The notes under the pieces: model-generated
Database searches by the model: none
The model's input: the letters and a program-made list of their open reading frames with translations, nothing else
What the model was told of the DNA's origin: nothing
Origin: Protoeuglena noctilucae
Lineage: Eukaryota > Chlorophyta > Pedinophyceae > Marsupiomonadales > Marsupiomonadaceae
Assembly: GCA_958009085.1 (NCBI GenBank)
Contig: OY253685.1
Coordinates: forward strand, 836,695-900,694
Direction: 5' to 3'
DNA: 64,000 nt
Shown here: positions 1 to 64,000 of the stretch, one piece after another
Position numbering within the stretch: position 1 is the first letter of the stretch
Layout: every line of letters starts with the position of its first letter
Translations under genes and position numbers: made by a program

Positions 1-89
1 GCTTCAACGCGGGCGTCGTCCTCGCCATCGCGCTGGGCACGGCGGCCTTCCACGCCACGGCCCTGCCACGCACCCTCACGGCCTGCTGA
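1..89 (+). CDS. C-terminal end of a possible CTR-type copper transporter (partial)
   Basis: An open frame runs in from the window edge and stops at TGA 87-89, giving 28 residues from base 3. It reads FNAGVVLAIALGTAAFHATA and then a short polar tail. CTR copper transporters end in a helix of the kind phenylalanine-asparagine-x-glycine-valine, a small-residue helix, then a short cytosolic tail, and this fits. The fragment is too short to prove the family; any membrane protein with a small-residue terminal helix could look alike. The start and the methionine-rich copper motifs lie outside the window. Confidence 0.35.
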   Translation, partial: FNAGVVLAIALGTAAFHATALPRTLTAC

Positions 90-1095
90 GGGGCCCGAGC
101 CTGCTGTGAGTTCCCCCGCCGGTTTCTGAGCCTGCTGAGCTGCCCACCGACTGTAATGCATTCCAATCCTTTGCACTTTCGAGCACCTTTCCCTGTTCCT
201 TTGCGCCCATTGCGCCCAGTGCTGCGCGCGCCTGCAGTAGCGCGCTGTTGCGTCGGATGGATGGTCCTTGGCACCGCAGCGCTTTGCCGCTTGAACGAGA
301 AGGCATAGGCCCACAGGGAGAGCACTATTTCCAGTTCCAGTTCCAAAAACCTAGCGCCTGGCAGCTGGCTCAGCGCTGCCAGCGGGCCTAATCCGTCCCG
401 GCAGCCCTATTTCGCATAAGACCGGCCCTGACGTCTCACCAGAGGCAGCTCGCTTGCCACCTGCGCGGTCGCGAACCGTCTCGACCATCCCGGGGCTCCC
501 CGAGCGCCGCCACACAGCGACAGGTGCGCATACAATGCGTTCACGAGCCTGTGCCCTGCAGACGCGCATTCAGCCGTCGAACGCGACTCCAGGCTCGGGC
601 GATCGACCCTGGCCACGGCAGAACCCTGCCAGCCGAAGTTTCCGAGTAATACGCGTCTTCTGCGAGACTTTCGTGCTATCTGCTCGCCTCAAGAGGCCAA
701 GTGATGTCGACCGTCCGTGTCGATTGGCGTGTTTCGGCCCGCCCGTCGCCCGCAGGCTTCTGCGAGCGTTCCCCGCACCTGCTCCGGGTTTCTGGATCGC
801 TCTCCTCGCTGCCAGCCCAGCCACGGGCGCCCTGGGGCCCGGCAGGAGCGGGGAGGCCCAGCGGCGTTCCCGGCAACAGCTCCCGTGCCCGCGTGCGCGT
901 CCCTGGCGGTTCGTGGTGGCCGCACCGCTGCAGAGGCGGGTGGCATCTCCACGCACGGCGCTAGGAACGGGTGGATTAGCCCGGGACCCGACCCGCGCGC
1001 CGCGCGGAGGGGCCTGGACTGTTGATCCGTCCCCAGGGCTTCCGCGGCGCGCCGGGGCCTCCTCCCCCATCGCGAGGTCCTGATCCGCCCGCATT
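90..1095. other. Intergenic / upstream region of the RWP-RK gene
   Basis: About 1 kb without a supported gene. Open frames on both strands here are arginine/alanine/proline-rich and have no recognisable domain, as expected from high GC alone. An in-frame TGA at 1081-1083 lies just upstream of the chosen RWP-RK start, so part of this stretch is probably 5' leader and promoter. Confidence 0.5.
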
Positions 1096-4000
1096 ATGTC
1101 ATCACATCCCGACAGAGCCGCGTCGCCAGGCTCAACGGGCGCTCCGATGGCTCGTGACGGTTCCCAGGTGAGCGCGGGAACGGTCGCTGCCGCCCCGCCG
1201 CCTCGCGCGCCGCGGCCCACGCGCGCCCCCGCGCCCCTTCCGCAGGATTTCTCCGCGCCATCCGCGACGACCCCGGCGAGCGACGCCGGCGCGGCCGCGT
1301 CGCAGGACCCCCGGTTCCCGACCATCGCGGCCCATGGCGCGGACTCCGGGCCGGGCCTGCCGTCCGCGTCCGACTCGCAGCCCCGCGCCGCTCCGTCCGA
1401 CGATCTCCAATCGTCGGGACCCCCCAAGCTCCCGCACCTGAGCTCCCTGATGCCGCCGCTGTCCTTCTCGGGCCAAGCGTCGCCCATCACCCCCGCGCCC
1501 CTCCCACCCTTCCCCGTCCCCCCGAGCATGGCCCCGGTCGGCCACTCGGGCCCGGACCCGTGGGCCATGGGCGTCCCGGGCATCGCGTCCCCCTCCCCCT
1601 CCACCCGCACGCGCGAGGCCACGTCTCGCACCGCGGCGCTGCTGGGGCGAAGACGACCCACGGCGGAAATCACCGAAGAGGAGCTGTCGCGGGTGAGACG
1701 AGGGGCGATAAGATGAGACGGGTGGGTGGGCATATGAGATGAGGTGGGTGGGCAGATGAGATGGGGTGGCTGTGCAGGTGACGCAAGAGATGACCTCACC
1801 TGTCCCGTGCCATGTGTGCCGTTGTCCCTCCCTCTCATCCCTTCATCCCTTCATCCCCGCACCCCCTCTCCCCCTTCCTCAGTACTTCCACCTGCCCAGC
1901 GAGGAGGCCTGCAAGCGGCTGGGCGTGGGCCTGACAGTGCTGAAGCGCCAGTGCCGCAAGTACGGCATCCTGCGCTGGCCCTACCGCAAGATCAAGTCGC
2001 TGGACAAGCTGATTGAGAACGTGCGCAATGGGCACGTCCCCGGGGATCGATCGGCGGACGTGATCAGCCGCAAGGTGGACGAGCTGGAGATGCAGAAGGC
2101 GCGCATGCTGCTGTGCCAGACGCACGATTTGGACGAGGAGACGAAGCGGCTGCAGCAGGCGTACAGCAAGGCCAGCCACAAGCTGAGGAAGGCCCGGGGG
2201 ACGGCGGAGGTCAGGGCCAAGGACAGGCCCGCCATACAAGTGCAGGTGAGACGTGGGGTGGGGTGGGGGTGGGGGTGGAGGTGCAAGTGCAGGCGAGTGA
2301 GAGGGGGGGTCGGGGGGTCGGGTGGGGGTGGTGGTGGTGCAAGTGCAGGTGCGGGGAGGTAGCCTGGCACAAGGGCCAATACCTTTACGCGTTCCCTGCC
2401 TGTTCGCTTCCGGACGCACAGGCACACCCACTTCTCCCCTCCCCCCTCCCCAGGTGCCCCTGACCGGCCCCGATGGCCAGCGCGCCTACGTCAGCGTGTC
2501 GGTGGTCAAGCCCCTGGGGCAGGGGAGAGGCGCACCCCGTCCCCGCGACTTAGACTCCTCGAGGATCCTGGCGGCGATGCAGGCGGCGCTGCCGGAGGCA
2601 CTGGCACGCGCGGCAGGCGAGGAAGGGGGGGGGGGGGGGGTGACTGGGGTGGTTGGGGTGACTGGGGTGAAGGGGGCGGGTGGGGTGGACTTTTACAAGT
2701 GGGGCGAGTCCTCGAAAGTGAGTTTGCATGCACTGATCTCCACCCTCCCCTCTCTCACACACACAGAGAAGCACGAGCGTGAGGCGGCAGAGGCGGCGGC
2801 GACGCTGGGGACGCTGACGGCCATGGGTGCCCCCGTTCCCGTGCCCCCCTCTGCCGCCGGCGCATCGACGAGCCGCGCGTCGCAGGGGGCGGACCGGGAC
2901 CCGGTCAGGGAGGGGAGGACCAGGGCGGCCACGGCGCTGCTGTCGCGCACGAGGAGGTGGGGCGGTATCGGAGAGGGGGGGTGGAAGGGTGTAGTAGTGG
3001 CCAGCTGGCGATGGATGATGATGACCACACCACGATAGATGACTTTGACCACACCACGATGCCGACTAGGGTGTATGTGATGTGTGTCAACGTCGTGGGT
3101 GACTTGCGCGACGTGAGGCATGGGTTCACCCACTCCCGCAGGCAACTGGAGGATGCGAGGATGGGGGTCTCGAGCTCCCAGGGGCCGCAGGAGTCGCGGT
3201 CGGCGTCCACCCCTGCTGACGCGGCCGCCGCCCCCAGCAAGTCCGAGTTTGAGGCGGTGGTGGCGGTGCTGCAGGGGGCGTTCGGGGGAGGCAACTTCCC
3301 GCTCATGCTGTGGGACGACGTGGGGATGGGCGCGACAGGTGCGGGGCGAGAGGTAGCCATGCCACGTGTATTACATGCCATGTATGGCTGTGCGGGGGAG
3401 AGGGTGCCTGACCACATGCCATGCATGGGTGCATCTAGGTGCGGGGCGAGGGAGAGGGTGCGTGCGATTTCATGTGCGGTGCGAGGGTGCTGACCACATG
3501 ACTGGCTGACCCTGCCACCCCATCGCATGCCACCCCGTCTCGCCCGCCCGCACCCCCATTCATCCCAATCATGTCCTTTCTGCGCCCAGACATGACGGGT
3601 GACTCCAGAGACCCCCACGCCTCCCTGCCTGCCGCCATGTCGCCGTGGGGAATGCACCTCAACAGCCCCGACGCACGCTACCCAGGTGAGCGCACGTGCA
3701 TGTATGCGTGACTGTTCATGACTCACAATTGTGCTGACGGGTGCGACTCTGCTAGTGCCAGTGCAGTGCCACATACGAACCATCTCCCTCAGCCCACGTC
3801 CCACTCCACCCCACCCCCTCAGGCCCCCTCCCCGCCCTCTCCAGCGCCACGAGCCAAGCGCACCCCTACTCCTTCCCCCCCAACGCCCCCCTCATGCCAC
3901 CGCCCATCTGGCCCCCCAACGACGTCTCTGCCGCCTTCGCATCCCTCCCCCCCATCCAAATGGGCGTCTCGCCGTCCGGCCTGCCCGTCCCCCTCCCCAT

Positions 4001-4493
4001 GCCCCTCCCATCCCTGCACATGGGGCCCGCACCCCAGCCCCACGCAACCGTGCCTGCGGGTGCAGTCCCCGCCACTGCAGGCCCTGCCAATGCGATCCCT
4101 GCCAATGCAGTCCCCGCCACTGCAGTCCCCGCCAATGCAGCCAATGCAGTCCTTGGCAATGCAGTGCCCGCCAATGCAGTCCCTGCCACTGCGGTCCCTG
4201 CCAGTGCAGTCCCTGCCAATGCACCACCGGTGGGTGTCATGGGTGTGATGGGCGTAAGCGTCCCTATGGGCGTGAGCGCCCCATGGCCATCCACCAGCGG
4301 CACTGGCAGCGCAGGGCCACCGCCAGCGGCACTGCCGGACGCGGGCGCAGCCGGGCGGGCGGGGGAGGGGGAGGTTGCCGTGGATAAACCCCAGGCGACA
4401 CCGACGCCGTCGCCGCCTCTGGGAGCGGCCATGGGGGCCGACAAGCCCGGGGGGGCGGGGTGGACGGTGCACGTGCAGGGTAATGCCGTGTGA
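1096..4493 (+). CDS. RWP-RK domain transcription factor
   Basis: Likely nuclear DNA-binding regulator; the family controls nitrogen responses and gamete or egg identity in green algae and plants, but the target here is unknown. Modelled exons: 1096-1692, 1883-2245, 2454-about 2720, about 2770-2956, 3142-3338, 3592-3685, 3822-4493. The RWP-RK domain opens exon 2, about residues 200-250: YFHLPSEEACKRLGVGLTVL, then a cysteine-containing segment and RWPYRK. A charged helical stretch follows (LEMQKARMLL through ETKRLQQAY), probably a coiled coil. The N-terminus and whole C-terminal half are proline/alanine/serine-rich and disordered, ending in short Ala-Val-Pro repeats. The start is the first ATG after an in-frame stop. 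The 3' end is uncertain: splicing at 4480 to an exon at 4562-4878 would replace the last residues with a ~105-residue tail. The domain call is secure; the subfamily (NLP versus RKD) is not determined. Confidence 0.88.
4061..4227 (+). repeat. Coding minisatellite, about 15 bp units, in the RWP-RK gene
   Basis: Units of the form CCTGCCAATGCAGTC or CCCGCCACTGCAGTC recur about ten times, encoding NAVPA / TAVPA pentapeptides. The unit length keeps the frame, so copy-number change alters protein length without breaking it. Confidence 0.85.
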
Positions 4494-5442
4494 GATGTGA
4501 GACAGACGCGGGGTTATGCATTCACGTGAGTGAACCCAGTCACGCATCTGTCCCTCTCTAGTGCAAGAGGGGCAGCTCAAGCGCAGCCAAGCATCGCACG
4601 CTGGCACCCCGCCCCTAGTCGCAACCACCACAGTCACACGCACCGGGCACCCCCCCTGTCTCCGTTTCCCCTATCGATGTATCTATGCGAGCTCTGCGAT
4701 GTCGGAACCAGAGCCCTGTTCCGCGTTGCCCACGGCCGTGCCAGTCTGCGCCAGTGAGTCTGTGTCAGTATGTGACGGGGGCCGCTGCCGCGATGGCCTG
4801 GCCAGTAGGGCTGCGTCGGCTGCCCCACCTCAACCCCCTTTAGCTGTCTGTTGCCTATGCCTTTCTCCCATGCGCTGAGTGTGAGTGGGGGGGCGCTGGC
4901 TGGCGTACCCTTTGTGTCTTGCATGTGCGTTGGGTCTCGATGCTTTGTCCGCCTGCCAGCGCCCCGTCTTTGTTTGAAGGGAACTGAACCAGAATTTTTT
5001 GTTGCCAGCCATGATGGCATGGCATGGCATGGCATGGTTTGGCATGGTTTGGCATGGGATGGGATATGTGAGACCACCATTGCGTTGCGGGCACAGCGCG
5101 TGAGTGGCATGGCGACTTTAAGCTTCGCATGTGAGAGATGCAGGGTGTTGATATCTACTGAAAGGGACAGCATAGGTGGCAGCAGAGGAGCGCAGGTACA
5201 CTACAGGGGAGGCGTGCATAGTAGGCACCACTGCCGTGCCACCACTGGCATCGCATCCCCCATTTGACATGCCTCTATGCACGCCACGCGCAAAGCAACG
5301 ATCCAAACAGCAAAGCAAGCGCCTCGCAAAACAAAGCAGCCCTGGCCTGGCTTCTTGGCACATGCTGATGCTATGTGCACAAACCCACCATCTCCCTCAC
5401 TGCAGCTCTTGCCCCATCGCCCACACCACCCCTCTGTCCCCC
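4494..5442. other. Convergent intergenic region, possible alternative last exon
   Basis: Lies between the 3' ends of the RWP-RK gene and the helicase gene. A good acceptor (ctctctag, ending 4561) followed by an open frame to TGA 4876-4878 could be an alternative last exon of the RWP-RK gene. From about 4880 to 5442 I see no gene; a short GGCAT repeat sits at 5014-5066. Confidence 0.4.
5014..5066. repeat. GGCAT short tandem repeat
   Basis: Imperfect tandem GGCAT units, four perfect and then GGTTTGGCAT and GGGAT variants. Non-coding. Confidence 0.8.
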
Positions 5443-7684
5443 TCACTGCAGTTCCGGCTTGCTGAAGAGCACGTCCAGTTCCGCCACTCTCAGGTTTTCT
5501 TTGTCAGAGCGGATGGCCCCTGCCACACGCGGGGCGGCCACGGGGGGACGGGGGGCGACCCTGAGGAGGGGAGGGGAGGTGGTGAGTGAGGGTGGGAATG
5601 AGGGTGGGAGTGAGGGAGGGAGTGTGGGTGGGAGTGAGATGAGGTGGGGGTGGTGGCGAGTGCAGAGAAGAGGTGGGGAGGTTGAGGTGCTAAGGTTGCG
5701 GGGAGGACTCATTATACACAGTAATAACCACCCNNNNNNNNNNNNNNNNNNNNNNNNNNNNNNNNNNNNNNNNNNNNNNNNNNNNNNNNNNNNNNNNNNN
5801 NNNNNNNNNNNNNNNNNNNNNNNNNNNNNNNNNNNNNNNNNNNNNNNNNNNNNNNNNNNNNNNNNNNNNNNNNNNNNNNNNNNNNNNNNNNNNNNNNNNN
5901 NNNNNNNNNNNNNNNNNNNNNNNNNNNNNNNNNCAGGTGCTCGATGGTGGAGGTGAACTGGCTGAACACCAGCGCCTTGCCGAGGGGTCGCGCTGGCGCA
6001 TCTCCGACAGCTCCTGGGGGGGGGAACACAAGCAGGGGGGTGAGGGGTGAGGGGTTTGAGGTGAGGGGTGGGGCGTTGGGGGCTGGGGGGAAGGTTGGGG
6101 TTGTTGCGCAGCAATGGCACCCCACTGCACTCCTTGCCTCCCCACTGTCCCCACCACCATCACTCTCACCCTCATATGCGCCTGCACCACTGCACCCCAC
6201 CACTCTCACCCATCACCACCACACCCCTCACCCTCATCCGCACCCACACCCTTCACCCCTCACCCTCATCAGCGCCTGGAGCTTCGCCTCGCACTGAACG
6301 TCCCCACTCCCCTCCCCCTCCCCGCTCCCCTCCTCCTCTCCCTCAGGTGCCACCGTGGCTGGCAGGCGGCCCCTCACCAAATCCCTGCCCATCAGCTGGC
6401 GACTGGGGGGAGACAGAGGTGGGGGATTTGAATATGAGAGACTCATGAGATGAGGAGAGATGGATGTTTGAATGTGAGAGATGAGGAGAAACGAGGGGAG
6501 GTGTTGAATGGATGAGTGGACGGAGAATGGCTGGGGGTGCGCTGGGCAGGTGTGTGCTTGGCAGTGCACACGCCCGCCCATCCCTCGCTAGGCCACCCCT
6601 CTCACGCGCACCTGTACCATCCCCATCCTGCATAACTGTGTTTATATGACAGTTAATACACTCACCGGCATAGGGGACACTTAGGGTTGTTCTCGATGGC
6701 GCCCATGATGCACTCACACATCATCACACTCATGCCATCTATTCATATTAATACAACATACTCACCGGCATAGGGGACACTTGGGGTTGTTCTCGATGGC
6801 GCCCATGATGCACTCGAAGCAGAACCAGTGATGGCAGGGGGTGCGCATGGGGGCGTCAAAGTCATTCAAACAGATGCTGGGGGTGGGGGAGAGAGAGGTG
6901 ATTTGAATATCTGTCATCATTTGAATATCTTTCATGAACGCAGAACCAGCCCTCACTTGCTCCCTCGCTCACCACACCCATGCAACACCTGCACCCCCCT
7001 GCACCCACCCTGCACTCCCCCAATCATCCGGCAGCACAATACACACATCATTCCCATCCCATCCACACTCAAATCCACATCCACACACCCCCCCCCCCCC
7101 CCCCCCCAAGTTCACCTGCACTCCCCCACGTCGTCCGGCAGCACGGGCGCCCCCCCCTGCTCCCCCCCCATCTGCGCCTCCCCCACCACATCCGGCAGCT
7201 GCATGTCCTTGGCCGTCAACGTGCTTCCCGAGCATATCTTGCGCAGGGGCAGCAGCAGCCGCATAACCTGCAGCATCTTCTTCGACACTTGCTGTGTCCC
7301 CATCTGCCGCAGCTGCTTGTACTGCTGGCTGGCCTGGTGGTGCAGGCGCAAATACGCGGCCTTCTCAGTGGGGGAGAGGACCACCTGGGGGGGGGGGGGG
7401 GGGGGGGGAGGGGTAAGGGGGGTGTTTGGGGGTGGCAGTGAGGGTGGCAGTGAGGGTGGCAGCGAGGGTGGCAGTGAGTGAGGGTGGCAGTGAGGGTGGG
7501 GGTGAGGGTGCGGGTGGGGGTTAAGGTGGTGGGTGAGAGGTGGTGGCTGTGTGGGGTGCGGGTGCAGGGCGGGGATTGGACTGTGCGGGGGGTGCAGAGA
7601 GCTTGTGTTCTCATCAGAGCACAAAGCATGAGCAACCCCACCCTCACCAGTCACACCTCCACGTCGTGCTCTCACCAACACCCA

Positions 7685-7722
<38 letters not shown>

Positions 7723-10700
7723 ATCACCCACTCTCACCTCCACGTCGTGCTCCTCCTTGTCCGGCAGCTGCAGGATCTGCTCCCCCGCGATGTGTTGCGC
7801 CTTGGTGTGACGCACCACCACCTGCTGCAGCACCTGCACGCACCACTGCCGACTCGACTCCCCGCGAACCACCCAGTCCCTGAGGGAGGGGGGAGATGGG
7901 GGAGATGAGAGGAGATGGAGGGAGATGGGATGAGATTGAGGGAGATGGTGGGGGAAGTGAGATGCAGGGAGATGCAGGGAGATGAGGGGGGTGTGTGACA
8001 TTGACATGTGAGGTGCATGTGGCAGTGAACATGAGGGGATCAACTACCCATCCCGTGCTCCCAATCCCCCACCCACCCATACCCCCATACCCACCCTCTC
8101 TCCCCACCACTACACCTACCCATCCCACTCCACTCCACCCCCACCCACACCCCCACCCACACCCCCCATCCCCCTCACCTCCCCGTCCCCGCGAAGGGCC
8201 CCCGGATGAGCGCCTCGAATGCGGCGGGGTTGTCGAGCGGCGTCATGCGCAGTGCGGCGAACTGCCCCAGCAGGTCGCGGATGTCGGTGTTGACGGGGGT
8301 GCCAGAGCAGCACCAGCGGCGGTCGGCCTCGAGCAAGGCGCAGATGCGGGACTGGGCGGTGGAGGGGGTCTTGACTGGGGGCGATGGGAGGGGGGGGGGT
8401 GTGGGAGTGTGTGGGAGTGAGTGAGTGACAGAAGAGTGAGTAAGGGTGATCGGTGAATTGATCAAGGAAGTGTGTGAGTGCCCATGTCATCACCATCCCC
8501 ACCCCCACTGCCCCCCACTGCCCCTCACCGTTGTGGCTCTCGTCAAACACCACGCGCCGCCACTTGATGCGGCCGATGGCGGCCTGTGGGGAGGCAGAGG
8601 AAAAGGGGGGTGACTCAAATGAAATGGAAACACCCGAAAACAGCGAATGACACTGTTTTGCCGGCCCTGTTTCAGTCACCCCCCCATCTCCTACCCCCCC
8701 ACCTTGGTGACTGCTTTCCCCTCCCTCCCCTCCCTCTCCTCCCCCTCCCCCTCTTTTCCCCTCGTCTCCTCTTCGAGTCTCCCCATGGCTGCTTCCAGAG
8801 ATGACAGGGACGTGGGGTGCAGCAGGCCGTAGCGCTGGCCGTACAGCTGCGCACTGCATGTAAGGGGGGGGAGGGGAGAGGGGTGGGGCAGATGAGAGGG
8901 GGACTTACAGGGAGAAATGGGAGTGATTGGTGACTGTTATTAATATAAGCACTTGCATGAGTCGATGGCCCACTTGCATCAAACTCACACACACACACAC
9001 ACACACACTCACCCCGGGTACAGCACATCCATGGCCCCCCTGCGGTACCCCCTCTGCCGTGACCCCCGCCCACGCCCGCCCCCACGGCTGCCACGCCCCC
9101 TGCCACGCCCACGCCCCCTCCCCCTCCCACCCTCATCCCCGTTCTCATCGCCACCCTTATCCGCCTTGTCACCCTCAGCCCCGCCCTCCCTGTCACCCCC
9201 ATCACCCTTATCCCCCTTATCCGCCTTATCCCCCTCCCCCCCCCTCCATCTTCACATCCCCACCCGTGTCACCACCCCTACCCCCTTCTTTCTCTTTCCC
9301 CTTATCCCCATCCTCGCTCCCCTCCCACTCTTCTTCAGACTCATCTGTGTCACCCTCACCCCCCTTGCGCCCCCTCCCTCTCCCCCTCCCCCCTCCCCCG
9401 CCCCCCCCCTCCCGCTCCCCTCCCCTGCACCCTTGCCCTTCCCCTTCCCCTTTCCACCCTTGCCAGTCAGACTGCCGTCTGCTGCTCGGAAGTCAGCCAC
9501 CAGTGTCTGGTAGGTGGTGATGACGATGTCCTGGCACGCCAGAAAGGCGACGTCCCTGGGGGGACGGGGAGGATGAGGGGGTGAGGGGTGGAATGGGAGA
9601 TGGTTGGATCGTTGGTAGTGTTGGCAATGGTAATGGCGATGGTATGAGATGCATATAGAGATTGGCATTCACCATTAGCGCCCAGTCGCTGCACCAACCG
9701 CCCCCCATGCCTCGCATTAACACGCGCATGCACAGCACTACCCAACCACACTCGCCTCTTCCTGCTCTGTCCGTGGTACTCGTAGATGCGCACGTCCTTG
9801 TCCACCACCTTGCTCCTCGCCTCCTCCGCCCACTGACCCACCAGCGACACGTTGCACACCACCAGCGTGGCGTGGGAGAGCAAGAAGCCGTCGCCTGCAT
9901 GTGTGGGCGTGAGTGAGTGAGTGAGTGAGGGAGGGAGGGAGGGAGGGAGGGAGTGGGGAGCGCGTGTGACGTGGCAGCTAAGCATGGCTGTCACCCACAG
10001 CAACAGTGATCATCGCAACCATCACCTCGCCATCCACTCACACAACCCCCCCCCCCCTCTCTATCACCAACCCACACACCCAACCCACACCCCCACACAC
10101 CCCCTCACCATTCACCGCCAGCCCCGTCTCCCCATCGAACCCCACCGCCTCCGGGTACGCCTCCCTTGCCCTGTGCAGCGCATCTGCCTCCTCGTCGGTG
10201 CCCCTCTCCTCATCCTCGATGATTGGCAGTGGGGACAGGCACGCGCGGTCGCTGAGGATGAGGGCCAGGATCTCCACTGCAGGGGGGTGGGAGTAAAGGA
10301 GTCGATAGTGATAGTCAAGGTTGATGTCTGCATTGGCATGACGAGTGACAGGCACGGGCGGTCACTAAGATTGAGCGCGAGGATCTCCACTTTGGGGGGG
10401 GGGGGGGAGGGGAGAAGAGTGGAGGGGTTGGTATTTGTAATTGTTACCATCTCCACTGCGATGAGAAGGGGGCAGGCAACACGCACAATCATACACTCCA
10501 GCATGTCAATCGAACTCCATCACCATCCCCCTCTCACCCGTCTTCCCAGCCCCATCTCATGCACACATCTCTATCCATTTCCACTTACATCAATAACATC
10601 CACTCTCACCCGTCTTCCCCAGCCCCATCTCCTCTGCCAGGAACCCCCCCCTGGGCGACGATGGCACCGTCAGCGCCAGTCGGTGCATCATACCGCTGTA

Positions 10701-13700
10701 CCAGAGCACCTGGCCGGACACTGCGGGAGGGGGGATGGGGCTGAGGATGAGAGAGACGAGGGGGGGTGTAGTTAGTATCGGATGAGAGATATCAGGGGTA
10801 AAGTATGGGTGCAATGCGGGCAGAGCATCGGTGCATTGCAGGTACTACCAACCGCCATTGCCGTCACTGCCGCTCCATGCACCGATCATGCATGTGCCAC
10901 TCCCATGCCCCCACCGCGCATGTCATGTCTTCCACCCACCCTCTCACCCGTGGTGATGGGCAGCCAGAGCACGGACCGGCACCCCCCCTCCCTCTCCTCG
11001 GCCTCTTGCATGGACGCCAGCGACTGGAGCTGGTACGGGCGGAGCATGACGCTGGGGGGGAGGGAGTGGGTGAGTGTGATGAGAGTGGGTGACTGAGAGT
11101 GGGAGTGGGAGTGGGTGAGTGTGATGAGGGTGAGATGGGAGTGGGAGTGAGGGATGAGGTGCATGGGTGCGAGTGGCACACCTCCCTCTCCCTGTTCATC
11201 GCGTAACAACCAACCATGCATAGCAATTTGTCGTATCCAGCCCCCCCATTCTCACCTCAGCCCTTCTGGCTGCTCTGCGGCGTCCCTCTCCGGCGACTGC
11301 AGCGCATCCAACTGCGATTGGGGGACAGGGAGGGGGGCGCTGTTGCAGACGTGCCGGCAACCATGATAGACATACCATCAAACAACACTCATCGTCATCG
11401 TCATATCATTCTTCGCACAACCCTCACCAGTGCCTCCAGCGACCTCTCCCTCAGCTTCGTGGCCTTCTCCTTGGCATCGTCGACGCTGCGGAAATACGCA
11501 CGCACGTCCGCACTGGGGGAAGGAGGGAGGGGGGGTGGGTTGTGAGACATAGGGAAAGGATGGTATCGTGAGATAAAGAGATGGATAGGATGAGTCAAAA
11601 CCAGTCCTCAGTCACCCCAACCACAGCAGCAACACCACACCCCATCCCCCACTCACCGCCCCTCCATGGCTGCCCTCCTCAGCAGTGCATCCATCACTGT
11701 CTGCAGCTTCAGCGCCGGGAACTGTGCCTCAGTGATGGCCGCCTTCTGACCGGGCCTGGGGGGGGGGGGGGGGAAGGGGGGACAGATGGGGTGGGGTGGG
11801 TGTGGAGAGAATGCAAGAGTGATGGTGATGATCGTCTATCAAAAACATGCGAGTGATGGTGGTGCTCGTCTATCAGACTCAACAGACGCAGAGGGTCGAC
11901 ATGACACCCATGGCATTGTAACCTTTACATGCAGAGCAGCCATCACTCACACTCCCACCAACTCCCCTTCAATACCCTCACCAGTGGTTCACCACTCATA
12001 CCCCCATACCCCTCACCAGTGGTTGGGCCTGCCGCTGAGCACCATCACGGCGCTGTGCGTGGGCTCTTTGGCCACAAAGACCCTCAGCACCGCCTGCCCC
12101 CTGCGCCCGCTCCCCTGCAGCTCCACTCGCACGCGCAGGGGGGGGCGGAGGTCGACGGTCGTGACGGCGCGGGGGGGCTCCTCCCCCTCAATCATGTACA
12201 GCGAGGAGAGGACCGTGGGGGGAAGGTCTGGGGGGGAGAGGGGGGAGGGGGGTGAAGAGGGGTGGTGGGTGGAGAGAGGTAGTGAGTGATGGGTAGCATC
12301 GACAGGGATAGCAGAGCACAGACGTGCAAGCATACTGCTCTCCCCTCCCCTACATCCCTCATCCCCACGCCACCTCCCCTCACCTGCCGGCTCCTGCCCC
12401 CTTCCGCCACCCCCCCTGCCCCCGCCTCTCCCCCCACCCCTCCCCCTCCCCCTCCCCCGCCCCTTGCTCAGAATGGCGTCCCTCACTGCGTCCAATTCCT
12501 CCTTCGTCGGCCCCTTCATCCAGCTAGACAGCGCGCGCACCGAGTGCAGCAGGGCGGTCGTGTCGCTCATCTCCCTCCGCAGTGCCTCCCTCCTCATGCG
12601 CATGACCTTGGTGACCAGGGCGTCACGCATGACAGCCGCGCGCTCGGCGGCGGAGTCGGCGACGACGCGGGACACGCGGGAGGCATCCACGCCTGAGGGA
12701 GAGAGGGGGGGTGGGGGTAGCAGTGGGGGTAGCAGCGGGGGTGGGTGGGTGGTGTTGTGGGTGATGATTGACGTGTGTGCAAGTGTGGCTGGGATGCGTT
12801 GGGAGGGTCGATGAATGATGGATGGCGGCTGATGTGAAGACACAGCACAGGCACACAATGGGTCAGCATCCCTAACGCGGCATCTCCCATCCCCACCCCT
12901 CACCCGACTCTGGCATTAGCAGTGCGTTGAACTCGATGAAGGTATCCAGGTCTCTCGCGCGCGACAGCACCGCCGTCAGGTCGAGCACGGTGGACGACTC
13001 GGGCGTGACGCCCCGCGCCCCATCCCTGAATCTGTCCAGCACCTGGCGCGCCGCGTGCATCTGCGCAGACTGCGCAGAGCCGCCGCCCACCCCGCTCGGC
13101 CCCCCCGGGCCCATCGCCATCGGCGGCATGTGCGCCACGCCCCTCATCTCCGCCCCCGCCCACCCCGCCGCCCCCTGCGCTCGCTCCAAGCAGTGTGCCT
13201 CCGCAAACGCCTCCGCGGTGGGCCGCTCCGTGCCGTTGCGCGCCAGGAACACCCGCACACGCGACGGCTGCGACGGCTGCGACGGCTGCGGTCGCGGCGC
13301 CCCCCTCCCCCGCTTGGGGGGGCGGGTGGTGGCAGCATCGATGTCAGTTGCGTCGTCACCCATCGCGTGCGACAGCCACCGCAGCACCTCGGCCTCGATC
13401 TCTGACTGCGGGGTTGGAAGTGGGCAGAGGGAGATGAGAGGAGATGAGATAAGAGGGATGGAGTGGAGTCGTGATACTAGAGAAACAATCGATTGCATGT
13501 ACAGCATCGCAGCGCTTGGCCATGAACAGTAAACGCTGTACAGTAATCGATGCCAACCAAACGCGTCCCCTCTCTCACACCTGCAGCTGCCTCAGCTCCC
13601 CCATGCATGCCATCTCACCTGCAGCTGCCTCAGATCCTCAATCGACATGCCGTCTCTTACCTGCAGCTGCCTCAGGTCCACCACCGCCCCCTCCCCCGGC

Positions 13701-16700
13701 TGCGTGACCGGCACCAGCAGCGGCAGGCCCAGCCGCACCGGGCATTTGTCCTGCAAGTAACTGTCGGGGCCCTTCAAGTCCTCCACCACCTGCCCCGCCC
13801 ACGCCAGGCGCTCCTGGGGGGTAGGGGGGAGGGTATATTGTGGGTACATGGTGGGTACTCGGTGCACGGCGAAGTGGGATGGGATTTGGATGCACAGCTG
13901 TGGCCAACACAACATGGTTTACGGCCCACCCCCGCACGCACCCACCCCCGCATCACTCACGAACGCATGGCATGCACTCGCACGCACACACCCGCACGCA
14001 CCCACCCACCCCCCCCTCGCCCCTGACCTCGGCCGTGCTGCCCCGGATCTCCGCGGCTATCTCATCCAACGCCCGCAGGGGTGGCCGCCCCATAAACGCC
14101 CTCGGTGGCCCCCCAAACACCCCGAACCCGATGCGGATGTAGGCGCCGGGGTAGTCATCCGAGTCATCCCCATACGAGTCGTCATCATAGGGGAGGTCGA
14201 AGGGGGGTGGGCCCATGGGGGAGTTGCCTGGCGACTGGTAGTAGTCCCACATGGCAGAGTCGTCCTCGTCCCATTCGTCGTTGTAGCCGTGGTGGCCCCC
14301 GCAGCAGGGGCACCGGCCCCCGCGCCCGCCCTCCCCCCGCTCCGCCCGCTCCTGCATGGCCTGCCGCTCCCTCTCCCGCTCGTGCAGGCGGGGCTCCACG
14401 GCGCGCAGCACCGCCCGGCGCATCTCCGCCACCTCCGCGGGGCTGCAGGGGAGAGGGTGGGTGGGTGAGGGTAAGGGGAGCGATGACGGCTGGGTGAGAG
14501 GAAAGGAGAGGAAGGGGAGCGATGATGGCCGGGTGAGGGGAGGCACCCGCATTGCATCTGGACACGGGCGCCGGTGTGTCTGTGTCGGCATGGCCAGGGC
14601 ACGTCATATGTAACAATATCACCGACTGCATTCTTTCATATCCGCATCACCCATTGCCAATGCTCCCATCTCCGCATCACATGCTCCCACACCCACACCC
14701 CCCCATCCCCCCTCGCCTGATCCCGACCTCCACGATGTGCCCCGCATCCGTCAGCGCCGCCTCCGCCCGCATCTGCCGCTGCACGAGCAATGGCGGCGGC
14801 CTGGCACCCGCCCCGGGCCTGTCGTGATAAGGCGTGTACCGACGCATTGAAGACTCACGGCGCCACGCCCCCACCCCACCCAGCCGGTTCTCATATGCCA
14901 CCTCCCCGAACTCCCTAGCGAACGCCGCGCCCTCCTCCGTCACCCGCCGCATGCACCGCAGCGTCGTCGTCCCGATGCTCATCCCCATTCCGGGCGTCTC
15001 CTGCAGCTCCCAGGCCCAGGCCTCCCCCGCCGCAGCCTGGGCGGTAGCATCGCCATCACCGCTGCCATTGCCATCGCCACCCTCCTTGCCATCACTGCCC
15101 TCCTTCTGCTTGGGCCGTGAGGCCGCAGCATTGCCCCCCGGTGCCTGGCCTGGGGTCACTGCTGGCTTCTCCTCCACTGCAAGCAACAAAGAGAGACAGA
15201 GACGGGGGGTGAAGGGAAGTGAGGCAGCATGGACGCAGATCGCAGATTGCAGACTGCCGCCGATGCTGCCCAGACTAGTAAGACCAGAGCACCGCTGCTC
15301 GTCCAGCCCTCGCTACCACGCACCGCCACTCACGGCCTGATCCCCACCCCACCCGCCCCACTCCTCTCAACCCTCACCCCCGGATCCTCGACGCCGCTTC
15401 GACCCCGCTCTCTTGCCCCCACTGCCGCTGCCCTTGGCCCCATCGCCCTTGCTGCCACCCTCGCTCCCCCGTCCCTGCACCCCCGACGGCCCCGCATCGC
15501 CACTCCCACCCGGATCGCCAGGCTGGGGGGAGGAGAGGACTTCCACGGTGATGCCCTGCGCATCCTGGATGAGCCCTGCACAGGAGACGAGGCACAGCAG
15601 TGCATGCGACATGAAGAGAGAGAGATGAGGCACAGCAGTGCACGCGACACAAGCCACGACAGTGCATGCGACATGGAGAGAAACAGACGAGCCACGGCAG
15701 TGCATGCGACAGGCACCCGGCAGCGCACGCGACGGGACACAGCACCTGCGACCGCCCCCATCGCCCCCACCGCCCCTCACCCTGCACTTGTGCCGGGGTG
15801 AGCATGGCGTACACGTTGACACAGACCAGCACGCGGTCATCGGGACGCACGGGCTCTGCCTCCTTCAGCCACTGCTTGTTGGCCTCGGGGCAGTACTGGC
15901 GCCAGGGCACGTGGTCAGCTGCGGCGGCGACATGACCAGAGACACAAGTGAAGAGGTGAGCAGTTGCGGTGTGGCTAGGCAACAGGCGTGAGGGTGTCAG
16001 CTAGCACATCTTGGCCAAGGCGGGTACCCTACCCCATCCAAAGCAGCATCGGGCCAGCACAGGTGCACGCTTGCTCCCAGCCACAGATGCTGCAATGCAT
16101 CTCTGCCTGCCCCCCCCTCACCGTTGACGCGGTATGCGACGTAGGCGTGGGCCAGGGGGAAGGGCCGCACGGGCTCCTTCAGGTCCCGCAGGAGCGTGTC
16201 GGGGAGCATGGTGCACCGCCCCCGCTCCTTGCCGCACGGCACCGGCACCGGCGGCCCCATGCACGTGTCCCTCGGCTCGGGGATGCGCGTGACGAGCAGC
16301 ACCTCCCCCGCCCCCCGCTGCCCCCGCTCCCGGTTGCGAGCCCTGACCAGCGGCCGCCCCTGCCCGGCCAGCCACTCCTCCACCGCCACCTCCACGTCCC
16401 TCGTGGTAAAGCCCCACTTGATGGGCACCATGATGCGGTGGGGGATGATGCCCGGCTCCACGACAACGACAGAAAGGGAGGCGCGGGCGGGGATGGAGGA
16501 CCAGGAGGTGGGGATGGGGGGGCAGAGCTTCAGGGCGGTGGTGAAGAGGTTGTGCACGGCCAGGCGATCCGCGGGGGGGTCCGACTGAGACAATCGGGGA
16601 GGGATGGTGAGGGCAGTGATGGTGGTTGGGTGAAGGTGGGGGCAGAGAGGGCGGGGAGTGCGTGCGTAGTGCATCAAGTACAACTCATCGCTGCAGTGCG

Positions 16701-17735
16701 GTGACGTCTCACACCTCAGGTGCCCTGCCCGACACACAGAGACGCGCAGAATGTGTCCCTCACCTGCACGCTGTGCGGCACGGGCGAATAGAACCCCCAC
16801 GGCACGAGTCTCTCTCGCAGGGTCTCCATCGTGGTCCCCTCCTCCGCGGCAATCACGGGCACCGAGAACCGCGTCAGCTCCACCAGGGTGGGGTCACCGG
16901 CGGGGTCGTCGAGCTCCTGGACGGGCACGTTGCACTGCGGGGGCAGGGGAGGAGTGTTGGCTGAGACCGACCAGGGGGCAGGCAACGAGGGTCATACGCT
17001 CGCATGCATACCGGCGGGCCCTTCATCACCTCCTGGATGTCGGGGTAGAGGTGCACCAGGCGGCTCCTGCGTTGCGCCGGCGGGGCGTCGAGGCCGCAGT
17101 TCCACCCGTAGGGGTGGACAAAGTGCTGCTCGGCAAAGCCCACGCTGAAGTAGTCCTCCATGCCGACGCTGGCCTGCTCGCCGTCCGCGAGAGCCGCGAA
17201 ATGGCGATCCGACATGTCCTTCACCATCCACTCGATGCGCGTTGCGTCGCTGCGGCCGCGGTCGCGGGCAATCCCGGTCGGCATGCTGCGGGCGCTGCAT
17301 GGCCCCCAGCGCGACCGGGCGAGGCCTGCACCCACCTGACGGGGCCATCCGCGTCTAAGATGAGCTTGAAAACCTCCGCGGAGCTCCGGCAGGTCACGGG
17401 CAGCGCCTCGGGCTCGCTGACCGGGCCGGCGCCCTCGCTGGGCGCAGCTGAGGGCCCCGCTGCCCCGGGCGCGGGCGCAGGCGCGGGAGCGGGTGCGGGC
17501 GCGGGTGCGGGCGCGGGATCCCCTAAGATCTCCACGTCATCGTCGGACTGACCGGCGCGGGCGCCCGGGCCGACCTGCGAGCACAGCGGGGAGCTGGCTT
17601 GGAGCGAGCCGCCCTGAGCGCACCGTCTCTGCCAGGCCCGGCTCCGCGGCACCGAGAAACGCCAGCAGCACTCACTTCCTCCTCGCTGTCGTCAGCGCCC
17701 GTCATGTCGACGAGTCTCGCGTCCCCCGAACGCAT
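5443..17735 (-). CDS. SNF2/RAD5-family helicase with RING finger (~30 exons, interrupted by an assembly gap)
   Basis: Probable nuclear DNA-dependent ATPase and ubiquitin ligase of the RAD5/HLTF/SHPRH type, acting in post-replication repair or chromatin remodelling. Motif I reads LAEEMGLGKT (exon about 10720-10611) and splices to VEILALIL (about 10279). ITTYQTL follows near 9520. Motif II is VVFDESHN (about 8550) and motif III RWCCSGTPV (about 8300). A C3HC4 RING sits at about 6874-6765 (CLNDFDAPMRTPCHHWFCFEC, then CPLC) between the two helicase lobes. Motif IV ALVFSQFTS is at about 5965; motifs V-VI fall in the gap. The last exon (about 5561-5443) ends in AELDVLFSKPELQ. The start MRSGDARLVDMTG at 17735 splices at 17676 to an acidic, Ala-Pro-rich exon; the next ~8 exons are unrecognised and no HIRAN domain is seen. 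The ATPase lobe has a long Gly/Lys-rich insertion (about 9450-9020). A one-base frame break near 5975 adjoins the gap. The far N-terminal exons could belong to a separate gene. Confidence 0.8.
5734..5933. other. Assembly gap (200 N)
   Basis: A run of exactly 200 N, a common placeholder length, so the true size is unknown. It lies between the exon with helicase motif IV and the last exon, where motifs V and VI should be encoded. Confidence 0.99.
6661..6815 (-). repeat. Partial duplication of the RING exon (55 bp, 100 bp apart)
   Basis: Bases 6661-6715 and 6761-6815 match at 54 of 55 positions. The upstream copy in gene orientation (6761-6815) is the end of the RING exon including its GTGAG donor; the other is a second exon end plus donor inside the following intron, without the first half of the RING. 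Confidence 0.9.
7686..7720. repeat. (CA)n microsatellite in a helicase intron
   Basis: About 17 uninterrupted CA units. A shorter CA run lies near 8988-9007, and long G runs near 2627, 7388 and 10384. All but the one near 2627 are inside helicase introns. Confidence 0.9.
9908..9953. repeat. GAGT / GAGG simple repeats in a helicase intron
   Basis: GAGT units followed by GAGG units immediately downstream of the splice donor of the GDGFLLSHA exon (on the minus strand). Non-coding. Confidence 0.8.
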
Positions 17736-18274
17736 CGTTGCGACGACCTGTGCGAACCAAGCGAGCCACGAGGCGATCCATTTGCATTCTAGGCGAATGT
17801 GTGATACGCAATAACTGGCTTGCGAGTGCTGAGGCGTCAGGCAGGCGAGGGAGCGGACGCAGCGGGGGTGAGCAGACGCCCTAGGGCAGATGGGCGGGAA
17901 GAGCCGCTGGGACTTGCCGTTCAGGACAGCCGCGGCGCTCTCCGAGCCTCCTCTTCAGATTTCTCCAATCTAGGCCCCCGCAATCGCAACTGCGTCATTC
18001 AGCGAGGGCAGGCCGAGCGGACTGAAGCAATTGTGTGGTCCACGGAGGCATGCACAGGTCATGACGCCATAAATCGTCCTTGTACCTGTCAAAGCTGCGC
18101 CTCTTGACCGCAAGACTGGCACGGCAGGGACTGGCAAACTGGATTGGTCACGCTAAGCAGCGAACAACGGTCCCACGGATGCCACTTGTGTCGCAGAGAG
18201 TGGCCCGCTCGGCAGATGCATCGATATCGGGCCTGCAATCGCGCGCACTGGGGCGGCACGTTTGCCTCGATGGC
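17736..18274. other. Divergent promoter region between helicase and DCAF4-like gene
   Basis: About 540 bases between two divergent start codons. No domain-bearing frame is seen. It probably holds both promoters and 5' leaders; no TATA box or other element is clear enough to mark. Confidence 0.45.
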
Positions 18275-20294
18275 ATGGCGCCGCCACGCGAGCTGCCGGG
18301 TTTCGTCTACGATCCTGTGACGGACCGCTACTATAAGCAGCAGAGTAGCGCCGCGGCGGATGCGCGCCTGAGCTCAGGTAGGCGTGGTGCGGGGCCACCT
18401 TCATACTGCACACTCAAGCAGCTGAACCCTTGTCTTCTCCCCTGTGGTCCCAGGTACGCGACCGCAGGATGCTGTCGGGGCGCGGGTGGACACCAGGCGG
18501 CCGCCGCGCGCCCGCAAGCGGCCGCGGGTGGCAGCTGCGCCCGTCGGCAGCCCGTCGGCCGAGCCTCGCCGCTGGTCCGTGCACCGCTGGCTCGTGCGGC
18601 GCGAGGTGCGAGACCGGAATGAGCCCACGAGTCGGCTTAAGCGGCCACGGGTCACAGCCTACCCTTCCTGCTGCCCTGCGCACCACTCTCGCGCGAGCGG
18701 AGATGCACGCCCCTTCTCCCCCTCGCCTGCAGACGCGGGCCGCGGCTCGCTGGGACGGCGCCCAGCTCGACTCTCTGGTGGCCGTCATGGAGGTGGAGCG
18801 CACGCTCGACTTGACCCCCACAGTGCGCCCATCGCCAAGCAACCCCGGGTGGCTGTCCAACCTGGCGCTGTCCTTTGACCCCGTGGACCGCGTGCTGTGC
18901 TGCGGTGCGTCCCCAGCTCAGCACGTTCCACAGCCCCCTGCCTTGTCGGCGTCGGCGACCTTCCCTTCCCTCTCCCGCGCAGTGGGATCCGGACACGACT
19001 ACTCAAAGACTTACGCCGACACGGGCAGATCTTACCGGCGCTTCACGACAGCCGTATCGGACATGGTGGCAGGCCCTGGCATCTTCGCTGTGCACGAGAC
19101 GGATCCCCGGCCCAGGGTGGCCCTGTATCAGGGAAGCCCCTATGGGGAGGAGGGTGGCAAAGTGTGGCAGGTGGAAGAGGTGTGGCAACTCGCGCTCGCG
19201 GTGGCCACTACGCCGGGGAACACGGAGGATGTCAGACACATCCGCATCGCCGTCGCCCAGCCAAGCAGGCTGCTGTGCGTGTCGGTCCACCCTCACGGGA
19301 TCACGGTGCGACCATATGATGAACTCCGCTCCTTCCCGTCCTCTTCGGACGTGCTGTCCGTGGATCTCTCGACGAGCGGGCGATTCGCCGCCTGCGGCCT
19401 CCGCAACGGCTGGGTGCGGGCACTCGATGTCGGCGACTTCCCCCGGACCACCCACGATGCCAGGGAGAAGGGGGCCGTCGTGGGTGTCTCTCTGGCAGAC
19501 GGCCCTTCCTCGCCCTGGAGGGGTCGCTGGGCGGCTGCGGGGGGCAGGGTGGCGAGCAGGTGAGAGCCGGCGGCAGTGCGAGGGGGGACGGGCGTTGCGG
19601 CGTGGCCGTGACACCATTTGCGCCCCCTCTCTCTTGCAGTTTTGAGGCGAAGTATTGGACCGGTCGAGTGGATAGCGCGGCATGCAGCGTGCGGTTCGTG
19701 CCGGATGACGGCCCCTCGAATGCCATGCCCACACGCGTGGTGGTGGGGTCCATGGACGGTGCCATCACTCTCTTCGACACACGCATGTTCGGGCACCTGT
19801 GCCGACTGCGGAGGCCACTGCCTCGGGGGGAGCTCTTCTCGGTGAGGACTGCGCCTGGGCTGGCGGGGAGCAGATGAGGGGTTGGTGGAGACTGGTTGTG
19901 GTCATGACCGGGTGGTGCGCATCGGTGTCTCCTGCCCCCCCGCCGCTGCCCCGCACGCCCCGCGCCCCCCTCTGTGCCTCTGCAGTTCCGCATGAGCGTC
20001 AGCGACTGCGGGAGGATGCTGGCGGCGGGCGACACGGGCGGTGGGCTCACGCTGTGGAGCGCCGCCACAGGGCACACCCTGCGGCGCATGCCACTCCCTG
20101 TCCCCAGCCACCTCGCCGGCCCCGCCTCTGCCATGCCAGTCCCCTTGCCCGTCTCCACCCCCGCCACGGCCTTCACCGCCGCCCTCACCCCGCCGTCGCC
20201 CACCTTCTTCGTCGGCAATGGGGGCCTCGTTTGGGCGGTGGGGGTGCCCAGCAGCCGTGGGCCGTGGGGGGTCATCTCGTCGTGGTACGGGTAG
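18275..20294 (+). CDS. DCAF4-like WD40 protein
   Basis: Probable substrate-receptor-type WD40 protein for CUL4-DDB1 ubiquitin ligases, likely nuclear. Exons 18275-18377, 18454-18605, 18733-18904, 18983-19559, 19640-19841 and 19986-20294 join in frame with GT-AG introns to 504 residues, a normal family length. The N-terminus LPGFVYDPVTDRYYK matches the DCAF4 hallmark in which a short linear motif precedes the propeller. Blades are seen as VLSVDLSTSGRFAACGLRNG, VVVGSMDGAITLFDTRMFGH and MLAAGDTGGGLTLWSAATGH. The start is the ATG directly before that motif; in-frame upstream codons exist but are not family-like. It shares a divergent upstream region with the RAD5-like helicase. The family call rests on the N-terminal motif plus WD repeats; a generic WD40 protein is the alternative. 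Confidence 0.75.
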
Positions 20295-20730
20295 CCAGAC
20301 TCGTCTCATTAGATCCACGTCACTCCTCTCATTCGTCCATGCCGGGATATCGCCGGCTCAGCACCACGCAGTCGATGCCTGCATTGCACGCCCCTCACAG
20401 AGTGCCCAAGAGCCGGGGCACGGGCTTTGCCGTTGCACCGAGCCGAGAGTCCCACGTTGCTTTCACTTCCGACCTGGCTAGGCCCTTTCCTATCGAGGGT
20501 GCTAACAACAACCCCGCCGCTGGCAGCTTGCAGCGCCGCGTAGCTCCCCACCAGCCCCATTGCGCGTCACTGTTGGTCCACGGTTGCTTCATTTGAACGA
20601 GGCGTGGATCTTTAGGCCCAGCATCGGCTTGGACACACCCTGCGTGGGAGAGTCAACCCAAGGCATGTCTGCTTTTGCATCCCGTACTGCAAAGGCGGCC
20701 ACGTGTGACAAAACCATAGCACGGCACGTT
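20295..20730. other. Convergent intergenic region
   Basis: About 435 bases between two gene 3' ends. Nothing recognisable beyond presumed 3' untranslated sequence. Confidence 0.5.
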
Positions 20731-21993
20731 CTACGCGGATGCCGCAGCGACCCTCGCCTGCCCCGACGCGGCAGCGGACGCCACGGCTGTCAGCCCCACG
20801 CCCACCCTCTGCTCCCCGGTCCCCGTCTCCACCTTACCGGGCAGGCGATACTCGGCATCCACCAGCACAGGCTGGCCACGCATGACCTACGAGGTAGAAA
20901 GGGATAGAAAGGGAGAGGTCATAACACGTATTGCTCTAATCCTCTCACATGCCGTGTTGACTCTGCCCCAGTCATGGAGGACGCCTGCCTTCGCGTATGC
21001 TTTTGCATGCTGCCTCGCCTTGTGGGAGAGCTTCAGCTTGAGGTTGCGGAGGGAGGTGTTCTCCAGTCGCAGCGTGCACCCCTCCTGGGTGCACACCGCA
21101 GCGCCCACCAGCGTGGAGGCACCCGGGATGCTCAGCTCCCCCTTCACGGTCCCTTGCACGCCCTCCACGCCGCCCACCCTCCGGGCCGTGGCGGTGGCCT
21201 TGGCGCCGGAGCCCTTGAGGGTGACCGACGCGACGCTCCTCTTGCTGTAGAAGCACTGCTCCAGCTCGACATCCACGTGGTCCCCCAGGGCGTGCTGGTA
21301 GATAAGCGTGGGCGTGGGGATCTTGCCGAGCTTGCCGGCATCGAGCCGCTGCCGGACTGTCAGATGCTCGCCCTTGCACTGCGACGGGCCATCGCAGCGG
21401 GTAAGGGGGGCGATGGAGAGGCCGGGCGGGGCGGGCGGGCAAAGGACGAAGCACCATTATTCCGCACCTGCACGTGGCCGCTGAGGGCGCCTCCCTTGTG
21501 CCGCCGGTCGATCACAAATTCCCATGGGCCGTCCTCGACGCCCAGCTTGACGCCCTGCAAGCCGCCCTCGATCTTCACCTGGGAGCGGGGAATGAATTAC
21601 AAACATCTGGTTGTCGCGGCTCCGATGCTCGTGCGATGCCACCGCAGTATCCATGGATGCGATTTGCAAATACAATTGAAGCGCTGGAGATGGGGTTTCG
21701 GTTGAATCCTTTTCCCTGAGAAATGCAATGGCCAACCATGGCTGCACCCCGGACATTGCTTCTGCTCGTGCCCCAGGGTCACAATCAAGCAGCACTGCAG
21801 GCTCCACATGGCTTGCAGCGAGCGAATGAGCACATCGCGTCCTCGCGATGTTCCCCAGGGGCCCCAAATGGGGGGATTTAGCTCGAAGCTAGAGGCACCC
21901 ACAGACCTTCTGCCCCTCGGCGCGGAGGGCCGCGGACGATGACCGGAACCCGACCGGGTGGACAGACGCAAAGACTTCCGCCGTCGCTTCCAT
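20731..21993 (-). CDS. Small strand-rich protein, candidate plastid/mitochondrial outer-membrane barrel
   Basis: Exons 21993-21907, 21578-21468, 21378-21019 and 20886-20731 join in frame to 237 residues. The first two introns are GT-AG; the third uses a GC donor (AAG|GCGAGG). The protein has no signal peptide, no long hydrophobic helix and no conserved catalytic motif. It shows many short stretches with alternating hydrophobic and polar residues (VKIEGGLQGVKLGV, TLIYQHALGDHVDVELEQCF, CTLRLENTSLRNLKLKLSHK), as in beta-barrels. Length and texture resemble outer-envelope pore proteins such as OEP24, but I cannot align a family motif, so this is an inference. The last exon (53 residues) is supported by frame continuity and the VLVDAEYRLPG strand. 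It lies in tandem 180 bp upstream of the dynein gene's stop. Confidence 0.5.
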
Positions 21994-22175
21994 TCTCGCG
22001 CCTGTCGGCAGCTGCGCGCCTTTGCGCCCCTATCTAAACGTCACTTCAACGCTATGCCTTAATGCGGGGGCTCAACAGCAAGTGAGATCACAGGAAACTA
22101 TGCGTCGCAGCTGGCGGGTCCGGCGCGGGTGAGAACGAGGAGCGCAACACAGCAGCGGGGCATACCCTGGCGCGC

Positions 22176-25100
22176 CTATGCCAGGTCGTCCTGCATGAGG
22201 AGGCAGACGCTGGCGAGGACCCACTTGGAGGGCGCCTCGTTGGTGCGGAGGGTGAAGACGCTGACGAGCGGCGCGTAGTTGTTGGCCCTCTGCATGTTGG
22301 TGTAGACCGGGCACTCGTAGTACCCGTCCAGGTTGTACTGGTCGGCCGTGACGGGGCGCAGGAGGATGACGGGCATCGTCGGGTGGAGCTCGTTGGGGTG
22401 CGAGTCCGCCACGGCCCCCGACTCCTTGTCCCACCGCGCGCCCTCCATCACGAACCCGTGCACGTAGCACCCCTCGGGCGCCGCCTCCGTGACCTGCGCG
22501 GACGTCTTGGCCGTCACGTCCGTCATGAACCGCATGACGTCAAGGGGGAGCTTGTGGGCGCGGGCGTACGCCTGCATGACGGCGGTGATGAAGGCCTTGG
22601 GGTTGAAGAGCCCCGGCAGCCACACGCTGTGGGGCGTAACCACTGCCCCCGCCGTCCACGCCCGGAGCTGGTCGACGCGCCGCCGCACGTCCTCGACCCA
22701 CGTGGAGAGCGAGTAGACCTCCTGAATGCGCGTCGACATGGCGCCCATCCACCGCGCGGGCACCGTGTTGGTCGAGATGCCCCGCGCCAACAGCTCCATG
22801 CGCTCCGACATGTTCAGCGCCCCGTCCAGGCCCAGCTGCAGCTCCTCGAGCGACTGGAGCATCTCGCTCAGCAGGAAGTTCATCCTCCCCGCCTCCTGCA
22901 GCGCCACCATGACGTATGGCGTGCGGTCCTTCACGCGCGCCTCGATCTCGACCATGTTGAAGGGCTCCGGGAGCGTCTCCAAGAGCTCCTGCACCCCGCG
23001 GCGCACGCGCTCCTCCGTGCCGCCGCCCGACCCGCCGCCCCCGCCGCCGCGGCCCCCAGACGACCCCGACACCTCCATGATGGTCTTGAAGAGCGTCTCC
23101 CCTTGCGCCGTCAGCAGCGACAGCTGTGCGTTGGGGTGCATGCCGTACATGAGGGGGCTCTCGTCCGGCAGCGTCTCCTCCACATACTGCTGCAGGTAGG
23201 CGTAGGACTCGGGGACCGGGGCGCGGAAGCCGGGGGCGAAGAAGTGGTCGGGGGGCGCGCGTTTGCCGTCCGCCCCCGCCTCGAGCGGGATTCGCATCTC
23301 CGGGCGCAGCAGCACCTCCAGGTACGTCATGCACGTGCGGCGATCCATCTCGTCGACGATGTGGCCGCCGTAGATGATCTGGGGGGGGTGAGGGGGAGGG
23401 TACGGGTGAGATTGATGGGTGCGAGGTGGTGAGAGCAATGTGAGGGGGTGACTAGGTGGGGGTGCGGGAGGCGGCAAGGAAGATATCATGGCGAGAAAGA
23501 CAACATGGCACAGGCATGGCACAGATGAGCACCCACGTGCCTCTTGCTGCTACAAACAAACACGTCGCGCATTCCCACACCCACAAATCCGCCTCACCTC
23601 CCCGAACATGTACCGCAGGTCCGCCCACGGCACGCCCTCGTTGCCCTCAAGGTAGTTCCTGAGGATGTCCGCGCAGGTGGTCAAGTCTCCCATGTTGAAG
23701 GAGTAGGAACGGCAGAATCCCATCCCGGACCCCGACCCCACGCCGATCCCCACGCCGAACTTCTTGCGGCCCAGCAGCACGCCGTGGTAGAAGCACAGCC
23801 CGAATAAGATGGACTTGAACGCGTCCTGCTTCTCGGGCGTGGTCAGCCGCGAGATGTCGTCGGGGGAGAATGCCGCGAACGCGCGCCTCATGTTGGACTT
23901 CATGTCCGAGGGCGGCTCGTTGGAGATCTTGATGCAGCCCTGCAAGATGCTCTCCGGGATGATCTTGGCGTGCGGCGCGCCGTTGATGGGCTCCGCGCTG
24001 AAGAAGCACCGGAAGTCGGCGTGCGCCGACTCGGCGGCCACCTCCAGCTTGCGCTCCAGCACGGGGATCCAGTCCTGCATCAGGTGCACGTTGTCCAGGA
24101 ACACCCACCCGCCGGACGCGATGTACTTGTCCAGGCAGTCCTGCGCGGGCTCCTCCTGCCCCTGCCCCATGCTCAGGATGGTGAGCTTGCCGTTCTCGCG
24201 CGTCATGCCGTAGTCCGCCGCCACCTCCTCGATGTCCCGGCTGGGGCTGTACCCGGGGAACAGGATGAAGAAGATGGGCGTGGAGGGCGCGGACTCCTCC
24301 ACCACCGTGGCCGCGCGGAAGGCCGGCTGGTTGGTGTAGTCGTTGCCGAGCGTGCCCTCCACGAACCGCTGCATCGCGTTGGTCACGCGGTCGGGGCGCA
24401 GCACACGCAGGATCAGCAGTCGGCGGAACTCCGTCGCCTTCGCCCACTCCCCGGGCATGGGCGCCTTCTCGCACGCCTCCTGGTCGCACCACTTGCGCCA
24501 CGCCTCGGACTGCTTCTCCATGTCGCGCGCCAGGCTGGACATGCTCGGCACGGACCCGAGCGGCTCCAGCCCCGCCCACTGCGCGTCCGCCATCCAGTGC
24601 GACAGCTCGTCCGTGATGGGCGCCGGCTGCGCGCTCCGCCGCCCCTCCACCAGCGCGTCGTACTCCTCGGGGGCGATGGCGCCCTCGCTCAGCAGGATCT
24701 TGAACGCCAGCATCGACGCCACGATGAGCTTGTCGCGGTCGAACAGCCCCCGCCGCGTGTACTCGAACACCGTGTACGTGCACGTGCGCAGCAGCGCCCC
24801 CAGCCGCGCCGCCAACGTCTCCGGGTCCAGTTCCTTGGCCTTGAGAGATTCGATGTCCACCTGGACCGTCTCCTGCTCCTCGGCCTTGCGCCCGAGCGTC
24901 GAGTGCATGCGCGAGAGGGAGCTGATGCGCGACGAGCCTGAAAGCTCCGCGATGAGGTCGCGGTTCCAGTCGAAGGACTTGCCCGTCATGACCTTGCGCC
25001 CAATGGCCATGAACCGCGCCTTGGCCGACGCCTTGGGCTCCTCGTCCTTGCCGCCCGTGGTGCGGTCGATGCCGCGCGTGAAGACGGTCACGAACGCGTT

Positions 25101-28100
25101 GAGCGAGAACTGGTAGAAGGCGTGGACCTTGTTGAGGGAGTTGAGGAGGAAGAAGAGCATGGACCCCCGCGCCGCCACGGGGCGGTACTTCTCCCGCGAG
25201 TCGTTGATAATCGCCTCGGTCTCCCGCGCCTCGTCCACTTTCGCATTTATGTCGTCGGCCACGCGCTTGGACTCTTCCAGACTCTCGATCAGCTCCACGT
25301 CCTCCGTGATGTCCCCCTCCGCCGTGGACAGCTTGAACAGCAGCGAGTCCTCGATCTCCTTCAGCCGGATCGTGAACTCGTTGTTCTGCACGATCAGCTG
25401 CGTCTTGGTCGCCTCCAGCTCCGGGCGCTCCTTGTTCACCACCAGCGCCAGCAGCTGGTCCTCCAGGCCCTTCTCCGTGACGGTGAAGTTGATCAGCGTC
25501 GTCTCCGCCTGCACCTCGGGGGGGAAGTGCGGGTTGGAGAGCTTGGTGTGGAGGAAGAGGCGGAAGTTCTTGTTGTACTCGACCTCCTTGTCCCCCAGCT
25601 TGACGTAGAAGCTGCGCCCCTTCTTGAACGTCGAGCGCGTGATGACCGGGTTGAGCACCGCGTCGATCGACTCGCCCATGTTCTCGATCAGCACCGAGTG
25701 CCCCGCCTCGATCGCCCGCTCCATCTGGTCCAGCATGCGCTTCTGCCCCATGCGCACCACCTGCAGGTTGTTCTGCGACTCCTTCTCCTTCACCCACGCG
25801 ATGCCCTGCGGGTCCATCATCAGCGGCCACCGCTCTGAGTTGGTCAGGATGGCCCCGTTCTGCACCGACGTCGGGTCGCTGGGGAGGCCCTGCGACACCC
25901 ACGACGCCACCAGCGCGTCGTCCACCAACACCTTCAGGGGGTCGGACAGCCCCTCCGTCATGGGCAGCTTGCGGTCCTTCATCCACGCCACCCACGAGGC
26001 CACCAGCTTGCCGCGGTACTGGCTCGTGAAGGGCCCGGCGAACGAGACAAACGCGGACGCGAGGAGCATGTCGCCCACGAGCACCCGGTACGACGCCTTG
26101 AGGTCCACCACCGTGCGCTCCCACCGCTCGCCCTCGCTGGCCAGCGCATTGATGAGGCGGTTGGCCAGGCCCAGCTTCCGGTCGCAGCGCTCCTTCTCCT
26201 GGATCGCCGCGTCCTTCTCGCGGTTCGCCTCGTCGAACTGCCGCTCCAGCTCCGCCACCTGCGCGTTGAGCTCCGCCACCTTGGCCTGCACCTCGGTCAG
26301 CGTGCGGTTGGCGCGCTCCAGCTCCGCGTTGGCCTCGGCCAGGGCGTTGCGCAGCGGGTCGACCTGCACCACCACGTCGTAGTACTGGATGATGGCGTTG
26401 GCCCAGTCCCGCAGACCCGCAGCTGCCGCCGCCTTCTGCGCCATGTCGAACTCGGGGTTGAACCACTCGAGCTCCAGGATGGGGCGGCATGCGTCCACGG
26501 TGCGCTTCGACACCTCCCCGCGGTCGATGCGGTCCTTGAACTCCACCAGTCGCTGGATGAGCTTGGGCGCCGGGATGCTGAACAGCAGCTTCTGCGCCAT
26601 CGCCCACCCGTCGCGCGCGATCTTCGGGTCGCCCTCGAGCAGGATGAGCACCACGTTGGTCACGTCGTCCACGCCCGTCGGGGGCTTCTTGAGGGCCTTG
26701 CAGACCTGGAGGTCCTTGGGGTTGAGCGTGTCGAGCGCCTTCATGGCCGCCTCCAGCAGCGGTTCGGCCTTGGCCAGCTCCACCTCCGCCTCGGCCTGCT
26801 TCTTGCTGACGTCCGTCTGGATCGCCGCGCACTTCTCCGCCTCGATCTGTGCCGCGTCGTTCTCCTTGTTCACCTTCTCCTTCTCCACGCCCACCTTCTC
26901 TGCAAACACGTTGGCGTCGGCCACCTTCTGCTCCACCTCCATGGCCTTCGCCTTGGCCTCCTCGATCAACACGTCCACCTCCGCCTTCGTCTTGTTCAGC
27001 TTGTTCAGGCCCACCTCCAGGCGCTCGATCGCCTCTTTCTGGAGGTTGCGCTTGCGGGCCAGGATGCTCTTGTACAGCTTGATGAGCTCCAAAAAGGACT
27101 TGGGCGTCGTGTAGTTGTACCGGCGCTCGCGCTCCAAAAACACCTTGGACATGGCGTTGACCTCGCTGAAGGAGTAGGGCATGAAGTCCACGACCGACGC
27201 GCGGATCTCAGCCGTGTCGAGCTCCACCTGTGGGAGAGGAGAGGGAGAGGGGGAGGTGAGGGGTGATGTCAGGGGTGATGTGAGGAATGAAAGTGGTGAC
27301 ACGAGGGGTGAGAGGAGGGCTGAGAGGGGTGCAGGGGTGCAGGTCAGGACGTGGGCGGTGTGGTGGTATGGTGGGCGGGTATAGCTACGCAAGCAAGGGA
27401 GAAGCGTGGGCGTTGTATGCGAGGCAGCCGCTCATGTCGATCGTGTCTCACCTCATCGATGAACTTCTTAGCCACCGAGTGGAGGGACTTCTCCGGCCAC
27501 GGCTGGAACCAGTCGATGACGGTGCTGTTGATGGTGGCGGGGAAGCGCTGCGATCGGACGCGGAAGGCCTCGCCCACCGGCGACGCCGTGAAGCAAACAT
27601 GTAAGTTCTTGCGCACGCGGCCGATGAAGGTGCGCCAGCAGTTGTCGTTGGTGTCCGGCAAGCCCATGGCCTTGGTCTCGGACCGCATCTGGTTGATGAT
27701 CTCGTCCTTATCCTCCTGGGCGAAGAGATCCGGGATCTCCCCCGACGACAGCAGGTCGTTGAGGTACACGAGCATGCGCTCGTCGACGATCTGCGAGTCG
27801 GTGAAAAGGAACGACACGCCCTCGCCCTTGACGCCGGACTTGCGGTACATGCGCTGGAGGTCGTCGCGGAAGTTGGTGAGGGAGTAGGAGCCGGAGATGA
27901 CGATCATCTCCGTCGCGTAGCCGCAGATGAAGGCGGCCAGGCGCGCCAGGCTCTGCTTGCCGGACCCGCCCACGCCCACCAGCAGCGCGTGGCCGCCCGT
28001 GTTGCTGATGATGCGGCTGATGCGGCACACGTGCTTCATCGCGTCCTCGAACAGCACCAGGTCCATGACCGGGTTGCTCTCGTTGTACTCTGCTAACGCA

Positions 28101-31100
28101 TCCGTGAGGATCTTGGACAGGGAGTCGAACGAGGCAACCGCGTCGTACACCGCCTCGCCCATGCCCTTGGCGAAGTGGGAGAAGATGAGGGGCTTGGGGT
28201 TCTCCTTCTTGAAGAAGTCGTTGATGTCGTCGACGTCGAACTTCTTCGCGATGCCCTCGACCATCTTGGCGTACGCCGCCAGGTGCTCCTGGGACACGAG
28301 CCGGTCGGCGTACACGCGCTCCGACTCGTGCAGCCACAGCTTGACGAACTTGTTGGGGCTGCCGAAGGTGTCCGGGTCGGACATGAGCAGGCCCTGGAAC
28401 ACGTTCGCCAGGTGCCGCACCGTGAACTCGTAGTGGAAATTGATGGCCGTCTTGCGGAAGGTTGCCGACACGCGCTCGTGCAGCTGCAGCGCCGCCTGCA
28501 GGAGCTTCGTCTCCAGCTCCTGCACCGGCGGGGGGAAGTGCTGCAGGTGGCCCTTCAGGAAGGAGCCGTAGATGGTCATCAGCGACTCCTGGGAAGGGAA
28601 GTCCATGGCGAGCGTCATGAAGAGCCGCTGCAGGCGGGGATCGATGATGAAGGACCCGGCCGTGGGGTTCATGCAGGCCACGTACTGCGTGTTGTTGATG
28701 TTCTTCTGCGCCAGCTTGCTCCGGTCGAACCAGTGCCCCCAGCCCAGGTGCTGCCGGATGAGCGAGATAGGCATGGCCGTCTCGTACGCGTCCAGCTTGG
28801 GCATGTTCATGTCGTCCACGAAGTACACCAGGCGCTTCTGCCCCGGCGGGGCAAAGTTGATGCCGCCGGCCTTCTCCAGCGGCGACTCCATGATGCGCTG
28901 CGTCACCGTCACGTCTGTGAAGTAGTTGAAGTTGAGCGTGAGCGTCATCATCGTCTCGGGGTCCAGCGCCCCCAGCTTCCCCATCACCAGCTGCGTCTTG
29001 CCCACGCCCGCGCCGCCCACGAACATGATGGGCTTGCGCAGGGCGATCATCATGTCCAGGAAGAAGCTCTGGCTGGCCGTCTCGGCCGTGGGCACGAACA
29101 CTGAGCCCATCGGCGTGCGCTGGGAGTCGAAGGTGATGGTCTCCACCAGGTCCGGCCACCCGGAGAGCTTCCCCTTCTTGACGTCGACGTAGAAGTCGAA
29201 GACGAGGCCCTTCCCCGGGAACCGCACCGCCGCGTACTTGGCCTTGAACCACCGGTCGAAGTTGCGGCGGTAGTCTACGCCGTCCTTGGTGCACAGCGCG
29301 CCGCCGAAGGCCCAGATCATGGCGAAGACGAGGCACGTCTCGAAGATGGCGGGGTCCGACCGGGGGTTGACCGACTCAGGGTCCAGCAGCCCCTCCATGA
29401 TGTTGACGACCGACGTGACGAAGTTCATCGTGTTGAGCGGCGTGATGTGCTGGTAGCGCGCCTTCATCTCGAAGATGGCGTCGGGGAGGTATCGGTTGAA
29501 CAGGTTCCACATGCCCTTGGCCTGCTCCTCCGGGTCCTTGAACTTGGCGGCGGCCGCGAAGGGCTTAAACACCCGGTCGACCCACGAGCGCACCATGTTG
29601 CTCCACTGGGTGGCCTCGGAGATGTACAGGATGCCGGCGCGCGTGGCCGTGGCGGGCGTGGCGAACTTGAGGTCGCGAATCTCGAACACCAGCTTCATGT
29701 GGGGGAGCACCCGGATGCGCTCGTTGGACGGCAGCGTGAGCAGGCGGTTGTCGTCCATGACCGAGTTCATGCTCTCGATCCAGTTCGCGTCCAGGTCGCC
29801 GTCGAGCATGATCCACTTCGGGTCGTCGCCTGGCTGGTCCTGGAACTCCCGCATGAACTTGCTCAGCAGGCCGTCCTTCCACTCGCGCGTCGCCATGTTG
29901 ACGTAGCCGTACAGCTCGTAGGTCGAGATGGACTTGGGGTTGATGTCGCGGATGTACACCTTCTTGCGGTTCACCATCTTCAGATAGTCGTTCTCGGGCT
30001 CGTCAGTGCCCTTGGTGATGGCCTTGGCCAGCACGCGGTAGCACTCGGTGCGCCCGGTGCCCGTGGGCCCCATCAGGAACACGCAGTGGCGGATGGCCAG
30101 CAGGTCCGCCAGCTGCGTCACGCGCAGCACGAAGTCGTCGTCAGGCGTCAGCCCCATGTCCTTGGCCACGCTGGCGATGACGCGCTCGAAGTCCGCATCG
30201 CGCTTGCGGGGGGGGTCGACCCCCGGGAACAGGTCCTGGAGCAGCCCCATGAAGATGGGCATGTCCTGGGCGAGGATCTTGGGCACGTTGAAGTCCCGCA
30301 GCGCGCGGTACAGCACGTCCTGCTCCACCTGCCCCGCCTGCGCCCGCAGCAGCGACCCGGCCACCACCAGCACCGACTTGATCGCCCGCAGCCCCCAGTC
30401 GTAGTGCTTCTGGGGCGAGAGGAGGTCCTCCAGGAGGTAGTAGAGCGCCGCGAACTTCTTGGCCAGCATCTTGGCGTCCACGAAGCCCTCGGCCATGAGC
30501 ATGTTCTCCATGATGAGCTGCCGGTCGGGCACCACGACCGTGATGGGGCGGAAGAGGACCTTGAGGGACTCGGGGAGCTCCGCGCGGCCGATGTACCCCG
30601 GGTTCATGGTGATGAACCCGGACGTGCCTTCCTCCAATGGCATGGTGGTGCCGTCGGCCGCCACGAACGACCAGCTCTCCACTGCCGCGTGCTTGACACC
30701 CTCCTTGTCGATGTACTCAAGACCGCGGCCGGGCAGCGCCGCCTTCTGCCGCTGCGAGTCGCACACGGCCTTGTACTGCACCGAGCACACCGACAGCACG
30801 GCCGGCACCAGGCGGTTGAACTCGTCGAAGCAGCCCCAGGAGCCGGACGCGGCCAGGCCCTTGAAGATATCGCCCATGGTGCGGTAGTCCATCTCGGGGC
30901 CGCAGTTGAACACGTAGATGGACTGGGGGGGAGGTGGGGGTTGGGGGGGTGAGTGGGGAGGTGAGGGTGGGTGCGCAGGCGGGGGCATGGCTAGGGGCTG
31001 CTAGGGAGGGGTGTGCGTGGTGTGACGGTGATCAAATGTGTGTGAGAGAGCAGCGCTTCGAGAGAGCGTGAAAGGGCAGCGGGCGGATGTGTGACCGGCC

Positions 31101-34100
31101 AAGTTGCCACGCATACCCCGACTCTCCATCTTCCCCACCTGTGCTTAGATTTCTCCATACATCACCATACATCACCCTTACTCCCCCCATTCTCCCTCAC
31201 CTTCCCCAGCTGCGCGGAGAGGTCCTTGGTGGTCTCGGTCTTGCCCGTCCCCGCCGGCCCCGCGGGTGCGGTGCCCATGGACAGCCAGCACGCCTGCGTG
31301 GCCGTGATGTAGATGCGGTCGGTGAGGGGGGTGATGACCAGGCGAGGCCCGTTGCCCAGGTACTCGTAGCCGTAGGGGAAGAAGGCGTCGCAGATGCGGA
31401 TACGGCAGTCCTGCACCGACTGGTCCCAGTACGAGCGCAGCTGGGGGGGCGGAGAGAGAGATGGGGTGAGGGATGCCGAGGGAGTGGTGGCGGCATGTGA
31501 ACGATGAGGTAAGAGATGCAGTGAGCGATGCCATGGGGCATGCAGGGTGGTGGTGGTGATCACGAGCGATGTAAGAGAGCGGTCCATGCATCATGTATGC
31601 CACGTGCTGTGCCCCCTCCGCCATTCTCACCTGGATGGTCCAGAGGAAGGCGTCCACGCGGTCGCACCCCTCGTCGACCATCTTGGCCACGATGTCGCGC
31701 GAGTGGGCGTCGATGGTGATCATGTTCATGACCTTCTGACGGTCCGGCTTGCTCAGATTGGTGCGCGTGACCTCGATCAGCCGCGTCAGCTGCTCCACCT
31801 GGAAGGCGTTGTACGTGCGCAGGGCGTCCTTGTCGCCCGAAGCGACCTTGGCCAGGGCGCTCTCCACCTCCTGCGAGAGTGGCAGGCGAGGGGGGGTGTG
31901 GGTGCATGGGGACGTGCGGAGGGGGAGCACGGCACATGTGTACACTGGCGGGGGTGCGCATGGGTCCACATGCAGTGTGGGTGCGTTTGGGTGCGCAAGC
32001 AGCGTAGCCACTCGCCTGGCACCAGAAGATCTGCGAGACGACGAGGATGAGCTGGGAGGGCCAGTCGAAGAGCCACTCGTGCCTCTTCTTGACCCCGTAG
32101 GCCTTGATGGAGTCGGACAGGATGGCCCGCAGCTCCGTGCGCATCTTCTGCACCATGTCCGACATGTACGACTCGACCTTGTTCTCCAGGGCCAGCTCGG
32201 ACTGGAAGGGCACCTCCTCTACCCCCACGCACGACACCATGCCGCGCGCGCGGGGCCGCTTGCCCGGCTCGGGCGTCTCCGTGTCGAGGGTGAGGCGCTC
32301 GATCGCCTGGAAGCACTTGCTCATGTGGCGCATCACGCGCACGGGGTTGTTGCCGTTGGACAAAATGTCCAGGAGGTCATTGCGGGACACGAAGTAGAAC
32401 CTGGAGTGAGAGAGGGGGTGAGGGGTTCGGGGATTGGGCCGGGGGTGCGTGAGTAGTGGAAGTGGAGAGGAGAGTGTAAGGGCGAGTGCAAGCGCAGGCG
32501 AGAGGCGGTGCTGAGCAGGTGCTGATCAGCCGCGAGTGTGATGCTAATGCTACAACGATGTAAAGCAGGCGACAACACGCAAAGCGAGTGCCAATAAGGT
32601 GCCGTCGAGTCACACACAGTGCGTCGCTACCCCCCAACCCACCCACACCCACCTGGGGAACGCCCGTCGCTTGGACTCCATGTAGTCGGACAGCGCCTTG
32701 TCGCACAGCTCCAGCTCGCTCTGCAGGTTTTCCAGCTGGGCCATGAGCCCCTCCTTGTTGCAGCACGCCACGCAGTTCTTGACCGCGTGCATCTCCCGCA
32801 GGATCTCCTTCACGCGCCGGTCGATCTCCGCGAACCGCGTGGCCGTGTCAGGCAGCTCCTTCTTGACCTCCTCCGAGTGGATGAAGAGGCTTTCGAGATG
32901 CGACCACGACCGCTGGATCTCCGTCAGCAGCTGGTTGACGTCGTACACGTTCATCAGCTTGGCGTTCCACCCGAGGATGGCGTCCCGGAACGTGTTCATG
33001 TACCGGTTGGCCATCATCCCCTGCACCAGCACCTGGTTCTCCTCCAGGGCCTCGAAGTCCTCCTCCTTCATTTTCACCATGTGCACGTCCGTCTCCTTGA
33101 ACCGCTGGAAGTCCAGCTCCGCCACCGCCCACAGGTCCTCCAGCTTGCGCAGGTTCATCTCCATCTTCTCCTCCTTCTGTGCACGGTCCACGATCTCCCC
33201 CACGTCCTCCTCGAACTTGTGCAGCTCCAGCGCGAGCAAGTCGCCCAGCCGGAAGGACTCGTCGATCACGAACTGCTTCTGCGTGGCCTCCATCAGCAGC
33301 GCCCAGTGGCGGTCGCGCATGGCGGGGGAGCGCAGGTCCCCGATCAGCGGCACGGAGACCATGAAGTTCTTGATGTCCGTCTGCAGGGCCTTGTAGGCGC
33401 CCGAGTCGCGGATCGACTTGTCCAGCGACTTGAGCTCCTTCTCCAATGCCTTGACCCCGTCCTCCATCTCCTCCACCACCACGCGCCCCCACACCACGTC
33501 GCGCCAGGCGGCCACCTGCGTCTGCACCATGCGCGTGACGTCCCAGCACGCCTTGATGCTCCGCAGCTCCCCCATCATGCCGCGGATCGTCGCCACCGCC
33601 GGCTCCACCAGGTCCGGCAGGTTCAGCACGAACGCGCTGGCCTGCATGTCGCGGCACTGCTTCTTCAGCAACACCAGCTCCCGCAGCACCCGCTGCATCT
33701 GGGGGTACGCGGAGTCCAGGCTTCCCGCCACGAACACGGCGCTGGCCTCAAAGTCGCGCTTGAACTGACGCAGCTCCCCACGCTCAAAGTCCTTGAACCG
33801 GTCGCGCAGCTCGTCGGCCAGGCGCTGGCGGTAGGGCTCGAACTCCTTGGACACCGGGCCCGCCGCGTCCTTCTTGACCTCCGCCCACCGATCGACCAGG
33901 TCCTCGACCTCCTTCTCCTCCTTGGGCATGGGCGCCTTGAGCCGCCGCATTTGCCCCGCCAGCGCCACCAGCGTGTCGAGCTCCAGCTCCACCATGTCGC
34001 GCTTGGCGCTGATCTCGAACAGCGCCTCCGCCACCTTGGTCTGCTTGTCGCGGCTCTCCGCGAGCGCCTCCGCGTTGAGGCTCATGTCCAGGCCCATGCC

Positions 34101-37100
34101 CTGGCGCTCCACCCAGCTGTCGACGCTGCCGATGCGCTCGGCCAGCTGCCGCTTGACGTAGCCGCGCAGGTCCCACTCCTGCCGGCTCTGCACCAGGTCC
34201 AGGGACATGGCCACCGACAAGCGACTGCTGGCCACGGGGCTCCCCAGCACCACCAGCAGCTCCCGCACCACCAGCAGCACGGCATTGTCGGGCAGCCACG
34301 AGGGCGAGCACTGCAGCGCCGTCTGCCACTCCATCGTCTCCAGGTCCAGCACGTACGCGTCGAACAGGCGCTTGCCCTCCGCGTCGCGCCCGCCCGCCAC
34401 CACCACCTTCTCCCCCGACGTGCCCAGCCGCGTGACCAGGGGGGACGTGCGGGGGCACGGCGCCTGCCCGCGGGTCGCGGGGTCCACGGCGACGGTGAAC
34501 CGCGGCTTGGTGATGCGCCCGGCCGCGTTGGCGCAATCCTTCCCCGGCCGCATGACCACCAGCTCCCCCAGCACGACCGTGCTGCCGTCCCCCAGCATGG
34601 CCTCCCCCCCGAACATCACCACCGCGCCGCCCGCGTCCGAGGGCACGTACCCCGCCCCCGCCTTGCGGCGCGGCGCGGGCATGCGGTCCACCTCCATCGG
34701 CCCCTTCGCCTCCCCCTCGATGTCCATGACCTGGAACGTCCCCGCGAACTCGCCGCCCTCCTCGCCCCCGTAGTTGACCACCAGGTTGTTGTCAATCGCC
34801 ACCAGCGTGTGGTTCTTGCGACCCCCGCGACCCACCGCGGGGTCCAGGGGCTTCACGGCGCTCAGCGCCGCCACGCTGTCCAGGGACTTCTCGCCCGCGG
34901 GGGCGGGGGACGCATCGGCAGCAGCGGAAGCGGAAGCGGCGGCCTCGCCCTCCGCGTCGCCATCCGCCTCGCCCTCTGCCGCCCCGGCCGCCGCGCCGCC
35001 GGTGCTCGACCCCTCCCCCTCCCCCTCGGCCGCCGCCGCCGCGTCCCCCTCGCCCTCGCCCTCCCCCGCGCCCTCCCCCTCCGCCGCCGCCGCCTCCCCC
35101 TCCCCCTCCTCGTCCTCCTCCCCCTCCGCGATCGAGTCGTTGGGACCCAGCGACCCATGCCAGTGGTCGGCCTCCGCGTCGAATTTGCCCGGCCGCACCC
35201 ACGCCCACCCGTGCTCCTCGTGCTTGAGCACCCACATGTCGTTGAGCTCCTTCCCCGACCGCGCCGCCGGCGTCTCCCCGCACGTCATGACCAGCGTGTC
35301 GCGGCCGAACTGCGCCAGCTGGGCGTTGCGGCGCGGGGGGGGCGCCTCGTCGCCGTCGACGTGCACCGCCTCCCACTGCCACTCCCCCTCCTCGCACAGC
35401 AGCGAGTGCACCTCCACGGCCGCCACGCCCCCGCACAGCACCACGCGCCGCGCCTGCTGCAGCACCGCCACCGCCACCCCCTCGGCGTACGCGGGGGGCT
35501 GCCCCAGCACGCGGGGGTTCGCGAAGCAGTCCACCGCCTGGACGGGGAAGGGCGACCCGCGGATGGGCGTCTCGGCGTGCTGCGCCGGCGCATCCCCGCC
35601 CCCGTCCGCCGGCTCCTCGGCCAGCTCCACGTAGCAGACCTCGACGCGGTAGGCGCCCGGCTCCGGCACCGAGTAGAAGACCTCATAGGTGCCGTTGTCC
35701 AGGTCCACCACGCGCGCCGTGCCCCGCACGCGGCCGTCCACCGACACGGGCGAGACGTGGAAGCGGTCGCCCCCCGACCTCCGGTTCTGGTTGAGCGTGT
35801 CCTTGGCCTGGATGAGGAAGGAGACCTCGAAGCCCGCGGGCACTGTGGGGCGGAAGGGCTCCTCGGCCTGCAGCGGGTGGCGCACGTTGACGTGGCCCAC
35901 GCCCGGCCCCATGGCCAGGCAGTGGTGGGCGGCCGTGTTGGCGAAGTAGTTGAAGTCGAGCTTGTTGACCGTCCAGCCCTCGTCGTTGATGCTCGCGCGC
36001 AGGTCCACGGGGTACGCCCCATACGACTCGAAGTTGGGCGTGCGGCACGTGAGGGTCTCGGCGTCCACGAACGCGCCCTCCACCGTCTCCTCCATCTTGC
36101 CGGACCCGAACTTGACGCGGACCTTGCCGGGCTTGAAGGACAGGCCCTTGATGGTGACCTCGGTGGAGCCGAACACAGGGCCGATGTTGGGGGACACGGA
36201 GAGCGCCGCGTAGGGGGGGCCGATGATGGGCGACACGTTCATGGCCCAGCAGTCGCCGAGCCACTGGTTGGACCAGCCGCCGAAGAGCACCAGCTGGCAG
36301 GCGCGGTTGTCGTAGAACCACGCGGTGTCCTCGCGGCCCGCCGGGGGCGCCCCCTCGCAGTCGGGCGACCGCCACTTGAGGTCGGCGCAGTCCATGACCT
36401 GCACGCCCCCGCTGAAGTTCATGGGGCCGCGCTGGCCGCCAAAGAGGAACATCTTCCAGTGCGGCACCGACTCGACCGCGCTGAACTGGTGGTTGCACAG
36501 CTCGGAGGGGTAGTGCATGACGCGCGCGGGGGAGTCCATCCACGCTGCGGGGGTGGGTGTGGGTGCGGGTGGGGGTAGCAATGTGGGAGTGAAAGTGGGT
36601 AGGGCATGCAGGCGGGGAATGCAGGGATGCACAGGGAACGCGCGAGGCAGAGCGGGAGCATCTGAGCACGCGAGCGACGGCACGTCCACCCTCACCAATG
36701 TTGTCGAGGTCGAGCATGTACATGTCGGTGAAGGTCTGCGAGACGTCGCGGCCGCCGGAGATGGCCAGGCGGTTGCAGCCGTCGCCGTCGGGGAAGGCTG
36801 CGGGTGACGGGGAAACGAGCGCTGTCACTGTGCTGCACCGCTGCGGCATGCGAGGGGCCGCGTGGCGCATGCGCAACGCCTCACCCGTCAGCCGGTGGCT
36901 GAAGCGAGGCGCGGGGGGCTTCCCCGATGCCTGCAGCTCCTCCCATCGCAGCCCCCCCTTGGATGGGTCCCCGTCCGCCGGCAGGTGCAGGGCCCACAGG
37001 TCCCCCAGGGCGCGCCCGGACCCCCCGTAGCCGCCAAACAGGTACACCTTGCCGTGGTAGGAGCACGCGGAGGCCTTGGAGCGGCACCCCGGGTGCGCCT

Positions 37101-37575
37101 CCCCCTCGAACTTGGCCGGCGTCCACGTGTTGCGGCCCAGGTCGAGCAGGAAGGCGTCGTCGTAGCGGGTCTTGTGGTCGACGCCCCCGTACACCAGCAT
37201 GTGGTTGGGGCCCACCGCCACGGCGATGTGCTTGTTCCGAGGACCAGGCTTCACACCCGCCGGCGTCAGCTTCTTGACCTTGATCTGCGCGGAGAGGGGG
37301 GAGCAGAGACGCGGTTTGGCGTGGGCCACCACCTGCGTCAATGTGGGGGCGCACGCCTGCTTTGATTTGCGAGCAAGGCGGCCGGCCGGTCGCACCTTCG
37401 GCTCGTCCTGGAGAGGCTCGAAGACGTAGACGTCGTTGAAGCAGCACGGCTTGCCCTCGGCGTCGCGGCCGACGCCCCCGAACAGCACATGCTTCTGCCC
37501 GACGGTGCAGAAGGTGTGGCCGGCGCGCGCGTTAGGGACGTCGCCCACCACCTCCAGCTGGCCCCATCGGACGGA
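22176..37575 (-). CDS. Axonemal dynein heavy chain, outer-arm alpha type with Kelch N-terminus (first exon not found)
   Basis: Flagellar motor ATPase. Exons 37575-37396, 37284-36885, 36797-36696, 36544-32653, 32400-32016, 31870-31631, 31440-31201, 30922-27452, 27227-23598 and 23378-22176 give ~4,580 residues in frame; a short first exon with the ATG must lie upstream. The N-terminus has Kelch blades ([39 protein letters not shown]), an IPT-like and a filamin-like region, then more Kelch-like sequence broken by an acidic Glu/Gly/Ala insert (about 34890-35130). The linker follows. P-loops: AAA1 [11 protein letters not shown]2 GPTGTGRT (arginine for the usual lysine), AAA3 [11 protein letters not shown]4 [11 protein letters not shown]1 Walker B is CFDEF. 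The stalk has two coiled coils around LKKPPTGV. A glycine run (near 23040) sits in the C-terminal region. The intron after IFWCQ (32015-31871) is GC-AG. Family certain; alpha-type assignment rests on Kelch plus filamin architecture and length near the ~4,500 residues of Chlamydomonas alpha chain. Confidence 0.95.
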
Positions 37576-38526
37576 CTGCGAGGGAGGACACGAAGCTGGT
37601 ACTCCAGAAGGGCGCGGCGAATCGCGCGGGTGCTTCCAAGCCGGGACCACGCAAACCGCCCGCTACCGTCCGCAGGAGAGGGCGCAGGGAGGCGCCAAGG
37701 GTGCGAGAAGAAAGGTGCCTGTGATGGCGTCACGGCGACGGCGCGGTGGCGCGCGCCGAGGAGCGGTTCCGCTACGGTTCCACCCCGGTCCCACCGCGGG
37801 CCCATCCAAGCCCGCTACGCGCCGAGAGACAATTCTGCATCCCCAGTTCATGTGAACCTCGACAATGAACCACTGCATCATTGCTGGCAGGCAACCGGGC
37901 GCCTCCCTGGGCGGGGCCCCAGAGCATGTACTCGACTCGTCCCACCATGAGGGGTCTCGCCGGGATCCGCGCACCAGATATCAAGCAAATCAAGCAAAGA
38001 GCGCATCATAAAGCGTCATATGCGCTCACCATGATTTCCTAAGCGCTGCGACAGCGCGCTGGAGCAGCTCAGCGCCCTGCGCCTCTGGGTTTCTCGGATG
38101 CCAAACAACTACTGATACAACGTTACGTCTCGTACGATTGGATTGCGTAGAACTAATCACGGTGCAAATTGTTTAGTCCAACCGGTGCACAGTCACAGAC
38201 AACCGCGGCCAAGCCAACGCCGAACCCCCGGGTGCATGCCCAACAGTGCACTGGAGAGCCGCGGCCTGCCCCCGTGCTCTTTGGGAGCCGAAACGCCAGA
38301 CTTTGGTTGCCAGAAGTGCTGCGCCGAGGGCAGCGGACAGGAGAAGTAGCTTGGACGGTCATGCCGCATACGCCAAGGCAGCGCGTGGTGCGCGCGAGCC
38401 TTTGAGGCCCGCTTTCCTTCGCGGGGACCAGAGCACGACGCGTGGTGCATGCTGCCCCGGCGGGCGTCGACGAGTTCGTTTCCAGGGTAGCCGACCGGCC
38501 TCGTGATTTGACGACGGCGTAATATC
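37576..38526. other. Upstream of dynein and EXO5 genes
   Basis: Divergent region of ~950 bases. The dynein start codon should be here: an acceptor ends at 37576 on the minus strand and several ATGs lie upstream near 37801-37851, but none splices convincingly. From about 37985 to 38165 the sequence is relatively AT-rich, as a promoter might be. Confidence 0.4.
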
Positions 38527-40422
38527 ATGTTTCCTGCTGGCCATGAAGCGGCCGGCTTGCCATGCGCGCGGCAGCCCCGACATCCGCACATCCGGGTGGA
38601 GCTGGTCGAGGAGGACTTTTTGAGAGACTTAGAACGGGCCGAAGTGGAGGCGTTTCGTCGGCGCGTGGCGGACAGGCCCGGCCCGCCGTCCCCGGGCGCC
38701 CGGGTCGCGGCCATGCTGCGCGACGTGGAGGACGTCGTGGCCACCGCCGCACTGGCGAGGAACTGGCTTTTGACGGCGCCTCAGGGGTTGCTTCCCGTCA
38801 CATGGTTCACGGGGGCCATCTGGTGTCAGCGGAAGCGCGCCATCGAGCACGTGCGGGAGGAGCACGATGTCGGGTTTGGGGTGCGTGCCGGGTGCTATTC
38901 CACGTAGCCATGACGCACTTGCCAGCGCTAACGTGGCTGCGCCACTTCCTCGCGCAGGACACGAGGAGTGACGCCCTGACGGACACAGGGAGCGACGACA
39001 CCCCCTCGGACATGGGGGATTGCCGCTGGGAGACTGAGACATCTGACTCCCTCTCAGTCAGTGAGGGGGCTGGGATTAACATCGTTGACGAGTTCTGCGA
39101 GCCGTCCCCAGTGCAGGCCTCGAACGAGGCCATGAGGCGGGGCGTGGAGATCCACGCCGCACTCGGTGACGGGCGAGGCAGCGCCATGCCACAGGAGATA
39201 CCGTGACATGCACCATACATATGCAACACACCTTCACCTCGCCCATCTTGCTCCCGCAGAGCGCGCAGTGGTGGGCCCCGTCGCGGATCCCATCGTCGTG
39301 GCATCTGCGGAGGACTTCGTGGCACTGCGCCTCCTGGACGCCCGCCAGCGCCTCTGCCGCCTGTCGGACGCGTGAGGGGCGCACGCCGCCTGTACCACAC
39401 CCCACTGCTCCGTCTCACCCGCGGTGGCTCTCCTGTTTTTTCGCAGGGAGCCTGCGACGGCCGAGGTGTTTCTTGCGGGCGAGGTCCATGGCGTGTGGTT
39501 TCAGGCAAGAGACTAGTTACGCCTCTCGATCAAGCGTGCATGATCCCGCACAGCACAGCACAGCACAGTCGCTTGCTCTCGCGGGTGCACCACACACCGT
39601 CCTGTCCTCTGTGGACCCAGGGCATTGTCGACCGCGTGGAGGTCGCCAGGGGCGCGTCAGGGGAGGCCTTCCTGCTGCTCGTCGACTACAAGACGAGGAG
39701 CAGGGACACGCCGCTGGGGCAGGAGGCCATGCGGACGGCATGGATGCAGGCGCGTGGGCCAGGCCACGTGTCGCACCGCTCCACCCAGCAGCGTCTGCCA
39801 AGTCACTTCGCGTGTGCTGTCGTGTCCGCAGGTGCGACTGTACCACGCCCTGCTCGCGCAGACCCAGGCGCGGCCCCGCGAGTGGGCTGCACGACTGTGT
39901 GGGCATCTGCAGGCCAGGGGTCTCGACGTGTCCTCTCCCCTGGCCCTCACGCCCGCACACCGGGCCACCCTCGCTGCCATGGGATTTCCCCCGACCCTCC
40001 GCGCCGCGGCAGTCGCCTACGCCCAGCTCGTCCGCTCTCTCCCACCCCTGAGCTCCACCCTGGCCGGCCGCGTCTGCTACCTCAGCCAGGCCGACTGCCG
40101 CATCCTCCACGACATGGACGTGCACATCTCCCAGGTGACACACCGTGGCTGTGCTCACTGGTCGCATTAAACCACATGCGTGTCCCATGACACTCTCTTG
40201 CACCCATCGCAGGACACGGAGCCCTTCTTCCACGAGACCATGGCCGAGACGCTGGCCTTCTACCGCGGCGAGGTGCCCCCTTCGCCCGCACAAGCCGCGT
40301 ACCAGTGCCGCGCGTGCCAGTTCCAGGAGCTGTGCAGCGTCGGCCGGCAGCGTAGGGGCAGAGCCGCGAGGGAGGGCATGGGAGAGGACCGGGGCGCATT
40401 CGAGGGGCCGCACCGCGCGTGA
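38527..40422 (+). CDS. EXO5: Exonuclease V (EXO5/DEM1 family), Fe-S single-strand DNA exonuclease
   Basis: Single-strand-specific exonuclease of the PD-(D/E)XK fold, acting in mitochondrial or nuclear DNA maintenance. Exons 38527-38880, 38958-39165, 39260-39371, 39447-39504, 39621-39749, 39832-40134 and 40213-40422 join to 457 residues. Nuclease core: EVFLAGEVHGVWFQ, GIVDRVEV and LLLVDYKTR, giving the conserved aspartates and the D-x-K pair. The [4Fe-4S] cysteines are visible: one near residue 100 in AIWCQRK, three in YQCRACQFQELC (C-x2-C-x5-C) near the end. Two introns use GC donors: after VWFQ (CAG|GCAAGA, 39505) and after AWMQ (CAG|GCGCGT, 39750). The next exons resume exactly at GIVDRV and VRLYHALL, as the family alignment requires. 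Its 3' end faces the mTERF gene across 81 bp. Confidence 0.88.
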
Positions 40423-40503
40423 TCGTGTCGCGTCGAGTATTCACAACACACGCCCATGGTGGCATTCATCGCGTGGCCCATTGCCGCAGCTAGCACCACG
40501 CTC

Positions 40504-41701
40504 CTAGAGAGACTTGGCGATGTATTCGACGACCTGCTCGTCGTTGTAGCCATTGGCCTTCAGCCAGCCCACCATTTTCCTGCGATCCAGGGCGGGGTTC
40601 CAGATAAGCCTACATTGAAACGGTGACCCAGTCGTTGCCTGTCATCGCCACCCAGTCACCTCAGCGAGGCCTCAGCATCCAGCGCAAGGATCGTGGGCCT
40701 GCTGACGACGACGCTGCGGGGACGCAGATGCAGGGAGTGCGCGATGCATGCCAGCTGCCAGCTGCCACAGCCCTGTGAACAGCCGCCACGCTGCACGCCG
40801 CCCCTCACCGCTTGACGTCCGTCACGCCGATCTCGCGCAGGAAATCCAGCGTGGGGCGCAGCTGTTCCTCGACCGAGTAACACAGCAGGGGAGGGTACCC
40901 CTGCACCACCTGCCCCACCTCCTCCTTGGAGAGACCCTCAGACCTGCAGCCATGCAGCACGCAGATTGTCGCAGTGATGACGCGGGACAGGCCGATGCGT
41001 GCGCTGCACATTGAAGACGCGAGCAGAGAGCAAGGCAGTGCCGCTCACGTGAGAAGGTCGACGAGCGGCTGGAGGTCTTGCTCCACGTCGAGTAGCCGAG
41101 CGCGACTCCCAGCTCCCCGCTTCCTCTCCTTCTCCGAGTAAAACATCGACTGAGGGTTCATCGCCATGTCACTGCGCGATGACGGAGAGGGATGGCAAGC
41201 CTGGCGCGCCTCCAGAGCACAGTGAAAGCGGCGGGGCGGCGGGCAGGGCAGCGACGAGCGCCGTCATGCTCTCGCGTGTTCCACCCACGGGGACTCCGCT
41301 CACCATATCCTAGCAACTTCATTAACGTTATCGAGGCCCAACCCGCGCAGGAACTGCGCCACGGAGCGGTAGGTCGCCGTGACACGCTCGGCATCTTGTT
41401 GCTCAGCGGCTGCGGCGGCGAGGGACGCTCAGAGAGGGAGTGAGACCAGCGCAAATTGCACTCGTTATTCCAAAGAATGCCTAACAGTTGCGGCGCGGCG
41501 TTGTTCGGGCTGCGCGGGAGGCGCGACTCCGAGGAGGTTGCGCTCACTTCCAGCGCGGGCGTGAACCGGCCGAGCCCGCCCGTTTAAGCCAGCCGGCTGA
41601 GTCCATCGTCGTGCAGCCAAACCCAGCCTTCGGTGCGGCAAATTCACAGTGCGGGGGCTGCACGAGCAAAGCCAGTGCGGCTGCACCTGGAGCCCGGCCA
41701 T
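40504..41701 (-). CDS. mTERF-family organelle nucleic-acid-binding protein
   Basis: Organelle transcription or RNA-processing factor. Exons 41701-41548, 41409-41304, 41171-41049, 40943-40809 and 40609-40504 join in frame to 207 residues. mTERF helical repeats are seen as SVAQFLRGLGLDNVNEVARI, LSKEEVGQVVQGYPPLL and LRPTLDFLREIGVTDVK; the C-terminus KMVGWLKANGYNDEQVVEYI is also typical. The N-terminus from MAGLQVQPHW is rich in Arg, Ser and Ala with almost no acidic residues, as in a plastid or mitochondrial transit peptide. The start was chosen because only this frame splices in phase to the second exon; an in-frame ATG 30 bases upstream is possible. At ~207 residues it is short for the family. 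Plastid versus mitochondrial targeting cannot be decided. Confidence 0.8.
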
Positions 41702-41820
41702 GGGCTCACCGGCAGCAGCAGGCGGTCGCAAGCGAAATCAAACTACCAGACTACGCACTTTTCTAGTCACGAGGGTGTCACTCTGTCCTGGAAGTCCTCG
41801 GAAAACAAGAAACCTGCGGG

Positions 41821-42738
41821 TCAAACCCTCCCGGTGACGGCAGACCCGGCGCCCATAGCAGCGCGGGCGAGGCTGGGCAGCACGTTCGCCAGACTCGGGA
41901 AGCCGACCACGACGCTCATGTTGATGATGGGGAAGATGGTCATTAGCATGCTGCATGGGGGGACATGGGCAGTGCGTGCGTTGCAGCTAGTGTGCGACCC
42001 CTAGGGGGGTGACGGGCCCGCTCAAGCAAGGCCTAGAGGCCGCATGGGTCGCCGGTGTGGCGCTGGCGATGTGCAGAGTGCAATGGCATAGACACGGCAC
42101 TCACCCGGTCGTCCTGAGGGTGGTGCTCGTCCTTCCACTGACGAAGAGTGCTCCGTGCATGATTCGGCCGGCCATGAACACCCTGCGGTGATCGCGCATA
42201 CCTCGGGGCTCAGCATGCACAGTGACCCCAGGCACCAGAGCGGGGGGCGCTGGGACTCTCACCCAGAGATGATGGCCAGGACGTAGTTGTCTGCCGCGCC
42301 TTGCATCTCGGCGATGGCGAGGAGGATGAGGAAGATGGGCAGGTACTCTGCGGCGTTGGACTGCGCGCGCATGCGTCGCTCTAAGAGAGGCTCGCCGCCG
42401 TCGCCCATGGACACGCCCGACTTGCGCCGCGTCGCGATGACCATGATGGACAGGAACGCGAACCTGCGGGCCGTGCCGCCACTTGTTACGCGCTACACGC
42501 ATGTGCAGCGATGAACACAGGGGAAAGCGGGCCAGAGTTGCGGGACTGAGGCTCACCATGCGCTGAGGACGCATGCCGCTGCGCCGGTGATGGGCAGTAC
42601 CGCGATGGGAGGCGCGGCAAGCATGCGACGGAACATATAGACAGAGACGCCTCCCGAGAGGACCAGGAAGAAGCCGAAAACCGCCACCCCTCCCGGCACA
42701 GCAGCTTTGGAGAGCTCAACAGCGCCTTGCTGTTTCAT
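41821..42738 (-). CDS. MAPEG-family membrane protein
   Basis: Integral membrane protein of the eicosanoid/glutathione metabolism superfamily, probably a microsomal glutathione transferase-like enzyme in the ER or an organelle membrane. Exons 42738-42557, 42463-42263, 42182-42105 and 41950-41821 give 196 residues with GT-AG introns. The signature MRAQSNAAEYLPIFLILLAI holds the conserved Arg, Asn, Glu and Tyr of the second helix that bind glutathione in characterised members. Four hydrophobic helices are seen: GVAVFGFFLVLSGGVSVYMF, IAVLPITGAAACVL, YLPIFLILLAIAEM and MLMTIFPIINMSVVVGF. Polar ATRRKSGVSMGDGGEPLL lies between helices 1 and 2 as in the family. Start: first ATG of the open frame. Substrate unknown. 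Confidence 0.82.
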
Positions 42739-43236
42739 GGCTGCCAGGACATACAAGAGCGTTTGGGAGAAAAGGATTTCGTAACCTAAACTTGGCCGGA
42801 TCGCTGTTGTGGGCAGCGAGTCAACTGGTCAGACCGAGCGCTGACAAGGTTGCCACGGGGCCCGAGTCTCGGCATATAATCACCCGCTGTACGCGTTGTC
42901 GCCATCATCATTAGGGCTGCAACCAATCGCGCGAGTGCTGCAGCTGCTCTTGGTCAAACGCGGCGCGGTGGACACGAGAGTGTGAAAACGGGGGCGGTTC
43001 CCGTCCAGCGCGCGGCCTTACAGGCCAACGCGCGTCGCACCTGGCGCCGTGTCCCGGTCCTCGCCTCTCACAAGGTGGGCGGCCGACGGAGACGCGTTTG
43101 TCACAGCAGGCGGTTTCCGTGACGCAAGAGTGGCTGCTGGGCTGACGATTTGCGCGCTGCAGTGTCAAGCGTCGACCTCCACGCGACCGATGGCAAGCGA
43201 GACATTCCGTGCGCCCAGGCAGCGAGGAGCAGGCTC
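42739..43236. promoter_or_regulatory. Divergent promoter region of MAPEG and PUS7 genes
   Basis: About 500 bases between divergent start codons. A TATA-like CATATAAT at 42873-42880 is the only element I can point to; which gene it serves is unclear. Confidence 0.3.
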
Positions 43237-46018
43237 ATGGCGGCTGCCGCGGCCCCTCCCAGCGCACCCGACACGGCCACATCCCTGGGCTCCCCATCCG
43301 CGCCCGCCCGTGACCCTGCCGAGCTCGCCGCAGGCATATGCAGTTACCTGAGCACTCACCCTGGCTTCACAGCGATTCTCAAGCAGCGCTTCTCCGGTGC
43401 GCGGCGCAGGGACGCGGCCCCACCTGCAGCCAGTGTGGCAGCTGGGGCGGGCGGTATGACAGTGCACGCTTCCCATGTCGCGCCCGCAGACTTCCATGTC
43501 CGGGAGGTCTCCGAGTCCGGAGAGGTCGCCCACCTCACTTCCCTGACCGCCCCTACGCACCTGCTCGCGGCCGCGCAGGCGAGGGTGGCACCCTGTGGCG
43601 ACACCTGCCACGCGCCCAATGCCCGATTGTGACGAGAATGGTGCACCTTTTCCTGCCCGCAGGACTCAATACCAAAGCAGGAGCTGACGCTCGAGGAGGC
43701 CCTCGACCGGCTGCGGGAGCTGGCGGGCGAGGATGCCGCGGCGCGTGTTGGGGAGCTGAGCCGCAGCCCAGAGCCCCGGGGACAGGTGGAGCTGAGAGGG
43801 GCGTGGGTGTCGGACAAGGCCGCGCGGTGAGCAGGCGACGAAAGTGTAGGGCTACTGTGTGTTCACGCGCCCTTCCGGCATCGTCACGGCTGGGCCCCAT
43901 ACGCCTCCTGCACCCAGGACGGCCGTGCACCAGCTGCTGAAGAGCGGGGGCGGCCTCGGGGCCCTGGACTCCACGACCGTCTCGGGGGAGCCCGAGCCGC
44001 ACGTCCTCGTGGTCAAGGGCAAGCAGGCCAACCGCAACTTCGCCCGAACAGCGTGGCCTGGGGGCGCCTCCAAGTACACGCGTTTCATGCTGTACAAGGA
44101 GGTGCGCGAGTCAGAGACGCGAGACCCCGCTGGCTCTTTGCCTGTAGTGCACCGATCGTGGGCCGTCTGTGTCTCGCAGAACATGGACACGATGGCGGCG
44201 CTGGCGGTCGTGGCACGCATGGTGTCGCACAACGCCAAGACGTCCCTCTTCGGCATCGCAGGCACCAAGGACAAGCGCGGGTGCACCACGCAGGTGCCTA
44301 CGCACGCGGCTGCATGCGCGTCAACCTCCCTCACCACCCACCCTCGCACCACCCAAGCAGCCACGCCCCGACCCCCGCAGTTTGCCACAGCATACATGGT
44401 GTCGGCCGAGCGCCTCGCCGGCTTCAACGCCCGCCTGCAGGGTATCCGCTTGCAGCCGCTCAACTACGTGGATCGCGCGCTGCCCCTGGGGGCCCTCCGC
44501 GGCAATGCCTTCACGGTGGTGCTGCGGGGCATCGACGGGGCGGGGCGCGACGAGGTGGAGGCGTTGCTGCGGCACCTGCGCGACCACGGCTTCGTCAACT
44601 ACTTCGGCCTGCAGCGCTTCGGCACGGGCGGGGCGCCCACGCATGCCGTGGGGGCCGCATGCCTGCGTGGGGACTGGGCCAAGGCGAGCACAGGGGGCAG
44701 ATGGGCGCGATGGGCAGGGGCAGGTGCGGTGCCTGGCCTGCTGAGCCCGATCTTATTAGCAGGTCCCGCTGCCCTTTCTCTCTCCAGGCCATCGAGCTGG
44801 TGATGCAGCCGGGCGAGGGTGCCCAGGACCGCGTCCGAGAGGCCAAGGAGGCGTTCCTCGCGACGGCCGACGCCAACGAGGCACTGCAACGGCTGCCCCG
44901 GTCGTGCGTGGGCGAGCGCGCCCTCATGACTGCCCTGGCCCGCAACCCCCGTGGCCCCGCGGACGCCCTCATGGCCATTCCCCGTCAGTTGCGCACCATG
45001 TACGTCAACGCCTTCCAGAGCTACCTGTGGAACTGCGCCGCCACGCACCGGGTCGACTGCATCGGATGGCAGACGCCCGTGGCGGGGGACCTGGTGCGGG
45101 ACGTGGGGGCACGCGAGGGGCGCATGGTGGTTGGTTGTGCTGGACCGAAACCGAGTTTGTCTGGCGTCCCACGCAGGTGCTGCTGCCTGCGGAGGGGACG
45201 GGCGACGAGGGCCCCCTGGGGGACGAGGGTGGCGGGGAGGGGGAGGAGGGGGCGTTGCATGCGGAAGGGGGCGACGAGGGGGGCGATGCCGAGGTGGCGG
45301 GGGTGGAGCGGCACCGGGGCTTGGGTGAGGGGCCTGGGTGCCTCACGAGCGGGGGGCCCGTTGTACGCACCCGCGGATGCGCTCACGATGTCATATCGCT
45401 GCCACACCCACCGCATCCCCCAGGTCGCGTGCACGTGTTGTCGGCGGAGGAGGCGGCCTCGGGGCGCTTCTCCGCCTACGACGTGGTGCTGCCCCTGGTG
45501 GGCAGCGACACGGTCTTCCCCGCCCACGGCGCCGCGGACGTCATGCGGCAGGCGGCCAGGGACATGGGGGTGGACCTGGACGTGCCCGCGCCCCACCGTG
45601 TGGCGCCCTTCACGCTGGCCGCGTACCCGGGGGGGTACCGCAGGCTCCTCGCTCGGTGACTGTCGCGAGAGTCCACGGTTTGGCGTGTCCGAATGCTGTG
45701 CTGCGCGGCTGAGTGCTGGCCTGTCGACCCTCCCGCGTCCGCAGCCCCTCAGACCTGGAGTGGAGCTTCCACAGCTACGACAGCCCGACGCAGGACCTGG
45801 TGGAGAGCGACCTGGTACGGCTGGAGCGGGAGCAGGGGCGGGGCAAGCGCAAGCGAGAGGGGGAGGGGCAGGAGGGGGCGGCAGCGTCCGAGGCCGCAGC
45901 GCGGTTGGCGGCCGTGATTCGCTTCGAGCTGCCCTCCAGCTGCTACGCGACGATGCTGGTGCGGGAGCTGTGCAAGCAGGGCACCAGCCTGCGCGCACAG
46001 ATGGCGCTAAACGCTTGA
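43237..46018 (+). CDS. PUS7: Pseudouridine synthase PUS7 (TruD family)
   Basis: Converts uridine to pseudouridine in tRNA and other RNAs. Ten exons (43237-43396, 43490-43578, 43663-43826, 43918-44101, 44180-44293, 44381-44683, 44788-45126, 45177-45324, 45424-45655, 45745-46018) give 668 residues. TruD landmarks: DFHVREVSESG (strand 1), LVVKGKQANRNFARTAWPGG, FGIAGTKDKRGCTTQ with the catalytic aspartate of G-T-K-D, GNAFTVVLRGID, FVNYFGLQRFG, MYVNAFQSYLWN, and the C-terminal FELPSSCYATMLVRELCK. The exon 45177-45324 is almost wholly Gly/Glu/Asp (GTGDEGPLGDEGGGEGEEG) and is a disordered insertion. Two introns have GC donors: at 43579 (CAG|GCGAGG) and 44684 (AAG|GCGAGC). The start is the second in-frame ATG (MAAAAAPPS); one at 43150 is possible. 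Family call is firm. Confidence 0.92.
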
Positions 46019-46178
46019 TTGAAGAAGCGGCGGGCGTCGCTGGCAACGTGGGCTGGCAAGTGAGCAACGCTGGCACGACCTTCTCCGCGTCTCGGAAATG
46101 GTCTACCAAAGCACTGTTACGCGATATTTGCCAGCACCGCGTACGAGTAGCGCTCTTAGCGAAATCGGGACCTCCAGC

Positions 46179-46794
46179 ATGCGGGCCATCACGCTCCTCG
46201 CGCTCGCCGTCCTGGGCGGTGCGCAGCTCATCGCCGCCGCGGGGATGTACTCAGGTGAACGTCTGTTGTGCACATCGATGGCTTCCGACCTTCAATCAAG
46301 CGCATTTGGGCGCGTTGGCTCGGCACTCTCGGGACGCCCTAGCTCGTCGATGGAGCGGCGGGAAGCGCACTGCCGGCCAGAAACAGTCGTGGAAATCAGA
46401 GTGATTTCAGCAGCGATGCAGGGGTCAGCCTTCTGTGCGGCAGTGGTGGAGACGAGTCGATCGTGCCGCGCGCAGGCCTGTCCGTCGACCCGAAGGGCCC
46501 CTGGGCTGGGCGCCAGGCGCTGGCTACCACCGTTAGCCCCCAGCACGGGGCAGGGGGCCCGGCGACTCTGGGAGGGGTCAAGCCCACATGCGATTGCCGG
46601 GACTGCAACGCTTGCTTCAAGTGCGTCAACTGCACGAACTGCACCCTGTGCCACAGCGGCAACCAGGCAAGAGATTGCAGTGAGAGGGACATGGACTCCC
46701 TCATGCAGGCAGGCAGAGGAGAAGGCATGAGGCAGCTCCGCCCTGCCCTCTGCAGAACGAGCAGGTCCAGAACTCGCAAAAGTCCGGGCAGTGA
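46179..46794 (+). CDS. Small secreted protein with a C-x-x-C array (novel)
   Basis: Exons 46179-46254, 46476-46666 and 46756-46794 join in frame to 101 residues. The N-terminus MRAITLLALAVLGGAQLIAA is a clear signal peptide. The mature part begins GLSVDPKGPWAGRQ and has a Gly/Ala/Thr stretch. It then holds eight cysteines in 21 residues: C-D-C, then six successive C-x-x-C steps (CRDCNACFKCVNCTNCTLC). It ends NEQVQNSQKSGQ. I recognise no family. A secreted metal-binding (metallothionein-like) or disulphide-ladder peptide is possible, but that is inference. The second intron has a GC donor (CAG|GCAAGA, 46667). It sits 160 bp after PUS7 on the same strand and is tail-to-tail with a second secreted gene of the same exon-1 size and phase. 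Exon 3 (13 codons) is the least certain part. Confidence 0.65.
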
Positions 46795-46940
46795 GCAGCC
46801 ATCTGCAGCAAGCAGCGAAGGCGCCCGCTGCGCCTGAGCCTTTACCTCCCAGTCTGGCTGCGGGAGGGGGTTGAGGGTAGAATCGTTCAGCTCACGAATG
46901 GCTAGGTGGACGGTACAACACATGCCCATGCAAAGCTGCC

Positions 46941-47367
46941 TCACTTGACCTGCGTCACGCCGCTGCTGCCGGAGCTGGTGTTGACCGAGGTGGACTGACC
47001 CGTCTTCTGGACCTGAGTCGCATTGGGTTGGGTGTTGACTTGCGTTGTCGGCGTCGTCGGCGGCTTGGACGTCTTGCGCAAATCCCGGCTGTGGGACCAG
47101 GGGCCGAGGCCCAGCGACCCGTCTCCCACCACAGCGCCTGCAAACGATGTGGAGACAGGCAGCCAAGTTTACAAATTGCCTTAGAAGTCGCGGTCCACAT
47201 CGGAAGCCCCGGCACTCCGTCGCCAACGCGTGCGCGCGCCGGCTGCTGAGCACGAGGGGTGTCATTGATTGAATCAAGAAGGTTGGCTCGCCTGGGAGGG
47301 CCATCGCGGTCGCCATGCTGACCAGGACCGCGAGGACAGCGAGAACGAGAGCGCTTCGGGTCGTCAT
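46941..47367 (-). CDS. Small secreted Thr/Ser/Gln-rich protein
   Basis: Exons 47367-47292 and 47137-46941 give 90 residues. A signal peptide is seen, MTTRSALVLAVLAVLVSMAT, ending near MALPG. The mature part has LGLGPWSHSRDLRK, then a low-complexity tail rich in Thr, Ser, Gln, Asn and Val (PPTTPTTQVNTQPNATQVQ) with candidate O-glycosylation and N-glycosylation (NAT) sites. There are no cysteines in the mature chain. Exon 1 is 76 nt and phase 1, exactly as in the convergent Cys-rich neighbour, and both mature chains carry GPW soon after the junction, which suggests a diverged pair. The intron donor is GC (CCAG|GCGAGC, 47291). Without splicing the frame still runs on for some 27 codons, so a one-exon variant is possible. 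Function unknown; a cell-wall or extracellular-matrix role is only a guess. Confidence 0.6.
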
Positions 47368-47545
47368 TGCTTCCGTGTCTTGTTCTTATGGGGCCTGCAA
47401 CACCGATGTGGCCAGGAGCTGGCGCGGGGTCGCAAGAAGCGGCGGGCAGACCCCACGCATGTCAGGGCACGCACGCATGGCCGGCCGGCGCACACAGATC
47501 GTATCCGCGATGATTGACACAACGAGTTCAGCATCGTTCAACCCC

Positions 47546-48033
47546 TCATCGACGCGAGGTCAAAGCATGGGCAGTCAGGTCCTCAATGGTCACGTAGCGC
47601 AGGGCGGCCTCGCTGGTCGCCTCAAGGAGGACGGGCGGGGCGACCCCAGCCACTCGCGCCTCCTCCCAGCGCGACGCGCAAAGGCACCACCGGTCGCCCG
47701 CCCGAAGGCCCGGGAAGTTATACTCCGGCCGCGGCGTCATGAGGTCGTTGCCCCGGCTGCGCGAGTACTCGAGGAACTCCTGCGTCACTTGGGCGCAGAC
47801 CACGTGCCGGCCCGTGTCCGAGGGGCCCGTCTTGCAGCAGCCGTCCCTGCATTCGCAACAGCACGCGATGTGAGGCTCCGCCCCTCCCACAATGCGAAAT
47901 CCATCTCACCCAGGCAGTGCGCAGCACGGGGGCCATCGAGGCGCCTGTCCTGACCCTATACTTACCGGTAAAAGCCCGTGAGAGGGTCCATGGAGCAAGG
48001 CTTGAGCTCCGTGCCGAGTACATTCTTCAGCAT
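47546..48033 (-). CDS. DUF2237 family protein
   Basis: Small protein of a widespread bacterial and algal/plant family of unknown biochemical function. Exons 48033-47966 and 47846-47546 give 122 residues, close to the bacterial length. Family motifs are nearly complete: LKPCSMDPLTGFYRDGCCKT, HVVCAQVTQEFLEYSRSRGN, PRPEYNFPGLRAGDRWCLCA, RWEEARVAGVAPPVLLEAT and the C-terminal YVTIEDLTAHAL. The conserved cysteines (C-S, D-G-C-C, V-C, W-C-L-C) suggest metal binding or redox chemistry, which is inference. The start is the ATG before LKNVLG. The frame stays open upstream without another ATG back to an acceptor-like site near 48120, so a first exon with a targeting peptide could exist. Confidence 0.85.
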
Positions 48034-48546
48034 TGCGTCCCCCTGCGGAAAGCCCCGTCCCGCGCAGACCGCAACGCTCCGAGCCGGCACAAACAGCAGC
48101 GGAAGAGCTAAGACGTGGACCTGAGAGCGAGGCGGGCGTTAGGAACGGTCGCGCGGCCCGTGGCGAAGGCTTGTGGCGAAGACCCACCGCCGAGATGAAA
48201 TCTGGTTAGCGGAGGCCTCATCCGTGCAGTCCTGCTCAGCAAGTCACCAGCGCACTGCCCAGGCCCCTGCGACGACCCGCGCACGCCCCAGCGCCCCGTC
48301 CCAGGGAAACTGCCATAGGCGCAGTGACGGTCCCGCCACAAACGCCGCTGTCGTCACTGCAGCGAGGCAGTTGCACGTCAAAGCTGCGCGTTGACCAGGG
48401 TGCTGATGCGGGCGCGCGCGTCGTGTGAGAAAGCGAGGGGCAGCGCCAGTGAGACACGTCAGAAGGCCGCCTTCAGAGCCCGCAGGCGACGCTGCACCCC
48501 ACGAGACATATCTTGGAAAGCGGTGTACGTCAACAGCATCGCGTCG
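48034..48546. other. Divergent upstream region of DUF2237 and amidohydrolase genes
   Basis: About 510 bases between divergent starts. The minus-strand stretch around 48108-48220 is Arg/Ser/Ala-rich when translated and could hold an upstream targeting exon for the DUF2237 gene. Otherwise nothing recognisable. Confidence 0.4.
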
Positions 48547-50484
48547 ATGGACCGGGCGACGCAGCACCGGGACCTGCACACGCTGCTCACGCAGTTGCGC
48601 CGCGAGCGCGCTCTCCAGGGCGACCTCGGGGGCGCCAGTGACGTCCGGCTGGCTCTCCTGCACTGCAAGGTGCTGAGCACGCGGGTGCTCGCGTACCTCC
48701 CCGGTTTGTGGACCGTCGTGGTCAACGCGTCGGCGGGCACGGTCGAGCGGCTGGTGCAGGCGGCCGCATGGGGCGAAGGCGCAGCCCCCCGCGGCGCGGC
48801 GGTCGACTGCTCCGGCCTCGTGCTTATGCCGGGTCTCTGCGATGCCCACGTCCACGTCACAGGTGACCTGACGCCGGGCAGGGACGGGCCGCGCCCGTCC
48901 GTGCTTGCCTCGATCCCGCCACTCCTCACGTGCCCCACCCGCAGCCTGCGCAGCCGACCCCGCGGACCTCACGCGTCTGCCAGAGTCCCTCGTGGCCGTG
49001 CGCGCCGCCGCGACCCTCGAGTCCATGGCTGAGCGCGGGTTCACGACTGTGAGGGACTGCGGGGGTGCCGACCACGGCCTGGCCCAGGTGCGCTGACCTT
49101 GATCTGCTGCCGCCGCGCAGTGCTTTTCGCAGCTGATCACCTTCCCTGTCTGCGCTGCTTCTCTTAGCTGGATGACACCCACAAGCATGCGCCCATGCAG
49201 GCCGTGGAGGAGGGCCTAGTGCTGGGCCCACGTCTGCTCTTCACGGGCCACGCCCTCAGCCAGACGGGCGGGCAAGGGGATTTCCGCGGGCGGGGCGACG
49301 AGTGCCTGGCATGCGGGGCAGCGCTGCGGGGCATCGGGCGGGTGTGCGACGGGGACGCGGAGGTGCGGAGGGCGGCCAGGTGAGGGCGTGTGTGAGGCGG
49401 CCACCTGCGACGAATGCGGGTGAGGCGCCAGGTGCATAGCGAGGTGCACAGCGAGCTGCTGGGACCGGCTACCGCAGGGATGAGCTGCGCAAGGGCGCCC
49501 ACTGCATCCAAGTCATGGCGTCGGGGGGCGCCTCGTCCCCCCCGGACGCTTCGAGCGTGCAATTCAGCGCGGGGGAGCTGCGTGCGGTTGTGGAGGAGGC
49601 CGAGGCTGCTGGCACGTACGTCTGCGCCCACGCCTACACGGCGCGGGCGGCAGCGCGGGCGGTGCGCGAGGGCGCGCGGTGCATCGAGCACGGCACCTAC
49701 GCCCACCGGGGCGAGGGGTCGGAAGACGCGCTGGGTCTCCTAACCCTCCGCGGCGGGTTCCTGGTCCCCACGAACGTGGCGCACCATGCCACCCGCATGG
49801 CGGGCACAGGGCCCGGCATGCCCTCCGCGCCTGGGGAGCTGGAGGAGGCAGGGGCCGAGTGCATGAGGCAGGCGCATGCCAGGGGTGTGCGCATGGCATT
49901 CGGCACTGGTGAGCCCGTCACAGAGGCGTGAGGCAGTGGCAGGCGGTGGCAGCCCGCCATCTGGTCGTGCACCATGTTGGCCCCTCCCCCCACCCAGACC
50001 TCCTGGGCTCCCTCCACGCGTGGCAGAGCACGGAATTCGAGATCCGGGCCAAAGTGCTGCCGTCCCCATCGGTGGTTCGATCCGCGACGGGTGACCAGGG
50101 GCCGAGCGCTGGGATGGGTGGCGTAGAGCTCAGGACCCAAACGCTTGTTAGCCTTGGGATGCCCGGCCGCGCCCGCAGCCACGTGCGCGGAGCTTTTCAT
50201 GGAGAGCGACCGGCGCGGGTACGTGGAGGAGGGTTACGTCGCAGGTGCGTCGGGCATGGGGCGGCATGCCTGTCAATCTGGCCGCAGCGGGTGCATGGGT
50301 CCGCAGCCGCGGCCGCCCGACCGCAGACCTCATCCTCGTGTCCGGGGACCCCCTGGCGGACGCCGCCACGCTGGCCGAGCCTGCCAACGTCGTCGCTGTC
50401 ATCAAGGGCGGGGGGTTCGTGGTGACGCGGGGGACCGGCATGGCAGCCGCGGCAGAGGAGATGCTGGCGCTGCTCGCCGAGTGA
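48547..50484 (+). CDS. Metal-dependent amidohydrolase (imidazolonepropionase/prolidase-like)
   Basis: TIM-barrel hydrolase of cyclic amides or dipeptides; the substrate is not readable. Exons 48547-48862, 48945-49087, 49168-49379, 49478-49908, 49998-50090, 50179-50244 and 50288-50484 give 485 residues with GT-AG introns. Metal-site motifs: LVLMPGLCDAHVHV (H-x-H), YVCAHAYTARAA, and RCIEHGTYAH for the next histidine. The conserved aspartate is restored by the splice at 49908/49998, giving MAFGTDLLGSLHAWQSTEFE. The arginine of VLPSPSVVRSAT and the closing beta-sandwich PTADLILVSGDPL are family-typical. MASGGASSPPD matches the strand 4 segment of Xaa-Pro dipeptidase-like members. The start is the ATG at MDRATQHRDL; the frame is open for 52 codons before it. 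The 3' end faces eS10 across 109 bp. Confidence 0.85.
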
Positions 50485-50593
50485 AGGAAAGCGGGTGTCG
50501 GGCACTGCCATAGCCAAGTCAGTCAAACAGCGACCCTTCAACACGGCCGCCGCTGCCTCCTCAGCCACGCAGCCAGCGCCGCTCGCTGATCCC

Positions 50594-51385
50594 TCAGCCC
50601 TGCTTGCTCCCGAACGTCGGCCGGAAGTCGGCGGGCGCGCCGGCCTTGTCCGCGGGCTTGTCGCCGCCGGGGCCGTCCCCGCGGGGCCTGCGGCGAGCAG
50701 AGCGGCGGGGGGCAGACTGAGGGCGGGCTGAGGGCGCCGGGCTGAGGACGCGCCGGTGAAGGGCGTTGCCGCGGCGGCATCGCGTGTCCCGGCGTTGTAG
50801 ATGGGGCGTTCCACAGGGCAGGACGCGCCCCATGCTGAACGGCGGGCTGGCTCTCGGCTGCTGAAAAGGCCACGCACGCGCACTGCTGGCGCCCCGTGGA
50901 GAGTAGAGCAGCCGTGGGGGGCCGCCCCGCCGCGGCACTCGCCTGTAGCCGCCGCGGTCGTCCCGGGGGCCGCGGTCGCCACGGGGGCCGCGGTCATCGC
51001 GGGGGCCCCGGTCGCCACGCGGGCCACGGTCGTCGCGCGGGCCGCGGTCGCCGCGGGGCGGCATCTTCTCGAAGGTGCGGTTGGTCTTCATGAGCGTCTG
51101 CGGCACCACGTCCTCCGGGATGTTGAGGTACTCGCGCAGGTAGGCGATGCCCTTGTCCGTGAGGAACCAGTAGTAGTGGCGCCAGGCGAAGCGCTCCGTC
51201 ACGTACTCCTTGGACTTGAAGGACTGCATCATCTTGATGACGTGGAGGTTGGGCACGAAGTCGTCCTCGCCCTCCCCGATCTTGATCTCCGGGTGCTTGA
51301 CCCCGAAGTCCTTCAGCGCGTAGCACACGCCCTCGGCGAAGAGGAACCTGTACACGGCCTGGCGGTTCTTCTTGGGCACGAGCAT
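50594..51385 (-). CDS. RPS10: 40S ribosomal protein eS10
   Basis: Small-subunit cytosolic ribosomal protein. Exons 51385-50943 and 50687-50594 give 178 residues. The winged-helix domain is almost fully conserved ([54 protein letters not shown]). The tail is an Arg/Gly/Asp repeat ([12 protein letters not shown] units) as in plant eS10. The coding intron has a GC donor (TACAG|GCGAGT, 50942) and resumes at [10 protein letters not shown], ending [11 protein letters not shown] 5' untranslated intron (about 51398-51476) is likely because a good donor and acceptor flank the start. Convergent with the amidohydrolase gene. Confidence 0.95.
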
Positions 51386-52234
51386 GGCGGGCGACCTGCG
51401 GGGCGCGGGAGGGCGCGGAGGCTCGCCTGCAGCGCGCGGCGGCCGGCTGCAGGCGCGCTCAGGAGCAGGCCTCACCTGCTGCCTCCGGCGCCGGGTGGCG
51501 GGGTAGCGTTGAAGGAGTTGGTTGCTGTATCCGCGTCGACACGAGGTCGACTCGACTCCCCTGGGATCTGCGGAGGATGAAAAGAGAGCCCGCTCGTCGC
51601 TGCATCAACGCGAGCAAGGGACTGATAGCAGCGCAGGAAAAGGCGCGAAGAGAACGGTGCGCCACGCGGGGACGGCGACGGGGCTCGGAGCGGTCGGGGA
51701 AAGGAGGCGGCCCGGAAAACCCGCCATCTCGCCGAGCGCGGAGGCGCGAGATGCCCCGCGCGCGCGAAAGAAAGCAAGCCCTATGCGAAAAATGCTAAGC
51801 GCAGGGACGCAGCGCGCGAGGATCGGAGAAACGGCGAGCTGACTCGCAGGCCGAGCTGTGGGCCAAGCAGCAAGCGGCAGGGCAAGGCTGGTCTTATCAA
51901 CGTGTCGAACGTGCCTCGGCGGTGCGGGGCCGGCGGCATGCCAGCCACACCGGGCGGCGAGCGGAGCGCAGAGGCCACGCCGCAGCAGGAGCTCCTCACC
52001 TGTACGTCCCAAAAGATTATGGCTGGGAAAGGGAGGGAGACGGGCCAGCGCGCCTCTGTTGGCTGGAAGCCGGCCTTCTGGCGCCAGAATAATGTGCCTG
52101 TTTCGTGTGTGGCGTCCGGAGACCGGATCTGGGTCTTCTGAGCTCCGTTTGGTTGCCTGTACCTTCCATTCCACTGCCGCCGCGCGGTGGTGAGCCCTGA
52201 TCCCTGCGGCATCCGCCAACGAGCATTGAAGCAC
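51386..52234. other. Divergent region between eS10 and the TPR gene
   Basis: About 850 bases. It holds the probable eS10 5' leader intron and, on the other side, perhaps an upstream non-coding exon of the TPR gene (a donor-like GTGAGC lies at about 52190). No domain-bearing frame is seen. Confidence 0.45.
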
Positions 52235-55200
52235 ATGCAGATGGACGCGCTGAAGGAAATGCTATCCGGGGTATCCAGGATGGGCGTGGATCCGGCAGAT
52301 GTACTCCGCGAGATGGTGGCGGAGAACCCCGAGATGCTGGGGGCGTTGCAGGGGCTGATGCAGGCAGGCCGGACCGACACGCGGGCCGCGAGGCTGGAGA
52401 GGCGCGAGGACATCGTCAAGGCCCACAACGAATACAGGAAGTTCCTCCTGGACGGAGTACGCAAGTACGCCTACCAGGCCGGCTTCACCGGGGGGCCCGT
52501 CAAGCCAACGAGCGATGTGATCCCCGAGAACCACGCGTCACTGCTCCCGACGTCGCTGCAAGCCATGCAGCCCAACACCACTCACCGCGGCCGCGTGCTT
52601 AGGGGAACGCTGGTGGCAGAGGCGACCCCCAGCACGGGCATTCTCAGCGTCTTGGAGGTAAGTGCCTCGGTAGGGAGCTCGCAGCAGCTGCCAGTCCTGA
52701 TCCTGACCGTGCCCCAGCGAGATGCCCGCAGGACGCCCACGGCGCGGCCGTGAGAGTGGGGCTGTACAACTGGCCGGGCTACGAGCGGGCGGAGAGCGTG
52801 CCACAGCGGCTGGCCATCGCGGCGTCCGTGTTCCCGCGCGGGCGCCACGTTGCCATCGCCGAGCCCTTCCTCAAGGTGGCGCAGGACGGCAACCTATTCG
52901 TGCGCATTGACGATCCCCGGGACCTGGCGTTCCTGGACAGCCCCGGGCCCGTCACGTGGCGCGAGTGGGAGGAGGAGGGGCGGCGCCTCCGCGATGCGTC
53001 CCTGCCTGCCGAGGCCGCGGCGTCCTTCACGCGGGGCCTCCTGGCCGACTCGCGCCTGCTGGCCGCCGTGCTCAACAACCTGGCCGCGTGCGACATCCAG
53101 GGGGGAGGCTTCTCGCGAGCCCTGGGCTGGGCCGCGGCCGGCGCTGCGGTGGACGGGACGTCAGACAGAGCGTGGGAGAGGGTGTGCAAGTGAGGGGGCG
53201 CTGGTGCGGGTTGCCGGTCGGTCTCAGTTATGCGCTGTGGGGTGATATGGAATCCTTCACAGGCCGCCTGGTGGCTGGTATTGGGTGTGGTACTGACGTG
53301 CGTCTAACAGGAGGTGATCTGCTCCGGTGCCGCCGTCCCCAGGTGCCTCGACAAGGTGGGGCGGGGCAGAGCCAGCCGCGATGCGCACAGGCTCGTGCTC
53401 GGGGAGGACGACCGGCGCGTCGCCCTGCTGGACGAGGGCCTGGCGACGGGGCCGCGGCGCGAGGCGGTGGAGGCGGCCCTGGCCGGGGCCGACTGGGAGG
53501 CCTGCGGGAGGGCGCTGGCCGAGGTGAGGGGAGGGGGTGAGGCGACCCAACTCGGCAACCCAATTCTCGCAGCCTCTCCTCTCTGACTGTCGCCACCAAT
53601 GTTTGCAGAACGCTGCGCGGGCGGACCCCAGCCACACCCCCGCGGCCCTCAAGGAGCGCGCCAACGCGGCGTTCAAGGCCGGCAAGGTCGCCGAGGCGCG
53701 GCCCCTGTACCTGGCCGCCCTGGCCGCCCTCTCGGACCGCCTGCAGCTGATGGAGCAGAGGGCCGGCGCCTCGCTCGAGGCCGGCCGCCCCCTGGACGCG
53801 CTGTGGGACGCCACCTGCGCCAGGTGCGTTGGGTGGCGCGCTGAGGGAGGGGCGGGGTTCATAGGCAGGCGCAGCGGGGGCTGATGACGACGCCTTCTAC
53901 ACACATGCGCAGGTGGCTGCTGCCCGGGCGCCCCGAGACGCTGCGGGTGGTGGCGGAGGCGCACTTGGCCCTGGGCGAGGCGTCCCTGGCGCTGGCTGCA
54001 TGCGAGGCGGCAGAGGCGGTGGCGCAGGGGGACGCGGCCATGCAGGCCGCCATCTCGGAGCTGCGGTTGAGAGCCGAGGCAGCGGGGCACGGCGGTGGAG
54101 AGGGGGGAGGGGAGCAGGAGTTGCACCCGGAGGAGGAGATCGAGATGATGACGGGCGAGGAGGCCGACGCCGCGTCGGTCCGCGAGGTCGCGGCTGCCAA
54201 CGCCATGATGGCCGGGCTGCCCCCGGAGGCGCGGCGCCGGGGCCTCGACGACCGCATGCCCGCCTTCCACGAGGAGTTCGCGCGCGAGGGTCGCTGGCCC
54301 CTGGGCTGCGGGGGTCCTGACGCGAGCGACCTCCTCTGGGGCGCGTACGAGAGGGGCCGGTCGCGGATCATGGACACGGCGCTGCTGGAGAGCCAGGGCG
54401 AGCAGTTCAACGCCCTGCAGCAGCAGAGCGCGGCCAAGCGCCTCGGGATGCTCAGCGAGGAGCGCGTGGACTGGTGGCTGCGCGTCCAGCGCCCCGGGGC
54501 GGTCGACTTCCGCCTCGAGGAGCTGCAGAGGTCCCCAAGCTACCCCAACCTGTGGCACAGCTTCGGCAACTCCGTCGCGCCGAGGGAGACCCACACGTTT
54601 GGCACGGTGCACGTGGCGGTGGGGTTCGCGGACCTGGCCTCCCTCGCCGACGCGGGGCGGGTGGGCGACCCCGACGCGGACGGCCCCGTGCGGTGGGTGG
54701 GCGTGGACCGGTCCCCCGCGAGCGTGGCCAAGACGCGCGTCCTGGTGCACATGATGCAGCAGGGCGCGCCGGCCGAGGACGTCTTCCAGGTCTGGTACTC
54801 GGCCTCGTGGGGCAGGGAGGCGGAGAGGGCCTTCCGGGCCGCGGTCGCAGCGGCGCTGGCGGCCGTGGACGAGACGCGCGAGGGGGACGCCGCGGTGGCC
54901 GCCGTGCTGCGGGCGTGGACGGCGTCGTCGGTGCCCCTGGAGCGCGCGCGGACCGAGTGGGTGCGCCGCGCCACCCGGTCGTGGTTCGTCATCGGTAACA
55001 TGAAGCGCAAGGAGGATCGCATGGCCCTGTGCGCCTACGCCGTGTCGGGGGACGCGCTGCCCGCCGCGCCCGGCGCCGTCGGGAGCGTCACCATGTTCAC
55101 GCACCTGCCCGGCATGCACCTGGCCCAGCACGAGTGCTTCCTGCACTGCGTGGACGAGGCCGTCCTCTGGCAGCGCAGGAAGAGGTGGGTTGCCTTCGAA

Positions 55201-55966
55201 GCAGGTGGCGATGGGCTTGCGGGGGATGCGCAAGGGAGCGTTTCAACTCAACTCCCGCCTCGCCCCTTGGCGCAGTGAGCCTGACGTGGTGCGCGCCGCA
55301 GCCGCCCACCTGGTCGACCGCACGCGTGCGCTGGCGGAGCTGCTGCGGTCGGGGGCGGTGACGGTGGAGACGTGGGCGCAGGCGGCCGCGCCGGGTAACG
55401 GCACGGTGCGGCGCATCCGGGAGCTCAGGTGCGGCCCGGCAGCGATGCTGGCATCCTGCCCCGCAGTGCCGCCCGCGCGTTTGCTCACGCCCGGCCCCTC
55501 GCGCCCGCGTCCCCACAGGCCCCGCAGCATGTCGTGGAGCAACGTGGTGGACTACTTCACCCCCAGCGACTTCCACGCCATGGCGCGCGGCTGCTCGGCC
55601 CCCTCCGGCACCGTGCACCAGCTCTACTCGATGAACTGGACCGGGGACGTGTGGGGCGCGTGCTGCCTCGACTTCCGCAACCCCCGCGTGCGGAGGAAGC
55701 TGCACGAGGAGGGGTCGGCCATCGTCGACCGGGCCCTCCGCGACGCCGGCGCCACGCCCTACGTCCTGCGCCCCCCCATCGAGGTCGGCATGAACGTGTG
55801 CGACACGGCCGCAGTCGCCAAGGTCTACCGGGACTGGGTCGACGCCTTCGTGGGGCGTGCGGGGCCCGGGCACTGCCAGGTTCTGCAGGTCGACAGCCCC
55901 CGCTACCAACTCTTCTCCCACTGCAACTCGCTCCTGGGCATCTCCCTCACGTACGACCGGAGGTGA
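52235..55966 (+). CDS. Large TPR protein with an unrecognised conserved C-terminal half
   Basis: Exons 52235-52657, 52732-53189, 53343-53523, 53609-53823, 53913-55184, 55276-55428 and 55519-55966 join with GT-AG introns to 1,049 residues. TPR-like helices appear at about residues 240-270 (LPAEAAASFTRGLLADSRLL) and 360-420 (LKERANAAFKAGKVAEARPL, ASLALAACEAAEAV). An acidic hinge follows (GGGEQELHPEEEIEMMTGEE). The second half, about 530-1,049, reads as a folded domain with motifs such as SYPNLWHSFGNSVAP, VRWVGVDRSPASVAKTRVLV, DVFQVWYSASW and MSWSNVVDYF. I know similar sequences only as uncharacterised proteins (DUF4470-like is one possibility, not established). No transmembrane segment or signal peptide. 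The start MQMDALKEML is the first ATG of the frame; an upstream exon is possible. Function unknown; TPRs suggest a scaffold or co-chaperone. Confidence 0.75.
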
Positions 55967-58900
55967 CACGGCAGGCGACGGGAGCGAGGCCCGGTGAAGC
56001 GCTGCTGCTATAGTTTTGTGAGACCATGCAGGGCCCAGACCAGCTTTTGAACTGGCTGAGAGCTTTTGGTGGGCGAGTCAAGCGGTTGTCAGCGGTGGAG
56101 AGAGGATAGAGTACGTGATGATGCAGGTGAACAGGGATGGGCTTTAACGCAATTGTCCTCACTCGTCGACATGCGATCACCGTGGCGGGAGCGAAGGGGT
56201 GGGGCGTGGCTGCGTCTGCGCATGGGTGGCTGGCATGCGACCTGGGCTCCGCTCCGCATGTTTCAGGCTCCGGGCTGCGGGGGGCACCGGGGTGGTGCAG
56301 GGAACACGAGCGTCAGCCAGCGCGTCGCTCGCCTCACCTGCAATGCCTGCCATGGCTGAAGGGAGGGGTGCCTTTGTCAAGAGGGCTGGCGAGCGAGTTT
56401 CGGTTAGGCGGAAAGTGGTTTGTGCGCTTTAAGCCAGTGAAGCTGCGGCTGGTCGAGGTCGCGAGGGGTGCCGGTGCTGGTGCGCCGCTTGGCTGGGCTT
56501 GCGTGACGGGGGAGGCTGGGGGGGATGGCAAGATTGCACCGATTACGTGGTCCTTGCCCGCAGAGCATGGGGGCAGGGGGGCTAGCAATGGCCACGCCTC
56601 GGTCTGCGGCAGTGAAGGTCCGTCTGCCCACCTGAGCTGACGCAGCAAGGAGGTGGCGCCGGCACGGAGCGCCCCTTGGCAGGCATGCGATAAGGCAGCG
56701 CCGAGGGTGCTGCTGAGCGGGACGCAGCGGTGAGCTCATGGCTTCGCAGCGCATGGGAGGAGGGGACTCGTCACAGGTTCAAAGTACAAAGGCGAGTTGT
56801 GGGGGGAGACGGTCAAGGCCTAATGGGGTGGGGCAGCCCCATAGCATACCTGAGGGCGGGGATGAGGGGCAGAATAACAACGTAGCTGCTGTGGGGATTT
56901 CTGCCCCTGTGGCTGCCCCCTGCTACGGTTAGTGCTGGCTTCTGTCCGCTGCGTGTGTTCCTGCGAGCGTGTCTTCGGTGCGGTCTGCGATGAGGTGCTG
57001 GTGAGGCATGGAGGAGCTGGCGGGGTTGCGAGGGGTCGGCCGGGTGAGTGGTTGGAAATGGCAGAGATCGAGTTGCCGTGCTCTGTGTCCCGCAGGCTCC
57101 CCTGGGTCCCACTGTGCATGCGGCTGGGACGACAACGCATGCACGTAGCGGCTACCCCTCGAGCCTCGTCTGTGGGGGCAGGGCTATGTTGCTGGCCGCC
57201 CATGCATGGCGAGTGAGGAGCGTCGCTGGCATAGGTGGCGCGGTGGGGCATGCACAGCATGGCATGCTGTGGAGGGCGGCGCGTGCAGCCATCGCGTCGT
57301 CGTGCTGCTGTCAGAGGTGAGGGGACGCGGGGATGTGCGCCTTGGACAAGCGCCATGCCGTGTCGATGGCGGTGAGCTTGCGGATGTCTGCGGATGTCTT
57401 TTGCTTGGAGCATCATGGCTGCGGTCGGATGGCTGCGGTCGGATGAAACACAACACATGAAACACTGTCACAAGTGGCCGTGCCTTGGCTGGGGCGATGC
57501 TGGGAGTGGGTCTGTGCTGTTCTGCATGCGTGCACGGCCCTGCCTCCGCACTTGACGCCGCGCAGCTGGCTGGCCCCGCTGTCGGTAGGGCCAGAGCGCA
57601 TGGGCTGTGGCGGGGGTGCGGGTGCGGCCCGCGTGAGGGTCTCGGCGAGGTGCATGGCCGGCGCGACCCGGGCCAGGTGACTGGGATGTTAGCTCAGGGT
57701 TGCATGGGACGTCGGAGCGGTGCATCGCACTTGCATGCATGTCACGGTCAGGCGAGAGATGGGCGGGGCTGCAGGTGGACTGGCCGGGGCCGCAGGGGCT
57801 GGGGAGGCTGAGAGTGGCGCTGGTGCCCGTCTGCTGAGACTGGCTGTGTCGCCGTGGCAGAGCTGATGATGTTCAGCCAGGGGCACAGCGACCGTGCAGC
57901 AGCATGCAGCCATCGCCGTTGCGGCAAGCGGAGCGTGGGGCCCACGCAGCACCTGGTGCTCGCTGCAGGATGACACGGTGTTGGAGTTCAAGCACCTTAA
58001 TGTTTGTTTCTCGCAGAGCTCCCCTTCATTTAAGAGCTGGAGGGCTGCCTGACCGACCTGGTCGCGACGTGCATGCACAGCTCGCCACGGCCGTCGGACT
58101 GCGGGTGGAGGAGTCAACTGCGCGCCGTTAGCAGGTGACCGGCCTGGTGTCGCGGGTGGTGGCTTGCCCGTTGGTGAGAGGGGCTGGAGCGCGAGCGGGT
58201 GCGACGATGGCGGGATGCGACTCCGAGGGGTATGGGCGCGGTGCTGCTGCTTGGGGACGAGGGGCAGCGCGCGCACCCCTCAGCTGTCAAGGTCGGAGAC
58301 GCGGGCAAGAGGGCCAGCTGCTTGTTGCTGTTGCTGCGGGGTGAACGGCGGGGAGTGGGAGCGTGGCGTGGCGTGGCGTGCCTGGTCGGCTGCTGCTGCG
58401 TATGTGCGGGTGGCGAGCGACCTGGGGCCTCGCGCTGTGTGCCGCAGACCGGAGCTGACCGCTGCATCAAGCTCAGGGACCTGGAAACGGGTGTGCCCAA
58501 CACGACTTCCTTCGCTGCGACAGGCGATGGCAACGCGGGTGGCGAGACCAGGCAGATGGTGACGGCCACGGCAAGCCTGGCGCTGGTGGCAGGCGAGGGG
58601 TCCGGGGATGCGCGGCGACGCTGCCTGATGTCGTGCAGCAGCCAGCCATACACTTGGATATGGCCCTGGGGTGTGGGCCGGCGGGTCCCACGGCGGGGCG
58701 ATCGTGGCTGCGCTGGTGGGCGGCAGGGTGGCGTCCTTGCTGCAGAGCGCATTGCGGAGCAGGCAGGGGCTCGTAGGCGTCAGGGCCAGCGTTGGGCGAT
58801 GGCTGTCTGGTCGGCGTAGGCTGAGCGGGCGTGGGGCTGGGTGTGTTGCATGAGGCGAGGAGGTTGTGGCTTGGCTTGGCTGGCTGCTGGGCCCCGCTTG

Positions 58901-60308
58901 CGCTGAATCGAGAAGCCGATTGCAGCGGACGGTGGCGATAACGAGTACGCTCGTTGGCAGCAATGCTTCGCTGCCGGGGTGTGCAGAGCGCGGTGGGGCG
59001 CGCATGTCGGAGAACAATGGATGGGTAGCCGCTGTGGAGTGGGAGCTGAGCGTCGGCAGAGGCCACAGGTCGGGGTGCTGGATGGCAAGAAGGCGGCTAG
59101 GTACTCCTGCAGTGGCTCAGGTCGGCGTCGAGGGGGCAGAATCGTGGCCAGCGTTGTTGTCGCTGAGCGATCCGGCGGATGAGCTGCCCGAGTCCAGGCT
59201 TGGCAGAGGCTTGGCGGGAGAGGTGCCGTGATGGTGCTGTGCTCCCGTCGCAGCTTTGTGCTGTCTGCTGCGGGCGACTGTGCCGTCCGTCGCAGCAGCG
59301 CGTAGATCGGGGCGGTGGGGGTGCATCGTGCGCAAATGCGGTGAGGTGCGTGGGCGATGCACCGTACCAGAGAACCGGACGGTAGTGTACGTGGCTGCGT
59401 CGGATGAGGGGGCGGCAAGTGCTGTGGGCAGGTGAGGTGCGGCACCCATGGGGAGCCATCGCTGCGCTGCGCCAGACGCTGTGATGACTTGCTGGCCAGG
59501 GCGACATGCCAGCCTCTGTGTTAGCACATAGAGGGGACGAGGGCACACTTGCCAGATACACGATGGCGTCACCTGGCCGGGGCGTACGTGCTGCATGTGC
59601 CGGAGCGTGCGCACGCGATGGGTCGGCCAAGCGCGGGGAGGCTGCCAGCGTGGAGGGCGTCGGTGACGTTCCGTGAAGCTGCCACAAGGTGAGCGCGTGA
59701 CTTGCCGGCCTGTGCCATGCCCTGTTCGCCAGGCGAGGGTGCTGTGACGCTTGCGCATGGCGGCCCCTAATTGACTGCCTTAAGGGCGAAGGCCGACTGT
59801 GTAATTCGATGTAGGTGCCATTATATGAAGGTGTTGTAGGCGTTTACGTCACCCGCTGTCGCTACATGGGGGGCTGCGATGGGGACGGGCGTGGGAATGG
59901 GCACATGGGCTGCGTCGTTGTCGCTGTGCGATGCGGTGAATGGACTAGCAGACGCCAGGGGTGGCACAGGCAAGGCGCCAAGGTGTTCTTATCTTGCTGC
60001 GACTGCGATGCTGCTTTGTTCGGTCTGATCCAGGCGGCAGCGCACAGGTTGGGGTTTCAGAGGAGCATGAGTGAAGACAGTGCGGTGTGCCTGCTTCGCC
60101 CAGCGCCGAACCGTCGTCCAGAAGATCAATCAGGCGGGGAGGTGGTTTGGCATGGATCGCGAGCCAGCACCGGGTGTGGGGGGCGCTCCCTGTTGGGGAT
60201 TAGCCCTGCATTAGTGTTCGAGGGTAATCCCAGTGAGGGATCATAGGGCGCAGAGGGCGCTAAGCATAAGGGAATATTTCACAGAGTGCCGGCTAGGATT
60301 GTGGCAGC
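55967..60308. other. 4.3 kb without recognisable genes, G-skewed on the + strand
   Basis: I see no domain, no splice-consistent gene and no repeat family here. Long frames on both strands (about 200-245 codons, mostly minus-strand) are Ser/Thr/Pro/His/Arg-rich with no motif. Base use differs from the genic part: in two sampled lines G outnumbers C by more than two to one (57601-57660: 33 G, 14 C; 58201-58260: 29 G, 13 C). It could be a degenerate repeat, a non-coding transcript or simple subtelomeric filler. Confidence 0.5.
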
Positions 60309-61800
60309 CTAGCCCCGTTGGCCTTGAAGCTCCGTTAGAACCCCTAGACACAAGAGCGGCAAGGGAGCGGCGGCAAGGGAGCGGAGGTGGGCGGGGAGGG
60401 AGCCGCGGGCCGCAGGGGACAGCACAAGGCCCTGCCAAGGGTCCCATACAACCAGGATGGCTACGAGCTGCTCAGCCACGCCCTCAAGCACCGCACGGCT
60501 GGCATTGGCGGGGGGCGGCACAGGCGCGCCAGGCACTCCCAGCCCTTCCAGCGCCTTGCAAACCTGGCTTATAACCCTTTTGACGGGGTCTTTGGCCGAC
60601 GTGACGTCGCCCAGGCGTAGGTGGAGTAGCCGCTCCCACCGTGACCTCCAAAGGCGCCTGCACCACGATGCCTCCAGCACCTCCGAGGCCACGGCGCCCG
60701 GGGAGTCCCAGGCCATCTTGAGCCCTGCGGCCGCGGCTCGCACGCGAAGCAGGTGACCCACACACCCCAGACGAACCTTGGCCATCTTCCGAGCCCGCGG
60801 TGGGAACGAGCCATCAAGGAGAGGCAGCCCAGTGGCAGCATCGACCAGCAAATCCGAGGAGCCTGCGTCGGTAAGGAGAGAGAATGGGATCTCCAGGGAA
60901 GGCAACTGGGCAGCAGGCTGGGGCTCAGGGACAGGGGAGCGAGCCGGGGGGAGGGCCACGAGGGAGCTAAACACAGCAGGGGCCGCCAAAAGCAACCCAA
61001 GGAAGGAGGGGCCAGGGACGCGAGCAGCCAAGGCAGCAGCCGCAGAGCTGGGCGACCTAGAGTCCCGGGCGAGCCATGCCACGCCAGGGCCGCCCAGGAC
61101 CGTCAGGGCCCGGTCCAGCACGAAGATCCTCACGGGCGCGCCGGGCCAAAGACCATGCAGTCAGCCGCGCGGCGCCACAGGGAGCCAGCCGCGCGGTTGC
61201 CCTGCACCAGGGTGTTGACAAGCTTCTCCGCCTCTTGGTCCATAGAGGCAGGGGCGGGGGACGTCTCGAGTAGGTAACTCACCGTGCTTGCCACATATGC
61301 ACTCGCCGCCCGCGCCCTCCCCTGAATGGACAGATGCATCCCTGCGATGGCGGTGCCACGCTGGACCATCACACCCAGCGTGCTCGACCACGCCTGCGCC
61401 AGTGCCCCACGAGTATGGGCGCCCAAGTAGCGCACGCCCTCGCTGGGCCCCGTGGGCATGGACCAGCGACAGCCCCGTGCCACCGCTGCTGCCTCCAATG
61501 AGGCGTGGTCGCCATTTCCCAGACGGTAGACCGCCGTTTTGGCTGCGTTGACCTCAAGTCCAGAAGCCGCAGCGAAATCCCCCAGGGTCGCCGACAACGC
61601 TTCCCGCGGGCAGGTCTGCGGTCAGGGCAGCTGCGTCATCCGCGAAGAAGCGCGCTGCCAGATCCCCCTCCCCCCCAAGACTCAAGGCGTAATGGTTCAG
61701 CCCGAACACGTCTGACACCGGCAGGGTCAGAGCGTGGGTCAACCGCGGCACGAGGGTGCGCACACCCTTCGTGAACACTGAGCGCGGCTTCGGGGTCATC
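60309..61800 (-). mobile_element. 5'-truncated, frame-broken non-LTR retrotransposon (LINE) fragment
   Basis: Minus-strand remains of a LINE reverse transcriptase. The piece at about 61800-61610 has ARFFADDAAAL, the YxDD-type active site (F-A-D-D at about 61646-61635). A one-base shift near 61605 moves to the frame at 61597-61133 (ATLGDFAAASGLEVNAAKTA, VRYLGAHTRGALAQAW, AASAYVASTVSYLLETSP), the usual region downstream of the active site. A second shift at about 61132 leads to 61133-60309 (IFVLDRALTVLGGPGVAWLA and a W/R/L-rich C-terminus), stopping at TAG 60311-60309. The N-terminal RT fingers and any ORF1 or endonuclease are absent. Both shifts could be sequencing errors, but truncation plus shifts suggests a dead copy. 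The clade is not determined. Confidence 0.8.
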
Positions 61801-61877
61801 ATAACCAGCCAAGAGCGCCGGGCACAGGGGGGCGAACCCCCCCACTGGCCCCTTGGGAACCACACTCCCAGATTGCG

Positions 61878-61924
61878 AATTCCCCCACTTGGGGAAAAAA
61901 AAAGAAAAAATTCCCCCACTTGGG
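61878..61924. repeat. 16-bp direct repeat flanking an A-run
   Basis: AATTCCCCCACTTGGG occurs at 61878-61893 and 61909-61924, with G(A)9GA-type sequence between. It lies just beyond the truncated 5' end of the LINE fragment. Confidence 0.85.
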
Positions 61925-62093
61925 AGCGCCAGTTCTCCCGGAGGGTAGATAAATAGGTAGATAAATATTTCGGGCAAAGAATTCATGCATCCAGGTATTT
62001 CCGCAAAAACAGATTAATACAAGATTGACAATTTATATATCCGTGACCCAGACGGTACTTTTACTGCGGTCACCGTCAGTGCGGTGTCGAGCA
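61925..62093. other. AT-rich spacer upstream of tRNA-Pro
   Basis: About 120 bases (61945-62060) are strikingly AT-rich against the GC-rich background, with AGATAAATA repeated at 61947 and 61960 and TTTATATAT at 62032-62040. The last lies about 55 bases before the tRNA and could serve as an upstream element, but the distance is long. Confidence 0.4.
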
Positions 62094-62166
62094 GGGACTT
62101 TGGTCTAGTGGATTATGATTCTCCGTTCGGGTCGGAGAGGTCCCGGGTTCGATTCCCGGAAGTCCC
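62094..62166 (+). tRNA. tRNA-Pro (anticodon CGG)
   Basis: Acceptor GGGACTT pairs with AAGTCCC. The D arm TGGTCTAGTGGAT is the plant-type proline arm and serves as A box. The anticodon arm is CTCCG-TTCGGGT-CGGAG, giving CGG. The T arm is CCGGG-TTCGATT-CCCGG, holding the B box GGTTCGATTCC. All four stems pair and there is no intron. Confidence 0.93.
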
Positions 62167-62170
62167 CTAA

Positions 62171-62180
62171 CTTTTCTTTT
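62171..62180 (+). terminator. Pol III terminator of tRNA-Pro
   Basis: CTTTTCTTTT begins 5 bases after the tRNA 3' end, giving two T4 runs, the usual RNA polymerase III stop. Confidence 0.7.
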
Positions 62181-62192
62181 CCACAGCGGGTA

Positions 62193-62265
62193 CGACGCTG
62201 GTGGGATTCGAACCCACGACCTTCGCTCCCGCACATCGCGAAGGCCATCCACTGGACTGACTCTC
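62193..62265 (-). other. tRNA-like Pol III element (tRNA pseudogene or SINE head)
   Basis: On the minus strand the T arm is perfect (GTGGG-TTCGAAT-CCCAC, B box at 62204-62214) and an A-box-like GTCCAGTGGATGG lies about 45 bases upstream of it. The 3' acceptor side CAGCGTC has no partner at the expected 5' position, and the middle forms CCTTCGC / GCGAAGG around an 11-base loop rather than a 7-base anticodon loop. So it is not a normal tRNA. It is inverted relative to tRNA-Pro, 26 bases away. Confidence 0.55.
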
Positions 62266-62306
62266 TTCACAAGGGGGACTCGGACGCGCGATGGCGCGAT
62301 CCGCCG

Positions 62307-62382
62307 GCCGGGCCGCCTGAGGAGGATGGGAGGAGGGTAGGGAGCGGTGGATGTCATGATTGGCCGCACATAAGCTACACAG
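62307..62382. repeat. Subtelomeric repeat R1, copy 1 (76 bp)
   Basis: Matches 63087-63162 with two mismatches (GGAGGAGGG versus GGAAGAGGG, GCGGTGG versus GCGGGGG). Followed after one base by repeat R2. Confidence 0.9.
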
Positions 62383-62383
62383 G

Positions 62384-62420
62384 GAGAGTCATAGCACCCC
62401 TCGACTGTTGAATCGCTCAT
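62384..62420. repeat. Subtelomeric repeat R2, copy 1 (37 bp)
   Basis: GAGAGTCATAGCACCCCTCG and the following 17 bases are identical to 63438-63474. Confidence 0.9.
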
Positions 62421-62584
62421 TGGGTGGGCATTGGGTGGGTGGGCATGGGCTGGGCGACACAGGGGTGTCGGGTGTCTGGGGGGCGACGGGGGCGCGAGGC
62501 AGGCCAAGGTCTTCTGGGTGCGCGGGGGCGCGTAAGCGGGGGGGCGGCCACGGGTATCAGGGCGCGCGGGTGCGCGGAGCGAGA

Positions 62585-62756
62585 GGTGGGCCAAGGTCGT
62601 CAGCGTCAAAGGGCCAGGGTCGCCACAGCGTCGGTTAAAGGTCGTCAGCGTGATATGCCAAGGTCGTCAGCGCGATGGGCCAAGGTAGTCAGCGCGATGG
62701 GCCAAGGTCGTCAGCGCATTAGTCCAAGGTCGTCAGCGTGACGGGCCAAGGTCATC
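62585..62756. repeat. Subtelomeric tandem repeat, ~22 bp unit
   Basis: Seven or eight imperfect units around GGGCCAAGGTCGTCAGCGC. Non-coding. Confidence 0.85.
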
Positions 62757-63437
62757 TGGGCGTGTGGGGGCGAGGAGTTGAGGGACGGGCCAAGGCCGAC
62801 GGGCGCGGGAGAGGACGGGCCAAGGGCCAAGATCGACGTGCGGGAGCGAGGAGCGGGGTCGCGTCGTGGGTCTCTGGGCACACGGCCGAGTGGGTCGTGC
62901 CGGCGCACGCACCCGGAGCGGGGCGGTCTGGGGCGGTCCACATGAGAGGCAGCCGGCCCTCGGGGGCGCAGCGTGGGCGAGCGGGGCGCCCAGGGGCAAC
63001 GCTGCGCCCCCCAAGGAACGCCGTCTGCGTTCGGACCGCCCCCACCGCCCTCGCGTCCGGGCCAGCGTGGCCTGGTGGGCGAGCCAGCCGGGCCGCCTGA
63101 GGAGGATGGGAAGAGGGTAGGGAGCGGGGGATGTCATGATTGGCCGCACATAAGCTACACAGATCGTCATTAGCCTCGGCCTCACCTTTTGTAATAGACG
63201 CCCGGGGGTCTCCACGGAGGGCCCCCGCGGCTGCATCGTCCCACTCTGGGACGGCGATTCTGCCTTCGGGCGCAGCGAGGGGGCTAGGGGTGCAAGAACC
63301 CGGGGTGGGCGACCCCTTTGCCTTAGGGTGGGGTGACCTAGCGGGGGCGGGCCACGTGCCATATGCACTGCAACGATGGAAACCCCGGGGTGTCAGCTGC
63401 CCCGGGGGACGGCACTTCTGCCGCAAGGCGTGGCTCT
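62757..63437. other. Subtelomeric GC-rich sequence without a recognisable gene
   Basis: Contains R1 copy 2 and an approximately 275-bp block (63163-63437) that separates R1 from R2 and is absent between the first copies. Frames in this block are Gly/Pro/Ala-rich with no domain I recognise. Confidence 0.45.
63087..63162. repeat. Subtelomeric repeat R1, copy 2 (76 bp)
   Basis: Second copy of the sequence at 62307-62382, offset exactly 780 bases. Confidence 0.9.
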
Positions 63438-63500
63438 GAGAGTCATAGCACCCCTCGACTGTTGAATCGCTCATCATCATGTTGAATCGCTCATCATCAT
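63438..63500. repeat. Subtelomeric repeat R2, copy 2, with a 20-bp tandem extension
   Basis: R2 (63438-63474) runs into two tandem units of GTTGAATCGCTCATCATCAT at 63461-63500; copy 1 has a single partial unit. Confidence 0.85.
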
Positions 63501-63771
63501 CAGGTAGGCCGTCGGCGTAGCGCGAGCGGGAGGGGGGCGAGGGGTGCGGCGGAGCGGTCATGTGCATTGCGACTCTCTAGGCAGGAGGCGAGGTCGCAAA
63601 ACCCCTGGCAGGCGCCAGGTGAAGGCACAGCCGCTCGGTCTCGTTGGCTCGGGACGAGCCGCGCCCCGGAGCCGAGGGGGGCTTGCGAGGCGCCGCGCGC
63701 GTGGCAGCGTGCGGTAAAATGACGATCTGTAGCATGGATGGGCCGGGCGGCCGGCGGAAGGGGGTCGCGTG

Positions 63772-64000
63772 GTTAGGGTTAGGTTAGGGTTAGGTCACCC
63801 CAGGTTTAGGGTTAGGTAGGTTTTTAGGTAGGGTTAGGGTTTAGGTTAGGTTAGGTTTAGTTAGGGTTAGGGTTAGGGTAGGGTTAGGGTTAGGGTTAGG
63901 GTTAGGGTTAGGGTTAGGGTTAGGGTTAGGGTTAGGGTTAGGGTTAGGGTTAGGGTTAGGGTTAGGGTTAGGGTTAGGGTTAGGGTTAGGGTTAGGGTTA
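63772..64000 (+). repeat. Telomere, TTAGGG type
   Basis: About 230 bases of telomere repeat with the G-rich strand reading 5' to 3' toward the window end, so the chromosome tip is to the right. The inner ~110 bases (63772-63880) are degenerate, mixing TTAGGG, TTTAGGG, TTAGG, TAGGG and TTAGGTAGG. From about 63880 there are ~20 perfect TTAGGG units. Confidence 0.97.

Follow-up and report, generated by a model that had tools for sequence, protein, structure and literature searches.

A convergent pair of small genes near a chromosome end of Protoeuglena noctilucae, possibly encoding related secreted proteins, one with a C-x-x-C cysteine ladder

Two small, convergently transcribed genes, gene A on the forward strand (three exons, 101 amino acids) and gene B on the reverse strand (two exons, 90 amino acids), lie with their stop codons 146 nucleotides apart in the window, the 64,000-nucleotide stretch of DNA that was analysed here (C18:836695-900694, from a genome of 26.3 Mb in 26 contigs). 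Both are very probably real genes. Splicing reproduced exactly the two gene models put forward in the original prediction, and with them the features that had been read from the letters: in each gene, a first exon of 76 nucleotides that ends in CAG and leaves the frame in phase 1; a GPW motif early in the mature chain (residues 33–35 in A and 37–39 in B); eight cysteines within 21 residues of A (residues 64–84), spaced C-x-C and then in six C-x-x-C steps; and a mature B that is free of cysteine and rich in Thr, Ser and Gln. Each gene also has the one GC-donor intron described for it, but the introns concerned differ (intron 2 in A, intron 1 in B). That both products are secreted, as had been claimed, is plausible from their predicted signal peptides. 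The parts of the two genes are listed in Table 1.

Table 1. Parts of genes A and B and copies of the shared 9-mer (positions in the window; G+C fractions at codon positions 1/2/3)
Feature	Position	Strand	G+C at codon positions 1/2/3	Remarks
Gene A exon 1, predicted signal peptide MRAITLLALAVLGGAQLIAAAGMYS	46179-46254	+	0.72/0.52/0.92	76 nt, phase 1; donor CAG/GTGAAC
Gene A intron 1	46255-46475	+	0.63/0.62/0.60	GT-AG, 221 nt
Gene A exon 2, GPW motif and cysteine ladder	46476-46666	+	0.59/0.62/0.86	donor CAG/GCAAGA
Cysteine ladder, A residues 64–84, CDCRDCNACFKCVNCTNCTLC	46589-46651	+		two N-C-T sequons inside
Gene A intron 2	46667-46755	+	0.62/0.55/0.69	GC-AG, 89 nt (29 codons)
Gene A exon 3, NEQVQNSQKSGQ and stop	46756-46794	+	0.58/0.25/0.92	24-nt match to B, 75%
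Gene B exon 2, GPW motif, Thr/Ser/Gln-rich tail, cysteine-free	46941-47137	-	0.53/0.59/0.86	
Gene B intron 1	47138-47291	-	0.53/0.67/0.57	GC-AG, 154 nt
Gene B exon 1, predicted signal peptide MTTRSALVLAVLAVLVSMATAMALP	47292-47367	-	0.68/0.52/0.80	76 nt, phase 1; donor CAG/GCGAGC
TTGATTGAA in A intron 1	46291-46299	-		TTCAATCAA in the sense of A
TTGATTGAA in B intron 1	47265-47273	+		TTCAATCAA in the sense of B
Third TTGATTGAA	46015-46023	+		spans the stop codon of the TruD-like gene

As an overall explanation we tentatively favour, at somewhat below an even chance, a real convergent pair of secreted proteins that arose by inverted duplication, with A a thiolate peptide and B a glycosylated companion. 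Transcribed towards each other, the two genes would yield small proteins that enter the secretory pathway, both derived by inverted duplication from a single small secreted-protein gene. Each copy would have kept the 76-nucleotide, phase-1 signal exon, traces of intron 1, and the GPW and QVQ codons. The copies would have come to differ between these two motifs, A having the 21-residue ladder and an additional GC-AG intron, B a stretch rich in Thr, Ser, Pro and Gln. A would most likely be an extracellular or wall-bound thiolate peptide, in which cysteines three residues apart would fall on one face of an extended chain and soft metals (copper, zinc or cadmium ions) may be bound by successive C-x-x-C pairs. 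Its companion B would be flexible and probably glycosylated. This explanation and its rivals overlap rather than exclude one another, and the probabilities that we attach to them need not sum to one.

The reality of the two genes was judged from composition by codon position. The first intron of A is flat in this respect and that of B is without a bias at position 3, while the short second intron of A has a weak bias; the TruD-like frame next door has a position-3 G+C of 0.83. Stop-free non-coding windows of exon length, drawn from the A/B locus and overlapping one another, served as a local null. The position-3 G+C of the exon was reached by none of 557 such windows for A exon 1, none of 11 for A exon 2 and 3.4% of 1,108 for A exon 3, and by 8.4% of 557 for B exon 1 and none of 10 for B exon 2. 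When windows were taken in any frame from 130 kb of genome sequence that also contains true genes, the same values were reached by 7.6%, 11.8% and 14.1% for A exons 1–3, and by 26.6% and 11.4% for B exons 1 and 2. Composition supports coding, though it is not unique to the exons of A and B, because 7.6–27% of any-frame genome windows match it. Coding support is good for all three exons of A and for exon 2 of B, and weaker for exon 1 of B, the weakest piece of the pair owing to the share of local and genome windows that reach its position-3 G+C.

Unspliced readings of the locus were rejected on the same measure. For A, which has open frames of 235 and 164 amino acids, the bias is missing in intron 1 and in the read-through of exon 2 (0.55/0.70/0.64 at codon positions 1/2/3); for B, an open antisense ORF of 329 amino acids has 0.68/0.54/0.69, again without bias. 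An in-frame upstream ATG at 46101, which would lengthen A by 26 residues ahead of its signal peptide, is unlikely at a position-3 G+C of 0.54. We also scanned 194 kb (the window plus 13 sampled 10-kb stretches) on both strands for signal exons, defined as an ATG, a hydrophobic core, a small/small cleavage site and a donor, by rules set after A and B had been seen. The scan gave five candidates, three of them with a position-3 G+C of at least 0.78, and two of these three are A and B. With a looser donor rule the same 194 kb gave eight rows, representing seven start codons.

Two of the three introns of the pair have GC donors, both within the context CAG/GC[AG]AG. This is odd here, because all readable donors of light-harvesting genes were GT (12 of 12 in six genes; 3 of 15 listed junctions gave none) and GT-AG introns are put at about 98% of plant introns (PMC7072748). 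The GC donors may instead be lost splice sites, with one or both of A and B nonfunctional, either as decaying copies or as over-read intergenic DNA. Consistent with such loss, homologue searches with A and B came back empty, the composition of B exon 1 is weak, and splice sites can be chosen freely in a GC-rich genome. Decay or over-reading does not, however, readily account for a codon-position bias that separates the proposed exons from the introns, for two GC donors that both lie in CAG/GC[AG]AG contexts, or for an eight-cysteine ladder that lies on a stop-free, biased frame, and we consider it unlikely.

An inverted duplication, the origin proposed in the original prediction, is moderately supported: words shared by the introns and a collinear chain of such words speak for it, and the protein comparisons largely do not. 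A BLASTP comparison of A with B gave an E value of 0.79. Protein shuffle tests gave p values of 0.017 for the whole proteins, 0.33 for exon 1, 0.18 for the mature chains, 0.13 for exons 2 onwards and 0.04 for the mature chains minus the ladder, and plain local DNA alignment gave no significant match for introns (p 0.29), coding DNA (p 0.20) or the upstream stretches (p 0.89). On balance we lean slightly towards regarding A and B as paralogues.

The DNA word tests that favour a common origin were picked after the likeness between A and B had been noticed, and the pieces that form their null overlap. In the sense direction, the first introns of A and B have TTCAATCAA, CGCGTTGGC and GGCTTCCGA in common (shuffle p 0.001; 1 of 1,048 real pieces), and the antisense control has one 9-mer. 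Five words are common to the first introns at k = 8, against a null mean of 0.59 (equalled by 0 of 2,108 genomic pieces), and three at k = 9, against 0.17 (1 of 2,108). Shorter words gave six in common against 2.18 at k = 7 (59 of 2,108) and sixteen against 8.2 at k = 6 (28 of 2,108), and at k = 10 the first introns have no word in common. Across the whole genes there are 13 common words at k = 8 against a null of 6.14 (8 of 654), with 7 in antisense, and 7 in sense at k = 9 against 1.72, sd 1.35 (1 of 654), with 2 in antisense; the two words at k = 10 (a number reached by 65 of 654) and the single word at k = 11 (84 of 654) are unremarkable. Four of the 9-mers, two in intron 1, one at the GPW codons and one at the QVQ codons, form a collinear chain, and as long a chain was reached by 4 of 1,308 null pieces; six words are chained at k = 8, a length reached by 14 of 1,308. 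Three of the seven common 9-mers lie off the chain.

The first intron stands at the same position in A and B, after 76 nucleotides and in phase 1. Around signal-peptide cleavage sites, introns of phase 1 are generally more frequent than expected (PMC1626468), and the exon-1 layout common to A and B is therefore weak as proof alone. A and B may be unrelated convergent genes, with their layout an instance of this documented trend and with GPW, QVQ and the common words due to chance, a reading with which the BLASTP E value and the p values for exon 1, the mature chains and the local alignment of introns all agree. It is harder to square with the words common to the introns and their collinear chain, and with the clustering at the locus of the 9-mer TTGATTGAA, each of these tested post hoc; we regard it as a real but lesser possibility.

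In the 26.3 Mb of the genome TTGATTGAA occurs 44 times, against 22 for a reversed control. All three copies in the 64-kb window fall within 1.3 kb at the A/B locus (0.08 expected), and no other triple of this sort in 194 kb is as extreme. Its use as a marker of further signal-exon genes was abandoned, since the 120 kb of sequence at 40 of the 41 other sites (one on C26 was left out) gave 3 candidates, no enrichment over the 8 obtained from 194 kb. A 14-nucleotide direct repeat, AAGAAGCGGCGGGC, flanks the pair (46022 and 47434) and was considered as a target-site duplication; this too was set aside, since repeats of at least 14 nucleotides are common in the genome, one or more being contained in 44 of 143 overlapping 2.4-kb windows of the sampled genome.

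The cysteines of the ladder in A stand at its positions 1, 3, 6, 9, 12, 15, 18 and 21. Translation of 314 kb in six frames revealed no longer C-x-x-C run, the runner-up being a poly-Cys stretch. Runs of at least four cysteines at this spacing gave 14 overlapping matches in these frames, six of them in one poly-Cys stretch (at most 13 residues), four in the ladder itself (at most 19) and four short ones elsewhere. Cysteine makes up 8 of about 80 residues (about 10%) of mature A and 8 of 21 within the ladder. A single-sequence AlphaFold2 model of A exon 2 was poor (mean pLDDT 58.4, pTM 0.27; 60, 76 and 72 for blocks of the ladder) and decides nothing.

Our best guess is that A is a secreted thiol peptide, and we rate metal binding by it slightly above cross-linking through disulphides. 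Metals are commonly bound at C-x-x-C pairs, and if the genes are real, metal binding by A would have close to an even chance. Disulphide use, on the same proviso, would be a lesser possibility and yet nearly as likely, because the secretory route is oxidising and disulphides are favoured there over free thiolates. The ladder would then be oxidised in the ER and bind adjacent chains, or be bound itself, into the wall or the extracellular matrix, with B as a glycosylated matrix partner. A predicted signal peptide leading into an oxidising route, an even number of cysteines, the two N-C-T sequons inside the ladder and the two sequons of B (N-A-T and N-T-S) are all consistent with a cross-linker of this kind. 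However, cysteines at i and i+3 over 21 residues are, in our judgement, unlike an ordinary disulphide core, and A is without a family-model match in Pfam and NCBIfam; we regard the cross-linker as a real but not a leading possibility. Returning to metal binding, a more particular form of it would make A and B a lineage-specific secreted pair, produced by inverted duplication, in which A gained a one-face ladder and, with it, an unbroken strip of metal thiolates outside the cell. A would then be a metallothionein-like module whose spacing is unmatched in the family libraries searched. All of this together seems unlikely to us.

Searches of the genome for paralogues with A, B and the ladder as protein queries found the genes themselves, the ladder matching only itself, save for one weak match of B on C22 (E 0.077) with two stops inside. 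Against 5.8 billion proteins, in a search that reaches just proteins with short exact words in common, A gave 33 candidates, none at E ≤ 1, and B solely the window's own prediction; the frame of B exon 2 is already in the protein database as a predicted 62-amino-acid protein, P0001. Viral contigs gave 12 and 26 pattern matches and no relatives of A or B. Solved-structure matches for A were at chance level (ribosomal L40E, E 0.12; KDM2A, E 0.32). In the family libraries, A matched no Pfam family at E ≤ 1 and no NCBIfam family at E ≤ 10, and two matches of B were taken as noise: DIM in Pfam, which is sub-threshold (E 0.32, 11.7 bits against 20.8), and Shiga toxin 2e subunit B in NCBIfam (E 2.1, 8.4 bits against a cut-off of 203).

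As a control, the protein of the neighbouring DUF2237 gene (47546-47905, reverse strand) was searched against the protein database. It found its own entry and then, as the nearest non-self protein among the best 120 of 7,992 matches listed, many of them without an organism name, one from an Acidobacteriota assembly that is 80% identical over 81% of the query. The DUF2237 gene is possibly of bacterial origin. Judged on this gene, the protein database seems to be without close relatives of the alga, and the missing homologues of A and B therefore say little on novelty.

The pair lies close to the end of a chromosome in this small alga, and a (TTAGGG)n array at 63771-64000 of the window is the end of contig C18 (900,694 bases); many green algae have TTTAGGG as their telomere repeat instead. 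Beside the telomere, 62290-63240 is a near-identical dispersed repeat; at least 22 other places in the genome, many of them distant from contig ends, match at least 350 bases of it at 86–100% identity, and at least 74 matching pieces occur genome-wide. The direct neighbours of the pair are, by Pfam, TruD-like, DUF2237 and amidohydrolase genes. The TruD-like gene is upstream of A (Pfam TruD, E 6.6e-26), with its stop 160 nucleotides before A, and the DUF2237 gene (Pfam, E 5.1e-45) is beyond B, which sits between it and A. Chlorophyll a/b-binding proteins are encoded in the genome (21 exon-level matches), with light-harvesting frames that we take from their appearance to be of green-plant type. 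A dynein heavy chain whose repeats are of the Kelch, IPT/TIG and filamin kinds is encoded elsewhere in the window, at 22179-37662 on the reverse strand. Of its five frames, four have a G+C of 92–95% at codon position 3, and the N-terminal one (35686-37662) has 68%, compared with 83% in the TruD-like frame. Dynein heavy chains with such domains are axonemal in other algae. With chlorophyll a/b-binding proteins and a dynein heavy chain in its genome, the source organism is a photosynthetic alga and probably has flagella.

Metallothioneins are described as having cysteines in CC, CXC and/or CXXC arrangements and a cysteine content of around 30% (PMC6981760). A has one CXC and six CXXC, and resembles metallothioneins such as UcMT1-3 of the green alga Ulva compressa in its small size and clustered CXC/CXXC cysteines. 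In contrast, the UcMTs have mostly CC and CXC and A one long CXXC run with no CC; A has a predicted signal peptide, and its cysteine content is about 10% rather than about 30% (PMC6981760). A also had no curated-model match. By the tests made, A would be a small secreted cysteine-rich protein, metallothionein-like at most, and not a metallothionein. A wall location such as that proposed for A is cited in a review for Mmt1, a metallothionein-like protein of the rice blast fungus (PMC9036806); Mmt1 is fungal and is likened to A by description alone.

The original prediction knew of no described family with this cysteine spacing, a statement with which the empty Pfam and NCBIfam results for A agree. 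Bare Cys-Xaa-Xaa ladders are known, however, from putative heterocycle-containing bacteriocins, where the string CXXCXXCXXC is mentioned for thuricin S (PMC2674419). Precursors of the heterocycloanthracin group are like A in their regular Cys-Xaa-Xaa ladder, small size and N-terminal leader; unlike A, they are bacterial, with repeats rich in Cys and Gly and a putative maturation by cyclodehydratase (PMC2674419). Homology of A to a bacteriocin leader was sought in NCBIfam with no match, in a release whose inclusion of model TIGR03601 is unconfirmed. The likeness between the two ladders is a resemblance of pattern, not kinship.

Annotation readily overlooks small genes like A and B, with their tiny exons and GC donors. 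If A does encode a secreted CXXC ladder of regular spacing, it would offer a compact thiol module, easy to test, for capturing metal or cross-linking the wall. If A and B are paralogues, they illustrate how one copy of a gene can gain or lose an array of cysteines and yet retain its signal exon.
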